Assembly: GCA_028278265.1 (NCBI GenBank)
Contig: JANQET010000013.1
Span: forward strand, 1 to 64,000
Length of the DNA: 64,000 nt
Reading direction: 5' to 3'
Source: Myxococcota bacterium
GTDB lineage: Bacteria > Myxococcota_A > Polyangia > JAAYKL01
The notes under the pieces were generated by a model that worked only from the letters and a program-made list of their open reading frames with translations, ran no database searches and was not told where the DNA came from. Numbering within the stretch: the stretch's first letter is position 1; each line of letters starts with the position of its first letter. The translations under genes were made by a program, and so were the position numbers. This document shows, piece by piece, positions 1 to 64,000 of this stretch.

Positions 1-1280
1 ATAGTTCGACCGAAGGTTAGCGGATGAGTCTGCCCGCCAGGGCATGTAGTCGTCAGCGAGCGTAGATCGAATGAGAAGTCCTTTTTTGTAAACAGCTCCT
101 TGTTCTTCGTGTTGTGTGCTCTCCAGGGTTTACAAATTACTGCCGCCCCTTGCTCTTCAAGTTCGTCAACGGTTGGGCTTCCCATGTATCCTCTGTCAAT
201 ATGAATTTCACCAAAACGAATAGACTGAACAGCAATGTCGCTTTTCAATTTGGGCAGTGCTTCGTGCTCAGGTTGGTTCGCGGGAGTGACCGCGCAGGCG
301 ACAATGGTCTGACTGTCCAAATCTTCTGCGACGTGGCGTTTGTAGCCCCTGATAGTTTTGCTCTTGGACTTACGGCCATGCCGCATCTCACCATCCGCTA
401 CGGAGATGCGCCGGTCCGCAGCAACACCCTTGACGATGCGGGAGCCACCACCCTGGGGATCGGGATCAAGATCCTGCTCCATTAGTTCTCGAAGTGTCTT
501 CAGGAGTTGGTCAAGAGGGGGGTGTTTGGCTTCTTGAGATAGATGCTTATCGATCCAGCGCTCAAGTGACAAAACTTGCCGGGCGATGATATCAACAGCT
601 TCAACTTTTGCGGCAGCGTCACTCCAGTCCCGATCCAGCGCCTTTTTGACGCTGGTCTCTAAGAGCAAAGGGATGCCAGCCTTCTTGCAGACACTCTCAA
701 ACTCGCAATCCAATAGCTCAGCGATGCAGCGCACCACATTACGGGCAGCATGACCAATCAGATTGAGCGTGTCTTCCACACGCCCTGCACCCTCCAGGGG
801 ACTGGAATCGATAGCAATGCGGAGCGTTTTAGGAATCTTTTTCCAATCAAATCTCTTGGTAGAGCGCGCTAGATTGGCGGTGTGCTCCAACAGCTTCTGA
901 TCCATTTCGCTTGCGATGAGTCGCTCTCGAAAATCAAAAAGTGCCCCTTGAGAGAAAGCTGGTTTTGTTTCTCCAAGTCGATCGAGAACCATCTGCCAAC
1001 GCAAATCAACTATCGACAACTCAACAGCTTCTGCATCAGATACCCCAAGATACCCCTGGACAATGAGTGCCATCGCCATCAATGCCGGAGCCACGGGCTC
1101 TTTGCCTGCACCGGTATCGCGGTACATCGATGCGAGTTGCTCCTGAATCTCCTTGGAGAATATCTCGTGCCGGTGCTCACGAAGAAAAACGAAGAGCTTA
1201 CGTTTCTTGCTGCACCTCTTCAGCAAATACTTCTCCTGTTTGCTCGGCTGAATCGAAGGGTTCCATTGTGGGATGTGCAT
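1..1280 (-). mobile_element. IS1182-like DDE transposase, 3' end beyond window edge
   Basis: Minus-strand open frame from ATG at 1280 (MHIPQWNPSIQPSKQEKYLLKRC...VAPALMAMALIVQGYLGVSDAEAVELSIVDLRWQMVLDRLGETKPAFSQGALFDFRERL...VADGEMRHGRKSKSKTIRGYKRHVAEDLDS...IHIDRGYMGSP...TTTCPGGQTHPLTFGRT). Not in the ORF track because it runs off the window. Confidence 0.88.
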
Positions 1281-1400
1281 CGCGACCTCCTTCACCAGAA
1301 ATCGCATTCCACATCATCACACAATTGCTACGGTTGCCATTTTTTGGCGCTAAGTTCATACCTTCCTGATAACAAAAATCAGGTGCATAACTAATCGAAA

Positions 1401-1658
1401 TTATTTGCTGTTCAAACCGGTCGCCGTTCTAGAGGGAGACTGAGCGAAATGACCAATTACGTAGGCTACAATGGCGCACAGCAACAAATTGGAAGAATAG
1501 AACTCCAAACAGTCTTCATTCATTTTCAAAAAAGCCAATATTCCAACCCATCCCGGTAGAAAACGCGCGTACCAATCAAAATGAATATCTGGTATCAGTT
1601 TAAAAATATCACTCATTATTTTTCTCCTTCTAGAATAAATTCGATCTTTTTTTTTCAC
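1401..1658 (-). pseudogene. Truncated small membrane protein (LIPDIHFDWYARFLPGWVGILAF...AYVIGHFAQSPS)
   Basis: 85-aa ORF with hydrophobic segments, ends abruptly near the IS side; likely N-terminal fragment of a longer membrane protein. Confidence 0.45.
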
Positions 1659-1789
1659 CTAACAGACTATTCTACAGTTTTCCCAAAAATCCCAGCTTTG
1701 GATCACGCAGTCAAGACTTTCGTACCAAGTGCTTTCATTTTTCCGTCCTATGTTTCTCACTTGCGACGCGATATTGTGTTTCATGTTCT

Positions 1790-2195
1790 TACGATGAAAC
1801 GGATCGCGAAAGTTTTACACAGAGCCTTTGCTCGCAGCATACAAGATCAGTCTCTCCCTCTGGCTGAGCGCCCGGACTACCTGAATGGCTTCGCTTTTAT
1901 CTCGATTTTTGTCTTGTGTACCAATTCATGCCTCGTGGTCCGGTCAGCCTTTCGCCTTACTTGCGTAAGCTGTCAGAAAAAAGGCAATCTCCAGAGTCAC
2001 AACGACAGGCAACAGCGGCTATCGTTTTGTACTATGAGCTGATGAAACCGTGGCTCGTTTAGTCTCTGCAAGCCGCTACTGGCTGTGCCAAACATCGCCC
2101 TTGGGACGATTGCTATGCTCAGTTACAAGACGATATTGGATTACGCCAGTACTCGCCCAAAAGTGGTTCCTCCCGAGCGCAATGTAAGAAACGCA
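1790..2195 (+). pseudogene. Degenerate tyrosine recombinase (integron-integrase-like) N-terminal remnant
   Basis: Frame from 1886: WLRFYLDFCLVYQFMPRGPVSLSPYLRKLSEKRQSPESQRQATAAIVLYYELMKPWLV* (stop 2060-2062), continuing past the stop as ...DDIGLRQYSPKS; SAM-like core-binding domain pattern broken by frameshift and stop. Confidence 0.6.
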
Positions 2196-2205
2196 ATCCC
2201 CCTGG

Positions 2206-2224
2206 CCCCCTTTTTCAAAGGGGG
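2206..2224. repeat. Perfect inverted repeat CCCCCTTT-TTC-AAAGGGGG
   Basis: 8-bp arms with a 3-nt loop in the sequence context ATCCCCCTGGCCCCCTTTTTCAAAGGGGGAA. Confidence 0.7.
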
Positions 2225-2296
2225 AATATGAGATCCCTACCCGAGCATATTTACCTGACAAGATACCGGTCGGGTGGTTTGTTTGATCACCAGTCC

Positions 2297-3679
2297 TTAG
2301 GCTTGGAACTCTTCGAGTCTGCGATGGAGGTACTTCCCCCTGCCCTTTTGGGCCAGACATGTTTCCCCGTCGATAATCAGCTCTCCCCTGGAGAACACTT
2401 TGTCGATTTTGCCGTTCACTTCGATGCCTTCGTAGGCGGACCAATCGGTAGCCATGTGCAGGGTTTGGGTGTTCATCGTCCATTTTTCGTTGGGGTTGAG
2501 CAACACGATGTCCGCGTCGGCGCCCTTGCTCAGGTTTCCCTTTTTTGGCCATAGCCCGAAGAATTTTGCCGGTGCGGCTGCAATGATCTGCGCCAGTTGG
2601 GGCAGGTTCAACCTCCCTTTAACCACCCCTTCTGAGTAGAGCAGGTTCAGCCTCGGCTCGATCCCCGGTATGCCGTTGGGACAGCGATCGAATCGATCCT
2701 TTCCCAGCAGCTTCGCCTCCCAGGAGTAGGCCGCGTCATCTGAGGTGACCATGGCGATGGTGCCTTTGGCGATGCCCTGCCAGAGTCGTTCCTGGTTGGC
2801 CTGATCTCTCAGCGGCGGTGAGCAGATCCACTTGATGCCGTCCTCTCGCTTGAGCATCTCCTCGGTGAAGAGGAGATAGTGGGTGCAGGTTTCGCAGAAG
2901 ACGTTTGTGCCCTCGTTCTGCGCGGCTCGAATCAGGGCCAATCCCTCGGCCGACGCCAGATGCACGATAAAAACTCTTCCGCCGGTCGCTTTTGCGATGG
3001 CGATGCACCGCTCGACCGCCCGGTTCTCCACTTCAATGGGGCGACTCTTGGCGTGGTAGATCGGCTCGACCCGACCGGCCTCGATCATTTGCGGCACCCG
3101 GTCGGCCAACATCTCGTCATCCTCGGCGTGCACCATCAGCAGTCCGCCCGCTTCGGCCAGGGCTCTTGAAATGCGCCTCAGATCCCGCTCCTCGATCAAC
3201 AGCCCCTCGTCCCGATAGGTCATGTAGCACTTGATCGTCGGGGCCCCTTTTTCCACGACGAGGGGAATCTGCTCGAGGGTCTCGGTATCGGGCCGGGTGA
3301 TCACCGGGTGGATCCCCCAATCGATTAACGTCTCTCCCTCGGCCTCTCGTTCTTTGGTCTCAATCGTGCTCACCAGGGATTCCTTGGCCCCCTGATTGGA
3401 GAAATCGATCACACTGGTCACCCCGCCGAACGCCGCGGCCCGCGTACCGGTGAAATAGTCGTGCACGCTCACGGTGCCCATGAACCGATCGTTGAAATGA
3501 ACGTGGCTGTCCACTGCACCGGGTAAAACGACCATTCCCTCGGCATCGACCACCTCGTCCACGGTCTCGTCCCGGAGGTCCCCGACGGCCTGTATCTGCT
3601 CACCGCGGACTAAAATGTCCGCAGTGGCGACGGACTTCTGGGTAACGACGGTTCCCCGTTTGATCAGCGTTGTTTTCAT
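2297..3679 (-). CDS. Dihydropyrimidinase/hydantoinase/allantoinase-family amidohydrolase
   Basis: 460 aa; GAVDSHVHFND, cyclic amidohydrolase architecture, MVHAEDDEM, VTSDDAAYSW. Confidence 0.85.
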   Translation of the reverse strand: MKTTLIKRGTVVTQKSVATADILVRGEQIQAVGDLRDETVDEVVDAEGMVVLPGAVDSHVHFNDRFMGTVSVHDYFTGTRAAAFGGVTSVIDFSNQGAKESLVSTIETKEREAEGETLIDWGIHPVITRPDTETLEQIPLVVEKGAPTIKCYMTYRDEGLLIEERDLRRISRALAEAGGLLMVHAEDDEMLADRVPQMIEAGRVEPIYHAKSRPIEVENRAVERCIAIAKATGGRVFIVHLASAEGLALIRAAQNEGTNVFCETCTHYLLFTEEMLKREDGIKWICSPPLRDQANQERLWQGIAKGTIAMVTSDDAAYSWEAKLLGKDRFDRCPNGIPGIEPRLNLLYSEGVVKGRLNLPQLAQIIAAAPAKFFGLWPKKGNLSKGADADIVLLNPNEKWTMNTQTLHMATDWSAYEGIEVNGKIDKVFSRGELIIDGETCLAQKGRGKYLHRRLEEFQA

Positions 3680-3704
3680 CTCGGGTCACTGACACGATAC
3701 GCCA

Positions 3705-4883
3705 TCAAAGGGCCTCGAGGGCTGCCTTGATGTCCCCTTTGAGATCGTCGATATCCTCAATGCCGACCGCGTAGCGAATCAACCCTTCATTAATCCCGGC
3801 CGCCCGGCGCTCCTCGTCGGTCAGCTCCACATGACTGGTGGTGCTCGGCGGCCCGACAATGGTCTCCACCTGGCCCAGGTTGGCCGCCAGATAGGCGAAC
3901 TCGAGGCGGGGCAAAAACCGTTTGACCGCGTCGAATCCACCCCGGAGCTCAAAGCTCAGCACCCCGCCGAATCCCCGCATCTGCCGTTTGGCCACCTCGT
4001 GCCCCGGATGACCTGCCAACCCGGGATAGTGCACCCGCGCCACTTGGGGCAGCTCCTCGAGGAAGCGGGCCAGGGCCAGGGCGTTGTGGTTTTGTCTCTC
4101 TATCCGCAACCCGAGGGTCTTGAGGCTGCGCAACAGCAACGAGGCGCTGTGCACATCCAACGCCGCCCCGGTCAGCTCCCGGTAGCGGAAGATCCGTTCG
4201 ATGATCTCCTGTCGGCCGCAGGCCACGCCCCCCAGCGCGTCTCCGTGGCCGCAGAGGTATTTGGTCGCGCTGTGAATCACCACATCCACCCCCAACGCCA
4301 AGGGCAGCTGGTTCAACGGGGTGGCAAAGGTGTTGTCCACCACCACCACGGCCCCCTGGAGATGGGCCAGCTCGGTCAGCCGGGCGATGTCGAGCACCTT
4401 GAGGGTCGGATTGGTCGGCGACTCCAGGTAGAGCAGATCGAGCCCCCTGTCAATCGCGGCTTCAATTGCCGGCTGATCCCCGGTCTCACACACCGCACAC
4501 TCAATCCCGAACCGGGGCAGTATTTGGGTGAAGTGCAGGTAGGTGGCCCCGTATGCATCTTTCACGGTGACCGCCCGTTTGCCCGCATCGAGCAGGGCCA
4601 TCAGCGTCCCGTGGATCGCCGCCATCCCGGTGGCAAAGCTGGTGGCCGCCGCTGCCCCTTCGAGCGCCGCCATCCGCCCCTCGAAACAGTCCAAGGTGGG
4701 GTTGGTATTGCGGCTGTAGATGTGTCCCGGCGCCTGCCCCAGCGCTGCGGCTCGCCACTGCTCCACAGTGTCGTAGGCAAACGCCGAATTCTCGGCGATC
4801 GGCGGCACAATCGCACCGGTACTCGGATCCCGGTTACTCTTGAGGTGAACGGATCGTGTGGATGGTCCTAATTTGCGTGTCAT
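3705..4883 (-). CDS. Cys/Met-metabolism PLP-dependent enzyme (cystathionine gamma-synthase / methionine gamma-lyase family)
   Basis: 392 aa; SATKYLCGHGDALGG PLP-lysine motif, YSRNTNPTLDCFE. Confidence 0.9.
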   Translation of the reverse strand: MTRKLGPSTRSVHLKSNRDPSTGAIVPPIAENSAFAYDTVEQWRAAALGQAPGHIYSRNTNPTLDCFEGRMAALEGAAAATSFATGMAAIHGTLMALLDAGKRAVTVKDAYGATYLHFTQILPRFGIECAVCETGDQPAIEAAIDRGLDLLYLESPTNPTLKVLDIARLTELAHLQGAVVVVDNTFATPLNQLPLALGVDVVIHSATKYLCGHGDALGGVACGRQEIIERIFRYRELTGAALDVHSASLLLRSLKTLGLRIERQNHNALALARFLEELPQVARVHYPGLAGHPGHEVAKRQMRGFGGVLSFELRGGFDAVKRFLPRLEFAYLAANLGQVETIVGPPSTTSHVELTDEERRAAGINEGLIRYAVGIEDIDDLKGDIKAALEAL

Positions 4884-5158
4884 CTCTTTTCCTCGGTTGA
4901 GATGAAGTATTAGAAAACTATCGACCGCGGAACAAGCCCTTTGTCTGCAGTTTATAGAATAAATTTATTTTTACACCATTTATTTAACCAACGGTTTCAC
5001 CGCTCTTCTTTCCACGAATTTAAAAGGACTAAATGGGTTTTAAATCGGCTTTCGGTTTTGACGCCCTATTAAATGAACTTATCTTTTTATAAATAACAAT
5101 TCCTCAAAAATGCGGATGTCAGTGCAATTATGATGATGTCCAACAACGGAGAAGGACC

Positions 5159-6022
5159 ATGGACGAATACCGGGGGATGAGCGACGCCCAGCTCACCAAG
5201 GAGCTCGACGATGCCGTGCGGCAGCGAGCCATGCTGGAGGCGAAATGCCAGGAGCTCGAGCAACGGCTCGACAAAGAACGGGCCATTCGCCGCCGCGCCG
5301 AAGACAAGCTCCGGCGGGTCGGTCAGGAGCTGCGCCAAACCCAAAACGAATTGGAAAAATTCAGTTTCATTATTTTCAACGATCTCAAAGCGCCGGTCCA
5401 ATCGCTCAACCTTCTCGCGGTCAAATTGTTCCAAGAGCACGCTCCGGCGATGGACACCGAAGGCCGATCCTACCTGGACCTGTTTTGTGACCAGGTGGCC
5501 AAACTGCAGGAGCTGGTCGAGGGGTTGATCAAGTACTCCCGGCTCAGCTGGGAAGCCCCCAAAAAAGAGTCGGTGCAGAGCGAGGAAGTGGTCAAAAAGG
5601 TGGTCGACTCGATCCTGCCGGATCCGGCTGTTCCGGTGATCGTCGAATCCCCCCTGCCCCCGGTTGAGTGCGACAAGGAGATGCTCGAGCAACAGCTGCT
5701 CAACCTGATCAACAGCGCCTTGAAGCACGCGGGTCAGTCCGAGGGGGAGATCAAGGTGTCGTGCACCGATATCGGCGAATACTGGGAGTTCTGCGTACAG
5801 GACAGCGGCAAGGGGTTCGACAAAGCGCGGTTGGGGCGGGCCTTTGAAATGATCCCCTCCCTGGAAACCCAGAACCAACCGGAATCCACCGATGTGGAAC
5901 TGTACCTGGTCAAGCGAATCACCGAACGGCAAGGGGGCTCGGTCCGGGCCGAATCGATCATGGGCCAGGGCACCTCGTTCTACTTCTCGGTCCCCAAACA
6001 GGGGTCCCCGATCGTCAGCTAG
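5159..6022 (+). CDS. Histidine-kinase-like protein with degenerate catalytic motifs (candidate pseudokinase)
   Basis: Coiled coil, HisKA-like FSFIIFNDLKAPVQSLNLL, HATPase-like NLINSALKH, DSGKGF, VKRITERQGGSVRAES; phosphoacceptor His absent. Confidence 0.8.
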   Translation: MDEYRGMSDAQLTKELDDAVRQRAMLEAKCQELEQRLDKERAIRRRAEDKLRRVGQELRQTQNELEKFSFIIFNDLKAPVQSLNLLAVKLFQEHAPAMDTEGRSYLDLFCDQVAKLQELVEGLIKYSRLSWEAPKKESVQSEEVVKKVVDSILPDPAVPVIVESPLPPVECDKEMLEQQLLNLINSALKHAGQSEGEIKVSCTDIGEYWEFCVQDSGKGFDKARLGRAFEMIPSLETQNQPESTDVELYLVKRITERQGGSVRAESIMGQGTSFYFSVPKQGSPIVS

Positions 6023-6148
6023 CGCCGCTTCGAGCCCAAATTCTCGGCCCACATGCTTTTTGTCATTGCCCGGCCGGTTTAGACTATTTCATGGTAATTC
6101 ATCGCGGTACTGAACGCGCGTGGCGAACGGCGCGCGAAAGGAGAATCC

Positions 6149-6694
6149 ATGGGACGCACCATCAAGCCGGCCACCCTGGGCATGCGCATCCAGCGTCTGC
6201 GAAAGAACAAGGAGTTGAGCCTCGAGTTTCTTTCCAATGAGACCGGACGCACGGTTGAGTTTTTAGAAAAAATCGAAAAAGACGAAATTATCCCGCCGGT
6301 CGCCATGCTGCTCAAGCTCAGTCGCGCCCTGGAAGTGGACTCGGCCGAGCTGCTGCAGAACGACGCCAAGGCAGCCGAGCGCCGAACCGAAGCGGTGCGC
6401 CGGCGCACGGATCACTACGCCTACCAGTTGCTGACCAAGGAGAGCGGTCACAAGCACCTGAAGGGTTTTCTGGTGACCATCGACCCCAGCCGGGACTTGG
6501 AGAAAGCGGTCTACCAACACGATGGAGAAGAGCTGATCTACGTGCTGGGCGGCAGCGTCGAGGTGACGGTCGGCGAGAACCTCAACCGGTTGGAACAGGG
6601 CCAGTGCCTGCATTTCAATTCAAACCTGCTGCACAAACTGACGAACACGGGCGACGCGCCTTGTGAACTACTGGTCGTGCTCTACACCCCCTAG
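6149..6694 (+). CDS. XRE-family HTH regulator with C-terminal cupin domain
   Basis: N-terminal HTH MRIQRLRKNKELSLEFLSNETGRTVEFLEKIEK; C-terminal cupin EELIYVLGGSVEVTVGENLNRLEQGQCLHFNSNLLHKLTN. Confidence 0.85.
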   Translation: MGRTIKPATLGMRIQRLRKNKELSLEFLSNETGRTVEFLEKIEKDEIIPPVAMLLKLSRALEVDSAELLQNDAKAAERRTEAVRRRTDHYAYQLLTKESGHKHLKGFLVTIDPSRDLEKAVYQHDGEELIYVLGGSVEVTVGENLNRLEQGQCLHFNSNLLHKLTNTGDAPCELLVVLYTP

Positions 6695-6710
6695 AAGCGA
6701 GGACAAGCCG

Positions 6711-7865
6711 ATGGCCGTGATACTCAACGAAGAGCGACTGATGATTCAGACGATGGTGCGCAAATTCGCCCGCGACGTGCTGATTCCCACGGCGTCCGAG
6801 CGGGACAGGAGTTGCGAATACCCCCGCGCCAATCTCGAGCAGATGGCCGAGCTGGGTCTGCTGGGCATGATGGTGCCCGAATCGTACGGGGGCGCCGGGG
6901 TGGATGCAGTCAGCCACGCGGTGGCCCTGAGCGAAATCGCCTACGGCTGCGCCTCGACCGCGGTGGTGATGAGCGTGCACAACTCCATCTGTTGCGAGTC
7001 GCTGCTCAAGTTCGGCAGCGAGGAGCAAAAGCAGCGCTGGTTTCCCCCCATGTGCAGCGGTGAGTGTATCGGCGCCTTCGGTCTGACCGAGCCCCACGCG
7101 GGCAGCGACCCGGTGGCCCAGAAGACCACCGCTGTGCTCGACGGGGATCACTGGATCTTGAATGGCACCAAACAGTTCATCACCTCGGGGCAACACGCCG
7201 GGGTGATCATCGTCACCGCGGTCACCGACAAAGCCAAACGCCACCGGGGCATCAGCGCCTTTCTCGTCCCCCAGGGGGCGCCGGGGCTGACCATCGGTCC
7301 CAAAGAGGACAAGATGGGTCTGCGCGCCTCGGACACGGTGTCGCTGATTTTCGAGGAGTGCCGCATCCCCAAGGAGAGTATGCTGGGCAAGCCCGGGGAG
7401 GGCTTCCGGTTGGCCATGACCGCGCTGGACAGCGGCCGAATCGGGATCGCCGCCCAGTCCGTCGGGGTGGCCCAGGCCTGTCTCGACGAAGCGCTCGAAT
7501 ATACCAACGCCCGGGAGCAGTTCGGCCGCCCGGTCAGTGATTTTCAGGGGATCCGCTGGTACCTGGCCGAGATGGCGACCAAGATTGAAGCGGCGCGCCT
7601 GCTCTGCTTCAACGCCGCCCTGCTCAAAGACGAAGGCAAGCGCTACACCATCGAAGCGTCGATGGCCAAGATGTTCGCCAGTGAGATGGTCAACCAAGTG
7701 GCCGACAAGGCGCTGCAGATGCACGGGGGCTACGGATACTGCAAGGAGTACCCGATTGAACGTCACTACCGGGACGCAAGGGTTTTTAGTATCTACGAGG
7801 GGACCAACGAAATCCAGCGCATCGTGATCAGCAACGGCCTGCTCGGCCCCACCTCCAAACCCTAG
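6711..7865 (+). CDS. Acyl-CoA dehydrogenase
   Basis: ATG 6711 (MAVILNEERLM); GAFGLTEPHAGSDP, MHGGYGYCKEYPIERHYRDARVFSIYEGTNEIQR. Confidence 0.95.
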   Translation: MAVILNEERLMIQTMVRKFARDVLIPTASERDRSCEYPRANLEQMAELGLLGMMVPESYGGAGVDAVSHAVALSEIAYGCASTAVVMSVHNSICCESLLKFGSEEQKQRWFPPMCSGECIGAFGLTEPHAGSDPVAQKTTAVLDGDHWILNGTKQFITSGQHAGVIIVTAVTDKAKRHRGISAFLVPQGAPGLTIGPKEDKMGLRASDTVSLIFEECRIPKESMLGKPGEGFRLAMTALDSGRIGIAAQSVGVAQACLDEALEYTNAREQFGRPVSDFQGIRWYLAEMATKIEAARLLCFNAALLKDEGKRYTIEASMAKMFASEMVNQVADKALQMHGGYGYCKEYPIERHYRDARVFSIYEGTNEIQRIVISNGLLGPTSKP

Positions 7866-7876
7866 GCACCAATCCC

Positions 7877-8194
7877 ATGGAGCGCCGATCCAGCAGCACG
7901 TACGAACGCATCTACGCCATCGTCCGCGCGATTCCCCAGGGTTCCGTTTCGACGTACGGCGCGATCGCCCAAAAGGTCGGCTTACCTCACGGTGCCCGTC
8001 AGGTGGGCTATGCCATGCGGGCCGCGCCCGACGACATCCCCTGGCAACGGGTGGTGGGGCTTTCACGGCGCGGGTTCGCGCGGATATCCATCGGTGATCC
8101 GATGATCGCCGAGGTGCAACAGCAGATCTTGGAATCCGAAGGGGTCACCTTCACCGACAAGAATGAGATCGATTTGGCGCAATACGGGTGGTAG
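7877..8194 (+). CDS. Alkyltransferase-like (ATL) DNA repair protein
   Basis: MGMT C-terminal-like fold; PWQRVV in place of the PCHRVV active site. Confidence 0.85.
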   Translation: MERRSSSTYERIYAIVRAIPQGSVSTYGAIAQKVGLPHGARQVGYAMRAAPDDIPWQRVVGLSRRGFARISIGDPMIAEVQQQILESEGVTFTDKNEIDLAQYGW

Positions 8195-8210
8195 CCCGTA
8201 CCCCGCTGGA

Positions 8211-8810
8211 TTATCGGATGTGAGATGTTTTTTCGGGAATGTGGCAGGCCGTGCACCAGTCCTCCCGTTCGAAATCTTCGGCCGGGAGGTGTCCGGACGG
8301 TCCCAATTCATCCGAGTGGCAAGCGCAATTTTCAGGACTGTCGTGCTGTGGGATATCCGGATGGGGAATCGCGCCGTTGTTGCCGTGACACCAGGAGCAC
8401 CCCGGGGGAACCATCCCATCGGTATGGGCCGGTGGATTTGCGGAGTGACACTCGTTGAAACAGCCCGGCTTCTTCCACCCTTCGTGGGTTTCGTCCAGGA
8501 TGGGCTCCTCATCGGAGTCGTTGTCCGTGTCCGAATCCGAATCGCTGTCGCTGTCACTATCCGAATCACTGTCGCTGTCGCTATCGGAATCGCTGTCGCT
8601 GTCACTGTCGCCGTCGCTGTCCCCGTCACCATCCCCGTCACCATCCCCATCGCCATCCCCATCCGAGTCACCGTCTGAGTCGCTGTCGGCATCACCGCCC
8701 GAGCTGTTGTCGTCGTCATCGTCGGTGTCGCTCGGACTGGTGCAGGCGTTGACGAACGCGCCGCAGGTGAGCAGAACAATTATTTGAAGTAGGCACATAA
8801 ATCGCATCAT
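8211..8810 (-). CDS. Lipoprotein with Asp/Ser/Gly repeat stalk and CxxCH-type heme-binding-like C-terminal domain
   Basis: Start probably MMRFMCLL (track start 8837); lipobox AFVNAC; long (SD/GD)n; CFNECH, CSWCH, CTACH motifs. Confidence 0.75.
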
Positions 8811-9358
8811 GTTTGTCCTTTCAGCAGCGATAATCATAGACGATCACCTCATCAATTCAAAATCGCAATCCTCATGCCAAAGAGGTTGAGTTGAAAACGC
8901 AGGGGTTCTCTTGGTGTTCTTTATACAGAACTAACGGGATTGACGAACCTTCGAAGTTGCAACGATTTATCGTGATTAGAAACACTATTTTTCGTTGATC
9001 GCCGAGACCGGCTTCAACGCAATTTCCAGCGCCGACACCAGCCCGGCAGACAACGGCAATACCGGCAACCTCTTTGTGTAGGATTACGATCTCGGCGTCT
9101 GCGCCGGTGCCGTTATCACCGAACAGCGCCCTCCACCCAAACCACAGCGGTTTACTTTTACCGCCGATTGGCGTATTGTGCAGTCTATTCGAAGCTGTTG
9201 ATGTTCCTCACGTCACAGGTGACCGACCAACGGCATTGCGGCAGGTGGACATTCGACAGTGGTTCTTCTCAGTACGGCGCTGTTGTCCATACCGAGAGTC
9301 TACTATTTAACTTCGGTATCCCCCTGTCGGAGGAGGTATCGAAAAGGAGTCAGTTGAG

Positions 9359-9595
9359 ATGAAGAAAGTTGTTATGTTGTTTGCTGTTGCCGTGTTTTCG
9401 ATGACGTTCGCATTTGTCGCATGTGATGACGATGAAACGTGCAATCAGGACGATACGGAGAAATGCGCTGAGGAATACGTGGATTGTCTTAGCGAAGCGG
9501 GATCCGACACCGACGCGATGGAGAAATGCGTCTCTGATCTGTGCGACTGCTACGAAGACGGCGGGTGCGAGATTCCCGACGAACACGAGTGCTAG
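9359..9595 (+). CDS. Small Cys-rich predicted lipoprotein
   Basis: 78 aa; signal peptide then FVACDDDETC, Cys-rich mature region; GGAGG-like RBS region upstream. Confidence 0.6.
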   Translation: MKKVVMLFAVAVFSMTFAFVACDDDETCNQDDTEKCAEEYVDCLSEAGSDTDAMEKCVSDLCDCYEDGGCEIPDEHEC

Positions 9596-9646
9596 CCCGT
9601 TTTTGAATTCCTACTTCTAATTCCTACATAGTTGAGAGTTATCGGA

Positions 9647-12600
9647 TCAGGCGGCCGCCCGCAGTCGCCGGCCCATGGCGCCGAAGCGCAGGTACAGTGC
9701 GGGCACGACGATCATGTTCAACCCGGTGGAGGTGACCAGGCCGAAGAGGATGACGATCGCCATCGGCGCTTGGATCTCACTTCCCGGCTCCCCCATCGCC
9801 AGGGCCAGGGGCAACAGACCGAGCCCCGAGGCAGTGGCGGTCATCAGAATAGGGATCAAGCGCTCAACAGCGCCCCGCTTGACGGCGGAGAAAATATCCT
9901 TCACTCCCTCCTGCTCCACCAAGTGATTGATGTGGGAGACCATCATGATCCCGTTGCGCGTGGCAATGCCGAACAGGGAGATGAAGCCGATAATCGAGGC
10001 CACCGTCAGTACCCCGCCGGCGACATAGACCCCGACCACCCCGCCGATCAGGGCCAGGGGAAGGTTGAGCATCACCAACAGGGCATCCCGGGCCGAGCGA
10101 AAGGCGACCAGCAGCAGGGCAAAGATACCCACCACCACGGCAATTCCCAGCAGCATCAGGGTTTGTGAGGCCTTTTTGGCCGACTGGAACTGCCCCCCGT
10201 ATTCCACGTGATAGCCGGTGGGAAACTCGACCGACCGGGAGACCCCGCTCTTGATATCGCCCACCACGCTCATCAGATCCCGTCCGGCCACGTTGCAGGA
10301 AACGACCAGCTTGCGCCGGGTGTTCTCTCGGCTGATCGCATTGGGCCCCACATCTTTGACGATTTCGGCCAAGGCGTGCAGCGGAACCAGCGTGCCGCCC
10401 GGGGTGGTGACCATCATCTCCTTGAGCGCCTCGAAATCCTCGAGCACCTCCCGATCGTAGCGCAACACCAGATCGAAGCTGGCATCCCCCTGTTTCACCT
10501 TGGAGAGGGTCCGGCCGTAAAACGCCGTCTCCATTGCGTGGGAGACATCTTCCACGGTCAGGCCGTGCTGGGCGATGGAGCCCCGCTTGTACCTCACGGT
10601 GACAAACGGAATGTCCGACTGCTGGTCCACCGACAGGTCGGCCACCCCGGCGACCCCCTGCATCACAGATTCCACTTGCCGGGCCAACCGCCGCAGCTCG
10701 ATCAAATCGTCCCCAAAGATCTTGACCGCGATATTGGCCCGGGTACCGGACAACATGTGATCGATGCGATGGGAGATCGGTTGGCCGATGATGATCGTCA
10801 TTCCAGGCACGATCTCCAACGACTTTCGCAAACCGGCGAGAAACTCCGCCTTGGTGCGAAGGCCCATTTTGAGATCCACGTCGATCTCCGCCGAGTTGGT
10901 GGCCAGGCCGTGCTCGTCGAGATCGTCCCGCCCGGTACGTCGGGCAGTGGAGACCACCTCCGGATGTTGCAGCAGCACCTCTTCGACCATCCGGCCCAGG
11001 CGATCCGACTCCTCGAGGGAGGTGCCCGGCAGGGTGACGATGCTGATCGTCAGCGTACCTTCGTTGAAATCGGGTAAAAAGGCCTGGCCCACAAAGGCGA
11101 GCCAGCCCAGCGCCGCAATCATCCCGGCCGCCGCTCCGGTCACCACCAGCTTCCAGTGGTTCAGCGCGATGCGCAGGATCGGCTCGTATAGCTTCTTGAG
11201 CCAAATCGAAATCTTGGTCTCTTTTCCGGCAGAGACCATTTTGGACCGGGGAATCAGCAACATCGACAGGGCCGGCGTCACCGTCAGCGCGACCACCAGG
11301 GAGGCAAACAGAGAAATGATGTACGCCTCGCCCAGCGGCCGCAGCAGGCGTCCCTCCACACCGGTTAAGAAGAACAGCGGCAAAAAGACGAGCATGATGA
11401 TCAACGTGGCAAAGGTGATCGAACCGCGAATCTCGCGAATCGCTTCGTAGACTTCGACAAACACCGGCCGGCGCTCGGCCTCCGGCTGATCCCGCCGCAG
11501 ACGCAGGCGGCGAACCACGTTCTCCACATCGATAATCGCGTCATCCACCAGCGCCCCAACGGCAATCGCCATCCCGCCCAGGGTCATCGTGTTGACCGTC
11601 GCTCCCATCGCTTTCATCACCAGAATCGCGGTCACCAGGGAGAGGGGAATCGCCATCGCGGTGATCGCCGTGGCCCGCAAACTCATGACGAAGATCAAGA
11701 TGATCGCCACGACCAGGATCGCCCCGTCCCGCACCGCGCCGCGCACGTTGTCCAGCGCCACCCCGATGAAATCGGCCTGGCGAAACACATTGCGGTGAAT
11801 CGCGATCCCCGGGGGCAAGGCCGCTTGAATCTCGTCGAGGGTCTCATCGAGTCGCTTCGTCAATTCCAGGGTGTTGATTTGCGGCTGCTTGTGAATGCTC
11901 ATCACCACCGCGGGGTTGGCCATGTACGACCCGGCGCCCCGCTTGATCGCCGCACCGATCCTCACCTGAGCCAAATCGCGAATGAGCACGGGTTGATCCT
12001 CATTGAGCGCGACCACCGCTTCACCGATGTCCTCGACGGTGTTGACCCGGCCGAGCCCGTGGATGACGTATTCCTGGCCCCCTTCTTTGTAAAAGCCGGC
12101 TGACGAGTTCTCATTGGTCGCTTCCAAAGCCGCGGCGACCTGGTCGGTGGTGACCCCATAGGCCAGCATGCGCTGGGGATCCAGGATCACCTGGTACTGC
12201 TTCACGTCGCCGCCAAAGCAGATCGTCTGCGCCACCCCGGGCACGGCGAGCAATCGCCGCTTGACGAACCAATCCGCCTGGGTGCGCACCTCCATCGGGG
12301 TGAGGGTTTCGGAGGTCAGGGCGATGTACATCACCTCTCCCATCACCGAGGTGATCGGCGCCATGATCGGTGGCGGAAGATGGGGGGGCAGCTGCTCGCG
12401 GACCAGCCCCATCTTTTCGGCGACCATCTGCCGGGCGCGATAGATATCGGTGCCCCAATCGAACTCGACCCAGATCACGGCGCTGCCCACATCGCTGGTC
12501 GAGCGCACCCGCCGCACACCGGACACACCGTTGAGCGCGGCTTCCAGGGGGAAGGTGACCAGGCTCTCCACCTCCTGGGGAGCCATTCCGTGGACATCTG

Positions 12601-12751
12601 CCAGAATCGTCACCGTCGGCGCGGTGAGCTCGGGAAACACATCCACCGGCATGCGGTAGAATTCGAAGGCCCCCCAGGCGATCAGCAGCACTGCGGCAAT
12701 GGCCGTGAGGTAGCGGTTTTGCAGGGACCATTTTATCAGTTTGTCGATCAT
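9647..12751 (-). CDS. HME-RND family metal efflux permease (CusA/CzcA)
   Basis: Start MIDKLIKWSLQNRYL; RND topology, EFDWGTDIYRARQMVAEK, GALVDDAIIDVENVVRRL. Confidence 0.93.
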   Translation of the reverse strand: MIDKLIKWSLQNRYLTAIAAVLLIAWGAFEFYRMPVDVFPELTAPTVTILADVHGMAPQEVESLVTFPLEAALNGVSGVRRVRSTSDVGSAVIWVEFDWGTDIYRARQMVAEKMGLVREQLPPHLPPPIMAPITSVMGEVMYIALTSETLTPMEVRTQADWFVKRRLLAVPGVAQTICFGGDVKQYQVILDPQRMLAYGVTTDQVAAALEATNENSSAGFYKEGGQEYVIHGLGRVNTVEDIGEAVVALNEDQPVLIRDLAQVRIGAAIKRGAGSYMANPAVVMSIHKQPQINTLELTKRLDETLDEIQAALPPGIAIHRNVFRQADFIGVALDNVRGAVRDGAILVVAIILIFVMSLRATAITAMAIPLSLVTAILVMKAMGATVNTMTLGGMAIAVGALVDDAIIDVENVVRRLRLRRDQPEAERRPVFVEVYEAIREIRGSITFATLIIMLVFLPLFFLTGVEGRLLRPLGEAYIISLFASLVVALTVTPALSMLLIPRSKMVSAGKETKISIWLKKLYEPILRIALNHWKLVVTGAAAGMIAALGWLAFVGQAFLPDFNEGTLTISIVTLPGTSLEESDRLGRMVEEVLLQHPEVVSTARRTGRDDLDEHGLATNSAEIDVDLKMGLRTKAEFLAGLRKSLEIVPGMTIIIGQPISHRIDHMLSGTRANIAVKIFGDDLIELRRLARQVESVMQGVAGVADLSVDQQSDIPFVTVRYKRGSIAQHGLTVEDVSHAMETAFYGRTLSKVKQGDASFDLVLRYDREVLEDFEALKEMMVTTPGGTLVPLHALAEIVKDVGPNAISRENTRRKLVVSCNVAGRDLMSVVGDIKSGVSRSVEFPTGYHVEYGGQFQSAKKASQTLMLLGIAVVVGIFALLLVAFRSARDALLVMLNLPLALIGGVVGVYVAGGVLTVASIIGFISLFGIATRNGIMMVSHINHLVEQEGVKDIFSAVKRGAVERLIPILMTATASGLGLLPLALAMGEPGSEIQAPMAIVILFGLVTSTGLNMIVVPALYLRFGAMGRRLRAAA

Positions 12752-12758
12752 GGGTCCC

Positions 12759-14417
12759 TCAGTGCGCGTGGCCGTGTGCCGGAATTTGCGAGGCCGAGCC
12801 GGCCAATTTGACCGCATAGGCCCCCTTGACCACCACCCATTCCCCCAGCTCGAGCCCGCGGGTGACCTGCACCTGCCCCGCGTCCCGCGCGCCCAGCATG
12901 ATATTGCGCCGCTCGAAGTGTTCCGCGCCGCGCTGCACCATCACCAGATCCTGCCCCCCTTCTCGCAGGATCGCCGACTTGGGAATACTCAGCGCCTTTA
13001 TCGGCTGACCCACGTGGAGGTGAACCTTGGCCGCCATCCCGATGCGCAGGCGTCGCTGAGGATTTTCGAGCTCGAAAATGACCGGCGTGGTTCGAGTCCG
13101 CGGATCGATCAGCCCCCCCACGGCGACCAGCTGTCCCTGGGGAATGCGAAACGGTTTTTCAAATCCATCCACCTCGAACCAGGCCCCGGTGGGCTGTCCC
13201 AAACGCCCCACATTGGCCTCGCTGACCCGCGCTTCGAGCCACAACCGATCGAGATCGGCGATGTGAAACAACTCCTGCCCTTCGTTGATGAAGGTGCCCG
13301 GGGCGACGTCGACGGCGTTGAGCGTACCGGCAATCGGGCTGCGGATCTGAATCCCGCTCTTCTCGCCGGACCGGGTCGAGCGGGACATCCGGCGCAACTG
13401 CTCCAGTCGGCGACGGGCGGTGGAGAGCTCCGCCTGGGAGGTGGCCACGTCGTTCTTGGCCGCAATCAGCCGGCGTTCGGCAACAGCGCCCTGGTCGAAC
13501 AACGGCTTGAGCCGATCGTATTCAATCTTCGCGTGATTGAGCGCCAACCGGGCGCGCTCCACCCCCAGCTCGAGGGACGCCTGATCCGCGGACTCCTCCA
13601 ACCGGGGGGCCAGACGAACCAGCAGCTGGCCCTCTTTGACCTGGTCACCGATCTTGGGAAACGATTTCCCCGCGGTAATCACCCGGCCGGCCAGCGGTGC
13701 GGCGACGATGGCCTCCCCATCCGATCGGGCCTTGAGCGAGCCGAACGCCGGAATCGACGGGTTGAGCTCGTGCTCGGCGACCCGGGCGATGGCGAAATCA
13801 CTCTTCCACTGTTGCTCTTTGGAAAAGGCGATCAATTCATGATTGTCGGGGTGGGCCGCCGCCTGTTCATTGGCCTGATCGAGGTTGGCATAGATGTCGA
13901 CCGGACCGATTCGGTGCGACGCGCTCAGCTCCGGGGTCTCCAGCCTCACGGTCAGCGTTCGTTTGCTCGCCGGCCCGGGCGTAACGATGATGCGAAAAAT
14001 GCCCGGTTGTTCCGGTGTTTCCGCGGTAAACATCTCCGCGATGCCATCGCCGGTCAACGCAATCGTCAGCTTTCCCTGATCGACCGCTGCGTACGCCTCG
14101 AGTTGCGTCAGGTGCGCCATGAAGACCGAGGGCTGATGCTCGATCAACACCGGAAACTCCACAAAGAGCTCAGTGGTCTCGGTAAAATGGGTCACCGATC
14201 GGGTCGGCCGGTTGCAGATTTCGTGATCGTGGGGACCGAGGCCATCGTGATCCACGGCGTCACCGTGCCCGTGATCGTGCCCTACGGCCCCTGGCGCACC
14301 GTGTCCGTGGTTGTGGTTGTGACCGCGATGGTGACCGTGATCGGTCCGGTTCTGCACCGAGCACCCGGCCATGGTGTAGCTGCCGATCAACGACAGAATC
14401 AAAACAATAAATTTCAT
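12759..14417 (-). CDS. RND periplasmic adaptor (CusB/CzcB) with His-rich N-terminus
   Basis: Membrane-fusion protein pattern; HGHHRGHNHNHGHG...HDHGHGDAVDHDGLGPHDHE near N-terminus. Confidence 0.92.
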   Translation of the reverse strand: MKFIVLILSLIGSYTMAGCSVQNRTDHGHHRGHNHNHGHGAPGAVGHDHGHGDAVDHDGLGPHDHEICNRPTRSVTHFTETTELFVEFPVLIEHQPSVFMAHLTQLEAYAAVDQGKLTIALTGDGIAEMFTAETPEQPGIFRIIVTPGPASKRTLTVRLETPELSASHRIGPVDIYANLDQANEQAAAHPDNHELIAFSKEQQWKSDFAIARVAEHELNPSIPAFGSLKARSDGEAIVAAPLAGRVITAGKSFPKIGDQVKEGQLLVRLAPRLEESADQASLELGVERARLALNHAKIEYDRLKPLFDQGAVAERRLIAAKNDVATSQAELSTARRRLEQLRRMSRSTRSGEKSGIQIRSPIAGTLNAVDVAPGTFINEGQELFHIADLDRLWLEARVSEANVGRLGQPTGAWFEVDGFEKPFRIPQGQLVAVGGLIDPRTRTTPVIFELENPQRRLRIGMAAKVHLHVGQPIKALSIPKSAILREGGQDLVMVQRGAEHFERRNIMLGARDAGQVQVTRGLELGEWVVVKGAYAVKLAGSASQIPAHGHAH

Positions 14418-15712
14418 CGAATGCGTCCTCCAATCAGACGTTCTAAATCCAGCTGGGTTTCCCGGGCCTTGAGCTCCAGCTCGAGGGCTTGCAGCTCGGC
14501 TTCCAGGTGCGCTCCGTGGGCATCGATCAACTCGACCACGCTCAGCTCACCACCGCGATAGGCCGCCTTGGCGGTTTCCAACAGGGTCGTCGAGGTGCGG
14601 GCCACCTCTTCGCGCAGCACACGGGCCGCTGACAACAGGGTCTCCCCCTCGGCGGCGAGCCCGTTGATTCGGCCGCGGATCCGTCGAGAGATCAGGGTTC
14701 GCCGGGCCTCGGCAATCCGGGCGCTGGCCCGGTGTGCGGCGCGCTCCCCTTGTCCCCGGTCGAACAACGGCAGGGGGATCGATAAACCGACGACAAAGCC
14801 GTGGGCCCGTTCGGCCGCCGCCCCCGCGGTTTTGTAACCCGCGCTCAAGTTGAGCTCAGGAACCCAAAGCCGATCGGCCGCCTCCACCTCCAGACGGGTC
14901 GCCGCAATCTGCGATGTAAGGGCCCTCAAATCGGGATTGTCCGCCAGTCCCTCCTGCAGCCGCGCGCCACCACCAGGGGCGGTCCGGGGCACGAGTTGGC
15001 CGCTGACGCGCGGCCAAGGGTGAGCAGCGGCAGACGAGATACCGATGCAGGCGGCGAGAATCTCCCACCACCGGTTGCGTTCCGCGTCCACCCGAGCCAG
15101 TTCGGCGCGGGCCAGGGAGAGCTCTCGGCGCAGGCGCAGCAGATCGTAGCCAGAGGTGTCCCCGGCTTTGAACCGCAGCTCCACCTCGCGGACCGTACCA
15201 TCGAGTCGTTCAATCCAAGCCCCGGTGGTCGACGCCGCTTGCTGGGCGTAAAGCACGCGGTAGAACAACAGGCGGGTGTCCTGTTCCAGCTCGAAGCGCC
15301 ACTTGTCGCGCTGTACCTTCGATGCGGCGCCGCGGTGTTCGGCAGCGCTGATCTGAAGGCGGCGACGGCCGGAGATATCGAACGATTTCGACACGGTGGC
15401 CACGTCTTCGCTCTCTGTCGCGTCAGCGCCGAACAACTGCTCCCGTTCGTAAGCGAGCTCGGGATTGCTCAACAGTCCGGCGCCGATCACCTCCGCCTGT
15501 GCAGCCCGTTCCTCACCGACCAGAATCGCTTGGATGTCGGCTCGGGCGCGCAGCCGATCGAGCACCTGGGATTCGGTGAGCGCTCCGGGATCGCCGGACA
15601 AATCATCGGCGCCGGCGGTGCTCGTCCCCCAACCGGTGCCGACCGCGAACAGCAACATGATCATCGCCCGAGCGTGCCGGACGCGGTTGTTTCCTATCGA
15701 AAAAGCCTTCAT
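14414..15712 (-). CDS. TolC/CzcC-family outer membrane efflux protein
   Basis: 432 aa; OEP repeats, LVEL/VVELIDAHGAHLEAELQALELELKARETQLDLERLIG; overlaps adaptor start by 4 nt. Confidence 0.9.
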   Translation of the reverse strand: MKAFSIGNNRVRHARAMIMLLFAVGTGWGTSTAGADDLSGDPGALTESQVLDRLRARADIQAILVGEERAAQAEVIGAGLLSNPELAYEREQLFGADATESEDVATVSKSFDISGRRRLQISAAEHRGAASKVQRDKWRFELEQDTRLLFYRVLYAQQAASTTGAWIERLDGTVREVELRFKAGDTSGYDLLRLRRELSLARAELARVDAERNRWWEILAACIGISSAAAHPWPRVSGQLVPRTAPGGGARLQEGLADNPDLRALTSQIAATRLEVEAADRLWVPELNLSAGYKTAGAAAERAHGFVVGLSIPLPLFDRGQGERAAHRASARIAEARRTLISRRIRGRINGLAAEGETLLSAARVLREEVARTSTTLLETAKAAYRGGELSVVELIDAHGAHLEAELQALELELKARETQLDLERLIGGRIR

Positions 15713-15807
15713 ACATCATCCTCCAATAGCCCGTCAGCACGCGGCACGGCGCACCCGGCGAGCTCACCTCATCATTTATTCAGTTGTTGAAGTGGATGGG
15801 TGAAGGC

Positions 15808-16236
15808 TCAGCAAAGCCAGCGTTCGGTGTGCAGAAACAACTTACCCGCGGGGGCGCCGAATCGGCAATCGCAGGATGTCCTCCGGAGGGCGCGGTTGCC
15901 CGTGATCAGGGCTGCCCCTGCCGGCATCGACGCGATGGAATGAGCCGTCAGCTGACGCGCGCCGGCGGTGGGCAGCTTTTTCACCGACGACGGGGAGTTG
16001 GCCAACAACGTGAACCCGGACTTCAAGGGTACGTGATCGGTGTGCTCGGAGTGGTCGTCGGGGATCGGATGGGAATGTTGGCACGGTCCGTGGTGATGGG
16101 GGTGATGGGACACTTCATGCTGCTGGGCCACGGCGGCCATGAAGATCGAGTGTCCGCAAGTCCACGTCGAGCTCAGGTTGACGAACGCCGCTGCTGCCAG
16201 CAACATGACGCCCTGTTTGAACGGACAACCCTTCAT
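15808..16236 (-). CDS. His-rich predicted periplasmic/secreted protein, first gene of metal efflux cluster
   Basis: Likely start MKGCPFKQG (16236); HEVSHHPHHHGPCQHSHPIPDDHSEHTDH. Confidence 0.6.
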   Translation of the reverse strand: MKGCPFKQGVMLLAAAAFVNLSSTWTCGHSIFMAAVAQQHEVSHHPHHHGPCQHSHPIPDDHSEHTDHVPLKSGFTLLANSPSSVKKLPTAGARQLTAHSIASMPAGAALITGNRALRRTSCDCRFGAPAGKLFLHTERWLC

Positions 16237-16243
16237 AATGACA

Positions 16244-16271
16244 ATAGTATAAGGGATGGTTGCAGTGTCAA
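16244..16271 (-). promoter_or_regulatory. Candidate promoter TTGACA-16-TACTAT for His-rich gene
   Basis: Minus strand TTGACA (16271-16266), TACTAT (16249-16244); start codon at 16236. Confidence 0.5.
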
Positions 16272-16340
16272 GTCGTACCCCGCGGGACAAAACAAGGCCC
16301 GATTCTGCCGATCCCGGGCGCCGCCGATCAGGGGGTGTTG

Positions 16341-17066
16341 TCATTTCAACTCCGTCCACTTGCGGTGTCGCTCCAACACGGCGTCAACGGCTATTCCAAA
16401 CAGCTTTTCGCCGATTTTCGGATCGGCCAGATGCTGGTTCGCTCCGATGCGCCCGTCGGGGTAACAGCGGCGGAAATCCGCAGCTGAATAGAGTTGATCG
16501 TCCACGAGGGGCGAATCGTCGAGGGGCTGTGTCTCACGCCGCTGTTCGGGATAGAGGAAGAAGCTCACCGACAGTTCGCTCGGCGTGCCGTGATACCCTT
16601 CCCCATCACCAAAATACTGAGCGGTGGCCGCCTGCAACGGGGGAAGTTCGTACCAACTGGTGGTGAGGCAGCGCACGTTCGGATGTTTCAGGTACACCTC
16701 GGAGAAGGCCGCCCCCAAGGTGGCGATGTTCCCCCCGTGTCCGTTGACGAAATGAAACTGATTGAAGCCGTGCGCCGCCAGGCTGTCGACCCACTCCAGG
16801 GTCAGCCCGATCAGCGATTGTGGGGTCAGGGACATCGATCCGGGAAATTTCATGTGGTGGAGCGACATCCCCACTTGAATCGACGGAGCGACCAACACTC
16901 CGTCCCGCTCCCCCACGGCGGTAGCGATCCCCTCCGCACAAATGGCGTCGGTGCCGATCAAGCCGAACGGCCCGTGTTGTTCGGTCGCTCCGATGGGAAT
17001 AAACACGTCCTGGCGTTTGCCGAGATAGGTTTCGATTTCTGACCAGGTGCTAAACTTCAGCAGCAT
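16341..17066 (-). CDS. Creatininase/creatinine amidohydrolase-family protein
   Basis: PIGATEQHGPFGLIGTDAICAEGIA, HFVNGHGGNIATLGA. Confidence 0.9.
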   Translation of the reverse strand: MLLKFSTWSEIETYLGKRQDVFIPIGATEQHGPFGLIGTDAICAEGIATAVGERDGVLVAPSIQVGMSLHHMKFPGSMSLTPQSLIGLTLEWVDSLAAHGFNQFHFVNGHGGNIATLGAAFSEVYLKHPNVRCLTTSWYELPPLQAATAQYFGDGEGYHGTPSELSVSFFLYPEQRRETQPLDDSPLVDDQLYSAADFRRCYPDGRIGANQHLADPKIGEKLFGIAVDAVLERHRKWTELK

Positions 17067-17209
17067 TCATCGGCTCCTTCGCGCGGGGTGTTGTCTCAAC
17101 GAAATTCCCATCATACACGGAAGACCATTTTTTTCAGAGTTTATCTTTTCTGTACTTTTACTTTTAAGCTAAACTACTAGAGGCTAGTCGTGAAAAGGAC
17201 GCGATGTGA

Positions 17210-18337
17210 ATGGATAGCTCACAATACAAAATCCCCACTCAAATCGACTTCGGCCCGGGGAGCATCAAAAACCTCGCCAACCACATCTCCCCCGATGAGC
17301 ATCGAATACTACTGGTCGCCGACGAGCCCGCCCTGCGGCAGAGTGGCGCTCGTGCGGCCTTGATCGATCAGCTCCTGCGCAAGGTGATCTCCATCTTTGC
17401 CGACGTCGTCGAAAACCCACCGATCGAGAGTTTGGAAGAGGGACGGCAGATGGCCTTGGCCCGCGATGCGCAACTGGTGATCGGTGTGGGCGGCGGCTCG
17501 GCGATGGACACCGCCAAGGGCATCGCCACGTTGAAAACCAACGATCGCCATTTGTCCGCGTACCTTGACGGCCGGCCGTTGGACGCGAATCCGCTCCCCG
17601 TGATCTGCATTCCCACCACTTCGGGCACGGGCAGCGAGGTGACGCCCTATGCGGTATTCACCGGTGCGAAGAACAAACAGGCGTTGAGCGCACCGCAGCT
17701 GTACCCTCGGGTGGCAATCGTCGATCCCGAGCTGACCTATTCCATGCCCCGAGGGCTGGTCGCGGACACCGGGCTGGACGCCCTGACCCACGCCATCGAA
17801 GCGTTTCTGTCGACCGAGGCGGGACCCGCGAGCGACCGGGTGGCCCTCGAAGCGATCCAGCTGGTCGTGGCCAACCTCAAAGCCGCGATGGATCACGACC
17901 TCGATGCAATGGGTCGCATGGCCCGCGCCTCGACGCTGGCGGGAGTTGCCATCGCCCATGCGAGCACGATTCTGTTGCATGTGATGGGGTACCCGTTGAC
18001 CTTCTTTCACGGGATTCCCCACGGGCGGGCCAACGGGATCCTATTGCCCGCCTTCCTCGACTACCTGAGAGCTCACAGCACGGATCAGCAAAAGGTCACG
18101 GTGTTGGAGGCATTGTTCGCCGATGTTGGAGGAGTCTCATCCTTTATCCATGGCCTGGGGGTGTCGACCAACTTGGCGGACTACAACGTGCAGAGCGCTG
18201 AGCTGGACGAATTTGTCGATCGCACAATCTCCAAAGATGATGTGAAGATCACCCCGACACGGGTTACTCGTGGAGACATCCGAGAGATCTACAAGCGGTC
18301 GATCGTCGAAGCGCCTGAAGCAGAATCTGAGGGGTAG
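17210..18337 (+). CDS. Iron-containing alcohol dehydrogenase
   Basis: GVGGGSAMDTAKGIA, PTTSGTGSEVTPYAVF, DALTHAIEAF, FFHGIPHGRANGILLP. Confidence 0.93.
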   Translation: MDSSQYKIPTQIDFGPGSIKNLANHISPDEHRILLVADEPALRQSGARAALIDQLLRKVISIFADVVENPPIESLEEGRQMALARDAQLVIGVGGGSAMDTAKGIATLKTNDRHLSAYLDGRPLDANPLPVICIPTTSGTGSEVTPYAVFTGAKNKQALSAPQLYPRVAIVDPELTYSMPRGLVADTGLDALTHAIEAFLSTEAGPASDRVALEAIQLVVANLKAAMDHDLDAMGRMARASTLAGVAIAHASTILLHVMGYPLTFFHGIPHGRANGILLPAFLDYLRAHSTDQQKVTVLEALFADVGGVSSFIHGLGVSTNLADYNVQSAELDEFVDRTISKDDVKITPTRVTRGDIREIYKRSIVEAPEAESEG

Positions 18338-19001
18338 TGTAGAACGGATTGTGCATAATCTGTCCGTTGACGATGATCACGGGATGCGCTTTTAGCACCT
18401 CGGAAATGGTCTGTGCGTCGAATCGACGCAAATCGTATTGGCAAATCGCCGTGACCTGATGCTGGGCCAGGACGTCGGTGATCTTCGCTTCGTACTCGAG
18501 CACCCGTTCCGCACCGGGAACTTCCCGCAACGACCAGGACATCTCACCGGAGACGCGCACACCGGCGTACCCCTGCTGGCGGGCACTGGTGTCGAACTCG
18601 GCGATGGCACTGAGCTGATCTTGCGGATCGAACCTCCCCTGGGGATAGAACGCGGTCTTGGCATCGGCCACTTTGAATGCGCTGGTGGGCAAAGTCGGTT
18701 CAAATGCGTTCATCTCGTTGAACAACGCGTAAACTTGGGCCACCGATCGGGTGTCGGTGACGTAAGCGACCTGCTCTCCGCAATCCCAACCCGCTCGAAA
18801 CAGATCGGTGATCATTCGATTGCGTTGCGCGTCGTTGTCGTAAAACAGACAGAGATGGGTGCCAGGTAAAATGCGATCGCCGACCGTTTTCCAACTGCCA
18901 TTTTGGGCGCGCGACCACATCGTTTCCCCCCTTGCCGGGTCAACGGGCAACTCGGTCACCCCATCAGCAGATACTACCGATGATAAAATAATTAATTCCA
19001 T
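18264..19001 (-). CDS. MEDS-domain (DcmR-like) sensory protein
   Basis: HLCLFYDNDAQRNRMITDLFRAGWDCGEQVAYVTD...MSWSLREVPGAERVLEYEAKI...CQYDLRRFDAQTISEVLKAHPVIIVNGQIMHNPFY. Start could be downstream. Confidence 0.8.
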   Translation of the reverse strand: MELIILSSVVSADGVTELPVDPARGETMWSRAQNGSWKTVGDRILPGTHLCLFYDNDAQRNRMITDLFRAGWDCGEQVAYVTDTRSVAQVYALFNEMNAFEPTLPTSAFKVADAKTAFYPQGRFDPQDQLSAIAEFDTSARQQGYAGVRVSGEMSWSLREVPGAERVLEYEAKITDVLAQHQVTAICQYDLRRFDAQTISEVLKAHPVIIVNGQIMHNPFYTTPQILLQALRRSTACRSLGCLHE

Positions 19002-19283
19002 ATGATTCAGAGTTTCGTCAAGTGGATAGTCGCTGACAACCGCTCTGATTTTTGCCGCACTTCAAAATTCTGTTGTGTGTGTGTGATGTTAGGGCTTCCA
19101 ATCGGTAATAAATTTTTCGCTATCGGAAAACCCGATTTTAATAGTCGTTTTGTATAAAAATTGCATCGCTCTTCAAACATAACCCCCAGCCGGTAGCTAT
19201 TTGTTAGGGTATTGTCCTGAAACGCATTTGCGGATACATTGCATATTTAGTGGCGCATGTGAAATTCGATTACGGAGGCGTGG

Positions 19284-19913
19284 ATGAGGTTTTCTGACCA
19301 TCGTATTGAAACCATGGAGGGCCTGAGTGACGTTCTGGTAGCCACGCCTAAAACCGATTTGATTGTCGGACGGACCCAACTCGAAAAGCTGCGCAAAGCC
19401 ACTGTACCGCGCCGCATTGATGAAGAGATCCACCGCCAACTGTTGATTCGAGGGGGCCGTGTCCGCGCGCTCATCCTGCGGGGACGCGATGACGAGGGGA
19501 ATGTTCGCTGGCGGTTCGACAAAGATTTGAGCCCGGCCGAGATTGCCGAATTGGGGTATCTGCTCGTCAAATCACAGGTGGTGCTCTACCGCTGTTTTGC
19601 CGAGGTCGGTGTGCGGGTGCATTTCATTGTCGAAGTGGACGAACAGGTCACCCACGCGCTCAACAAAGGCAAAGATCGCTTGCTCAACGAGCTCAAGCGG
19701 GAGCTCGAGGTTCTCGACGAAGAATCTCCCAAGAACAATCTGTTCTCGTTTCGCGTGTGGCTGCTCGAGAACTTCATGTACTTTCCCTACGTCACTGCTG
19801 ACGAAGCGATCGAAGGGTTGCTGCCCGAAACCTTGCCCATATTAGAAGGGGGCCAGCGAGTGGTGCAAAAAATGCTCGACTACCTCCCACCCCACGAACG
19901 AGCCCACGTATAG
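19284..19913 (+). CDS. Hypothetical protein (209 aa)
   Basis: Long ORF with isolated upstream region; no family recognised. Confidence 0.6.
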   Translation: MRFSDHRIETMEGLSDVLVATPKTDLIVGRTQLEKLRKATVPRRIDEEIHRQLLIRGGRVRALILRGRDDEGNVRWRFDKDLSPAEIAELGYLLVKSQVVLYRCFAEVGVRVHFIVEVDEQVTHALNKGKDRLLNELKRELEVLDEESPKNNLFSFRVWLLENFMYFPYVTADEAIEGLLPETLPILEGGQRVVQKMLDYLPPHERAHV

Positions 19914-19939
19914 ACCACAACAACACCGAACATGTAGTA

Positions 19940-19962
19940 GGGGCAGGTCTCCGTGCCTGCCC
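19940..19962. repeat. REP/MITE-like hairpin GGGGCAGGTCTCCGTGCCTGCCC
   Basis: 7-bp perfect arms GGGCAGG/CCTGCCC, 8-nt loop, in TAGTAGGGGCAGGTCTCCGTGCCTGCCC context. Confidence 0.65.
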
Positions 19963-19991
19963 TCCCCGTTGAGGGAAACCGACATTCTTCT

Positions 19992-20029
19992 AAAGCCATC
20001 AGCGAAAGCCATCAGCAAAAGCATCAGCA
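19992..20029. repeat. Three tandem copies of AAAGCCATCAGC(G/A), last copy 12 bp
   Basis: AAAGCCATCAGCG AAAGCCATCAGCA AAAGCATCAGCA. Confidence 0.9.
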
Positions 20030-20035
20030 CTTTCG

Positions 20036-20764
20036 TTATCGTTTGATCCCGGTGTAAAGAGTGACCACCCCTCCGCTGAGCGGCGTATCGGTCACATCGG
20101 CAAATCCGGCCGCCGTCATTTTGGCAATAATCGCCGCCGGCCGGGGAAACGCTTCGATGGAATTGACCAGGTAGCGGTAGGCCTCCCCCCTGGATAGCAG
20201 GTAGCCCAGCAGGGGGATGACCGTGCGATTGTATATCCGGTGGAGCGCGCCGAACAAAGTGTTGGCCGGCTTGGACAGCTCGAGGATCACCGCCCGGCTC
20301 CCCGGTTTGAGCACTCGGTACAGCTCGCGAAAGGCCCGGGCCTGGTCATCGATGTTGCGCCAGCAAAAACCGGAAATCGCCCCGTCGAATTCCCCATCTC
20401 CAAAGTGCAGATCCGTGGCGTTCTCGTCGGCGAACAAAATTGACGGTTCCAACCCCCGCCTGGCTACCTTGGCCGCGGCAAAGACCCGCATTTCGTCCGC
20501 CGGATCAATCCCGACAACCCTAGCGCCGGGGGCCCGAACCACCAGCGCCGCCGAGAGATCCCCGGTACCGCTACCCACGTCCAGGTAGCGCTGACCGTCC
20601 TGAGGGGCGAGCGCATCGATCGCCTTGTTGCGCCAAGAGCGATCGAGCCCGAGGGAGAGCAGGCGATTGAGCAGATCGTACCGCCGGGCGATCTGATTGA
20701 ACATCTGCTGATTCTGCTCGGCAGAGATCAGGCTGTCCCGGTTCTGGGGCGGGCTAGCCGGCAT
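20036..20764 (-). CDS. UbiE/MenG-family quinone methyltransferase
   Basis: YDLLNRLLSLGLDRSWRNKAI, YLDVGSGTGDLSAAL, start overlaps upstream stop codon. Confidence 0.88.
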   Translation of the reverse strand: MPASPPQNRDSLISAEQNQQMFNQIARRYDLLNRLLSLGLDRSWRNKAIDALAPQDGQRYLDVGSGTGDLSAALVVRAPGARVVGIDPADEMRVFAAAKVARRGLEPSILFADENATDLHFGDGEFDGAISGFCWRNIDDQARAFRELYRVLKPGSRAVILELSKPANTLFGALHRIYNRTVIPLLGYLLSRGEAYRYLVNSIEAFPRPAAIIAKMTAAGFADVTDTPLSGGVVTLYTGIKR

Positions 20765-22901
20765 CGCTGGTAATTTCGACGGTGAGAATGCGATCCCCTT
20801 GCTCCAGCTGATCGGCGACCGCCATGCCGGAGATGACCCGTCCGAACACCGTGTAGTTCCCATCGAGATGGGGTTGCCTGGAGAGGGTGATGAAAAACTG
20901 CGACCCCCCTGTGTCCCTACCGGCGAGCGCCATGCCCACTGTCCCTCGACGGTACGGTACCGAGCTCACCTCGCAGCGCAGGGCATACCCCGGATCCCCC
21001 AGCCCCGTGCCCGTCTGATCCCCCGCTTGAACCACGAAGTTGGGCACCACGCGGTGAATTTCGGTGTCGTCGAAGTGCTGCGCGCGGGCCAATTCGACAA
21101 AGCTGCCCACCGTCCCCGGTGCCAGTCGGCCGTCGAGGGCGATGACCACCTCGCCCTGGGTTGTGGTCACCCGGGCGAACAGGGATTGGTTGCGCCAGTG
21201 GGTTTTGTCTTCGGGAGAGACCGGCCGGGTCGGTGTCGGGGCGTCGGTGCCGGGTTCGATTGCTTCTTTCCACTGCTTGAGGGCTGTTCGTGCGGCTCGG
21301 CGCACCGAGGGGCGTCCGTCTCGCGCCAACTTCAACAGCGTGGGTTTGGCCGCTTCGTCTTTCAGCGCGGCCAGCGCGCCGGCAGCGGAGATCAACGGGG
21401 TCACGGCGTGGTCAAACGGGGTGAAGCGCTCGACCACCCGATCGATCCCCGAGAGCACCTCCGGGCGGATGTTTCGCTTACCGGGCGGACCGGAAGCGAA
21501 GCTGCTAGGGACGGTGCTGATCCCGTCCAACGCGGCGCTGACCACCGTCGCCCGGGAATCGGCAAGTGCGGTCACCACAGCGGTGACGGCGCGTGGTGTG
21601 GCCACCCGGGCCAAGGCGAACAGCGCAGCAACGGCGACTCTCAAATCGGCATCGCCGATGAAATCGATCATCATTTGAACATCATCGCTCGTGACGTCCT
21701 TTTTGGCGGCGAGTCGGGCGATCACCCGTTGCTTGCCCCGATAGGGCCGTTGCGGATCACAGGCGACAAGCCTCACGTCGTCGGTTCCAGCGATCTGGTA
21801 GACCAGACAGCGCACCAGGGACGCGCCCGCGGAATCGGGCCACCCCTGTCGGGCCAGCTGGTCGAGCAACCCTCGAGCTGTCGTTTGGATCGCCGGGTCG
21901 TCTGCACAGCGAATCGCCGCTTCGAAGGCGGCGCGAACCGTGTGAAGATAGGGGGAGGTGAGACGCTCGGGAGACGCGGTGAGCGATTGACCCACTATCT
22001 GTAGTAGATGGCTCGCCAGCGGGCATTTCTCCGTCGCTGAGGCAAAGGCCAATACCCCCGGCGCCGTGGCACTGACCCGATCGTCCGTGTCCTCGAGTGC
22101 CCGGGTGAGCAACTCCCGGCTCAACCCACCGCGGCGGGCCAGGGCCCGCAGTGCGTAGGCGCGGACTTCCGCCGATTTGTCAGCGGACGCGACGTTGCTC
22201 AGATCCGCAAGCACGGATCCGGGAGTGGGGCTGGAACCGGCACAGCGGTAGAGGGCAAAGGCGCTGAACAGGCGCACCTCATCAGCATCGTGACTGAGCC
22301 CGCTCGCGATACGAGTGATCACCTCCTCAGGCAGGGGCACGCCCCGCAAGCCCGCCAATCCCAGGGCCTGCAACGCCCCGGCGCGAACCTGATCCCGCTT
22401 GTCCTGCACCAGGGCGATCGCCGGTCGGAGATCCACCGCACCGCCGATTCGGCCGAGGGTGAGGAGCAGGGTGACGATGCCTTCGGGACGGGCCTCTCGA
22501 CCGAGTCGCTCGGTCACCGCCTCGCTGAGATCCCGGTGGGCTTGCTCATCCAAAAGTCCGCAGGCAAATGCCGCATTGTCGCGCACCTGTGCTTGTTCGT
22601 CTTCCAGCAGGGCGATCAGGGTTCCCGCCGCCGCCGGATCGCCGATGCGGCCCAAGGCCAGGGCCAGGTGCGAGCGAATCGCCGGATCGGCTGTCGAACC
22701 GAGGGCCAGTTGTGCAGGGCTCACCGTTCGCCGATCCTCCGCTTCATCGATCACGGCCAGCGCTTGATGCCAGGGGAGCTGATCAGCCACTGGTGTGGCG
22801 CGAGGCGTGCGCTTGGGGTCTGTGGTCGCCGGACCGCAACCATTGGACAGCAGCAGTCCGATGACAATGATCGCAGCGGGTTGAAATCGGTGTTCAATCA
22901 T
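20754..22901 (-). CDS. Lipoprotein with HEAT repeats fused to C-terminal cyclophilin-type peptidyl-prolyl isomerase
   Basis: Start MIEHRFQPAAIIVIGLLLSNGC; repeated helical HEAT units; C-term NFVVQAGDQTGTG...GMALAGRDTGGSQFFITLSRQPHLDGNYTVFGRVISG. Confidence 0.88.
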   Translation of the reverse strand: MIEHRFQPAAIIVIGLLLSNGCGPATTDPKRTPRATPVADQLPWHQALAVIDEAEDRRTVSPAQLALGSTADPAIRSHLALALGRIGDPAAAGTLIALLEDEQAQVRDNAAFACGLLDEQAHRDLSEAVTERLGREARPEGIVTLLLTLGRIGGAVDLRPAIALVQDKRDQVRAGALQALGLAGLRGVPLPEEVITRIASGLSHDADEVRLFSAFALYRCAGSSPTPGSVLADLSNVASADKSAEVRAYALRALARRGGLSRELLTRALEDTDDRVSATAPGVLAFASATEKCPLASHLLQIVGQSLTASPERLTSPYLHTVRAAFEAAIRCADDPAIQTTARGLLDQLARQGWPDSAGASLVRCLVYQIAGTDDVRLVACDPQRPYRGKQRVIARLAAKKDVTSDDVQMMIDFIGDADLRVAVAALFALARVATPRAVTAVVTALADSRATVVSAALDGISTVPSSFASGPPGKRNIRPEVLSGIDRVVERFTPFDHAVTPLISAAGALAALKDEAAKPTLLKLARDGRPSVRRAARTALKQWKEAIEPGTDAPTPTRPVSPEDKTHWRNQSLFARVTTTQGEVVIALDGRLAPGTVGSFVELARAQHFDDTEIHRVVPNFVVQAGDQTGTGLGDPGYALRCEVSSVPYRRGTVGMALAGRDTGGSQFFITLSRQPHLDGNYTVFGRVISGMAVADQLEQGDRILTVEITSDAG

Positions 22902-22964
22902 GGGCCGCAGTATAGCCAGCTCGAGCATTCGCGCAAAACAAAGTTCACCGGTCAGCCCGTCGGT

Positions 22965-23876
22965 TTACGCGATCAGACCGCTGAGCACCGGTAGAATGTG
23001 CTGATCGACCTCTTCGTCGGTGCTCGGTGTGGGAATCCCGTCTCGCAGGATCCACCGTTCCCGATGGGTGACGCAAGCGCCGGGTTCGACAGGGGACATG
23101 GGACCCAGGGTCTCCAACTCGAGCATCTGCCCATCGGTGAACACCTCCAGGTTGCAGTCCCGGTCCGGATAGGTTCCCGCTGCCAGGTGGGGGGCACTTT
23201 TGGCGAACAGGAGGCCGTTGCGGACGTACGCGAGCCACCCTTCCGGTGTCCGGAGGCCGATTTTTTGCGGGGTGGTGGCGGCCGAATCCTGGCGCATCAA
23301 GATGTACTTGCGGCCCCAGGTGTAGCGGCGATCGGCCAGATCCGTGTATGCCCAGAGCGCCAATGAGCTGGTGGGCAGCAGGTTTTCCCCATGGCTCCCT
23401 CGAGGGGGCAAAGGAATCACCGCGATGCCGCCGGGGGCCATCACCGACAAGGCCCAGGGGGCCAGCGCGACCGGCCACAGACCCCGGTTGTGCAACCGGT
23501 GGGTAATCGTTGCGGTGTTTTGCCCCGGCAGCAGTTGGATTTCCAGTTCCTTTTGAATCCCGGTTGACGACTCCAGAGGCTGGACCAGGCAAACCCGGTC
23601 ATCGAGCAGCTCAATCTCAACCCGCCCATTGTCCGGGCAGTAGGTGCGAGGTTGAGCTTCCGGCGCGTGCCACAAACGATGTCCCCCGTAGTTGACCCAC
23701 TCCCGATCCCCAGTGCGTCCCACCAATTCCTCGTACACCTTGAAGGCATTTTCCCCATCAGCCAAACCGAACCAGATCACTCGAGGACCTACATCGGTCG
23801 TCACGATCAACTTCAGCCGCTCATTGGACAGGCAATAGCAGTTGGGCCAACCACCGTATTCGATTTGTTTCGCCAT
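22965..23876 (-). CDS. DUF4380-family protein (sugar-mutarotase-like fold)
   Basis: Start MAKQIEYGGWPNCYCLSNERLKLIVTTDVGPRVIWFGL; YGGHRLWHAPE. Confidence 0.75.
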   Translation of the reverse strand: MAKQIEYGGWPNCYCLSNERLKLIVTTDVGPRVIWFGLADGENAFKVYEELVGRTGDREWVNYGGHRLWHAPEAQPRTYCPDNGRVEIELLDDRVCLVQPLESSTGIQKELEIQLLPGQNTATITHRLHNRGLWPVALAPWALSVMAPGGIAVIPLPPRGSHGENLLPTSSLALWAYTDLADRRYTWGRKYILMRQDSAATTPQKIGLRTPEGWLAYVRNGLLFAKSAPHLAAGTYPDRDCNLEVFTDGQMLELETLGPMSPVEPGACVTHRERWILRDGIPTPSTDEEVDQHILPVLSGLIA

Positions 23877-24048
23877 AATTTCTCCTATTTTTTCACTGTC
23901 ACTTTTGCGATACATTTTCAAAGTTAAATCGAGTTTCAGCGGGCCTCCGTCCCCCTTCCGAGGCTTCTCTTTTCTTTTGCAGACCGCCGGACTAAATTGC
24001 AACCCCGCTTTGGTTGGCCGTGTTGCCGGTGGTGATACGAGATACGGC

Positions 24049-24078
24049 TTGACAGGAATGGTCGAATTGAGGTCTACT
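24049..24078 (+). promoter_or_regulatory. Candidate promoter TTGACA-18-TCTACT for GH26-xylB-xylA-GH43 operon
   Basis: TTGACA 24049-24054, TCTACT 24073-24078. Confidence 0.45.
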
Positions 24079-24083
24079 GGTAT

Positions 24084-24112
24084 ATAGTTTGTTAGTACGG
24101 CATCCAAACAAT
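24084..24112. promoter_or_regulatory. Candidate ROK/XylR operator ATAGTTTGTT-N9-TCCAAACAAT
   Basis: Inverted GTTTG/CAAAC cores with same 10-N9-10 layout as three other sites in this window. Confidence 0.55.
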
Positions 24113-24239
24113 GGTTGTCGATCGAAAACTGATTGAACTGGAGACAACTTGCATGCTTTAATTTGCCGACATCAACGAACCGGGCAATGGGGGTGCTTTC
24201 GTCCGGATGATTCGGCAAATGAGTGAAGGTGGTATGGCA

Positions 24240-25469
24240 ATGAACACGAAACAAAAGGGTGTAACAGCTGGCCTGGCATTGGGATTGACCGTGGCGTTCG
24301 CCGCAGTGACGTGGGGGTGTGGGGCGGCAGCTCCGGCCGAGCCCACTACACCGGTCGAGTTGGGGCCACCCAAGGCGGTCGAGCCGAAATTTGTTCCCCC
24401 GGACAATAAAATTTTGTTCATCATCGGGCAGGACGTGGAGTCGGTGCGCGAATATACCAAAGCGCTGCCCGATCCCCAACCCGGGGGAGTGACGATGTAC
24501 ACCAACATGGTGGTTCACGAGCTCTCCCCCTTTCCTCCGCTCGCCGGGTTGACCCGCGGCGAAGACGAGGATGCGATGGTCACCGGCACGGCCAATTCTC
24601 AAAGCTCCCAAGTCATGGTGCGAGAAAATCCCAACTCAACGCTGGTGATTGGCCTGTACCTGGCCCACGCGGAAAAACACGGGTGCTCAACTATGTACCT
24701 CGATAAAATCAATAAAGGTGAATATGACGAGTACATCGATGAGATGGCCAACTACCTCAAGTCGCTCAACCGGCCGGTCTACCTGCGCATCGGCTACGAG
24801 TTTGACGGGTACTGGAACTGCTACAAGCCGGAGCCGCACAAAAAGGCGTTTATCCGCATGGTCAAACGGCTGCGCGAGCTGGGGGCGGACAACGTCGCTT
24901 CAGTCTGGCAGTCAGCCACCTGGCCCTTCGACAACACCGAGTGGGCCCAATGGTACCCGGGGGACGAATACGTAGACTGGATCGGCTTTTCCTACTTCCT
25001 CGCCGACACCGGTTATCTGGAGAACCTTCCGCCGAATCCGGACCTGGCGCGGGAAAGCCTGTTGGCTTTTGCCCGATCCCGCAACAAGCCGGTAATGATC
25101 GCCGAAGCGTCGGATCAGGGGTACGACAACGAGGACCTGACCCGCAGCGTGATCAACAAAAACGCGATTAAACCACTGACCCAGGAGCAAATCTGGGACG
25201 GCTGGTACCAGCCGTTCTTCGACTATATTCACGCCAACGCCGACGTCATCAAGGCGGTGGCCTACATCAACTCGGACTGGGACAGCCAGCCCATGTGGCA
25301 GTGCCGCCCGGGAATCCCCGGTGGGCAAGCCGGTTGTACGGACGGATACTGGGGCGACTCCCGGGTGCACGTCAATGAGCACATCAAGACGAAGTGGGTC
25401 GAGGAGCTGAGCAAAGAGGTTTGGCTCCACGGCAGCCCGGAACTGTTCGGCATACTGGGACTGCGCTAA
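24240..25469 (+). CDS. GH26-like glycoside hydrolase lipoprotein
   Basis: Signal with lipobox-like AAVTWGC; YLRIGYEFDGYWNCY, VDWIGFSYF, KPVMIAEAS. Confidence 0.75.
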   Translation: MNTKQKGVTAGLALGLTVAFAAVTWGCGAAAPAEPTTPVELGPPKAVEPKFVPPDNKILFIIGQDVESVREYTKALPDPQPGGVTMYTNMVVHELSPFPPLAGLTRGEDEDAMVTGTANSQSSQVMVRENPNSTLVIGLYLAHAEKHGCSTMYLDKINKGEYDEYIDEMANYLKSLNRPVYLRIGYEFDGYWNCYKPEPHKKAFIRMVKRLRELGADNVASVWQSATWPFDNTEWAQWYPGDEYVDWIGFSYFLADTGYLENLPPNPDLARESLLAFARSRNKPVMIAEASDQGYDNEDLTRSVINKNAIKPLTQEQIWDGWYQPFFDYIHANADVIKAVAYINSDWDSQPMWQCRPGIPGGQAGCTDGYWGDSRVHVNEHIKTKWVEELSKEVWLHGSPELFGILGLR

Positions 25470-25507
25470 CCCGGGGCACCCCCACAAATCAAAGAGAGGG
25501 CTTTAAG

Positions 25508-27001
25508 ATGGCATTGGTTGCGGGCATCGATTTGGGTACACAGAGCACAAAGGTCGTGGTCTACGATGCGGACAAGAAGGAAATCGCCTGTCGCGCACAG
25601 GCCCCTCACGACATCATCGCCGCTCCGGACGGCACGCGGGAACAGAAGGCGAGCTGGTGGATCGATGCGGTCACTCAGTGTTTTGCCCAGCTGCCGGAAT
25701 CCGTCAAGAAGGATATCAAGGCGTTGGGGGTCTCGGGACAGCAGCACGGGTTCGTTCCCCTCTCCGACGGGGGCCAGGTGCTCTACAACGTCAAGCTGTG
25801 GAACGACACCTCCACGGCCAAGGAGTGCGATGAGATTCACCGGGCACTAGGCGGGGACGAGGAGGCGATGCGACTGGCCGGCAATCCGGTTCTACCCGGT
25901 TACACCGCCTCCAAAGTGCTCTGGCTGAAAAAGAACCATCCCAGCATTTTCAAACAAATTGCCACCATCTTGCTGCCCCACGACTACCTCAATTTCTACC
26001 TCACCGGCGAGCGGGTGATGGAGTACGGCGATGCCTCGGGCACCGGCCTGTTCGACGTGCGCCGACGAACCTGGTGCGAGCCCCTCTGTCGCGCCATCGA
26101 TCGGGAAAAGGGCCTCGAGGCCCTATTGCCCCCCTTTGTCGAACCGACCCAACCGGCGGGCCAGGTCAGCGCCAAAGCTGCCGCTGCACTCGGGATCCCT
26201 GCCGGGGCGCTGGTCTCCTGCGGCGGCGGGGACAACATGATGGGCGCGTTCGGTACCGGTGCGGTTAAAAACGGCGTGCTCGTGCTCAGCCTGGGCACCT
26301 CCGGAACGATGTACGGCTTCGCCGATAAACCGATCGTCCCGCCGGGCGGTGAGTTTGCCGCGTTCTGTTCGTCCAGCGGAGGCTGGCTGCCCCTGGTCTG
26401 CACGCTCAACTGCGCCGGTGCGGTGGCCAACGTGCGCGAGATGGTCGGGGTCGAGCTCGACGATTTCGACGGATTGCTCACCGGCTCCGAGCCCGGTGCC
26501 GACGGTATGATCTGTCTGCCCTATTTCGACGGGGAGCGCACCCCCAATCTGCCGGCGGCCACCGCATCGCTGATGGGCATGACGACCAGCAACTTCTGCA
26601 AGGAAAACGTGGTCCGGGCCGCGGTCGAAGCGACCGTGTTCGGGCTGAAGATCGGCTACGACGAAATGCGCCGAGCCGGTATCCGGGCCAACGAGATTCG
26701 CGTGATCGGCGGCGGATCCAACAGCAAGCCCTGGTTACAGATCATCGCCGATATTTTCGAGATGAACGCAGTGGTACCGGTCGAGCAAGAGGCATGTGCC
26801 TTTGGCGCAGCCCTGCAGGCGCTCTTCTGCCGCCAAAATGCCACAGGTGAGCGGATCGCCGTTGAAGACCTGGTCGCCGATCACTTACCCTTTGATCCGG
26901 ACAAGTCGGTCGCCCCGATCGGCGAGAACACCGGTCGCTACGCAGAGATATTCGGTCGCTACGGTGAGCATCTGACCGCCGTGACACCGCTTTTTCGCTA
27001 A
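25508..27001 (+). CDS. xylB: Xylulokinase
   Basis: [28 protein letters not shown]-like [27 protein letters not shown]; adjacent to xylA. Confidence 0.95.
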
Positions 27002-27021
27002 GGCCAAGAAAGGAAATCAAG

Positions 27022-28359
27022 ATGAGCCCATCCAGCACTGACGCGTACTTTCCCAGCGTCCCCAAAATCGCCTATGAAGGCCCCAAGTCGGACAACCCGC
27101 TGGCTTTCAAATTCTACGATGAGAACCGCGTCATCGGTCAAAAGACCCTCAAAGAGCACCTGCGCTTTGCGGTCTGTTATTGGCACACCTTCTGCGGTGA
27201 CGGTTCGGATCCCTTTGGCATGGGCACCTGGCAGCGACCGTGGGCCGAGCACGCCGATCCGATGGATCGGGCCAAGGCCAAGATGGACGCCGCCTTCGAG
27301 CTTTTCGTCAAGCTGGGCGCGCCGTTCTACGTGTTTCACGACCGGGATATGTCCCCTGAGGGATCCTCGGTGGCCGAATCGGAGCGCAATCTCAGAACGC
27401 TGGTCGAACTGGCCAAGATCAAACAACAGGAGACCGGTATCAAATTGATGTGGGGCACCTGCAACCTGTTTTCCCACCCCCGTTACATGAACGGGGCGGC
27501 GACCAATCCAGATGTCAATGTCATCGCCCACGCCGCAGCCCAGGTCAAAGCCGGCCTGGAGGTGACAGTGGAGCTCGGTGGGGGTTGTTTTGTCTTCTGG
27601 GGCGGACGGGAGGGCTACTCCACCCTGCTCAACACCCAAATGAAGCGCGAGATCGAGCACGTGGGCCGGTTCTTCGAAATGGCCCGGGATTACGGCCGGC
27701 GGATCGGCTTTACCGGCGATTTCCTGATCGAGCCCAAGCCGATGGAGCCCTCCAAGCACCAGTACGATTTCGACGCGGCGACCGCCATCGGATTCTTGCG
27801 CCGGTTCGATCTGCACCGGGATTTCAAACTGAACATCGAAGCCAATCACGCCACCCTGGCCAACCACACCTTTGCCCATGAGCTGCAGACCGCGGCGGAC
27901 GCGGGCATGTTGGGCAGCGTCGACGCCAACCGGGGAGACTATCAAAACGGTTGGGACACCGACCAGTTCCCCACTGATCTCTATCAAATCGTCGAAGCGA
28001 TGATGATTATCTTGGAAAACGGGGGCTTCACCCGCGGTGGCTTGAACTTCGACGCCAAATTGCGACGCAACTCCACCGATCTCGAGGATCTGTTCATCGC
28101 TCACATCGGCGCAATGGACGCCTTTGCCAAGGGCTTGGAGATTGCCCATCGCGTCATCGAGGACGGCCGCATCCCCCGTCTCCGCGAGGAGCGCTATCGC
28201 TCGTTCGACAGCGGTGTGGGCAAACAGTTCGAAGACGGCGAGCTGACCCTGGAGCAGCTGGCCGACCACGCGGCCAAGAGCGGGGAGCCGGCCCGCACCA
28301 GCGGCAAGCAGGAGTTGATCGAAAACATCATCAACCAAATCTGTTTCAGCGGCGAGTAG
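27022..28359 (+). CDS. xylA: Xylose isomerase
   Basis: 445 aa; YKVFHDRDM-like [49 protein letters not shown]. Confidence 0.98.
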
Positions 28360-28365
28360 GCCACG

Positions 28366-29979
28366 ATGAACGATAAAGCGGCCCTGATCCACAATCCGGT
28401 TCTCCCCGGATTTCACCCGGATCCATCGATCATTCGCGTGGGTGAGGACTACTACATGGCCACCTCCACCTTCGAGTGGTTCCCCGGCGTCAAGCTCCAT
28501 CACTCGCGGGATTTGGCCCACTGGCGCTGTATCGGCTATGCCCTGACGCGAAAGAGTCAACTCGACATGTTGGGCAACAGCGTCTCCGGAGGCATCTGGG
28601 CGCCCTGCTTGTCCCATTGCGACGGGCGGTTCTACCTGGCGTTCACCGATGTGAAAAACCATCTCGGTGGGCCGGACAAGTCGGTACACACCTTCAAGGA
28701 CACACACAACTACCTGGTGACCGCCCCGTCGATCACCGGACCCTGGTCCGAGCCCACCTATCTCAACAGCAGCGGATTCGATCCCTCCCTATTCCACGAC
28801 GATGACGGTCGCAAATGGCTGGTCAACATGGTCTGGGACCACCGGCCGGGACGCAACAAATTCGGCGGCATTCTGTTACAACAATTCGACGAAGAGCAAG
28901 GCCGGCTGGTCGGTCCGATAGAAAAGATCTTCAGCGGAACCGATTTGGGCTGCACGGAGGGGCCCCACCTGTTCAAGCGAAACGGCTACTACTACCTCAT
29001 CACGGCCGAAGGGGGCACCGGACTCGACCACGCGGCCACCCTGGCCCGGTCCGAGCAACTCACCGGTCCCTACGAAGTGTCGCCGATCCATCCGCTGCTG
29101 ACTTCCAAGGGGAGTGATGATAACACCCTGCAAAAAGCCGGTCACGCCAGTTTGGTCCAATCCCAGTTCGATACCTGGTACTTGGCCCATCTCTGCGGAC
29201 GGCCTCTGGGGCCAAACCGGAGGTGCATCCTGGGCCGGGAATCCGCTCTACAGCGCGTGGTCTGGAATGAGCAGGACTGGCTCGAGCTGGAGCACGGTGG
29301 CAACCACCCCCGTCTCACCGTCGTTGGGCTCCCGGCAACGCCCCAAGCAGTCGAGACGACTGCTGAAATCGAGCACTTCGACGGACCCGAGCTGCCGTCG
29401 GAGCTCAACAGTTTGCGTGTCCCGATCGACGATAGCTGGGCCAGCCTCACGGACTACCCGGGCCATCTGCGCCTCTACGGTCGCGAATCGCTACTCTCCA
29501 AGCACCGCCAATCGCTGATCGCCCGTCGCTTCGACGCCCTCGAGTTCGAAGCGAGTTGTTCGGTCGAGTTCGAACCGGACAGCTTTTTGCAGATGGCCGG
29601 GCTGATCTGTTTCTACGACAATGAAAACTTCGTCTACCTGCAGCTGACCCACGACGAGGAACAGGGCAAGGTGCTGGTACTGTCCCACAACGACAATGGG
29701 CAGTACGATGAACAGCTGATCGCACCCGCATCCGCGTTGGGGTCCGATCCGGTGGAGCTGAGGGTGCGGTTCAAGACAACTGAGTTGTCATTTGCCTACC
29801 GCGTTGACCAACAGGACTGGCGTTCGGCAGGCCGCCCGTACGACGCGACCAAATTGAGCGACGAATACTGTCGGGAAGGCTGGTTTACCGGCGCGTTCGT
29901 CGGCATCTGTGCGCAAGATCTGAGTGGCCGGCGCCGACCGGCAGACTTCGACTGGTTCGCCTACCGCCGTCAACCGTGA
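28366..29979 (+). CDS. GH43-family beta-xylosidase
   Basis: NPVLPGFHPDPSIIRVGEDYYMATSTFEWFPGV; two-domain length. Confidence 0.95.
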   Translation: MNDKAALIHNPVLPGFHPDPSIIRVGEDYYMATSTFEWFPGVKLHHSRDLAHWRCIGYALTRKSQLDMLGNSVSGGIWAPCLSHCDGRFYLAFTDVKNHLGGPDKSVHTFKDTHNYLVTAPSITGPWSEPTYLNSSGFDPSLFHDDDGRKWLVNMVWDHRPGRNKFGGILLQQFDEEQGRLVGPIEKIFSGTDLGCTEGPHLFKRNGYYYLITAEGGTGLDHAATLARSEQLTGPYEVSPIHPLLTSKGSDDNTLQKAGHASLVQSQFDTWYLAHLCGRPLGPNRRCILGRESALQRVVWNEQDWLELEHGGNHPRLTVVGLPATPQAVETTAEIEHFDGPELPSELNSLRVPIDDSWASLTDYPGHLRLYGRESLLSKHRQSLIARRFDALEFEASCSVEFEPDSFLQMAGLICFYDNENFVYLQLTHDEEQGKVLVLSHNDNGQYDEQLIAPASALGSDPVELRVRFKTTELSFAYRVDQQDWRSAGRPYDATKLSDEYCREGWFTGAFVGICAQDLSGRRRPADFDWFAYRRQP

Positions 29980-30076
29980 GCGCTGGATGATTCGCTGAGC
30001 ACCGGATGGTCCGCTGCCATTTATTACGGCTTGCTCCCTCCTTTATTGCACTGTGCACAAATCAGCAGTTTTCTCC

Positions 30077-30105
30077 TTGACAAGGATCAAAAAATTGCCT
30101 ATACA
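30077..30105 (+). promoter_or_regulatory. Sigma70-like promoter TTGACA-17-TATACA for GH1 gene
   Basis: TTGACA 30077-30082, TATACA 30100-30105, 17-nt spacer. Confidence 0.75.
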
Positions 30106-30106
30106 A

Positions 30107-30135
30107 TTAATATGTACGGAGAACAAACAAACTTT
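30107..30135. promoter_or_regulatory. Candidate ROK/XylR operator TTAATATGTA-N9-AACAAACTTT
   Basis: Overlaps expected TSS of the GH1 promoter; same layout as other sites. Confidence 0.55.
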
Positions 30136-30217
30136 CGACATAACAGGCAACTTAGCTCGATAAACACTTCCTTAATACTTTTGAATTTGAAACCGCCAGG
30201 AGGACGAGGGACAGAAG

Positions 30218-31618
30218 ATGGAATCAAAGCAGTTTGATCGCCAATTTATCTGGGGTTGCGCAACGTCGGCTTTTCAAATCGAAGGGGGAGCGAGCGCAGA
30301 TGGTCGAGGAGAGTCGATCTGGGATCGTTTTTCAAAGAAACCGGGCAACGTTGCCGAAGGGCATGACGGAGACGTGGCCTGTGATCACTACAATCGATAT
30401 CGCGGCGATGTCGATTTGATGAAAGAGCTGGGGATGAAGGCCTACCGGTTTTCAATCTCCTGGCCGCGAATTTTGCCGGACGGTCGTGGCGCGGTCAATG
30501 AAAAGGGACTCAGTTTCTACGACGAGCTGGTCGACGCGCTGCTAGAACGCGAGATCACGCCCTGGGTCACCTTGTATCACTGGGATCTGCCCCAAATACT
30601 GGAAGACGAGGGCGGTTGGCCCAATCGCAAGACCGCCTATGCCTTTGCCGAGTACACCGAAGCGGTCAGCCGCCGGTTGGGAGATCGGGTGAAACACTGG
30701 ATCACCCACAACGAACCTTGGTGCGCGAGCATCCTCGGCTACCAGACCGGCGAGCACGCGCCGGGGATCAAGGATTGGCCCAAGGCCTTGGCGGCCAGTC
30801 ATCACCTCATGCTGTCCCACGGATTGAGCGTGGGTATTCTACGCCGCAATTCCCCCGATTCGCTCATCGGCATCACCAATGCCCTGATGCACGTCCAGCC
30901 CGCTTCGGGAAGTTACGAGGATCGGGAGGCCTACCGGCATCTCGACGGCACGGTCAATCGCTGGTTCATGGATCCCCTGTACCGCCGATGCTATCCCGCT
31001 GACATCGTGGCCGATCACCGGGAATCGGGATACATCTCCCGTGAGGGATTGTCGTTCGTCTATCCCGGGGACATGGATTTAATTGCCGCACCGATCGATT
31101 TTCTCGGGGTCAACTACTACTCGCGGCAAATCGCCCGCAGCACGGCGATTCCCGAATCGAAGAACGCGCCGCGCGATATTTTCGCCCTGCCGCCGGATCA
31201 GCGGACGGACATGGGTTGGGAGGTCTATCCCGACGGGTTGACCCGCGTGCTCGAGCGGGTTCATCGGGAGTACCGGCCCGGTCAAATCTACGTCACCGAA
31301 AACGGCGCTGCGTACGGAGAAAAGCCCGGTGCGGACGGGCGAGTACCCGATTCCCGCCGCTGTGTGTACCTGCGCGATCACCTGCTCGCCGCCCATTCGG
31401 CCACCGAATCCGGGGTGCCCTTGCTCGGCTATTTCGTCTGGTCTTTACTGGACAATTTCGAGTGGGCGTTCGGCTATACCAAGCGGTTCGGCATTGTCTG
31501 GGTCGACTTCGAAACCCAACAGCGAACGATCAAAGACAGCGCCTACTGGTATCGCGAAGTCATCCGCAACAACGCAGTCTCCCTCAACGGCGCGTTCAAC
31601 AACCCCAACCGGTACTAA
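30218..31618 (+). CDS. GH1-family beta-glucosidase
   Basis: FIWGCATSAFQIEGGASADGRGESIWD, THNEPW, YVTENGAAY, WSLLDNFEWAFGYTKRFGIVWVDF. Confidence 0.97.
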   Translation: MESKQFDRQFIWGCATSAFQIEGGASADGRGESIWDRFSKKPGNVAEGHDGDVACDHYNRYRGDVDLMKELGMKAYRFSISWPRILPDGRGAVNEKGLSFYDELVDALLEREITPWVTLYHWDLPQILEDEGGWPNRKTAYAFAEYTEAVSRRLGDRVKHWITHNEPWCASILGYQTGEHAPGIKDWPKALAASHHLMLSHGLSVGILRRNSPDSLIGITNALMHVQPASGSYEDREAYRHLDGTVNRWFMDPLYRRCYPADIVADHRESGYISREGLSFVYPGDMDLIAAPIDFLGVNYYSRQIARSTAIPESKNAPRDIFALPPDQRTDMGWEVYPDGLTRVLERVHREYRPGQIYVTENGAAYGEKPGADGRVPDSRRCVYLRDHLLAAHSATESGVPLLGYFVWSLLDNFEWAFGYTKRFGIVWVDFETQQRTIKDSAYWYREVIRNNAVSLNGAFNNPNRY

Positions 31619-31619
31619 G

Positions 31620-32189
31620 TTACTCCTCAAAAAGCCAGGCCTCGACAGCACCGAGATCAACGGGGCCTGAACCGATCGTTTTTGCTTCGGTCGTCATGTA
31701 GATGTAGTCCACACCGGGGACCGGTTGGTATTGTCCTCCCCCTTCGACCATCAACGAAATGAGAATGTAGTAGTCTCCCGGATCGAGTTTGTCGACCGGG
31801 GGAACGGCCATTTTCATCGCCGCCATCGTTACCGAAAGCGGCTTGTCCACACCGATGTCCGGCGTTTCCACCGCCGGTGCGCCGATGCCGGCGGGCATCT
31901 GATCGGTGGTCATCTCCGTTAAAAACGCCATGTTGATCGTTGCCGGCGTAGCATCGAATGTGGCGGGCACACTGAGCAACACGGTGACGTCATGGCTATC
32001 GGCCGGGCTGGTATCGCTATCCGTATCGGTGTCGGTATCGGTGTCACTGTCCGTATCCGTATCCGTATCTGCATCAGCCCCCGAGTCGGGCTCCACGTCA
32101 TCGTCATCGCCGCAGCCCATGGCCGATAGGCCGAAGAGCAACACCAGTACGAGTAATCCGTTGAGATTATTGGTCGTTAGTGGGCCCAT
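31620..32189 (-). CDS. Lipoprotein with Asp/Thr/Ser repeat linker, unknown C-terminal domain
   Basis: Lipobox LSAMGC; DADTDTDTDSDTDTDTDTDSDTS. Confidence 0.7.
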   Translation of the reverse strand: MGPLTTNNLNGLLVLVLLFGLSAMGCGDDDDVEPDSGADADTDTDTDSDTDTDTDTDSDTSPADSHDVTVLLSVPATFDATPATINMAFLTEMTTDQMPAGIGAPAVETPDIGVDKPLSVTMAAMKMAVPPVDKLDPGDYYILISLMVEGGGQYQPVPGVDYIYMTTEAKTIGSGPVDLGAVEAWLFEE

Positions 32190-32417
32190 TTCCCCCTCCT
32201 TTTTTAGCGGTGAACCCCGTTCTATTTTAGAATTACTGAAATTTATAGCAGAGATTCCCGCACGGGCCAGGCAGGGGGATCGTTTTGTCGAATCGCCGGG
32301 GGAAATCGTCCATATTGCCCTCTCTTCACATTAATTAAAAAGCGGATCGGTCGTTATTAGTCAGCAGGTGGTGGGAATCCGGCTCGCGTCTATTGGGGAT
32401 TGTCGTTGAGCAGAAAA

Positions 32418-32894
32418 ATGAACACAAACCGTCCGATTTCGTGGAGCACCTATGTGTTGCCCTGGATCGCTCTGTTGGCTCTCAGCTGCCAACCCGGAAC
32501 CGCGGATCGGTGCGGCAGCGGCTTCGAGTGGTCCAAGGCGGACAACACCTGTTGGCCGATCGGCGACGACGAGGGTGGAGATTCGGACACCCAGGAGATC
32601 GGGGACGGTGGTGTGGACACCGATGAGGGGGACGGTGGGGCGATTCCCGAGGGGATGGGGGAGAGCTGTTTCAACCACGACGACTGCGATAAACCACCGG
32701 CAACCTATTGTCTCAAGGATATGGGCGCGGCCGAAGGCTACTGCACGATCGAGGACTGTACGACCGCTCCGGACAACTGTCCGGCAGACTACGCTTGTTG
32801 TGATTTCGTGATCGACGGCATTCCCAATTTCTGCGCCGACCCGGAGACCCTCGCCACCCTAAATGAAAACGGAATGTGTGAAAATGGCAGCTAG
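32418..32894 (+). CDS. Cys-rich lipoprotein
   Basis: MNTNRPISWSTYVLPWIALLALSC lipobox; many Cys in mature part. Confidence 0.65.
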   Translation: MNTNRPISWSTYVLPWIALLALSCQPGTADRCGSGFEWSKADNTCWPIGDDEGGDSDTQEIGDGGVDTDEGDGGAIPEGMGESCFNHDDCDKPPATYCLKDMGAAEGYCTIEDCTTAPDNCPADYACCDFVIDGIPNFCADPETLATLNENGMCENGS

Positions 32895-34374
32895 GTTCTG
32901 TCTCGGGTGTTTGTTGATCGTTTTGGGGGCGGCGCCGGCCGCAGCTCAGGATCAGTCCGACCCGGATCCGCCGCTGTCTGCCGCCACCGAGCCGAGCGGT
33001 CAATCGGACAACGAGCAACCACTGAGCGAGATCGAAGCACTGCGCCAAGAAATCCAAGCCCTGCGCGAGGAAAACAAAAAAGAGATCGAAGCGCTGCGCG
33101 AAGAGCACCAGCAAAAGCTCGATGCCTTTGCCGAGGAAAACGAGCTGCGGCACATGGAAATGGAAATGGAGTTGCTCTCGGGACTGGACGAGGAGATCGA
33201 AGAAAAATTTACGATTTACGGTTTTCTCGATTTTGTCTTTATGTGGACCTGGTTCCGCGAAGATAGCATTATCAACGGGCTGGCCTGGGATTCGCTCACG
33301 TTCGCCCTACCCCATGCCAATCTCTATTTTCGCAGCCAACTGACGTCGGATCTCTTCGTGCTAATGGAGCTGCGCTACAGCTTTCTCCCCCACGGCAATG
33401 AAGAGGAGTTCGAGATTGGCGGCATCCCCTATCGACGAACTGACAGTGAGGTCGAAATGCCGTTGCCCCACGAAAAATTTCGTCTGGGGGGCGTGGCCAT
33501 TGAACGGGCGCATCTCACCTACCAACCCCTCGACTACCTGGGTTTTACCGCTGGGTATTTTTTGACCCCCTACGGCATTTGGAACGAAGATCACGCCAGC
33601 CCGATTCTCATTCCGATTCGCTATCCCTACATGCAGACCAAAGGCATCGTGCCGATGGCGCAACTGGGTGTTCAGATCTTCGGTCGGTTGCAGCCGCTCA
33701 AGCGCCACTATCTGGACTACGCCATCACCATCTCCAACGGTCGCGGACCGCTGGATACAGTCCACGATTTGGACAACAACAAGGCCATCGGTTTGAAACT
33801 GAAGCTGTCCCATGAGGGGCAGTACGTCAGTGCTGCTTGGGGGGTGTACGGCTACTACGGGGAATACCGGGACCGCAAGAAACGGATCGTTTCGTTCAGC
33901 CCCCGGTTTGTCGTCGAGCAGGAGACCACTGAACACTATAGGGAGTATGTGGGTTCGGCAGACCTGCTGATCGAGGCGTTCGGCTTTCGCCTGCAAGGGG
34001 AGTATGTTCGCCGGTTGACCCAGTACATCGAACGCCCCTTGAGGGCGATGGAATACGGCGTGGGGTATCAACCGGACTATGTCATCTGGGCTTGGTACGG
34101 TATCATCTATTGGGATTTGCCCCTGCGGGATCTATTGGGCACGGTGCGTCTGGGACCATTTTACGAACTGGAGTACAGCCATTCGGATGTCACGGTTCCG
34201 GGGATGAAATCGACAACCCAGACCTGGGGTATCAACTTGCGCCCGTCCCCCTATGTCACGATCAAGTTGGAGGCGGCGTACTTGCGTTCCACCGATATCG
34301 AAGAGCTGAGGGAAACAAACCGGGATTTCTTCGAGGCGCTGTTCATCGGTTCTCAATTGGCAGTGTCCTTTTGA
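32884..34374 (+). CDS. Coiled-coil plus beta-barrel porin-like outer membrane protein
   Basis: MAARFCLGCLLIVLGAAPAAAQ signal; heptad coil EIEALRQEIQALREENKKEIEALREE; amphipathic strands, C-terminal ...GSQLAVSF. Confidence 0.8.
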   Translation: MAARFCLGCLLIVLGAAPAAAQDQSDPDPPLSAATEPSGQSDNEQPLSEIEALRQEIQALREENKKEIEALREEHQQKLDAFAEENELRHMEMEMELLSGLDEEIEEKFTIYGFLDFVFMWTWFREDSIINGLAWDSLTFALPHANLYFRSQLTSDLFVLMELRYSFLPHGNEEEFEIGGIPYRRTDSEVEMPLPHEKFRLGGVAIERAHLTYQPLDYLGFTAGYFLTPYGIWNEDHASPILIPIRYPYMQTKGIVPMAQLGVQIFGRLQPLKRHYLDYAITISNGRGPLDTVHDLDNNKAIGLKLKLSHEGQYVSAAWGVYGYYGEYRDRKKRIVSFSPRFVVEQETTEHYREYVGSADLLIEAFGFRLQGEYVRRLTQYIERPLRAMEYGVGYQPDYVIWAWYGIIYWDLPLRDLLGTVRLGPFYELEYSHSDVTVPGMKSTTQTWGINLRPSPYVTIKLEAAYLRSTDIEELRETNRDFFEALFIGSQLAVSF

Positions 34375-34422
34375 ACAACGACGAGCAGAAATCGTCTCAC
34401 ATAGTAGGGTGTTGAGCAGTTA

Positions 34423-34890
34423 ATGGGATTCAATGACAAAAGACCGCGCTTCGGACGACTCGTTCCATTGGGTCTTTTTGTCGCAGTAGCGCTGAATCAC
34501 CATCCGGCCCGTGCGGACAATCCCAACGACATTCTGATTGTCGTCAACACCAATGTCGGAGAAAATCAGATACCGATCGACGTCGTGCGCGATATCTTTC
34601 TCAAACGGGTCCGACAATGGAAGGACACGGGCCGGCTAATCCCGATCAATCCAAAGAACGATTCACCCCTGCGCCGGGCCTTTCAGGCCGCGGTGCTCGA
34701 AATGGATCCGGCGCAGGAGACCCGGTACTGGCAGGAGCGAAAAATGCGTGCCGGTGACGTGCCGCCACCGTCATTGGGGTACAACTTCAAAGCGGTGTTC
34801 AGAATCAAAGGAGCGATCTCCTATGTCTTCCGGCAGGACTACATCAAGGGGGTCTCCAAAATCGTGCTCGTCATTCCGGCGAAGCGGTAG
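34423..34890 (+). CDS. Small PstS-like phosphate-binding-type protein
   Basis: DILIVVNTNVGENQIPIDVVRDIFLKRVRQWKDTGRLIPIN...LRRAFQAAVL...YWQERKMRAG...ISYVF. Confidence 0.75.
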   Translation: MGFNDKRPRFGRLVPLGLFVAVALNHHPARADNPNDILIVVNTNVGENQIPIDVVRDIFLKRVRQWKDTGRLIPINPKNDSPLRRAFQAAVLEMDPAQETRYWQERKMRAGDVPPPSLGYNFKAVFRIKGAISYVFRQDYIKGVSKIVLVIPAKR

Positions 34891-35566
34891 CCGAACCGAC
34901 CGAAAGCCAATCGGGAAACGCCGTTACCAACTCCACCTCAAAGATGTCGATAAAATGGGACTTGAGGTGCTCAATCGCGCGGGGCATCGAAATCGACGCA
35001 CTCTGTTCTTGTTCCAGTGAGGTGACCCCCACCCCGTTGAGCCCACAGGGATTGATCCAGGAGAACGGTTGAAGATCCGTATTCACATTGAACGAGAAAC
35101 CGTGAAATGAAATTCCGCGGGTCACCGCGATACCGATGCTGCCCAGTTTGTTGTTGCCCACCCAAACACCGCGGTTTCGCTCGTCCCGCAGCGCCCTGAC
35201 GTGAAAATCCCGCGCCGTGCGGAGCATCACCTCTTCGAGCCGGTCGACGAAATCGACCACCCTCAGGTGTCGCTCCTTGAGGCTGACAATGGGATAACCC
35301 ACCAACTGGCCCGGCCCGTGGTAAGTGATGTTGCCCCCCCGTTCCACGTGCACGATGGGGATGCTCTTCTCGCGCAGAAATGATTCGCTGACCACCAGGT
35401 TCTCCCGACCACCCCGGCGGCCGAGGGTGTAGACCGGTCTGTGCTCGAGCAGCAACAGAACGTCGTCGAGGGAGGGGTCTCTTTTTTTCTGTTCCACGAT
35501 GCGTTTTTGCAGGTCGAGGGCTGCGGTGTATTCGACGGTGCTCAATTCGAGACAGTAAAACGTCAT
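34871..35566 (-). CDS. lipB: Lipoyl(octanoyl) transferase
   Basis: HRPVYTLGRRGG, RGGNITYHGPGQLVGYPIV, LGSIGIAVTRGISFHGFSFNVN, NPCGLNGVGVTSL. Confidence 0.93.
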   Translation of the reverse strand: MTFYCLELSTVEYTAALDLQKRIVEQKKRDPSLDDVLLLLEHRPVYTLGRRGGRENLVVSESFLREKSIPIVHVERGGNITYHGPGQLVGYPIVSLKERHLRVVDFVDRLEEVMLRTARDFHVRALRDERNRGVWVGNNKLGSIGIAVTRGISFHGFSFNVNTDLQPFSWINPCGLNGVGVTSLEQEQSASISMPRAIEHLKSHFIDIFEVELVTAFPDWLSVGSATASPE

Positions 35567-36396
35567 CAGGGCGAATCCTCGACGCCGGTCGGCGCTGGCA
35601 CCCCATTGAGGAAATCGATCATGATTTGACAAAACAAGGAGGGATCCTCGGCGAGCAACGCATGTCCGTACCCCTCCAGGTGGCGATGCTTCCCCCCGAG
35701 CAGCAGGGCCAGTGCCGCGGCATCCCCTTTGTCGACCAGGGGGTCCTCATCGGTGGAGACGACCATCACCGGCACCCCTGCCCGGCGGGCTACTTCGGAC
35801 AGGGGCTGGTAGGCCAGCATGGCGGTAAAATGGGCCTGCAGATAGCGGCCCACATTACGCTTGGCCGCTGCTTGTATCATGCCTTCGAGCAGAGGGGCGT
35901 TGGTCTCCAGAAATCGCCGACCGAACACCACCGGGATGAACGCGCGAATCATTGCTTCGAGTCCCTTTTCTTCGATGATCGTCAGCCAGCGCCGCAGTTG
36001 GGTCCGAACCCTTGGGGGCAAAGCCGCGCCCATGCCGAACAGCAGCATCCCCCGCACCCGATCGCCGGCTATTGCAGCCAGCTGGACGGCCACGCCGGAG
36101 CCATGGCTGATGCCCACCAGGGAAACCCCGTCAAGGGAAAGGTGATCGAGGAGACCGACCAAATCATCCACATGGCGCCGCAAGGTCAGCTCGTCCCGTC
36201 CCAGGGTTGATTGTCCCTGTCCCCGAGCATCATAGGTCAACACCCGGTATTCGTCGGCCAGGCAATCGACCACGGGTTTCCAGTTGATCGTGGTTTGGGT
36301 GGTGCCGTTGAGCAGGACCACCGTTTTGGTGGAGGCCGATGGTCCATGGCATTTGTAGTAGATTCGACAGTCGTCGGTGGTGGTGAAAATTGCCAT
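35566..36396 (-). CDS. Alpha/beta hydrolase
   Basis: MAIFTTTDDCRIYYKCHG; YDARGQGQS, LVGISHGSGVAVQLA nucleophile elbow. Confidence 0.88.
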   Translation of the reverse strand: MAIFTTTDDCRIYYKCHGPSASTKTVVLLNGTTQTTINWKPVVDCLADEYRVLTYDARGQGQSTLGRDELTLRRHVDDLVGLLDHLSLDGVSLVGISHGSGVAVQLAAIAGDRVRGMLLFGMGAALPPRVRTQLRRWLTIIEEKGLEAMIRAFIPVVFGRRFLETNAPLLEGMIQAAAKRNVGRYLQAHFTAMLAYQPLSEVARRAGVPVMVVSTDEDPLVDKGDAAALALLLGGKHRHLEGYGHALLAEDPSLFCQIMIDFLNGVPAPTGVEDSP

Positions 36397-36410
36397 TGGC
36401 GGTCGCGATT

Positions 36411-37841
36411 CTAACCCCGCGGCCCGGCCCATTGGCCGCGCTCGATCGCGTCGAACACCTCGGTGCATTCCCGGTGGCCCAGCTTGAGCCGCTTGATCGC
36501 CACATCGATCAACTGGGCCAGGGGATCGTACATCTGTGACGTGCGCGGATAATAGGCCAACTCCGCGTCGGCCAGATCGTGCAGGGTCATCCCCCCCTGA
36601 ATCGCCAGGGCGAGAAAGTTGATCCGCCAGGCCGCGCCGTCCGCACCAATCGCTTGAGCGCCGAGGAGTTTGTGGGTCTCCGTGTCCACCACCAATCGCA
36701 GGTGCACGTCCTCGGCATCGGGCATGTAATGGGGTTTGACCTCGCGGGTGGTGGAAATCGCCTTGGCCTTGTAGCCCAGCTCCTGGGCCACCTCGAGGGT
36801 GTAGCCCGTGGCCGCCACATCCAGCCGGCCCACGCCGGTGAGAAAGGTGTTCTGTACCCCCGGATAGGTCGTGTTCCCTCCGGCAGCGTTGACACCGGCG
36901 GTGCTCCCCTGCCGATAGGCCGAGGTGGCCAGCTGCATCGTCGCCGCCGTGCGGTCGATCCGCGAGTAGGATTGAATCAGATCACCCACCGCGTAAACAT
37001 CTTTGACAGAAGTTTCCATCCGATTGTTGACCACCACCAGATGGTTGTTCACCCGAGCGCCGATCTGCTCGGCCAGGGCACTGTTGCCCCGCATCCCTAC
37101 TGCCATTACCGCCAAATCACAGGGGATCTCCTCCCCGGCAATGGTCACCGATTCGACCTGTTCCGTGCCGTTGATGCTGTCGATCCCCTTGCCGAACAGC
37201 ACGCGAATACCCAATCGCTCGAGCTCGCCGATGATGTGCTTGCCCATTTGGGGATCGAGGGTCTTGGGCAGGGGCGGTTCGGTGCGCTTGGTGATCGCCA
37301 CGTCGAGCCCCCGCTCGCGCAACGCCACGGCGACCTCGAGCCCGATAGCCCCGCCGCCGACAACCACGGCGCTCTTCTTTTTCGAGGCCAGCGCCGCATC
37401 GAGCAGGGCCTGACTGTCATCGATATTCGAACAGAAGTGGACCCCCTTGCCCGTAAGCTCTCTGGCACCGGGTACCGGCAGATTGATCGGCGACGCCCCG
37501 TGGGACAAAATCAACGCGTCGTAGGGAAAGACCCGCTCGGTGTTGGTTTCGAGATTCATCGCGGTCACCGTTTTCTGGGTGGCGTCGATGGCGACCGCTT
37601 CGTGGCGCAAGCACTTGATCTGCCGGTCGCGCATGTCGGGAACCTCGTGCTTGAGCGCGTCGAAATTCTCCACGATGCCCTCGAGCACGAAGGGCAGCCC
37701 ACAGGGAGAGAATTGGGCGTGGTCCCGTCTTTCGATAAAGGTGATGTGGCACTTGCGGTTGAAGCTCAGCGCTGCCTTGGAGGCGTACAGCCCTCCGGCA
37801 CCCAGGCCGACGATGACGATTTTATGGGGTTGGTCTGACAT
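36411..37841 (-). CDS. FAD-dependent pyridine nucleotide-disulfide oxidoreductase, CoA-disulfide reductase/NADH oxidase type
   Basis: IVIVGLGAGGLYASKAAL; single-Cys SPCGLPF; VVGGGAIGLEVAVAL; DVYAVGDL; C-terminal dimerisation domain. Confidence 0.88.
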   Translation of the reverse strand: MSDQPHKIVIVGLGAGGLYASKAALSFNRKCHITFIERRDHAQFSPCGLPFVLEGIVENFDALKHEVPDMRDRQIKCLRHEAVAIDATQKTVTAMNLETNTERVFPYDALILSHGASPINLPVPGARELTGKGVHFCSNIDDSQALLDAALASKKKSAVVVGGGAIGLEVAVALRERGLDVAITKRTEPPLPKTLDPQMGKHIIGELERLGIRVLFGKGIDSINGTEQVESVTIAGEEIPCDLAVMAVGMRGNSALAEQIGARVNNHLVVVNNRMETSVKDVYAVGDLIQSYSRIDRTAATMQLATSAYRQGSTAGVNAAGGNTTYPGVQNTFLTGVGRLDVAATGYTLEVAQELGYKAKAISTTREVKPHYMPDAEDVHLRLVVDTETHKLLGAQAIGADGAAWRINFLALAIQGGMTLHDLADAELAYYPRTSQMYDPLAQLIDVAIKRLKLGHRECTEVFDAIERGQWAGPRG

Positions 37842-37859
37842 TTGGTTGGTTCCTTGTGT

Positions 37860-39317
37860 TTATCCGGCGAGGCACGGCTTTCTAGCGGCGGTAGTTTCGT
37901 CAAGACGGCGAACTACAGTGGCCTTCGGCGCTTGATGCAAGGCGTCGGGGTTCTCAGTTGCTTCTTGGGCCACCGCCTTGAACGCCGCGATGTACTGATC
38001 GAGCTCGTCCTTGGATTCGGACTCGGTCGGCTCGAACATGATCGCCCCTTCGACGACCAGGGGAAAGTACACCGTCGGCGGATGGTAGCCGTGGTCGATC
38101 AGGCGCTTGGCCATGTCCATCGTGGTGATGTGGTGCGGCTTTTGGTTTTTATCCGAAAAGATGCACTCGTGCATGCAGGGTCGATCGTAGGCTAGGTGCA
38201 GGGTGTCCCTGAGCTGCTCCTTGACGTAGTTGGCATTGAGCACCGCCAACTGACTGGTTTTCTTCAGGCCCGCCGCCCCCATCATCCGCAGGTAGGCATA
38301 GGCCCGCAGCATCACGCCGAAGTGGCCGTAAAACGCGCCCAGCTTGCCGATCGAATCGGGCCTGTTCCAATCGAGGTCGAAGAGGTCGCCGGTTTTGGTG
38401 ACCCGTGGGACGGGCAAATAAGGCTCGAGTTCCCGGGTCACACACACCGGCCCGGAGCCGGGACCGCCGCCCCCGTGGGGAGTGGAGAAGGTTTTGTGCA
38501 GATTGAGGTGCATCACGTCGATGCCCACCTTGCCCATCTGCACGATGCCCATCACTGCATTGAGATTGGCCCCGTCCCCGTAAACCAAGCCCCCCTTGGC
38601 GTGAATCAGCGCGGCGATTTGCTTGAGGTTCTCCTCGTACAGTCCGAGGGTGTTGGGATTGGTGACCATGATGCCGGCCACGTCCTCATCCATCACCGCG
38701 GCGACCGATTCCACCGAGAGGATGCCGTTCTCGTCAGAAACCACCGGTATCGGCTCGTAGCCGCACAGCGCCACGCTGGCCGGATTGGTGCCGTGGGCGG
38801 TGTCCGGAATGAGGACCTTGGTGCGCTGACGTCCCTGCTTTTTGTGGTAGGCGTGGATCACCAGCATGCCGGTCATCTCGCCGTGGGCACCGGCCGCCGG
38901 CTGCAGGGTTACTGCATCTAGCCCGGTAATCTCGGCAAAGGCCTGCTCCAGAGTGTGCATGATCTCGAGCGCCCCTTGGGCCTTCTCGGTGGGGAGCAGG
39001 GGATGGGCCCCGGCAAAACCGGGCAGGGCCGCCTGTCGCTCGTTGGTCTTGGGATTGTACTTCATCGTGCACGAGCCCAACGGATAGGTCCCCGTGTCCA
39101 CCCCGTAGTTCCAGGTGGAAAGGCGCGTGTAGTGGCGGATTACATCGATTTCGCTCAACTCCGGTAGCTCGGGTCCCTCGCCGGTCAAGCTGTCGTCGAG
39201 GGGAGATTCCTCCACGTCGCGCTTGGGAATCGACATGCCGCATCGCCCGGGGCGGGATTTCTCCCAGAGCAGCTTCTCACTGAGCACGAGCCCGGTGGTT
39301 CCCACTTTTTCTGTCAT
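37860..39317 (-). CDS. gcvPB: Glycine dehydrogenase (decarboxylating) subunit 2
   Basis: STWNYGVDTGTYPLGSCTMKYNPKTNE; NLHKTFSTPHGGGGPGSGPV. Confidence 0.96.
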   Translation of the reverse strand: MTEKVGTTGLVLSEKLLWEKSRPGRCGMSIPKRDVEESPLDDSLTGEGPELPELSEIDVIRHYTRLSTWNYGVDTGTYPLGSCTMKYNPKTNERQAALPGFAGAHPLLPTEKAQGALEIMHTLEQAFAEITGLDAVTLQPAAGAHGEMTGMLVIHAYHKKQGRQRTKVLIPDTAHGTNPASVALCGYEPIPVVSDENGILSVESVAAVMDEDVAGIMVTNPNTLGLYEENLKQIAALIHAKGGLVYGDGANLNAVMGIVQMGKVGIDVMHLNLHKTFSTPHGGGGPGSGPVCVTRELEPYLPVPRVTKTGDLFDLDWNRPDSIGKLGAFYGHFGVMLRAYAYLRMMGAAGLKKTSQLAVLNANYVKEQLRDTLHLAYDRPCMHECIFSDKNQKPHHITTMDMAKRLIDHGYHPPTVYFPLVVEGAIMFEPTESESKDELDQYIAAFKAVAQEATENPDALHQAPKATVVRRLDETTAARKPCLAG

Positions 39318-40645
39318 GACAAAAGCTCCTTTGTAAGCGCGTCCAGGTCGTCCTTGGTCTTGGTCTCGGTGACGCAGACGAGGTAGCACCGGCTGAGCTC
39401 GGGATAGAATTTTTCCAGCGGTAGGCCGAGGACGATATTCTTGTCGAGCAGGCGCTGGTAAGCCGCCTCCTTGCCCGAAGGCAATTGGACCACGAACTCG
39501 TTGAAGGTGGGGCTGGAAAAGGGCACGGCGGCGCCGGCAGTGGTCAGCTTCCGTTTGAGGTATTCGGCCTTGTCGTGGTTGAGCCGGGCCAACTCTTTGA
39601 TGCCCGCCTTTCCGATCGACGCCATGTACATCGCCGCCTGCACCGCACAGAGTCCCACGTTGGTGCAGATGTTGGAGGTCGCTTTCTCCCGGCGGATGTG
39701 CTGTTCCCGAGCGGAGAGGGTCAGCACGAAGCCGTCCTTGCCGTCCATGTCCTTGGCCCGGCCGACCAGGCGTCCCGGCAGGATGCGCATCAACTTTTTG
39801 GTCGCCCCGAGCATCCCCAGGTAGGGCCCGCCGAACGAGCGGGACACGCCGAGGCTCTGGCCTTCACCGGCCACCAGGTCCGCCCCCTGACTGCCCGGAC
39901 TTTTCAACAGCCCGTATGCCAGCGCCTCACTGAACCCGGCGACGAAAAACGCCTTTTTGTCATGGGTCGCCTCGGCCGCCGCACCGAGATCCTCGATGCA
40001 ACCGAAGAAGTTGGGGGACTGCACCCCGACCGCACCCAGGTCCTCGATCCCGGCCAACCCGGTCAGATCGGTGCGACCGTCCGGCAAATAAGGCAATTCC
40101 ACGAGCTCGAACCCGGTGGGCTCGAAATAGGTGTGGATCACCTGGCGATAAAACGGGTGAATCGCCGCGCTGATCGCCACCTTGTTCTTGCGCGATTTGC
40201 GCACCGCGATCAGCAACCCTTCGGCCATCGCAGTGGCCCCGTCATAGTGGGAGGCGGTGGAGACATCGGTGCCCATCAGCGCACAGGACATGGTCTGGTA
40301 TTCGTAGATCGCCTGCAGGGTGCCCTGGCTCATCTCCGGTTGGTACGGGGTGTAGGAAGTGACGAACTCCGAGCGACTCAGGACAAAAGGCACCGAAGCG
40401 GGCACGTAGTGATCGTAGCTGCCCGCGCCGAGATAGGTTTTGACCCCCGGCCCGGTGGCCATCTTGGCGGCCAGTTGATCCATGTGATCGTTGAGCTCCC
40501 ATTCGGTCAAGGCCTCGGGCAGGTCGAGCTCCTGGTTGATTTTCGAATCGTCGGGAATGGTCGGAAACAGATCATCGAGGCTCTTGACCCCAATCACCTC
40601 GAGCATCCGGGCGATCTCCTCATCGGTATGCGGTAGATATTGCAC
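39314..40645 (-). CDS. gcvPA: Glycine dehydrogenase (decarboxylating) subunit 1
   Basis: MQYLPHTDEEIARMLEVIGVKSLDDLF; YTPYQPEMSQGTLQAIYEYQT. Confidence 0.96.
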   Translation of the reverse strand: MQYLPHTDEEIARMLEVIGVKSLDDLFPTIPDDSKINQELDLPEALTEWELNDHMDQLAAKMATGPGVKTYLGAGSYDHYVPASVPFVLSRSEFVTSYTPYQPEMSQGTLQAIYEYQTMSCALMGTDVSTASHYDGATAMAEGLLIAVRKSRKNKVAISAAIHPFYRQVIHTYFEPTGFELVELPYLPDGRTDLTGLAGIEDLGAVGVQSPNFFGCIEDLGAAAEATHDKKAFFVAGFSEALAYGLLKSPGSQGADLVAGEGQSLGVSRSFGGPYLGMLGATKKLMRILPGRLVGRAKDMDGKDGFVLTLSAREQHIRREKATSNICTNVGLCAVQAAMYMASIGKAGIKELARLNHDKAEYLKRKLTTAGAAVPFSSPTFNEFVVQLPSGKEAAYQRLLDKNIVLGLPLEKFYPELSRCYLVCVTETKTKDDLDALTKELLS

Positions 40646-40648
40646 CGA

Positions 40649-41053
40649 CTACTCTCCTTTGACGCTCGCGCGACATTTCTCGTGGTCCATCAAGCTGTCC
40701 ATTTCGGCCAGATTGGTGGCCTTGATTTTGACGAACCAGCCGTCCCCATAACAATCATTGTTGACCAGCTCCGGTTCATCTTCGAGCCGCTCATTGATCT
40801 CGACGATCTCCCCGCTCACCGGCGAATAGCACTCAGAGACCGCTTTGACAGATTCCACGTTGGCAAAGACGCTGTCCTTGTCGAAGGTTTCTCCCACTTC
40901 GGGCATCTCGACAAAAACGATATCGCCCAACTGGTCTTGGGCATAGTCGTCCAGACCCACGATCACGATCTCCCCGTCGACGCGCGCCCACTCGTGGGCT
41001 TTGGCGTACTTGATGTCAGCTGGCAAATTGAGTTCGTGCGCTTCTTTGGTCAT
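40649..41053 (-). CDS. gcvH: Glycine cleavage system H protein
   Basis: YAKAHEWARVDGE..GLDDYAQDQLGDIVFVEMPEVG, ESVKAVSE lipoyl-lysine motif. Confidence 0.96.
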   Translation of the reverse strand: MTKEAHELNLPADIKYAKAHEWARVDGEIVIVGLDDYAQDQLGDIVFVEMPEVGETFDKDSVFANVESVKAVSECYSPVSGEIVEINERLEDEPELVNNDCYGDGWFVKIKATNLAEMDSLMDHEKCRASVKGE

Positions 41054-41099
41054 TTTGGCTCTCCTTTGCAAATAAAAGAATCACTTGATTCTCGATTGA

Positions 41100-42374
41100 T
41101 CATTTCAAAAAAGTTCTCAACGGCTTTCGGGCCGTGCGGGCCGGCCGGACATTGGTTTCGATAGAGACCTTGAGCTTGCGCTTCTGGTCCTGCAACGTGA
41201 CGACATCGCCCGGGGCCAAGCCCTTGTTGACTTTGATGAACCCGCAACACAGGCCCTTGATTTTAACTCCCTCCGGTTTGTCGGCTGAAGCCAAGCTGTA
41301 GATTTTTCCCTCGTGGCGGCCGATAGCCATATCCGTGGCGCAGGTGAGCACGGTGCCGATATCGGTGCCGTCGGCGTCGATTACCCGGGCCCCGTGGGCG
41401 TCGACCTTGCGCAGGTCATGACCCACGTAGGTCAAGGTGCGCTCGTCCGGTCCGGCGGCCTGCAGCACCTCGGCACCGAGAAATGATTTGGTGAATCGGC
41501 TTCCCGATACATCGAACGGCAGAGCAAAAGGCCAGGGATGATTGGCGTAGGTCCAGTTGCCGATATCCTGATGGGACAAAGGCAACACCGCGCCGGTGCG
41601 CAGAGAATCCCGCGAGGCCAGTCCACAGGCGACTAGACCGAAGGGCTGACCCGCGGCGACGATCGTCTCCCACACGTTGACCGCGTGTTTTCGTTGGGTG
41701 AAGATCTCGAAGCCCACCTCACCGGTGTAGCCGGAGCGGGAGAGCAGAAACGGCGTTCCATCGAGGAGCTGCACTTGCTCGGCAGTCGGCGCCCGATCGT
41801 CGAAGTGGCCCTTGAAGGAGAAGTAGAGCAACTTCTTGAACACCTGTTCCGGGTTCTTGAGCACGGCCTGCATCGTCTTCACCGCGGCCGGCCCCTGGAT
41901 GTCTATTTTGCCCAGTTGGTCGGTCAGATCGGTGATCTCGGCCTGACGGCCGCCCAGATTGGAATTGAGATGTGCGGCAATCACCCCGCCCATGCCGGCG
42001 TTGACCACGATGATGTAATCGGTGTCGTTGACCTGGTAGACGATGCCGTCGTCGATGGCGTGGCCCTGCTCGCTGAGAAACGCGCCATACACACACCTGC
42101 CCGGTTTGATCGGTTTGTTGTCCTTGCCGATACAGGCATCGAGATCCCGGGTGAAGCAGAATTGGATCAGCTCGTAGGCGCCCGGCCCGTCGACCAACAC
42201 CGCGGCCATGTGACTGGTGTCGAACAGCCCGGCGTCGGTGATCACCGATAGATGCTCCTTCTTGGTTCCCGATGCATACCAGAGGGGCATGATGTAATCG
42301 CCGAATTCGACCATGTTGCCGCCGTGTTCCTGGTGCCAATCAAATAAGGGGGTCTTTTTCTTTGCCGTGCTCAT
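41100..42374 (-). CDS. gcvT: Glycine cleavage system T protein (aminomethyltransferase)
   Basis: HGGNMVEFGDYIMPLWY, SRSGYTGEVGFEIF, ASRDSLRTGAVLPL. Confidence 0.92.
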   Translation of the reverse strand: MSTAKKKTPLFDWHQEHGGNMVEFGDYIMPLWYASGTKKEHLSVITDAGLFDTSHMAAVLVDGPGAYELIQFCFTRDLDACIGKDNKPIKPGRCVYGAFLSEQGHAIDDGIVYQVNDTDYIIVVNAGMGGVIAAHLNSNLGGRQAEITDLTDQLGKIDIQGPAAVKTMQAVLKNPEQVFKKLLYFSFKGHFDDRAPTAEQVQLLDGTPFLLSRSGYTGEVGFEIFTQRKHAVNVWETIVAAGQPFGLVACGLASRDSLRTGAVLPLSHQDIGNWTYANHPWPFALPFDVSGSRFTKSFLGAEVLQAAGPDERTLTYVGHDLRKVDAHGARVIDADGTDIGTVLTCATDMAIGRHEGKIYSLASADKPEGVKIKGLCCGFIKVNKGLAPGDVVTLQDQKRKLKVSIETNVRPARTARKPLRTFLK

Positions 42375-42443
42375 CTCGCCTTCCTTTGCTCGCTAGTTTT
42401 CAAACCCAAAATTTCGGCCGGGCGTACAAAGCCCTGTCCTCTC

Positions 42444-42887
42444 TCACAGGATGTACGGCACCCTGAAGTTGTATCCCTTGTAAACCACGAATGTCTCGAC
42501 CGAGCGGATATCGGCCACGCGATTCATCTCTTCGGTGTAGAAGTCCAGCAGTGTGTAATCGTTGTTGAGCAGCACAGTGACCAACAAATCGTAGCGCCCG
42601 GTGACCACCTGAACCGAAACCACCCCGCCCAGCTTGCTCAACTCCTCCCCTTTCTTGACGAGGTCCATCGACTGCAAGTTGACGCCGATGATCGCCACCA
42701 TGTGCCCGGGGAGGGCCTCCGCGTCGACCACACCGGCGATTTCGAGCACCCCTTCCTCAATCAGTTTGGTCACCCGGGTACGGATGGTGTTCTCGGACAG
42801 GGAGAGGTCGCGAGCGATTTGCTTGAACGATTTCCTGCCGTTTTTGAGGTGTTTGATGATCTCGATGCTCGTGGTGTCGATCTTCAT
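42444..42887 (-). CDS. Lrp/AsnC-family regulator
   Basis: MKIDTTSIEIIKHLKNGRKSFKQIARDLSLSENTIRTRVTKLIEEGVL; RAM domain VTGRYDLLVTV. Confidence 0.92.
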   Translation of the reverse strand: MKIDTTSIEIIKHLKNGRKSFKQIARDLSLSENTIRTRVTKLIEEGVLEIAGVVDAEALPGHMVAIIGVNLQSMDLVKKGEELSKLGGVVSVQVVTGRYDLLVTVLLNNDYTLLDFYTEEMNRVADIRSVETFVVYKGYNFRVPYIL

Positions 42888-42915
42888 CGATTGCGCGATC
42901 CGGTTATCGTCATTT

Positions 42916-42938
42916 GTATTCCTTATAAATAGGGATAC
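42916..42938. promoter_or_regulatory. Inverted repeat GTATTCCT-TATAAAT-AGGGATAC upstream of lrp-like gene
   Basis: 8-bp arms with one mismatch and AT-rich centre, about 30-50 bp upstream of the start codon. Confidence 0.5.
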
Positions 42939-43154
42939 AGTTGGCTGACCGATAGCCATAACTTGACCTACCAAAATTGAGGATTTTGTCAATAATCGCT
43001 TTTGTAATTTATGTTTTCGGTAATTGACAGGCCCGTATTGTGAAAAAAGTAAAATTATTGCCCAATCTCTGGATAAAGCTAGCAGATAGACGGCGGATCG
43101 GCCCACCCAGGTACAAAAACGTACCGGCGTTCGGTTATTCCCTAACCGGATCGT

Positions 43155-44045
43155 CTATCGGATAGAAGGGGATTTGTTGTGCTGTCGAGCAAACGCTTCG
43201 GCCGCTCGATACGAGGTGCGCACCATCGGTCCGGCGGCGACGAAACCGAATCCCAGCGCCCTGCCCCGCTCGGCCAGCTCGTCGAATCGTTGAGGAGATA
43301 CGTACTCGACAACGTCGGCGTGATCCTTGGTCGGTCGGAGGTATTGACCGAGCACCAGGATATCCGTGCCCACCCGGCGGAGATCGGCCATCGAAGCCTC
43401 GATCTCAGCCTCGCTTTCACCGAGGCCGAGCATAATGGAGGACTTGGTCAGCAGCGCGGGATTGAGCGCCTTGGTCTGCTGCAACACCTTGAGCGACCGG
43501 CGGTACGAGAACCGCGGGTGTCTGAAAACCGGCGTGAGCCGTTCGACGACCTCGATATTGTGGGCCAGTACGTCGGGACTGGCGTCAATCACCGTGCGCA
43601 GAGCCGCACCGCGTAAGTCCGGGATCAGCAACTCCACCTGGGGGGCCGGATCGAGGCGCTTGATCGCACGGACTGTTTGGGCGAACACCGCCGCCCCGCC
43701 GTCTTCGAGGTCATCGCGGGTCACCGAGGTGATCACCACGTAATCGAGGCCCATCTCTTCTGCGACATGAGCCACTCGTGCCGCCTCGTCGCTATCCGCC
43801 CTACCGCCAGGATCCCCGCGGCCCACTGCGCAAAAGCGGCATCCCCGGGTGCAGGTGTCCCCGAGAATCATAAACGTCGCCGTGCCTTGCTCCCAGCATT
43901 CACCCACATTGGGGCAGTGCGCTTCCCTGCAGACGGTGTGCAACCGGCCTTGGATCAGGGCGCGGTTGACCCGTTCATATCGTGCACCCGATGGAATCTT
44001 CATTTTGATCCATTTGGGCTTGCGCAACGGGGTTTTCTGTGTCAA
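43155..44045 (-). CDS. lipA: Lipoyl synthase
   Basis: CREAHCPNVGECWEQGTATFMILGDTCTRGCRFCAVGRG. Confidence 0.97.
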   Translation of the reverse strand: MTQKTPLRKPKWIKMKIPSGARYERVNRALIQGRLHTVCREAHCPNVGECWEQGTATFMILGDTCTRGCRFCAVGRGDPGGRADSDEAARVAHVAEEMGLDYVVITSVTRDDLEDGGAAVFAQTVRAIKRLDPAPQVELLIPDLRGAALRTVIDASPDVLAHNIEVVERLTPVFRHPRFSYRRSLKVLQQTKALNPALLTKSSIMLGLGESEAEIEASMADLRRVGTDILVLGQYLRPTKDHADVVEYVSPQRFDELAERGRALGFGFVAAGPMVRTSYRAAEAFARQHNKSPSIR

Positions 44046-44233
44046 GTGTCACCTCGTTCCTCAACCGACGATATAAATCCCCCGTCGCGTCGGTCAAGGA
44101 AAAGCGCATTAACCGGCCAGAATTATTTTATATTTGAAATTTTGGCTTTTATGGATTAGGTTTTGTGATTCGTGGTGTTGAGGTTGAATGGGGGCTATGG
44201 TATCTAGCCCTCGACACTTCGGGATGTACAGGA

Positions 44234-44265
44234 GGTGGACCCAAGGTCGGGCCCGCCTTTTTTTT
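44234..44265 (+). terminator. Intrinsic terminator/attenuator in rimP-nusA leader
   Basis: GGTGGACCC-AAGGTC-GGGCCCGCC (one mismatch) followed by eight T; rimP ATG is 44276. Confidence 0.75.
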
Positions 44266-44275
44266 AGGGTGAAAC

Positions 44276-44779
44276 ATGCAGATCCCGGCAAAAATCGAGC
44301 AGGTCGTCACACCGATTCTCAAGCGGCATGGGTGCGATCTGGTGCTGGGGACGTTTCGCCGAGAACGGGCCGGCTGGGTGCTCCGGCTGCTCATCGAACG
44401 TCACGGCGCCGACCCGAATAGCGGTAGCGGTGTGGATCACCGTCTCTGTATGTCCATCAGCCGCGAGGTGGGAACAACCCTAGAAGTCGAAGAGACCATC
44501 GCACAGTCGTACACCCTCGAAGTCTCCTCCCCGGGCATCGAACGCCCGTTGGTCCGCCCTGAGGACTTCAAGCGATTCACCGGTCGAAGAGTCTCGGCCA
44601 AAGTACGACAATCCATCAATGGGCAACGCCGATTCAAAGGCACGTTGGGTGGGATCACCGACGGAGAGATTTTGTTGGACTTGGGGGAGGGAAAAACGGT
44701 GAATATCCCAGTCGAAACGATTGAAAAGGCCAACCTCGTTTACGATCCGCGAGCTGACTTGGCCGCTACGGGAGATTGA
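44276..44779 (+). CDS. rimP: Ribosome maturation factor RimP
   Basis: [28 protein letters not shown]; position before nusA. Confidence 0.93.
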
Positions 44780-44781
44780 CG

Positions 44782-46563
44782 ATGTCATCAGATGAGGCGC
44801 TACCGCTAAACATGATTTTGGATCAGGTCAGCCGCGACAAAGGGATCGAGAAGGCTGTGCTCATCGAAGCGATTGAGGCTTCGATTTTGACGGCGGCCAA
44901 GCGCGCCTTCGGTCAGAGCCGCGATCTCGAAGCGCGGTTCAATGAATCGACCGGTGCGATCGACCTGTTTCAGTACATGACCGTGGTCGAAGAGGTCGAC
45001 TCCAGTGAACGCGAGATCGATGTGGAGACCCTCCACAAACTCAAGCTAAAAGCGAACATCGGCGAAGAGCTGGGATTTCAGATTTTTTACCGCGACGAAG
45101 ACGAGAAAGCCGCCAAGAAACAGGACAAGGATTTCGGTGACATTCTCGAACTGAGAACCCACGGCCGCGGATTCGGCCGCATCGCCGCCCAGACCGCCAA
45201 ACAGGTGATCATCCAGCGCGTGCGGGACGCCGAGCGGGAAAACATCTACAACGAATACAAAGACCGCAAGGGCGAAGTGATCGCCGGTATCGTCCGTCGA
45301 TTCGAGAGGAATAATGACATCATCGTTGATCTGGGGCGCGCCGAGGGAGTGATTCCCTCTCGGGAACAGGCCCCGCGGGAGTCCTACCGTCCCGGCGACC
45401 GGGTGATGGCCTATGTGAAGGATATCGATCGCGAAGCCCGCGGCCCACAGATCATCCTCTCTCGAACAGATGTGGGGCTGTTGCGGAAATTGTTCGAAAT
45501 GGAGGTGCCCGAGATTTACGAGGGCATCGTCAATATCGTCGAAGCGGCCCGCGAACCGGGCGCCCGGTCAAAGATCGCCGTGACCTCCCGGGATCTCGAT
45601 GTCGATCCCGTGGGGGCCTGCGTGGGAATGCGCGGTTCTCGCGTACAGGCGGTGGTGCAGGAGCTCCGCGGTGAGAAGATAGACATCGTTCCCTGGGATC
45701 GGGATCCGGCGCGATTCGTCTGCAACGCGATTCAACCGGCCGAGGTATCCCGGGTGATCATCGACGACGCGAACGGCTCGATGGAACTGGTCGTCCCGGA
45801 TGACAAGCTCTCCTTGGCGATCGGTCGGCGGGGACAAAACGTGCGTCTGGCCTCGATGATCACCGGCTGGAAACTCGACGTGATCAGCGAGACCAAGTTC
45901 CACGAGCACGAACAGAACGCCATTTCGTCGTTGGCGATGATCAAGAATGTCGACGATGCGATGGCCCGCTCGATGTACAAGTTGGGGTTCAGAACGGTGG
46001 AAGAAGTGGCCGAGGCCGATCCCTCCGAAATAGCGGGTATTCCCGGAATCGGCGGGCTCGAAGCAGTGGCCGATATCCAAGCCGGGGCAGAGGATACCTT
46101 AGAAGAGCTGCGCCAGGCGAGAATTCGCGAATTGGCAGTTCGCGCCGAGCCGATCACCGAGCGGGAGCGATTGCTGTCGGTCCACGGCGTCGGTGAGCGC
46201 ACGATCGAGCTGCTGGCCGAGGCGGGCTACCACACCGTGGCGGATTTGGCCCAAGAAGAAGACGAAGATCGGTTGGCGATCAAGACCGGCCTGGGTCTGC
46301 GCAAAGCGCGGCAGATCATTCAGGGAACCCACCAATTTTTAGATACCGAGGAACAGACGCTGGCCTCGATTCGGCAAAACATGCAATCGCAGGACAGTGA
46401 TCCGGCGATCGACGCTAATGACGAGACTGCGGTTGAAGCGGAAAACGCTCCGCAAGAAGGGGAAGACCAATCCCCGGCGTCCGATGAGGAGCCGTCGGAG
46501 GCCCCCGCGACTGCCGCAGACGACGCGGAACAATCGACAGACGAAGCGGCAGGAGACAATTAA
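44782..46563 (+). CDS. nusA: Transcription termination/antitermination factor NusA
   Basis: S1 and KH domains ([28 protein letters not shown]), C-terminal HhH repeats and acidic tail. Confidence 0.97.
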
Positions 46564-46568
46564 CGGCC

Positions 46569-47174
46569 ATGCAACAATCCGCCCCCCGTGCAGCGCGATC
46601 CGAGCGGAGCACCAAGCTCATGCGCAAGTGTGTGGCTTGTGGCCAACACTCCCCTCGGGAGGAGTTGATCCGCATGGTTCGAACTCCGGCCGGCTCAATT
46701 GTCGCTGACTGGCGTCGAAACCTGAGCGGACGCGGAGCGCATGTGTGTTCCAAACGACCGTGCATCGAGCGCGCGGTGGATCGGCGGATGTTCAATCGGG
46801 CCCTGCGAGACGGGCTGCAGTATCCCCCAAAAGAACAGCTGCTCGATTCGATGCGCACGGCGCTTGAGCGGCAGTGGGCGACGATCGTTCGGTCGGGGCT
46901 CGCTGCGAAATTGATCGAACCGGGGGTGCAATTTGCAATGCAAGCGATCCACCACGGCAAAGCGCGTTATCTCGTCGTGGCTCAGGACTCGACCAGCCTG
47001 ACGCGAATTACAACGTTGGCTGCCGATCGGGATATACCGGTGGGTGTCGTTGATAGCAAGGATCGACTCGGCGCGATTGCCGGAAGGACGACAACAGGGG
47101 TGTTGACCGTCCTCAGCGATCAGTTGGCAAAGAGGCTTTTACGTGCCCATATCCGAATGAACGATTTGGACTGA
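46569..47174 (+). CDS. YlxR (DUF448) domain fused to YlxQ/L7Ae-like domain
   Basis: MRKCVACGQHSPREELIRMVR...GRGAHVCSKRPCIERA; C-terminal LVVAQDSTSLTRITTLAADRDIPVGVVDSKDRLGAIAG. Confidence 0.85.
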   Translation: MQQSAPRAARSERSTKLMRKCVACGQHSPREELIRMVRTPAGSIVADWRRNLSGRGAHVCSKRPCIERAVDRRMFNRALRDGLQYPPKEQLLDSMRTALERQWATIVRSGLAAKLIEPGVQFAMQAIHHGKARYLVVAQDSTSLTRITTLAADRDIPVGVVDSKDRLGAIAGRTTTGVLTVLSDQLAKRLLRAHIRMNDLD

Positions 47175-47240
47175 GGGCATTGAGTTAGAAGAAAAATGAC
47201 AGAAATCGCGAGTGTTCAGTTAACGCGACCCGGAGGAACG

Positions 47241-50084
47241 ATGGCGCAGAAAATTCGGGTGTTTAAGCTGGCTCAAGAATTTGGCATCGAGAACGAAGTA
47301 CTCGTCGATAAAATTAGGTACTTGGATATCGATGTGCGCAATTACATGAGCGCATTGAGTGCGGAAGAAGCGCAAAAGGTACGGCGGATTTTGCAGAGCG
47401 AACGGGAGGAGAACACCGTGGAGGAGCAGATCGCTCCGACGGTTGTTCGTCGCCGCATGCGGGATGGCGCCCCGACCAAGCCGATGCGCAAACGACCGCC
47501 CAAGGCCGAGCTCGCCGAGGTGCGCGAGAGGCCGATCGCCAAACCGAAGAAAGCCAAGGCAGCCAAGGCTGCTGCGCCGACCCCGAGCCCAGCGGCACCA
47601 AAAGCCAAGCCGGCGGCCGCGCGACCCAAGGCTGTTCCTGCGGCGCCACCGGAGGTTGCCGCCACGCCGCCAGCGGAGGTCGAGGTCCCGACAGCAAAAG
47701 TCGAAGAAGCCGCGCCAGCTGCGCCCGCGAAACCATCCCCAGCGGCTACACAGGCTACACCGACTCCGGCACCTGAGCCGGCGGCCGAAGAGGTCGCCGC
47801 AGTGCCTGAGAAACCGGTCAAACAAAAAGTCAGCAAAGCAAAACCGGCAGAGCCTGAGGAGGCTCCGGTGGTCGAAGAAAAGCAGGCAGCTGCCGCCAAG
47901 GACAAAAAAGCGATCAAGATCGAGACGGCCACCGGACCGGTCGTGCTGCGTCCCTCGTCGGAAGCGCCGATTGTCAAACGCCGTGTTATTACCCGTCCCA
48001 ATGAACGCCCCCGGGCGCCGGCGGCTCAGCGAGGCGGAGGGGCAGGCCATCGGGCCAACGCTTCTTCGTCGCAGGCCCCTCCGGCAATGGACGACCCGCA
48101 AAAACTGATTCCGCTGCCCCCCTCGACCGGCAGACGGGGCAAGGCGCCCCAGCGCCGGCGAGAGATCGAAAGCCGGGACATCGCACCCTCCGGCCGTTTC
48201 ACCGGTGTCGGTCCTGCGCGGGGCAAATTCGGCGGTCCGAACACGCCGGGGCGCAAACGCCGGATGGCGCCGGGCAAGAAGGGCAAAAAGACCGAGATCA
48301 CGACGCCCAAAGCCTCGAAGCGGGTCATCCGCATCGAAGAGCAGATCAGCCTGCAGGATTTGGCCCGCCGGATGGGGGTCAAGGCCACCGAGCTGCTGAT
48401 GCAACTGATCGGTCTCGGCGTCGGCGGAGTGAACATCAACTCCACCCTCGATATCGACACCGCCCGGATCGTGGCTTCCGAATTCGACTACGAAGTCGAG
48501 AACGTCGCTGTGGCCGAAGACGACTTGCTCTCGTCGACCCGCGGGCAGGAAACGGACGAAGAAAAGAAAGACCGCTCGTCCCGGGCGCCGATCATCACCA
48601 TGATGGGGCATGTCGATCACGGCAAGACATCGCTCCTCGACGCCATTCGCAAGGCCGATGTGGCCTCTGGCGAAGCCGGCGGCATTACCCAGCACATCGG
48701 CGCGTATCGCGTCAAGACCAAGACTGGAGTGTACGGCTTCATCGACACCCCGGGCCACGAAGCATTCACCGCGATGCGAGCTCGTGGGGCGAACGTGACC
48801 GATATTGTCGTGCTGGTCGTGGCCGCGGACGACGGGGTGATGCCCCAAACGATCGAAGCGATCAACCACGCTCGCGCGGCCGAAGTGCCGATCGTCGTGG
48901 CGATCAACAAGAGCGATCTACCGGGTGCGGATCCGGATCGAACCCGCCGCATGCTGATGGAGCACAACCTGGTTCCCGAGGATCTCGGCGGCGATGTGAT
49001 CATGTGCGAGGTCTCCGCCAAAACGGGCAAGGGAATAGACAAGTTGCTCGAGATGCTCTCCCTACAAGGGGAGATGCTCGAAGTCGACGCCAACCCCAAA
49101 AAGAGCAGTCACGGCGTGGTCCTCGAGGCGTACCTCGACAAGGGCCGCGGGCCGGTGGCCCACATTCTGGTACAGGACGGCACCTTGAAGCTCGGCGATG
49201 CCCTGGTTGCCGGGACCGCTTATGGTAAAATCCGTGCGATCACCGATGACCGGGGTAACAAACTCAAAGAGGCCGGTCCTTCCACCCCGGTGGAGGTTCT
49301 CGGTCTCTCTCTGGTACCCCGGGCAGGGGATCCGTTCGACGTGGTCGCGGACATGAAGCTCGCCGAGAAGGTCGGTTCGTCGCGCACCGACAAACAAAAG
49401 GCCGTCTCAGGCGGCGTCACCCGGCCATCCCTCGAGACCCTCTATGAACAGATGCAGGGCAACGAGCAGGTCGAGTTGAAAGTGATCATCAAGGCAGACG
49501 TCCAAGGCTCTGTCGAGGCACTGACCGACGCCGTCCAGAAGCTTGGTACCGAAAAGGTCAAAGTGACGTTGATCCACGCCTCGGCCGGCGGAATTACCGA
49601 ATCCGACGTGCTGCTCGCCTCCACCTCGGGTGCGATCGTGATCGGATTCAATGTACGACCGGCGGGCAAGGCCAAGAACATGGCCTCCGAACAGGACGTG
49701 GAGATTCGTCTGTTCTCGGTTATCTACGAAGTCATCGATGAAATGAAAAAGGCGATGGTGGGGCTGCTCGGACCGACGACCACCGAGGAAGTGCTCGGTC
49801 AGGTGGAGGTGCGCGACACCTTCAGCATTCCCAAGATCGGCACGGTTGCCGGTTCCTATGTCACCGAAGGCAAGGTCATCCGCAACGCCCGCGCCCGCCT
49901 GATTCGCGATTCGGTTCAAATATGGGAGGGACGCGTCGGGTCGCTTCGTCGCTTCAAGGACGATGTCAAAGAGGTCCAGAACGGCTTTGAGTGCGGCATC
50001 AGTCTCGACGGTTACAATGACATCAAGATCAAGGATGTCATCGAAATCTACATGGAGAAAGAGGTCGAGGCGACCCTTTCCTAA
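47241..50084 (+). CDS. infB: Translation initiation factor IF-2
   Basis: [60 protein letters not shown]. Confidence 0.98.
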
Positions 50085-50097
50085 CTGGGGATTTCGC

Positions 50098-50439
50098 ATG
50101 ATCGTCGGTGTCATCCGGTTGTCGCTCCACCTGCACGACAACCGATCACTCAAGGGGAAGCGAAAGATCGTGCGCTCGCTGATCGACCGGACACGAGCCA
50201 AGTTCAACGCAGCGGTGGCTGAAGTGGGATCGAACGACAATCTAAAGCAGATTGTGATCGGGGTGACCGTCGTGGGCAACGATTCGTCCCATGTGGATTC
50301 AATGCTGGGCAGTATTTGTCAGTTCGTCGACCACCTCAACCTCGCACCGGTGGTCGGGCAGAACACGGAGCTGATCCCGCTCGGCGATCAAATCGGCGCC
50401 TACGGCGACTTTCCCGCGAGTTACGAATTCGATCGCTAA
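50098..50439 (+). CDS. DUF503 (YlxP-like) protein
   Basis: MIVGVIRLSLHLHDNRSLKGKRKIVRSLIDRTRAKFNAAVAEVG. Confidence 0.9.
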   Translation: MIVGVIRLSLHLHDNRSLKGKRKIVRSLIDRTRAKFNAAVAEVGSNDNLKQIVIGVTVVGNDSSHVDSMLGSICQFVDHLNLAPVVGQNTELIPLGDQIGAYGDFPASYEFDR

Positions 50440-50451
50440 GGAGAACGAGAA

Positions 50452-51828
50452 GTGGCCAACTCAACGGGAAATAGACGGCTGGCCCGGGTGTCGGAAACCA
50501 TCCGCTCGGAACTGGCTCGCCTGCTGCTCACCGGGGTCAACGATCCCCAACTGTACTGGGTGACCATCACCGAGGTGGACACCTCGCCCGATCTCCAGCA
50601 CGCCCGCGTCTACTTCGTAGCGACCGGTGTTGCCGATCAGCAACCCGTGCTCAAACGGCTCAACAAAGCGGCGCCATTTCTTCAGCGGGAGCTGGGACAG
50701 ACCCTCAAACTGCGCCAAACGCCAAAGCTCAAATTCGTTCACGACGACAGCTTTGAGAAAAGCGCGCGAATTGACCAACTGCTCGGCGAGATCAAGGATG
50801 AGGATATCATGCGCAAAACGAGTGAATCTCCGGTGGCCGAGATAGGCCGTCTGGTCGCCGAGGCACAGTCAATTCTCGTGGCGACCCACCGCAATCCGGA
50901 CGGCGATGCCATTGGCTCGCTGCTGGGCATGTCAGCCATTTTGTCATTGCTGGGCAAGGACCACGTGACGTTTTGTCCCGATGAGATTCCCCATGTGCTG
51001 ACCTATCTACCCGGCCTGGACCAGCTGGTCAAAACCCTCGATCCCGAGGATCGTTTCGACATGACCATCCTGCTCGACACGGCCGATGTGGGACTCTTGC
51101 CGGCGGGATTTCCCGAAGAAGCAGAGCAGCGCGGCACCTTCGTGGTGATCGACCATCACATGCGCCACGGGGAGATGGGCGACGTGGTGCTCCGGCGAGA
51201 ATCCTCATCGGTGGGTCAGATGCTCTTCGAGTTGTCTCGGGAGTTGGTGTGGCCGATTGACGAGACCGTCGCCGAGTGTTTGTACACCTCGGTCGTGGCG
51301 GACACGGGCTCGTTCCGCTACGCCAGCACGACACCGGATACCCATCGGGTCGCCGCCGAATTGATCGCCGCCGGGGCGCAACCGTGGAAGGTGGCCTCGG
51401 CCTTGTTCGAGTCATACCCGCTGGCCCGGCAGAAGATTATGGGGGAAGTGGCGACCACCCTCGAGCTCTCCGAGGACGGTCGATTCGCCTGTCTGCACAG
51501 CACCCCGCAGATGTTGGAAAAGAACAACGCGACCAAGGCCGATCTCGACGGGTTGATCAATTTGGGCCGTTCAGTGGAAGGGGTGGAAATAGCGGCGATG
51601 CTCCGCCTCGAACTGTCGGGGAATATCAAGGTCAGCTTTCGATCCCGGGGCCGCATCGACGTCAGTCTGATGGCCAGCCAATTCGGCGGCGGCGGACACA
51701 TCAACGCAGCGGGATGCACATTGAAAGACGTCGACTTGGCCGAAGGAAAACAGCTGATCACCGAGGCTGCCCGCCAGACACTCGTTGATTATGATCAGTC
51801 CAAGGCCGCAGATGGCGGCGCCGCCTAA
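50452..51828 (+). CDS. Fused RbfA - DHH/DHHA1 phosphoesterase (NrnA-like)
   Basis: N-term RRLARVSETIRSELARLLLTGVNDPQLYWVTITEVDTSPDLQHARVYF (RbfA); C-term ATHRNPDGDAIGSLLG, VIDHH, FGGGGHINAAGC (NrnA). Single frame with no internal stop. GTG start. Confidence 0.9.
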   Translation: MANSTGNRRLARVSETIRSELARLLLTGVNDPQLYWVTITEVDTSPDLQHARVYFVATGVADQQPVLKRLNKAAPFLQRELGQTLKLRQTPKLKFVHDDSFEKSARIDQLLGEIKDEDIMRKTSESPVAEIGRLVAEAQSILVATHRNPDGDAIGSLLGMSAILSLLGKDHVTFCPDEIPHVLTYLPGLDQLVKTLDPEDRFDMTILLDTADVGLLPAGFPEEAEQRGTFVVIDHHMRHGEMGDVVLRRESSSVGQMLFELSRELVWPIDETVAECLYTSVVADTGSFRYASTTPDTHRVAAELIAAGAQPWKVASALFESYPLARQKIMGEVATTLELSEDGRFACLHSTPQMLEKNNATKADLDGLINLGRSVEGVEIAAMLRLELSGNIKVSFRSRGRIDVSLMASQFGGGGHINAAGCTLKDVDLAEGKQLITEAARQTLVDYDQSKAADGGAA

Positions 51829-51841
51829 CCGGCACTGAGCA

Positions 51842-52732
51842 GTGGACGGCATCCTGCTCATCGATAAACCCTCGGGCCCCAGCTCATTCGATGTGGTGCG
51901 GGCGGTCAAGCGAACCGCCAACCAGCGCAAAGTGGGCCACGCCGGCACGCTGGATCCGATGGCCTCGGGGCTGTTGGCGATTTGTCTGGGACAGGGAACC
52001 AAGCTCTCCCCCTACCTGATGGAGATGAAAAAACGGTACCGGGCTCAGATCACCCTGGGATCCCAAACCGATACGGATGACGCCCTCGGGACGCCAACGG
52101 CGCAGAGCGAGGTTCCCCGGCTCACCCGTTCTTCGGTCGAGGAGGCGTTGTTGAAATTTGTCGGCGACATCGACCAGGTCGCGCCGGCGTTTTCAGCGCT
52201 CAAATCCGGCGGAGAACCCCTCTATAAAAAGGCGCGGCGGGGGGAAGTGGTCCAGCCGAAGAAGCGAACCGTCACCATCGAGGCAATTCAGCTGCTCCGA
52301 CTGGAAGGAGAGAGCATAGAACTCGATGTGCGCTGCGGCAAGGGGACCTACATTCGGTCGCTGGCCCGAGATGTGGGCCAAGCGCTGGGAACCCTTGGCC
52401 ATTTGAGCGCCCTACGCCGCACCGAGGCATCGGGATTTGCCGTTGAAAGAGCCCTCTCGATGGCCGAGCTCCAAGGGATCGCACCCCCACCACACCTGGC
52501 CGACCATCTCATTTCCCTGGCCGATGCGCTGGTGGCGATGCCCAAATTGACCCTCTCGGCCTCCCAGGAGCAAGGCATCAAACAGGGACAACCGATCCCG
52601 CTTGCCGAAGTCGCCCGGGCAGCGGCGATCGAGCCTCAACAGCGGGTGGCCCTCATCGGTCCCGAGTACCGTCTGTGCGCCATCGCTGAATGTACGCTCC
52701 AACAGATTCGTCCGATTAGAGTATTCCCCTAG
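51842..52732 (+). CDS. truB: tRNA pseudouridine(55) synthase
   Basis: GILLIDKPSGPSSFDVVRAVKR, KVGHAGTLDPMASGLL; GTG start. Confidence 0.96.
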   Translation: MDGILLIDKPSGPSSFDVVRAVKRTANQRKVGHAGTLDPMASGLLAICLGQGTKLSPYLMEMKKRYRAQITLGSQTDTDDALGTPTAQSEVPRLTRSSVEEALLKFVGDIDQVAPAFSALKSGGEPLYKKARRGEVVQPKKRTVTIEAIQLLRLEGESIELDVRCGKGTYIRSLARDVGQALGTLGHLSALRRTEASGFAVERALSMAELQGIAPPPHLADHLISLADALVAMPKLTLSASQEQGIKQGQPIPLAEVARAAAIEPQQRVALIGPEYRLCAIAECTLQQIRPIRVFP

Positions 52733-52809
52733 ACTCTATTAGGGCGAACTCGCTGTTTTGTGATATTGTGTGGCACCGAATTAGTGATCATTGATCGGAG
52801 GAGGAAGAG

Positions 52810-54165
52810 ATGATGCGATTTCTGTTAGGAGCGGTGGTGGGGACGGTATTGTTCGCGGGGTGTTCGTCCGGGGTTCAGCAAACACCCAATCTGTTGCCCG
52901 ACCCATCGATGGCGCCGGGAAGAGAGGTCGAGTCGGTGGTTCCCCAGACGGCCGAACCGGAGACGGGCACCGCGAGTACCCCGGTAGAGCAAGAGGAAGC
53001 GGAACCCTCTGCTCCGGCGCCCGATCAACCGAGCGAGGCGACGGTGGTGACCGGCAACACCGAGTTTGCCTTTGGTCTGTACCGCCGGCTCGCAGGGCAG
53101 GAGGGAAATCTCGCGCTGTCGCCGTACAGTCTCTCGGTGGCACTGGCGATGACCTATGCTGGCGCGCGGGGCAAGACCGCCAAACAGCTCGCCTACGCCA
53201 CCCACCTGGCCCATCCGCCGGGCCAGCTGCATCAGCGGTTCTCGACGCTGCAAGCCGACCTCAAGGGGGTCGATTCGGTGACCCTGCACATTGCCAACGC
53301 CCTGTGGCCCAGCGACGCATACCCCTTCAAAGCGGACTACCTGAGCCTGCTCAAGGAGACCTACCAATCACCGATTACGCCCCTCGACTACGAGCAGGAT
53401 TTTCGCCGGGGGCGGCGGGTCATCAACCGCTGGGTCGGTAAGCAGACCAAGGGCAAAATCACCAATCTCATCGAGCCGGGCGTCCTCGATACCCTGACCA
53501 AGTTGGTGCTGACCAACGCGATCTACTTTACCGGCAATTGGGCCGTGCCGTTCGACAAGAAACTGACCAAACGGTTGCCGTTCCATCTCTCCGAGCAACA
53601 GACCGTCAAAGTACCGATGATGGCCGACAAGCGCCGCCTCAAGTTTTACGAAGATCACGAGGTTCAGCTGGTGGAGTTACCCTATGAAGGCGAGCGGCTG
53701 GCGATGGTGCTGATGCTGCCCAAGAAGGGCAATACCCTGGCCAAGCTCGAGCAATCGCTCAACGGCGACCTGTGGGCGAGTTGGGCCGGCAGCCTCAATC
53801 CCCTCCAGGTGCAGCTGATGTTGCCCCGATTCGAGATCTCCTCCGCATTCAAGCTCGAGGAGCAGCTGAAAAAAATGGGTGTGTTGGACGCGTTCGACCG
53901 CGCGCGGGCTGATTTCAGCGGGATGGCCGAACGGGCTGTGTTGGAGAAACAGGGCAACCTGTATATCTCCGCAGTGATCCACAAAGCGTTCACCAAGGTC
54001 AACGAAAAGGGCACCACCGCGGCGGCGGCCTCTGCCGTGGTAATGGAGACCTATTCGGCCCCGGCTGAATTTCGCGCGGATCGCCCCTTCCTGTTCGTCA
54101 TTCGCGACACCAAGACCGGCACCGTGTTGTTCATCGGTCGAGTGTCGAATCCCAAAAACAAATAG
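52810..54165 (+). CDS. Serpin-family protease inhibitor, lipoprotein
   Basis: Lipobox VLFAGC; NLALSPYSLSVALAMTYAGARGKTAKQL; LVLTNAIYFTGNWAVPFD; hinge NEKGTTAAAASAVV; DRPFLFVIRDTKTGTVLFIGRVSNP. Confidence 0.95.
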   Translation: MMRFLLGAVVGTVLFAGCSSGVQQTPNLLPDPSMAPGREVESVVPQTAEPETGTASTPVEQEEAEPSAPAPDQPSEATVVTGNTEFAFGLYRRLAGQEGNLALSPYSLSVALAMTYAGARGKTAKQLAYATHLAHPPGQLHQRFSTLQADLKGVDSVTLHIANALWPSDAYPFKADYLSLLKETYQSPITPLDYEQDFRRGRRVINRWVGKQTKGKITNLIEPGVLDTLTKLVLTNAIYFTGNWAVPFDKKLTKRLPFHLSEQQTVKVPMMADKRRLKFYEDHEVQLVELPYEGERLAMVLMLPKKGNTLAKLEQSLNGDLWASWAGSLNPLQVQLMLPRFEISSAFKLEEQLKKMGVLDAFDRARADFSGMAERAVLEKQGNLYISAVIHKAFTKVNEKGTTAAAASAVVMETYSAPAEFRADRPFLFVIRDTKTGTVLFIGRVSNPKNK

Positions 54166-54175
54166 CGCAAACAGC

Positions 54176-55096
54176 TCAGGGGAGGGGTTTGAGCGTCCTG
54201 GTGCCGTCGTCGGCCGTCTCCACTTGAAAGCCGAATAGCTTGACCTGGCTGGCCAGGCTGCGGCCAAAGACGAGGTCGAGAGTGTCTTCGGGCAGGTTGA
54301 GCTTTTCGGCGACAAATTGACGGTAGTGGTCATCGTAGCTCAACAGCTCGATGACCTCGTCGACCTCGGTGCCTTCGCTGGCCTTGAGCGTCTCGAACAC
54401 CTCTTGCAGACGGCCGAACGAACAGCGGCGGTTGTGCTCCTCGAGCAGCTCCATCAGCACCTCGACGTTGGCGAAAATATCGCTGCGGTTCAGATCGGCT
54501 TCGTCGCTCAACGCCACCGCCCGCTGAGGATTCCAGCACGCCTGGGCGCGACATTGCATCGGCCGTTCGGCATAGATACGGCAGGCCTGGTTTGCCTCGT
54601 CGTAGAAGACACACTGTTTGGTGCCGGGAACCTCGCGAATTTTGATCCGCTCGTTCGGCAGGTAAAACGCCTGTTGGGTGATCGACGAATGGACCGCCTC
54701 GCCGGCGCGCAGGGTGATCAGTTGATCCCAGGGAATTTTCTCTTCCCGGAGGATCTCCAGGTCATCGAGCTTGAGCGTTGGGCTGCCCTGTTGGCAGCAG
54801 GCGCCGCACTGAACGCACATGGGCAACCGTTCCCGCTGCAGTCGGTCGCAGTTGGTGAGCAGGCGCTTCCAGCTCTCCAGACGCGCCGGGCCGTCCAAGC
54901 CGGACCAGCTCTCGATGAGTTGGCGGCACTCCGGATCCATCTCCGCTTGCAGTTGCAGCCGCTTGAGGGGCAGCGGGGCGTCTTTTTCTTCGGCCAGGGT
55001 TTTGAGATGAAAGCGCCAGTTCTCAAGCAGTGTTTCCTCATCCCACAACGCCGGAGAGGTCTGTTTGTTTTTCGATGTTGATTCGGTATCAGACAT
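54176..55096 (-). CDS. YkgJ-family CxxCxxCC cysteine cluster protein
   Basis: MSDTESTSKNK start; MCVQCGACCQQGSPTLKLDDLEIL, CVFYDEANQACRIYAERPMQCRAQACWNP. Confidence 0.88.
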   Translation of the reverse strand: MSDTESTSKNKQTSPALWDEETLLENWRFHLKTLAEEKDAPLPLKRLQLQAEMDPECRQLIESWSGLDGPARLESWKRLLTNCDRLQRERLPMCVQCGACCQQGSPTLKLDDLEILREEKIPWDQLITLRAGEAVHSSITQQAFYLPNERIKIREVPGTKQCVFYDEANQACRIYAERPMQCRAQACWNPQRAVALSDEADLNRSDIFANVEVLMELLEEHNRRCSFGRLQEVFETLKASEGTEVDEVIELLSYDDHYRQFVAEKLNLPEDTLDLVFGRSLASQVKLFGFQVETADDGTRTLKPLP

Positions 55097-55296
55097 GGGC
55101 CGATCTTGCACAAGTTGACGGTTGTGTCCAGAGCCTAGTGCCTCGCCTCGCTGATAACGCCGGGTCACGAGCGAGGCATCGTCGGCGAGATCAAGGAACG
55201 ACGACGAAGGACTGGCCGTCGCCAATTCAAGGAGGAGTGACACAGAGATCGTCGATGAGGGCCGCTCTGACCCGGTTTTATCAGTGGGGCGCGGTG

Positions 55297-56118
55297 CTAA
55301 CGGTAGTTCGTGACCACCACTTCTCCCACATGACCGCGGCGTTCGGCGTTGCTGTTCACGTTTCGCCGGGCCTTGATCACGCGAATAGCGTGGCGCCGGT
55401 ACCGCTCGTGAATCCACGGCACGTCCGCGTTGGAGAGCATCGCCTGAATGCCCTGATCGGTCAGCTTGTCGAACACTTCGGCCAGTTTCTCCTGGTTGGC
55501 CATGCCGAAGCCGTTTTTCTGATAAGCTGTGAAATTGGCCGTTCCCGAGACCGGAATGTAGGGTGGGTCGAAGTAGACAAAATCTCCGGGCTTGGCGCGT
55601 CGGAGCACCGTTTCAAAGGACGCGCATTTGACATCGATCGGGGCCAGGGCCGCGGAGCAGGCCCGCAGATTCGCGGCATTACAGATTCGCGGGTTCTTGT
55701 ACCGTCCAAAAGGTACGTTGAACTGGCCCTTGCTGTTGACCCGGTACAGTCCGTTGAACCCGGCGCGATTGAGGTAGATCATTCTCGCCGCGCGGGCCAC
55801 AGGGGACAACTCGGTCGGATCCTGTGCCCGGATGCGGTAGAAGTACTCTTTGTCATAGATGTGCTTTTCGAGCTTCCCGATGAGCGCCTCCACCTTGTTC
55901 TTGACCACGTTGTAGGTACCGATCAGCTCTTTGTTGGCATCGGAGAGCACTGCGGTGCGGGGCAACAGGTTGAAAAACACCGCCCCGCCGCCGACAAATG
56001 GTTCGTGGAATTGTTCGAATTCCACTGGAAACGACTTGTGCAGCTCGGGCAGTATCTGCCGTTTTCCACCGGCCCATTTGAGGAACGGTTTGGCAAGGGC
56101 TGAGTCGGGTTCGGTCAT
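55297..56118 (-). CDS. D12-class (Dam-like) DNA adenine N6-methyltransferase
   Basis: FLKWAGGKRQILPEL, FHEPFVGGGAVFFNL, YFDPPYIPVSGTANFTAY. Confidence 0.93.
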   Translation of the reverse strand: MTEPDSALAKPFLKWAGGKRQILPELHKSFPVEFEQFHEPFVGGGAVFFNLLPRTAVLSDANKELIGTYNVVKNKVEALIGKLEKHIYDKEYFYRIRAQDPTELSPVARAARMIYLNRAGFNGLYRVNSKGQFNVPFGRYKNPRICNAANLRACSAALAPIDVKCASFETVLRRAKPGDFVYFDPPYIPVSGTANFTAYQKNGFGMANQEKLAEVFDKLTDQGIQAMLSNADVPWIHERYRRHAIRVIKARRNVNSNAERRGHVGEVVVTNYR

Positions 56119-56222
56119 TTTCGCTACATCCTCCGCGATCGTGGGTGCCACCTATTCATCTGCACAGTAGAAAAATGGGGAAACTTGTCAAGTCGGCCCC
56201 CCGAATCCCCATTTGTTTAGAG

Positions 56223-57086
56223 CTATTTCTCAGATCTGCCGGTGTACTGTTCCAGCAGCTGGCGGTAGTCTGCCGCCGATGCGGCACGGATGGCCGAGAT
56301 GGTCAGCGCGCGGCACAGATCCCGCCCCTCGGCGGTCTCGCACAACCCCACCAACGCCTTTTTGAGCTTTTCGGTGCGCGATTTATCACCGCCGATCACG
56401 ACCACTGCCGGAGCGGGAATCGGCTTGGAGGTGTGGATGATTTTGAGGTCCTTGGCAAAATCGAGAGAGGGGAGGTGTTCGACGACCGCCCGGTCGACGA
56501 TGGCCGCATCTGCCTTGCCGCTCAACACCTGTCGCAACGCCTTGAGGGGGCGTTTTTGGGTCTCCAGGATCACCGAATCCAGGGGGAGTCGGCCGTCGAG
56601 AAGAACCCGCACCACGAAGCGGGAATCGTTGACCACCGCGCCGATCAGCTTCTTCCCCTTGAGCTCGGACAACTCTTTCGGCCCGTCTAGGCGGGTGAGC
56701 ACCGAGTAGGTCTCCTCACCGCGACCGTCGATGCTCACTTTGGCGACTACCTTCATCTTCAGTGCCTTGTGCTGTCCGGCATAGATCGATGGGCCGACCA
56801 GGGCGAGCTCCGGCTTGGTCCGGGTGATCCGCTCGGTTCCCGCGGCACCATCGGGAATGTAGGTGCCCGAAATGCTCTGCGGGGGTTGTCCGAGCTTGGT
56901 TTCCAGGTAGCGCAGCATTTGGTCCACATAGGGTTGAGCCTGGGTGGTGGAGCCGGGAAATCCGGGCAAGCACAACACCACGGTGTTGACCTGTCCGAGC
57001 GCCGGAAGGACCAGCGCGGTCATCAGGGCAACGGTCATCCAAAAGGGGTGCAACTTACGACTCAAATCGGCCTCCTCGTCAGGCAT
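56223..57086 (-). CDS. PhnD-like phosphate/phosphonate-type periplasmic binding protein
   Basis: Signal; YVDQMLRYLETKLG, LVGPSIYAG, LKALRQVLSGKADAAIVD. Confidence 0.75.
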   Translation of the reverse strand: MPDEEADLSRKLHPFWMTVALMTALVLPALGQVNTVVLCLPGFPGSTTQAQPYVDQMLRYLETKLGQPPQSISGTYIPDGAAGTERITRTKPELALVGPSIYAGQHKALKMKVVAKVSIDGRGEETYSVLTRLDGPKELSELKGKKLIGAVVNDSRFVVRVLLDGRLPLDSVILETQKRPLKALRQVLSGKADAAIVDRAVVEHLPSLDFAKDLKIIHTSKPIPAPAVVVIGGDKSRTEKLKKALVGLCETAEGRDLCRALTISAIRAASAADYRQLLEQYTGRSEK

Positions 57087-57090
57087 CGGC

Positions 57091-57840
57091 TCATCGCGCT
57101 CTCATCAGGGCCCGCTTGGTGAAGACGCGGTCGGTGAGCCCGGTGTTGACGCGACAGTCCTTGAATTCCATGATCGTCTGGGAGCCGGTTCGCTCGTCCA
57201 CCACGCGGAAATGGGTCGGTACGGTAATCGGTCCGAACGACTTCCAGTTCTTGCGCACTTGGGTCTTGACGTGTTTGTTGTCGCTACCGAAATATTCGAT
57301 TCGGGAGACCCCTTCGGTCTTCTTGAGCACTGTCACCCTCAACCGTTTGTACATGGAATCATTATCGGGCGTCGGGAGGAGATCTAAAATCCACTGCTTC
57401 TCGTCCTGGTTGACCACGTTGGCCTTCCAGCCGATGGTCAGCGCCGATCCGCCGATATCATCCGGTGAGAAATCGGTCCCCATGAATCCCTGATTGCGCA
57501 CATGTGCGGCAATCCGGCGGACCCGTTGGTAACTGGGTAAATACACGTACATATTGCCGTTTTCAGTGGTCAGGACCGCCATTCCCCGCACGTCTCCCGG
57601 CGCGGTGAACTTGACCAGCTTCATCTTCAGTCCCTTTAATTTGGCGGTGAAGGCCATCGATTTGATGATCTTGCCGTCGCGAATGACGTTGAGGGTCGCG
57701 TCGTAGGTCTGGTCACGTACCTTGGTCAGGTTGGCGTCTACTTTGGCCATCACATCGGCGGCCTCGTCAGCGCCGGAGACCCGCGTGGCGATCAGCACCA
57801 GGGCGGCGCAGGCAAATCGGAGCAAGGGGTATTTCTTCAT
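57091..57840 (-). CDS. Outer-membrane lipoprotein-sorting-like (LolA-like) protein
   Basis: GMAVLTTENGNMYVYLPSYQRVRRIAAHVRNQGFMGTDFSPDDI. Confidence 0.85.
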   Translation of the reverse strand: MKKYPLLRFACAALVLIATRVSGADEAADVMAKVDANLTKVRDQTYDATLNVIRDGKIIKSMAFTAKLKGLKMKLVKFTAPGDVRGMAVLTTENGNMYVYLPSYQRVRRIAAHVRNQGFMGTDFSPDDIGGSALTIGWKANVVNQDEKQWILDLLPTPDNDSMYKRLRVTVLKKTEGVSRIEYFGSDNKHVKTQVRKNWKSFGPITVPTHFRVVDERTGSQTIMEFKDCRVNTGLTDRVFTKRALMRAR

Positions 57841-58036
57841 CGGGCGGTGTCCTCCTCACTATTCGGTGGGCAACGGCGTTAATACACCGTTGCGCCACGG
57901 GTAATCAAGGAGCCAAGTTGGAACAACTACCAGTACGTCGTCAATAGATGTTCCGCCGCGACTGCTCTTTTTGACGGGGTGTGGACCGAAAAATTCAAGG
58001 GTTTTCGGTGGATGGCCGGGATGGGGTTGCCGCCGG

Positions 58037-58723
58037 CTACATGTAGAAGAGGTTGTCGATGTAGAGGATGGCTCCCTCTTCCCCGCCGGCACCGGTCATG
58101 GAGAACGGCACGTTGAGCGCGCCGAAATCCACCTCATCTCCGGAGTAGTCATCGATCGGAATTTTCAGGTCATGCCATTCGCCGTCGTTGGTATACCCAT
58201 ACGATCCGGCCTGAACACTGACCGCATCACCGTCATCCTCGTCATCATAGTCGTCGTCATAGGCAAATTTGAGCTGGACGTCGGCAAATGCATCGTCTGA
58301 CGATTTGAGACTGACGTAGAGATGATCGTAGTCGAGCAGGGAGACGGTCGACCCGTTGACCAAGTGCACGCCGCCACCCCACCAGCTCAGCCCGGCGTGA
58401 ATGATTTTATGAGATCTTTTGCCCTCATGGACATCTTCGGTGTCGTTCGCCGACGTGTAGGTCGCATCGTTCCGGTCGTAAATCCAATACGCTGCCTCGA
58501 TGTTGTTGACCTGTAGCTTGGTCACTTCGCCCGCGTCCGGGCAACCGTCGAAATAGATCCCCACGGAGAACCGCTTTTGGCCCTCTTCGCAGGGGACAGG
58601 ACCTTCGACCCATTCGGGTTCGTCCGGGGGAACGTCGTATTCGGGTTGGCCTCCCGGGTCGGGCCGACAGGCGACAAGGGCCACACAGATGGCCAAGGGA
58701 ATAATCCTGTTCGATAAATACAT
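58037..58723 (-). CDS. Lipoprotein with beta-jelly-roll, carbohydrate-binding-like domain
   Basis: Lipobox VALVAC; LYVSLKSSDDAF...EWHDLKIPIDDYSGDEVDFGALNVPFSM...ILYIDNLFYM. Confidence 0.6.
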   Translation of the reverse strand: MYLSNRIIPLAICVALVACRPDPGGQPEYDVPPDEPEWVEGPVPCEEGQKRFSVGIYFDGCPDAGEVTKLQVNNIEAAYWIYDRNDATYTSANDTEDVHEGKRSHKIIHAGLSWWGGGVHLVNGSTVSLLDYDHLYVSLKSSDDAFADVQLKFAYDDDYDDEDDGDAVSVQAGSYGYTNDGEWHDLKIPIDDYSGDEVDFGALNVPFSMTGAGGEEGAILYIDNLFYM

Positions 58724-58738
58724 GACGTCGATACTCCT

Positions 58739-59305
58739 TTAAAACAGATCCGGGTTGCCACCGAGCTGTTCGATGTGATGCTTGGCCCATTCGGAGAGCT
58801 TGAACGCGGTGGTGCCGGTCTCATCATAGGTCACGCTGTCGGGAAAGTGCTCGAGCACCGCGTAGAAGCCGTTGAGCGCCATCTGCTTGACCGTCGGCAG
58901 GGTCGCCTCATCGACCAACTCGTTCTCATAGATCGCCTTGAGTCGCGTCGCCGCGTAGAATTGAGCCTCTCCGGTCTTCTCCTTGACCAGCACGGTGGCC
59001 CAGCAGTAGAAGGCCAGAATATGCGCCTGGGGTTCCTCCAGACCGTTGTCGTCCGCATAGATCAGCGAGCGCCAGCGAAAGCCCGGGTCATCGCCCAAGG
59101 CGATAAAAATCGGGTCCTCGACAAACATATTGTTGGGATCGGTCATCACCGATTCGTCGGGATAGATGCCCATTTTGACCGAGTGGAGCTCGAACGTCAG
59201 TGTGGAGAGGTCGATTGGGACGATGTACTCGGCCTCGTCCATATCGCAACTGCACAGGGCCATTTGCAGAACACACACCAGAAAAATTGTTAGATAGTGC
59301 CTCAT
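58739..59305 (-). CDS. Hypothetical lipoprotein
   Basis: MRHYLTIFLVCVLQMALCSCDMDEA lipobox-like signal. Confidence 0.6.
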   Translation of the reverse strand: MRHYLTIFLVCVLQMALCSCDMDEAEYIVPIDLSTLTFELHSVKMGIYPDESVMTDPNNMFVEDPIFIALGDDPGFRWRSLIYADDNGLEEPQAHILAFYCWATVLVKEKTGEAQFYAATRLKAIYENELVDEATLPTVKQMALNGFYAVLEHFPDSVTYDETGTTAFKLSEWAKHHIEQLGGNPDLF

Positions 59306-59314
59306 GGCAGCCTC

Positions 59315-62300
59315 CTAAAAGCTCACATTCATGTACATCACAAACTCGTATTCATTGCCCAAGCGATCCTCCCCTTGAGCGACCGTGCATTGGGGGATTG
59401 TATCGATGCAATGGGGATATCGCTCGGAGTGCTGATCGAGCCAGCGCATCTGATATCGGGCGCCCAAGCGGGTGTAGGGAATGAACAGCTTGGGCAGGCT
59501 CATCCCATAGGAGAGATCGCCCATCACCTGCATCGGGAAGGTGAGGTCGAAATCCCGATGGTAGTCGTAGGGGCCGAAATCGTTGAATTTGACAAAGGCG
59601 TGCAGCTGCAGCTTGTCCCACATCAGCCGGGCCTCGGCGCCGTAACGGGTGAGCAGCCGGGATTCGGGCCGGTAGCCCTGGATTTGCCCGACGTAGAGAT
59701 CGCTGACGATGTGCAGATTCCAGGCGGGATTGAAGAACAGCTTGGCCCGCCCGTCCCATTCGTTTTTGGCCGGCGGCGCGCCATCAAAGGCGAAGATGTA
59801 GTATTCCGCACTGATCGCGGTGGTGGCATCCCGCTGAGTGGGCTGGATTTTGTAGACGAAGTCCAGGGCAGCGGCAAACGGCGCATCTTCTTTCTCGTCA
59901 TTGTCCCAATCCCAGAACCAGGTTTTGGGAGTGGGATCGTACATCAGCACCAGCTCGAAGCCGTAGGTTTCCCGGTTGCCCAACACGGCGAACGGATCGT
60001 CCAGAATGTTTCGCGGCTTGATCCCGGGATAGTAGACGCCGTTGTACAGCCGGCCGCGCAACCGCTCGTCCGTGGGCAGGGCCCCCTCCAGCGGTCGCTG
60101 GAACAGCACGTTGGGCGCGATGAAGAACTTGTTCAGCTGGTAGCGCAGACCGGTCAACGCGTTGAACTGGTTACCCCGTCCGTCGGCCTTGAGCGTCCAG
60201 GGCACCATCGCCGCGGCGTTGTCCGGTCCCCCGTCGGCGACCAGCCCCTGGTAGGCCCCCTGCACGTACCAGTGAATCGGTCCTACATCCAGGGTCAACC
60301 GGGCCTTGGCCCCCAGGGTGTCGAGGAGGTAGATCTCATCGGTCAAAAAGGCGTAGTCGGTGCCCATGTAGCCTGTGCCCTTGGCGTCGCGCACAGCGAC
60401 GAATTTCTCGCCCAGCTTGTCCGAACCGGCGAAGATGCCGCCCAGAGACAACCCCAGGGCGCCCTTGCGGTACCCCAAAAAGAGCGTGGTCTTGCGGGTC
60501 TTGGGTTCGGGGATAATGCGCGCCGTGGCACTGGCCTCCTGTTTGGTGAGATCCTCCTGGTGCATCAGGGCAAAGGAGAACGGGCCGAACTGCCGGTGGT
60601 ACTTGGCCAGCACCATCGGGTTGGCGCTCCAGTAGAGCTGCGGTCCAAAGGCGACCTTGAGCCCCTTGAGGGCCTTTTTGGCATCCAGCACCATGCCGAA
60701 CGGGGCGCTGGCGTTGTAGATGTCGATGTTCTCGCCGTAAAAGGCTTCCCGGTAGAGTCCGAAGAAGTCCCCTTCGGCGCCCCAGTGATAGTGGCCGGTG
60801 CGGTAGTACCCGTCCAGTTTGAAATAGTCGTTGTCCCAGCTCAGCTCTGATTGGTAGACTTTGATCCGCTCGTTGTCGGTGAGCATGACCGGGTTACCGT
60901 CAGCGTCCTCGATTTCGATGGGGGTGCCTCGGCTCTCGTAGAACAGCTTGTCGATTTTGTTGGTCGGCACGTTGCCCAGGACATTCAGCGACACACGCCC
61001 TTCGAGTTGGGGAGACGGATTGACCTCGAAATCGAGGAAGAACGATTCCATGTGATCGAACTTGGGCGGCTCGGGTGTGTCTTCACCCATCGATCGGTCC
61101 CCATCGGCGTAGATCATTTCGAACTTCATCTGCGCGCCGACGCCGAACATCTGGGACAATCGGTTCACTCCCACGTTGGCCATCGCCGCCTCGTACTTGA
61201 TCCCCTTCTCTTTAGGGTCGAGTTTGGCGAAGTGCTGGCGGATGGCGGTCACATCGACTCCCTCGGCATAGGGATCCAGGGCAAAGGCCTCCTGCAGCAC
61301 GTAGTAAGCGGTGCGGGGATAGAGCTCGTACTTGCCTTGCTCATCGGACGGTCCCTTGGCGCAGATCCCCATCCACTCCTCGTTCATGTTGTTGGTCCCG
61401 TCCTTCCAGTCGAACTGGTAACCGGCAGCGGCCCAGGAGGCGGCCGGATCGTGTTTGTCCAGGTTGAGAATCTGGCGGTACTTCCACCATCCATCAGACC
61501 ACTCGAAGACAAATCCACCCAGTGCGATGCCGTGGTTTCCCTTGCCGTGGGTCTGCTCGAGCACGTCCGCCCATTGCCACCGCAGGTAGTTGGCCTGAGA
61601 CAGGTGATCCTCTTTTTTGTCCTGCGCGTGAAACGCGTCTGCACCAAATTCGGTCAACAGTACCGGCAGACCCAGCTTTTTTTGCGCTCGGAGCCACAGA
61701 TCCCCGAAGGAAACCCCGCGGTAGGTGTTGGTGCCCAGAATTTCGAGATTCGGACAGTGCTTCTTGATCAGGTCGATGTACAACAGATCCCCGTTGGCGA
61801 TCACTGCCGGATGGTTGGTGTCCCGCTTTTTTATCTCGCCGATAATCTCGTTGTACATGGTGTACAGGTGCACCGCGGCGGCGCGGGTCGCTTCGTCCTG
61901 GGGACCTTTGCTGACGTTGGGGGGCAGCAGGTGGTAGTTGTTCTCGTTGCCCAGCAGCCAGAACAGCAGACCCGGCGTGTTCTTGTATTTTTCCACCATC
62001 GCGATCACGTCCGCCTTGATCGCTTCGCGGGTCGCCGGATCGGAGTAGTCCACCTGGAACCGGGTCGACCCGTTGACCAGAAAGCCGTAGCGACCGGCGA
62101 GGTGGTTGACCGAGGTGAAAATGCCCCAGTTCTGATAGATGAAGGTGATCCATTTGGCCGGGATTCCCACCTCAACGCGAATCGCGTTGACCCCCATCTC
62201 CTTGAGCATCGTCATGTCGCGACCGAGCACCTCGGCGATGAAGGCGTCCGGTTTGCTCCACAGATCGTAGCGATAGTTCTCACCGATGGGGACATAGCCC

Positions 62301-62596
62301 CAATTCATCCCTTTGACGATGAAATCCCGGCCGTTGACCTGCAGCTTGTAACCGCTTTGATCGTGAACCACGGCAACGGTTTTGGCGCTACCGGGAGGTG
62401 GGGGGGGAGCCTGCTCCTGTGCCTCTTCGGCTGTGGGTTCGGCGGCTTCGGTGTCACCCGCGGCGTCCGGGGGTTGTTCCGCAGTTTTTTCCGCAGGTTG
62501 TTCTGCAGGCTGTTGGGGGTTGTTTTGTGCGTCGGCCAGAGAGACTGCCGGACAGATCAACAAAACAGCGATGAATGGTCGTAAAAATCGGGGCAT
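59315..62596 (-). CDS. Glycosidase (clan GH-A-like TIM barrel) fused to C-terminal outer-membrane beta-barrel
   Basis: Likely start MPRFLRPFIAVLL (track start 62620). Signal, Pro/Glu/Ala linker, glycosidase core FIVKGMNWGYVPIGENYRYDLW...FWLLGNENNYH...LLTEFGADAF; C-terminal about 600 aa rich in amphipathic strands, ending EYEFVMYMNVSF. Confidence 0.8.
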   Translation of the reverse strand: MPRFLRPFIAVLLICPAVSLADAQNNPQQPAEQPAEKTAEQPPDAAGDTEAAEPTAEEAQEQAPPPPPGSAKTVAVVHDQSGYKLQVNGRDFIVKGMNWGYVPIGENYRYDLWSKPDAFIAEVLGRDMTMLKEMGVNAIRVEVGIPAKWITFIYQNWGIFTSVNHLAGRYGFLVNGSTRFQVDYSDPATREAIKADVIAMVEKYKNTPGLLFWLLGNENNYHLLPPNVSKGPQDEATRAAAVHLYTMYNEIIGEIKKRDTNHPAVIANGDLLYIDLIKKHCPNLEILGTNTYRGVSFGDLWLRAQKKLGLPVLLTEFGADAFHAQDKKEDHLSQANYLRWQWADVLEQTHGKGNHGIALGGFVFEWSDGWWKYRQILNLDKHDPAASWAAAGYQFDWKDGTNNMNEEWMGICAKGPSDEQGKYELYPRTAYYVLQEAFALDPYAEGVDVTAIRQHFAKLDPKEKGIKYEAAMANVGVNRLSQMFGVGAQMKFEMIYADGDRSMGEDTPEPPKFDHMESFFLDFEVNPSPQLEGRVSLNVLGNVPTNKIDKLFYESRGTPIEIEDADGNPVMLTDNERIKVYQSELSWDNDYFKLDGYYRTGHYHWGAEGDFFGLYREAFYGENIDIYNASAPFGMVLDAKKALKGLKVAFGPQLYWSANPMVLAKYHRQFGPFSFALMHQEDLTKQEASATARIIPEPKTRKTTLFLGYRKGALGLSLGGIFAGSDKLGEKFVAVRDAKGTGYMGTDYAFLTDEIYLLDTLGAKARLTLDVGPIHWYVQGAYQGLVADGGPDNAAAMVPWTLKADGRGNQFNALTGLRYQLNKFFIAPNVLFQRPLEGALPTDERLRGRLYNGVYYPGIKPRNILDDPFAVLGNRETYGFELVLMYDPTPKTWFWDWDNDEKEDAPFAAALDFVYKIQPTQRDATTAISAEYYIFAFDGAPPAKNEWDGRAKLFFNPAWNLHIVSDLYVGQIQGYRPESRLLTRYGAEARLMWDKLQLHAFVKFNDFGPYDYHRDFDLTFPMQVMGDLSYGMSLPKLFIPYTRLGARYQMRWLDQHSERYPHCIDTIPQCTVAQGEDRLGNEYEFVMYMNVSF

Positions 62597-62690
62597 GATC
62601 ACACCTGTTGCGGGGTCCATTTTGATTCAACGGGTTAAAGGATTAAAAACGACATGTTACCAGATTTTCAAAAATTGGGACTGGGCCCAT

Positions 62691-62719
62691 TTAGTTTGTT
62701 CGTTCATCGAACATACTAA
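62691..62719. promoter_or_regulatory. 29-bp near-perfect palindromic operator TTAGTTTGTTCG-TTCAT-CGAACATACTAA
   Basis: 12-bp arms, 11/12 matching; overlaps the -10 element. Confidence 0.75.
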
Positions 62720-62738
62720 TTTCGATCACTATTGTCAA
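62710..62738 (-). promoter_or_regulatory. Sigma70-like promoter TTGACA-17-TATGTT for glycosidase-barrel operon
   Basis: Minus strand TTGACA (62738-62733), TATGTT (62715-62710). Confidence 0.65.
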
Positions 62739-62833
62739 GAGACGAAAGGTCTCGTTGCCGATTCACCTTGAACAGACAAAAAGGCAGTATACCCAGACCG
62801 AAATCCCGGGGCAAGTAACAGGGAGGGGAAGTA

Positions 62834-63403
62834 CTAATACAGGGCGAATGCCACATCCCAAAAGATATCGACGAGTGTTCCCAAATGGTACCACTGGGTA
62901 CCGCTGTGGAACCAGGCGTCACCGTCGTCATACACATCCGCGTTGGTGCCGATAACGCCCAGCTTGGTACTTCCGGTGATCGACCCATTTGGCCGTATCT
63001 CGATCCAGTAGCGATCGAAAGGAGAAACAGCCGTATCGTCGAGCGGAAAACAGAGCAAGTAGTAGAGATTGTCCGCCGGAAGACTCACGGTCCACGTTTG
63101 GAGTGGCAGACCGGTCTCCTCGTGAATCAGCGACACTGTGTGGGGGCCGACCTCCTGTCCCTTTTCACCGATGAAAAACTGGACGGCCCGCAAGGTGGAG
63201 AGGGGAAGGACGAACGTCTGGCCGATTCGTTCATTGCTCCCGCTGATACTGAACATCGCGTTGAGGGTTTGCAGATTGTCCAACACGGGAACTCCCTCAC
63301 AGGGATCTGCGTCAGTGTCGGTGTCGGGATCTGTATCCGTATCCGTGTCCGAATCAGTATCGGCGTCCGCGTCGGTTGTCTTTGTTTTTATAATTGACTT
63401 CAT
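62834..63403 (-). CDS. Asp/Thr/Ser-repeat protein without a recognisable signal peptide; jelly-roll-like C-terminal domain
   Basis: MKSIIKTKTTDADADTDSDTDTDTDPDTDTDADPC then beta-rich domain; in-frame TAA just upstream of the ATG. Confidence 0.5.
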   Translation of the reverse strand: MKSIIKTKTTDADADTDSDTDTDTDPDTDTDADPCEGVPVLDNLQTLNAMFSISGSNERIGQTFVLPLSTLRAVQFFIGEKGQEVGPHTVSLIHEETGLPLQTWTVSLPADNLYYLLCFPLDDTAVSPFDRYWIEIRPNGSITGSTKLGVIGTNADVYDDGDAWFHSGTQWYHLGTLVDIFWDVAFALY

Positions 63404-63423
63404 TCGAAGATTGGTGGTTTAAA
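63394..63423 (+). promoter_or_regulatory. Candidate promoter TTGACT-18-TTTAAA for ROK gene
   Basis: TTGACT 63394-63399, TTTAAA 63418-63423. Confidence 0.4.
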
Positions 63424-63432
63424 CGTAGTGGG

Positions 63433-63461
63433 TATGTTTGTTAAATGGCCGAATAAACGAG
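63433..63461. promoter_or_regulatory. Candidate ROK/XylR operator TATGTTTGTT-N9-AATAAACGAG
   Basis: Same 10-N9-10 layout upstream of the ROK gene (putative autoregulation). Confidence 0.5.
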
Positions 63462-63477
63462 AGAAAAGGGGTTAGCT

Positions 63478-64000
63478 TTGCGAACTGCTGATTCAACTCA
63501 CATGCGCGCGCTGAACGCCAATTTAATTCTCAAATTGATTTGGAAAGAGAAGAGCATTTCAAGGGCGGAAATCGCACGACTCACCGGTTTGGCCCGCTCG
63601 ACCGTGTCGGAAATTGTCGGTCAGCTGCTCGACCACGGCTTGATCCTCGAGATCGGCACGGCCAAATCGGAGATCGGGCGTCGGCCGATCATGCTCGTTT
63701 TCAACTACGATGCGTTCGGTATCATCGGCATCGACATGGGCGTTACCCATGTGGGGGTGTCAATGGTCAATCTCGGGGGAGAGGTCAAGTGCTGGCGACA
63801 AGTCGAGCACCAGGTTCGGCCGGACCCGCAGGGAACCATCGAGCGCATGAAATCACTGGTTGACGAATGCATCACCGAGACCAATTTCAGCCCGGAGCGG
63901 CTGGTCGGTATCGGTATCTCCGTACCCAGCCCGGTAGATCCCGGCGATCCGGCGCAATGCCTTTCACCGCTGATTCTGCCCCATTGGAAGGATTACGATC
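63478..64000 (+). CDS. ROK-family transcriptional regulator (XylR/NagC-like), partial at window edge
   Basis: TTG 63478 or ATG 63502; MRALNANLILKLIWKEKSISRAEIARLTGLARSTVSEIVGQLLDHGLILEIGTAKSEIGRRPIMLVFNYDAFGIIGIDMGVTHVGVSMVNLGGE. Not in the ORF track because it runs off the window. Confidence 0.93.
   Translation, partial: MRTADSTHMRALNANLILKLIWKEKSISRAEIARLTGLARSTVSEIVGQLLDHGLILEIGTAKSEIGRRPIMLVFNYDAFGIIGIDMGVTHVGVSMVNLGGEVKCWRQVEHQVRPDPQGTIERMKSLVDECITETNFSPERLVGIGISVPSPVDPGDPAQCLSPLILPHWKDYD

Follow-up and report, generated by a model that had tools for sequence, protein, structure and literature searches.

The window, by which we mean the whole 64,000-nucleotide stretch analysed, encodes a single 1101-residue protein in which a clan GH-A glycosidase is followed by what is almost certainly, judging from its predicted structure, an outer-membrane beta-barrel. 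As far as sequence comparison goes, this fusion is a conserved family across phyla and no peculiarity of this genome. The protein looks like a combined pore and enzyme standing in place of the usual transporter, and on balance we favour its interpretation as a port for uptake through the outer membrane that brings along a periplasmic beta-glucanase, in beta-1,3-glucan loci that lack SusCD.

Domain architecture of the fusion protein

The original prediction described an uninterrupted 1101-residue frame with a signal peptide, a linker rich in Pro, Glu and Ala and a glycosidase fused to a barrel. The frame is open throughout, and the signal peptide (MPRFLRPFIAVLLICPAVSLADA; the start is probably codon 9, the second Met, at 62596) and the linker are read directly from the protein; the fusion of both parts in one polypeptide is supported by Pfam, an AF2 model and fold matches (Table 1). 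Separate family searches of the two halves, proposed as a check, were productive for the enzyme half only: the sole Pfam match of the whole protein is to the GH2 TIM barrel (5e-5, residues 93-331), and residues ~490-1101 had no match in Pfam, NCBIfam or PDB sequence searches.

Table 1. Positions of the fusion gene, its parts and its closest neighbours in the window
Feature	Position	Strand	Basis or remark
Lipoprotein, 228 aa, galactose-binding-like (CBM-like)	58037..58723	-	conserved downstream in Myxococcota
Lipoprotein, 188 aa	58739..59305	-	directly downstream of fusion; conserved in Myxococcota
Glycosidase-outer-membrane-barrel fusion gene	59315..62620	-	1101 aa; open frame, full-length relatives, AF2
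Predicted outer-membrane beta-barrel, residues 491-1101, about 24 strands	59318..61150	-	AF2, fold matches, strand analysis
Interdomain helices, residues 448-490, into strand 1	61151..61279	-	AF2 model
Clan GH-A TIM-barrel domain, residues 80-447	61280..62383	-	Pfam GH2_C, GH158 structures, stand-alone homologues ending ~447
E324, predicted nucleophile (TEFG, in LLTEFGADA)	61649..61651	-	aligns with E220 of BuGH158
E226, predicted acid/base (GNE, in FWLLGNENN)	61943..61945	-	aligns with E137 of BuGH158
Pro/Glu/Ala-rich linker, residues 32-79	62384..62527	-	sequence not conserved among relatives
Signal peptide, residues 1-31	62528..62620	-	read from sequence
ROK-family regulator	63478..64000, on to contig base 64704	+	divergent from fusion gene

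By alignment, the enzyme domain is a clan GH-A glycosidase, that is, a TIM barrel with catalytic Glu residues after strand 4 (in an NE motif) and strand 7. Its closest solved relatives are GH158 endo-beta-1,3-glucanases, a partial similarity with about 200 residues matched (E 1e-5 to 1e-8). Both predicted catalytic residues are invariant in an alignment of homologues (54/54). In the alignment with 6pal, the GNE Glu corresponds to chain position 115 and the TEWG Glu to 198; a single shared offset of 22 fits the two to E137 and E220 of BuGH158, where mutation abolished activity (PMC7157763). The originally predicted GH-A core and Glu pair are supported, and the numbering given for the pair is right. 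BuGH158 (PDB 6pal; PMC7157763) resembles the fusion in its clan GH-A core, in the exact alignment of the catalytic Glu residues and in its beta-1,3-glucan locus, but it lacks a barrel and has an Ig-like domain at its C-terminus. Membership of GH2 was rejected, as only the TIM part matches and the sugar-binding and Ig-like domains ahead of it are lacking. Glycosidases without a barrel were also found in the same phylum; these are signal-bearing, lipoprotein-like proteins, 27-30% identical, which stop at about residue 447 of the fusion. Separately, a second protein of the window's own genome (contig C372; L007, L012) contains a distantly related GH-A domain (24%), preceded by a long Asp/Ser/Gly repeat and by another N-terminal region, with no barrel.

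Modelling of residues 421-1101 by AF2 with a deep alignment of 80 homologues gave about 24 beta strands (pLDDT 89.8, pTM 0.84); a full-length model from 4 sequences (pLDDT 47.6) was discarded. The best 50 PDB fold matches of the barrel model in Foldseek are all outer-membrane barrels, among them MOMP, OmpF, OccK porins, BtuB, ZnuD, FimD and AlgE, with TM-scores so low (about 0.2-0.4) that no solved barrel serves as a close model. On the strength of the model and these matches, a reading of the C-terminal half as soluble beta-sandwich domains was rejected. We count 24 strands, the least certain being a short one (residues 641-647) that was kept because turn parity would fail without it. Over these strands the in/out hydrophobic alternation is 2.56 versus 1.34 +/- 0.20, above all 5000 shuffles. 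Lipid-facing positions are rich in Leu, Phe, Val, Ala and Ile and lumen-facing positions in Gly, Arg, Thr, Glu, Ser, Asn and Gln, and conservation is higher at the latter (0.67) than at the former (0.58). The chain ends in a recognisable BAM-type last strand (...EYEFVMYMNVSF, final residue Phe), and the family ends in EWEIRTYLHFNIG-like strands. Both the roughly 600 residues of amphipathic strands and the aromatic-ended last strand anticipated from the letters alone are therefore borne out, the strand number and the lumen being model predictions. Several extracellular-side loops are strongly conserved (GHYHWGAEGDFFGLY..., 0.85; LYWSANP, 0.94; GPYDYHRDFDLT, 0.91), which fits a substrate-selecting mouth or constriction better than a mere anchor.

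Spread and age of the family

Full-length relatives with 46-48% identity occur in other families of the same class. A scan of the genome collection with the single sequence gave no matches, and an alignment-based scan succeeded, yielding at least 542 candidate relatives, the best 80 of which match over nearly the whole length with 43-48% identity; the proposed search for the same fusion in related genomes thus revealed a large family, which had not been foreseen. According to record titles, carriers include Myxococcota (Myxococcus, Corallococcus, Pyxidicoccus), Bacteroidota (Flavobacterium, Algoriphagus, Cloacibacterium), Gemmatimonadota, Ignavibacteriota, Krumholzi-, Eisen-, Zixi- and Delongbacteria and Rhodothermales. 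These titles suggest about ten bacterial phyla, where single labels may be wrong because many carriers are metagenome bins; isolates with the fusion belong to Myxococcus, Corallococcus, Flavobacterium, Algoriphagus and Cloacibacterium.

Within its own phylum, the barrel profile matches 29 of 284 sampled genomes, and every barrel copy on an uncut contig comes with the glycosidase, a 717-residue frame (G250:C517) being the one possible exception. That frame aside, shorter barrel frames sit at the end of a contig or belong to broken copies, and no barrel-only relative was found in the 284 genomes or in 12 others. Phyla stay together in the tree, with Bacteroidota as one clade, and the enzyme and barrel halves have co-diverged (r = 0.74; shuffled maximum 0.16), both of which indicate that the fusion is old and has been kept.

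Gene neighbourhood and TonB linkage

Neighbours were clustered and named by Pfam or PDB matches (GH1 by sequence motifs), and were counted in 46 loci where 7 kb or more flank the fusion gene on either side. All but one of these loci (45/46) carry at least one of GH16 (40 loci), GH149 (22), GH17 (19), GH30 (12) and GH1 (9), and an MFS_2 sugar transporter is present in 28/46. The GH149 beta-1,3-oligoglucan phosphorylase was identified by a full-length match to PDB 6hq6 (E = 0). Other neighbours are a Reg_prop/Y_Y_Y regulator and proteins with CBM/PKD domains or sorting tails. Across the family, GH16, GH17, GH30 and GH149 enzymes are co-located with a sugar importer as in beta-1,3-glucan loci; the neighbourhood enzymes point to beta-1,3-glucan as the substrate, and on this genomic context a beta-glucan role of the fusion is highly probable.

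In the genome studied here, the only beta-glucan-type neighbours seen next door are the ROK gene and, after it and just outside the window, a GH16 gene (contig 64777-65769); no GH149 or MFS_2 gene was found on the stretch of this genome examined. The suggested operon with two lipoproteins, one of them CBM-like, gained support: homologous lipoproteins occupy the corresponding positions in other Myxococcota loci, and a homologue of the 228-residue protein matches the galactose-binding-like Exop_C.

Other genes of the region were noted in passing. Between the fusion and ROK genes lies a 189-residue frame (62834-63403, minus strand) that opens with an Asp/Thr/Ala repeat tract and for which neither a family match nor a relative among the other loci was found. 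Just downstream of the lipoproteins, 56223-57840 (minus strand) encodes two neighbouring proteins that may form a lipid or sterol transport pair: a LolA-like lipoprotein-sorting protein (PF17131, 2e-40) and a periplasmic binding protein of phosphonate type, which in NCBIfam matches sterol-binding BstB best (3e-36, below the cut-off). A bacterial serpin with a lipoprotein-like start is encoded at 52810-54165 (plus strand; PF00079, 5e-114), and beyond the end of the window the contig also encodes C25 (gingipain-like) and S46 peptidases (L008:11079-13397, minus strand, and L008:13567-15933, plus strand).

The fusion protein has no Plug or TonB_dep_Rec match in Pfam, and identity with SusC or a TonB-dependent transporter was rejected, the plug being absent and the GH domain occupying the N-terminal position. 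No SusC/TonB receptor or SusD partner was found beside the fusion gene. Twelve genomes with many TonB plug proteins each hold a single copy of the fusion, and the nearest SusC/plug gene among the matches listed in HMM searches is ~13 kb or more from it. At that plug density about two neighbours within 10 kb would be expected by chance across the 12 genomes, so the distance indicates lack of linkage, not avoidance, and a distant SusC could still be used whatever is absent nearby. TonB plug motifs near fusion genes were also looked for by regex, and none was found; that search had no positive control, so this point is carried by the HMM searches.

Proposed role and alternatives

In the 24-strand count, the turns of 2-3 residues are all found between even and odd strands, and the two termini share that side. 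In outer-membrane barrels the chain starts and finishes in the periplasm, and the topology accordingly places the enzyme at the periplasmic end. Of the two orientations originally offered, the topology favours a periplasmic enzyme with its own pore over a self-anchored surface enzyme, and we regard a periplasm-facing glycosidase as likely.

In the role that we propose, the fusion would be the outer-membrane component of a locus for utilisation of beta-1,3-glucan (laminarin-like). Glucan would be bound and shortened at the surface by the lipoproteins and the GH16 enzyme; fragments would traverse the barrel, selected by its conserved loops and polar lumen, and would be cleaved at the pore exit by the tethered glycosidase. 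The inner-membrane MFS_2 transporter and GH149 phosphorylase, GH1, GH17 or GH30 enzymes would complete the breakdown, with the locus presumably controlled by a ROK or Y_Y_Y-type regulator. A transport role of the barrel is, in our estimation, fairly likely.

Alternatively, the barrel could take the glycosidase to the cell surface and anchor it there as in autotransporters, with other proteins serving import. The order of N-terminal enzyme, helix and C-terminal barrel is that of type V systems, the downstream lipoproteins could be surface partners, and the helix at residues 469-488, immediately before strand 1 in the AF2 model, makes threading of the enzyme through the lumen conceivable. Type V autotransporter barrels, however, have 12 or 16 strands, and with about 24 predicted here the protein was not assigned to them. 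The topology attaches the enzyme at the periplasmic end, the long barrel loops are conserved in a way not expected of a mere anchor, and the clusters already have GH16 enzymes, secreted or in lipoprotein form, that can act at the surface. We therefore consider surface display unlikely.

It is rather improbable that the barrel transports nothing and serves only to anchor a periplasmic glycosidase in the membrane or as a platform for its assembly. A plug-less 24-strand pore would leak unless closed by loops, and such loops may close the lumen; yet within the barrel, conservation is highest at residues that face the lumen and in several loops on the extracellular side. The enzyme's soluble homologues appear to be lipoprotein-anchored or secreted, so that the retention of a 600-residue barrel across phyla argues for something beyond anchoring. 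Export or trimming of a self-made polysaccharide, as in the PgaA/PgaB, BcsC/BcsZ and AlgE systems, which pair outer-membrane barrels with periplasmic hydrolases, was rejected as very improbable in spite of AlgE being among the fold matches, given that the neighbours are catabolic (GH149 phosphorylase, MFS_2 importer, GH1/GH17/GH30, ROK regulator) and no recurrent glycan synthase is among those named.

An uptake port with its own enzyme shares features with several known systems. PgaA and BcsC, TPR-barrel export porins of 16 strands, likewise combine a large periplasmic N-terminal domain with an outer-membrane barrel for glycan passage, but that domain is a TPR scaffold and not an enzyme, and they serve export and not catabolism. 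GluM/Oar is presumably an Oar/TonB-type protein without a GH-A domain. Like the fusion, this beta-1,6-glucanase (named in PMC10800785) is a myxobacterial outer-membrane barrel protein, with reported glucanase activity. SusC/SusD laminarin PULs (PMC7157763, PMC6298971) also encode an outer-membrane protein with GH16/GH17/GH30/GH3 glucanases; the fusion differs in having no TonB plug and no SusD partner found, with an enzyme fused instead.

We found no published glycosidase-barrel fusion in the open-access full-text literature, and one may have been described elsewhere. GH149 CAZyme clusters without susCD are known from the work of Kuhaudomlarp et al. (PMC5827456). According to PMC13188888, Muricauda laminarin PULs include a "GH2 beta-glycosidase", and their order (LuxR, GH2, GH16, GH149, then GH17, GH30_1, MFS) matches that of the Flavobacterium fusion loci. 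North Sea MAGs express GH149-GH0-GH30_1-GH17 loci with an unclassified "GH0" (PMC10108472). By these locus descriptions, the Muricauda "GH2" and North Sea "GH0" genes probably belong to the fusion family; the passages on these loci in both papers list them as plain glycosidases and do not mention a barrel.

Laminarin is among Earth's most abundant glycans, and for the GH149/GH17/GH30 clusters without susCD (PMC5827456) no outer-membrane importer has been named. The fusion family is a candidate importer, with its enzyme, for these clusters, and its carriers include cultured Flavobacterium and Myxococcus species, such as Flavobacterium franklandianum and Myxococcus eversor, where a knock-out is feasible. 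In laminarin loci, genes recorded as "GH2" or "GH0" may have been mistaken for plain soluble enzymes. More tentatively, the fusion could be a TonB-independent processing pore, in which glucan enters the 24-strand barrel and cutting at its periplasmic mouth makes uptake one-way. If true, glycan import would have a third route, alongside SusCD/TonB transporters and simple porins, in about ten phyla.

Follow-up and report, generated by a model that had tools for sequence, protein, structure and literature searches.

A conserved palindrome over the promoter of a laminarinase-like operon in a Myxococcota bacterium, predicted to be the operator of a neighbouring ROK-family repressor

A palindrome between a glycosidase operon and a ROK gene

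The window, a 64,000-nucleotide stretch of the genome of a Myxococcota bacterium, carries near its end a 29-bp palindrome between a three-gene operon on the minus strand and a divergent ROK-family gene (Table 1). The palindrome reads TTAGTTTGTTCG-TTCAT-CGAACATACTAA on the forward strand, with arms matching at 11 of 12 positions around a five-base spacer, and its core on the minus strand is (T)TTGTTCG-N5-CGAACAAA. The minus-strand promoter TTGACA-17 nt-TATGTT is the top promoter-like site of the region, and its -10 element lies within the palindrome, just as the initial annotation had described. The palindrome is located ~70-95 bp upstream of the operon, whose first ORF begins at 62620 or, alternatively, at 62596. 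Two palindromes with 12-bp arms, at least 11 matches and a spacer of 0-12 were seen, versus 3.0 expected per 64 kb; the chance of one inside its own 233-bp intergenic region is P = 0.009. With up to three mismatches allowed, the 7.67-Mb genome holds no second copy of the site. Because shuffling indicates that such a palindrome is not exceptional per 64 kb, we took conservation as the test of significance, and it is from conservation, not from the palindrome alone, that the significance of the site comes.

Table 1. Features of the window around the palindrome and around the further candidate sites
Feature	Position	Strand	Evidence or remarks
Main ROK operator (predicted)	62691..62719	-	reads TTAGTATGTTCG-ATGAA-CGAACAAACTAA on the minus strand
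-35 element TTGACA	62733..62738	-	promoter search
-10 element TATGTT, within operator	62710..62715	-	promoter search
Operon gene 1: secreted TIM-barrel glycosidase (GH158/GH157-like, GH2-clan) with probable outer-membrane beta-barrel domain, 1101 aa	59315..62620	-	PF02836
Operon gene 2 (P2): small putative lipoprotein, 188 aa	58739..59305	-	orthologues directly 3' of the glycosidase in L011, L012, L113 and L114
Operon gene 3 (P3): putative lipoprotein, 228 aa	58037..58723	-	orthologues at the equivalent position in L011, L012, L113 and L114
ROK-family repressor, window part	63478..63999	+	PF00480 (1.5e-49) and N-terminal winged HTH
Weak candidate operator TATGTTTGTTAAATGGCCGAATAAACGAG ahead of the ROK gene	63433..63461		matrix score 11.2; 0.08 expected in the window's intergenic DNA
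Second regulon operator (candidate) TTAATATGTACGGAGAACAAACAAACTTT	30107..30135	+	matrix score 21.5
GH1 beta-glucosidase behind the 30107 site	30218..31618	+	PF00232, TIGR03356
Third, weaker candidate operator TTTGTTAGTACGGCATCCAAACAATGGTT	24088..24116	+	matrix score 18.1; 0.004 expected in the window's intergenic DNA
GH26-like, xylulokinase, xylose isomerase and GH43 beta-xylosidase genes (GH26-xylB-xylA-GH43) behind the 24088 site	24207..29979	+	

The AlphaFold model of the first operon product is of moderate confidence (mean pLDDT 61.5) and shows a TIM barrel followed by ~20 long strands. Its top Foldseek matches are the BuGH158 endo-laminarinase and GH157, with outer-membrane barrels further down the list, and the protein ends in ...YMNVSF. 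Orthologues of the entire glycosidase-barrel fusion can be found in several phyla.

The ROK gene runs past the window end but is complete on the contig (G000:C503:63478-64704, equal to L002:7478-8701) and encodes 408 amino acids. It starts 0.76 kb from the palindrome, in agreement with the ~0.8 kb given earlier. The protein has the build of a ROK-family repressor over its whole length, with a winged HTH (residues 17-56) and a C-terminal ROK domain (PF00480, residues 83-386), and it aligns at full length with NagC, Mlc and Lmo0178. The phosphate loop, DxGGTK in ROK kinases, has been lost (GIDMGVTHVG is at its place), and the sugar-binding motifs NDAN and ExGH are kept (VDNDANLGALAE and GEIGH). 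The zinc motif H-x9-CxCGxxGC is not matched (STASQTLFGHKGGL), the cysteines of the CxCGLxGC found in most orthologues having given way to TLFGHKGG. These cysteines are also gone in L086, whose site is nonetheless perfect, and in the Herpetosiphon locus L116. The loss is a deviation rather than a breach of a universal requirement; it could alter DNA binding or sensing. No second HTH-bearing ROK protein turned up in the genome, whose other ROK match is a 292-aa frame of kinase size.

Conservation of the site with a clade of ROK proteins

Four genomes that share the class but not the family have glycosidase orthologues with 46-49% identity, and in two of them the ROK and GH16 genes share the locus of the glycosidase orthologue. 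The palindrome, with an identical five-base spacer, is present in the ROK/glycosidase loci of all four other genomes of the class, for example as ATAGTTTGTTCGACAGGCGAACAAAGTCA (L013), ATAGTTTGTTCGCTGGTCGAACAAAGTGA (L014) and ATACTTGGTTCGTTGCTCGAACAAACCGA (L011), and in genome G054 it lies on the contig carrying the ROK gene (L058, L081). The relatives' sites read ACTTTGTTCG-N5-CGAACAAAGT. Among 290 genomes of the class, 12 have the site (at most one mismatch), 12 have a ROK orthologue (E below 1e-90) and 8 have both (hypergeometric P = 2e-10, although the genomes are not independent). Within the same family, the 13 other genomes (G001-G013) yielded no ROK orthologue and no full-length glycosidase orthologue, with only a weak partial match in G002. 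The locus is thus patchy, and has been either acquired by transfer or widely lost.

The association extends across phyla. A contig search with the single glycosidase protein returned no match, whereas one with the ROK alignment gave orthologues in named genomes of Myxococcota, Planctomycetota, Gemmatimonadota, Ignavibacteriota, Fidelibacterota, Eiseniibacteriota and Krumholzibacteriota, and in bins labelled Pseudomonadota. Among the 36 ROK-orthologue loci, which come from about eight phyla and two of which belong to genomes already in the class set, 26 have a site matching at least 13 of the 16 core positions; the core used for counting was derived from the first four genomes and then applied to the others. 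The site is found in 16 of the 17 loci with full 13-kb context, and nine of the ten loci lacking it on the contig are short or edge-truncated contigs. As controls, the reversed pattern was found in none of the 36 loci, and the site in none of 43 Actinomycetota loci, which encode more distant ROK proteins and come almost exclusively from Streptomyces. In the ROK tree, the site-bearing clade and Actinomycetota are split at 98/95. The recognition helix reads SRSTVS in most members of this clade, ARSTVS in the window's ROK protein and SAATVS in the site-less Streptomyces proteins.

Taken together, 47 sites give the consensus A(C/G)TTTGTTCG-N5-CGAACAAA(G/C)T. A perfect TTGACA is located 13-19 nt ahead of the 29-mer in 23 of the 47 sites, so that the operator falls over the -10 or the start region, in line with the arrangement in the window. 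Like ROK operators in general, the site is a T-rich/A-rich inverted repeat around a short spacer, and it is kept ahead of both the regulated operons and the regulator. Phylogenetic footprinting, which the initial annotation had proposed as a check, therefore gives strong support for an operator of the nearby ROK regulator.

The conserved neighbours of the ROK orthologues, based on our own ORF calls in the relatives' loci, are GH16, GH1, an MFS or Opp-type ABC transporter (the ABC genes recognized by sequence, not by family search), the large GH158-like glycosidase-barrel protein, P2 and P3. CBM56, a beta-1,3-glucan-binding domain, is found in another candidate target of a relative. Laminarin is a beta-1,3-glucan that serves as a storage sugar in algae and fungi, and the neighbour content, the BuGH158-like model and CBM56 together point to it. 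We also considered XylA and XylB as conserved neighbours and rejected them, since neither xylA nor xylB, nor any relative of the window's XylA, XylB and GH43 genes, was found in the examined loci of other genomes.

Further candidate sites

We scored the window with a matrix built from 37 sites, all of them from other genomes. The palindrome at 62691 has the top score of the window, 32.3, and none of 60 simulated windows exceeds 18.8. It is followed by distinct matches at 30107, 24088 and 63433, all of them intergenic. The site at 30107 is immediately 3' of TTGACA (30077)-17 nt-TATACA (30100) and 83 bp ahead of a GH1 gene; matches as good were absent from 4 Mb of simulated intergenic DNA, and fewer than 0.002 are expected in the intergenic DNA of the window. 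The window's GH1 protein is orthologous to the operator-preceded GH1 proteins of L011, L087, L091 and L117, and is 60% identical to that of L011, where the gene bears the operator and shares an operon with the glycosidase orthologue. The conserved pairing of GH1 with the operator suggests that the regulon holds despite the 30 kb between its genes in the window. The weak site at 63433, by its position ahead of the ROK gene, suggests ROK autoregulation.

Sites at three mismatches number 53 in the genome, versus 12 for the reversed control; we rejected them as regulon members because most adjoin genes without a carbohydrate family. One candidate site at L061:5513-5541 (G000:C372; score 18.7) lies where a paralogous GH2/GH72-like barrel gene (643 aa) begins, and this gene may be a further member. 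In another genome, a divergent pair at L063:1972-8361 (G076:C456) has two candidate sites and encodes a TonB-dependent receptor and a CBM56 protein that also has a di-haem oxidoreductase domain. A perfect palindrome with 10-bp arms, TAGTTCGTTT-CAC-AAACGAACTA, was also found at L002:10719-10741 (G000:C503:66719-66741), upstream of a lipoprotein-GH16 gene pair; its letters are like those of the ROK half-site, and its spacing is different.

A predicted beta-1,3-glucan regulon and its alternatives

The palindrome is very probably the operator of a beta-1,3-glucan (laminarin) regulon, bound by the divergent neighbouring ROK repressor. The site, its position on the promoter, its conservation with the ROK clade and the gene content can be read directly from the sequences, and from them we infer binding by the ROK protein, repression rather than activation, and the nature of the effector. 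Each TTTGTTCG half-site would take one winged HTH of a ROK dimer, and the Arg/Gly linker (GRRP) probably reads the minor groove at the flanks. Bound there, on the -10 and the start region of the TTGACA-17-TATGTT promoter, the repressor would block RNA polymerase. Degradation of beta-1,3-glucan would yield glucose, laminaribiose or some small beta-glucoside of that kind, which binds the ROK domain and releases the repressor, turning on the laminarinase/porin operon and, via the second operator copy at 30107, the GH1 beta-glucosidase. The ROK gene itself may be autoregulated via 63433.

Functionally, our best reading is that the regulon resembles that of BglR, a ROK protein of Thermotoga maritima, with which it is likened by gene content and logic. 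The operon bglREFGKL-TM0026-bglB-lamA places laminarinase, beta-glucosidase and transporter genes under BglR, which responds to cellobiose and glucose (PMC3750489). Here, too, a ROK gene is found with laminarinase, beta-glucosidase and transporter genes under one operator: the repressor adjoins the laminarinase and beta-glucosidase, an Opp-type ABC transporter occurs in relatives of the locus, and the induction logic proposed here is likewise that of a beta-glucoside. It differs from the Thermotoga system in its phylum, in the fusion of the laminarinase to an outer-membrane barrel, and in the MFS transporter of many members.

It is quite unlikely that the palindrome is instead a XylR operator, with a ROK protein that senses xylose and controls xylan or xylose genes. 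The initial annotation had noticed that the half-site resembles that of XylR, with a longer spacing between half-sites. The resemblance is real: the half-site is identical to that of the Bacillus subtilis operator xylO, TTAGTTTGTTTGGGCAACAAACTAA (PMC12034463), whose left arm is TTAGTTTGTTTG versus TTAGTTTGTTCG here, but xylO is xylose-specific and its palindrome spacing is shorter in the published register. The longer spacing vanishes in the register of the Paenibacillus polymyxa XylR operator, ACTTWGTTTA-N5-TAVACAAAGT, which is bound by its ROK protein in EMSA (PMC9104551), because the relatives' sites read ACTTTGTTCG-N5-CGAACAAAGT in the same register. This operator is of equal length with an equal N5 spacer, and its arms match the family consensus ACTTTGTTCG at 8 of 10 positions; it differs in having TA rather than CG beside the spacer, in controlling xylose genes and in spanning -35 regions. 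The half-sites TTTGTTC and GAACAAA are also identical to those of the ROK-bound RokB site at Streptomyces PnovH, TTTGTTC-N11-GAACAAA (PMC4856308), though its spacer is 11 rather than 7 and its regulon another one. The likeness to XylR is a ROK-family likeness. A literature search by the motif letters returned only primer sequences.

The effector named in the initial annotation, xylose, finds no support in the conserved neighbours. Xylose is unlikely as the main effector because the genes conserved beside the ROK clade (GH16, GH1 and GH158-like) are beta-1,3-glucan genes, and control of xylose genes across relatives, as in a XylR regulon, was not found. This verdict has to be qualified for the genome studied here, whose own GH26-xylB-xylA-GH43 cluster lies in the same window behind the weaker site at 24088. 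That site may be an add-on, and this genome may have added the xyl operon to the regulon.

It is very improbable that some other DNA-binding protein, with its gene elsewhere, uses the palindrome as its conserved operator and that the ROK gene is a passenger. The zinc-motif cysteines lost from this genome's ROK protein would fit such a passenger, but the site and the ROK orthologue are found together in different phyla and in genomes where the neighbours differ, sites adjoin the ROK gene itself in L090 and L114, and verified ROK operators have the same architecture. We can practically dismiss a chance palindrome, or a hairpin that is transcribed but has no regulatory role: even though ~3 palindromes of such quality are expected in 64 kb, sequence, spacer and promoter position are kept over several phyla, a Rfam scan of the palindrome region gave no match, and transcription would start within the palindrome so that this promoter gives no full hairpin transcript.

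With the palindrome read as the ROK operator of a beta-1,3-glucan regulon, we give even weight to a broader proposal, namely that this is an undescribed regulon, comprising a dedicated ROK clade, the operator ACTTTGTTCG-N5-CGAACAAAGT, the laminarinase-barrel fusion and two small lipoproteins, which has travelled, operator included, as one unit among Myxococcota, Planctomycetota, Gemmatimonadota, Ignavibacteriota, Fidelibacterota, Krumholzibacteriota and other phyla, and has captured a xylose operon here. It would be unusual for a laminarinase to be built onto its own porin. How ROK proteins change operator (GTTCG versus GTTTA) as the recognition helix changes could be studied cleanly in this clade. 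Reading a palindrome by eye has led to a regulon with predicted members, one of them elsewhere in the same window, and to a testable operator and regulator for the use of laminarin, a major carbon flux in algae. The phyla concerned are mostly uncultivated, and very little is known about their transcription factors.
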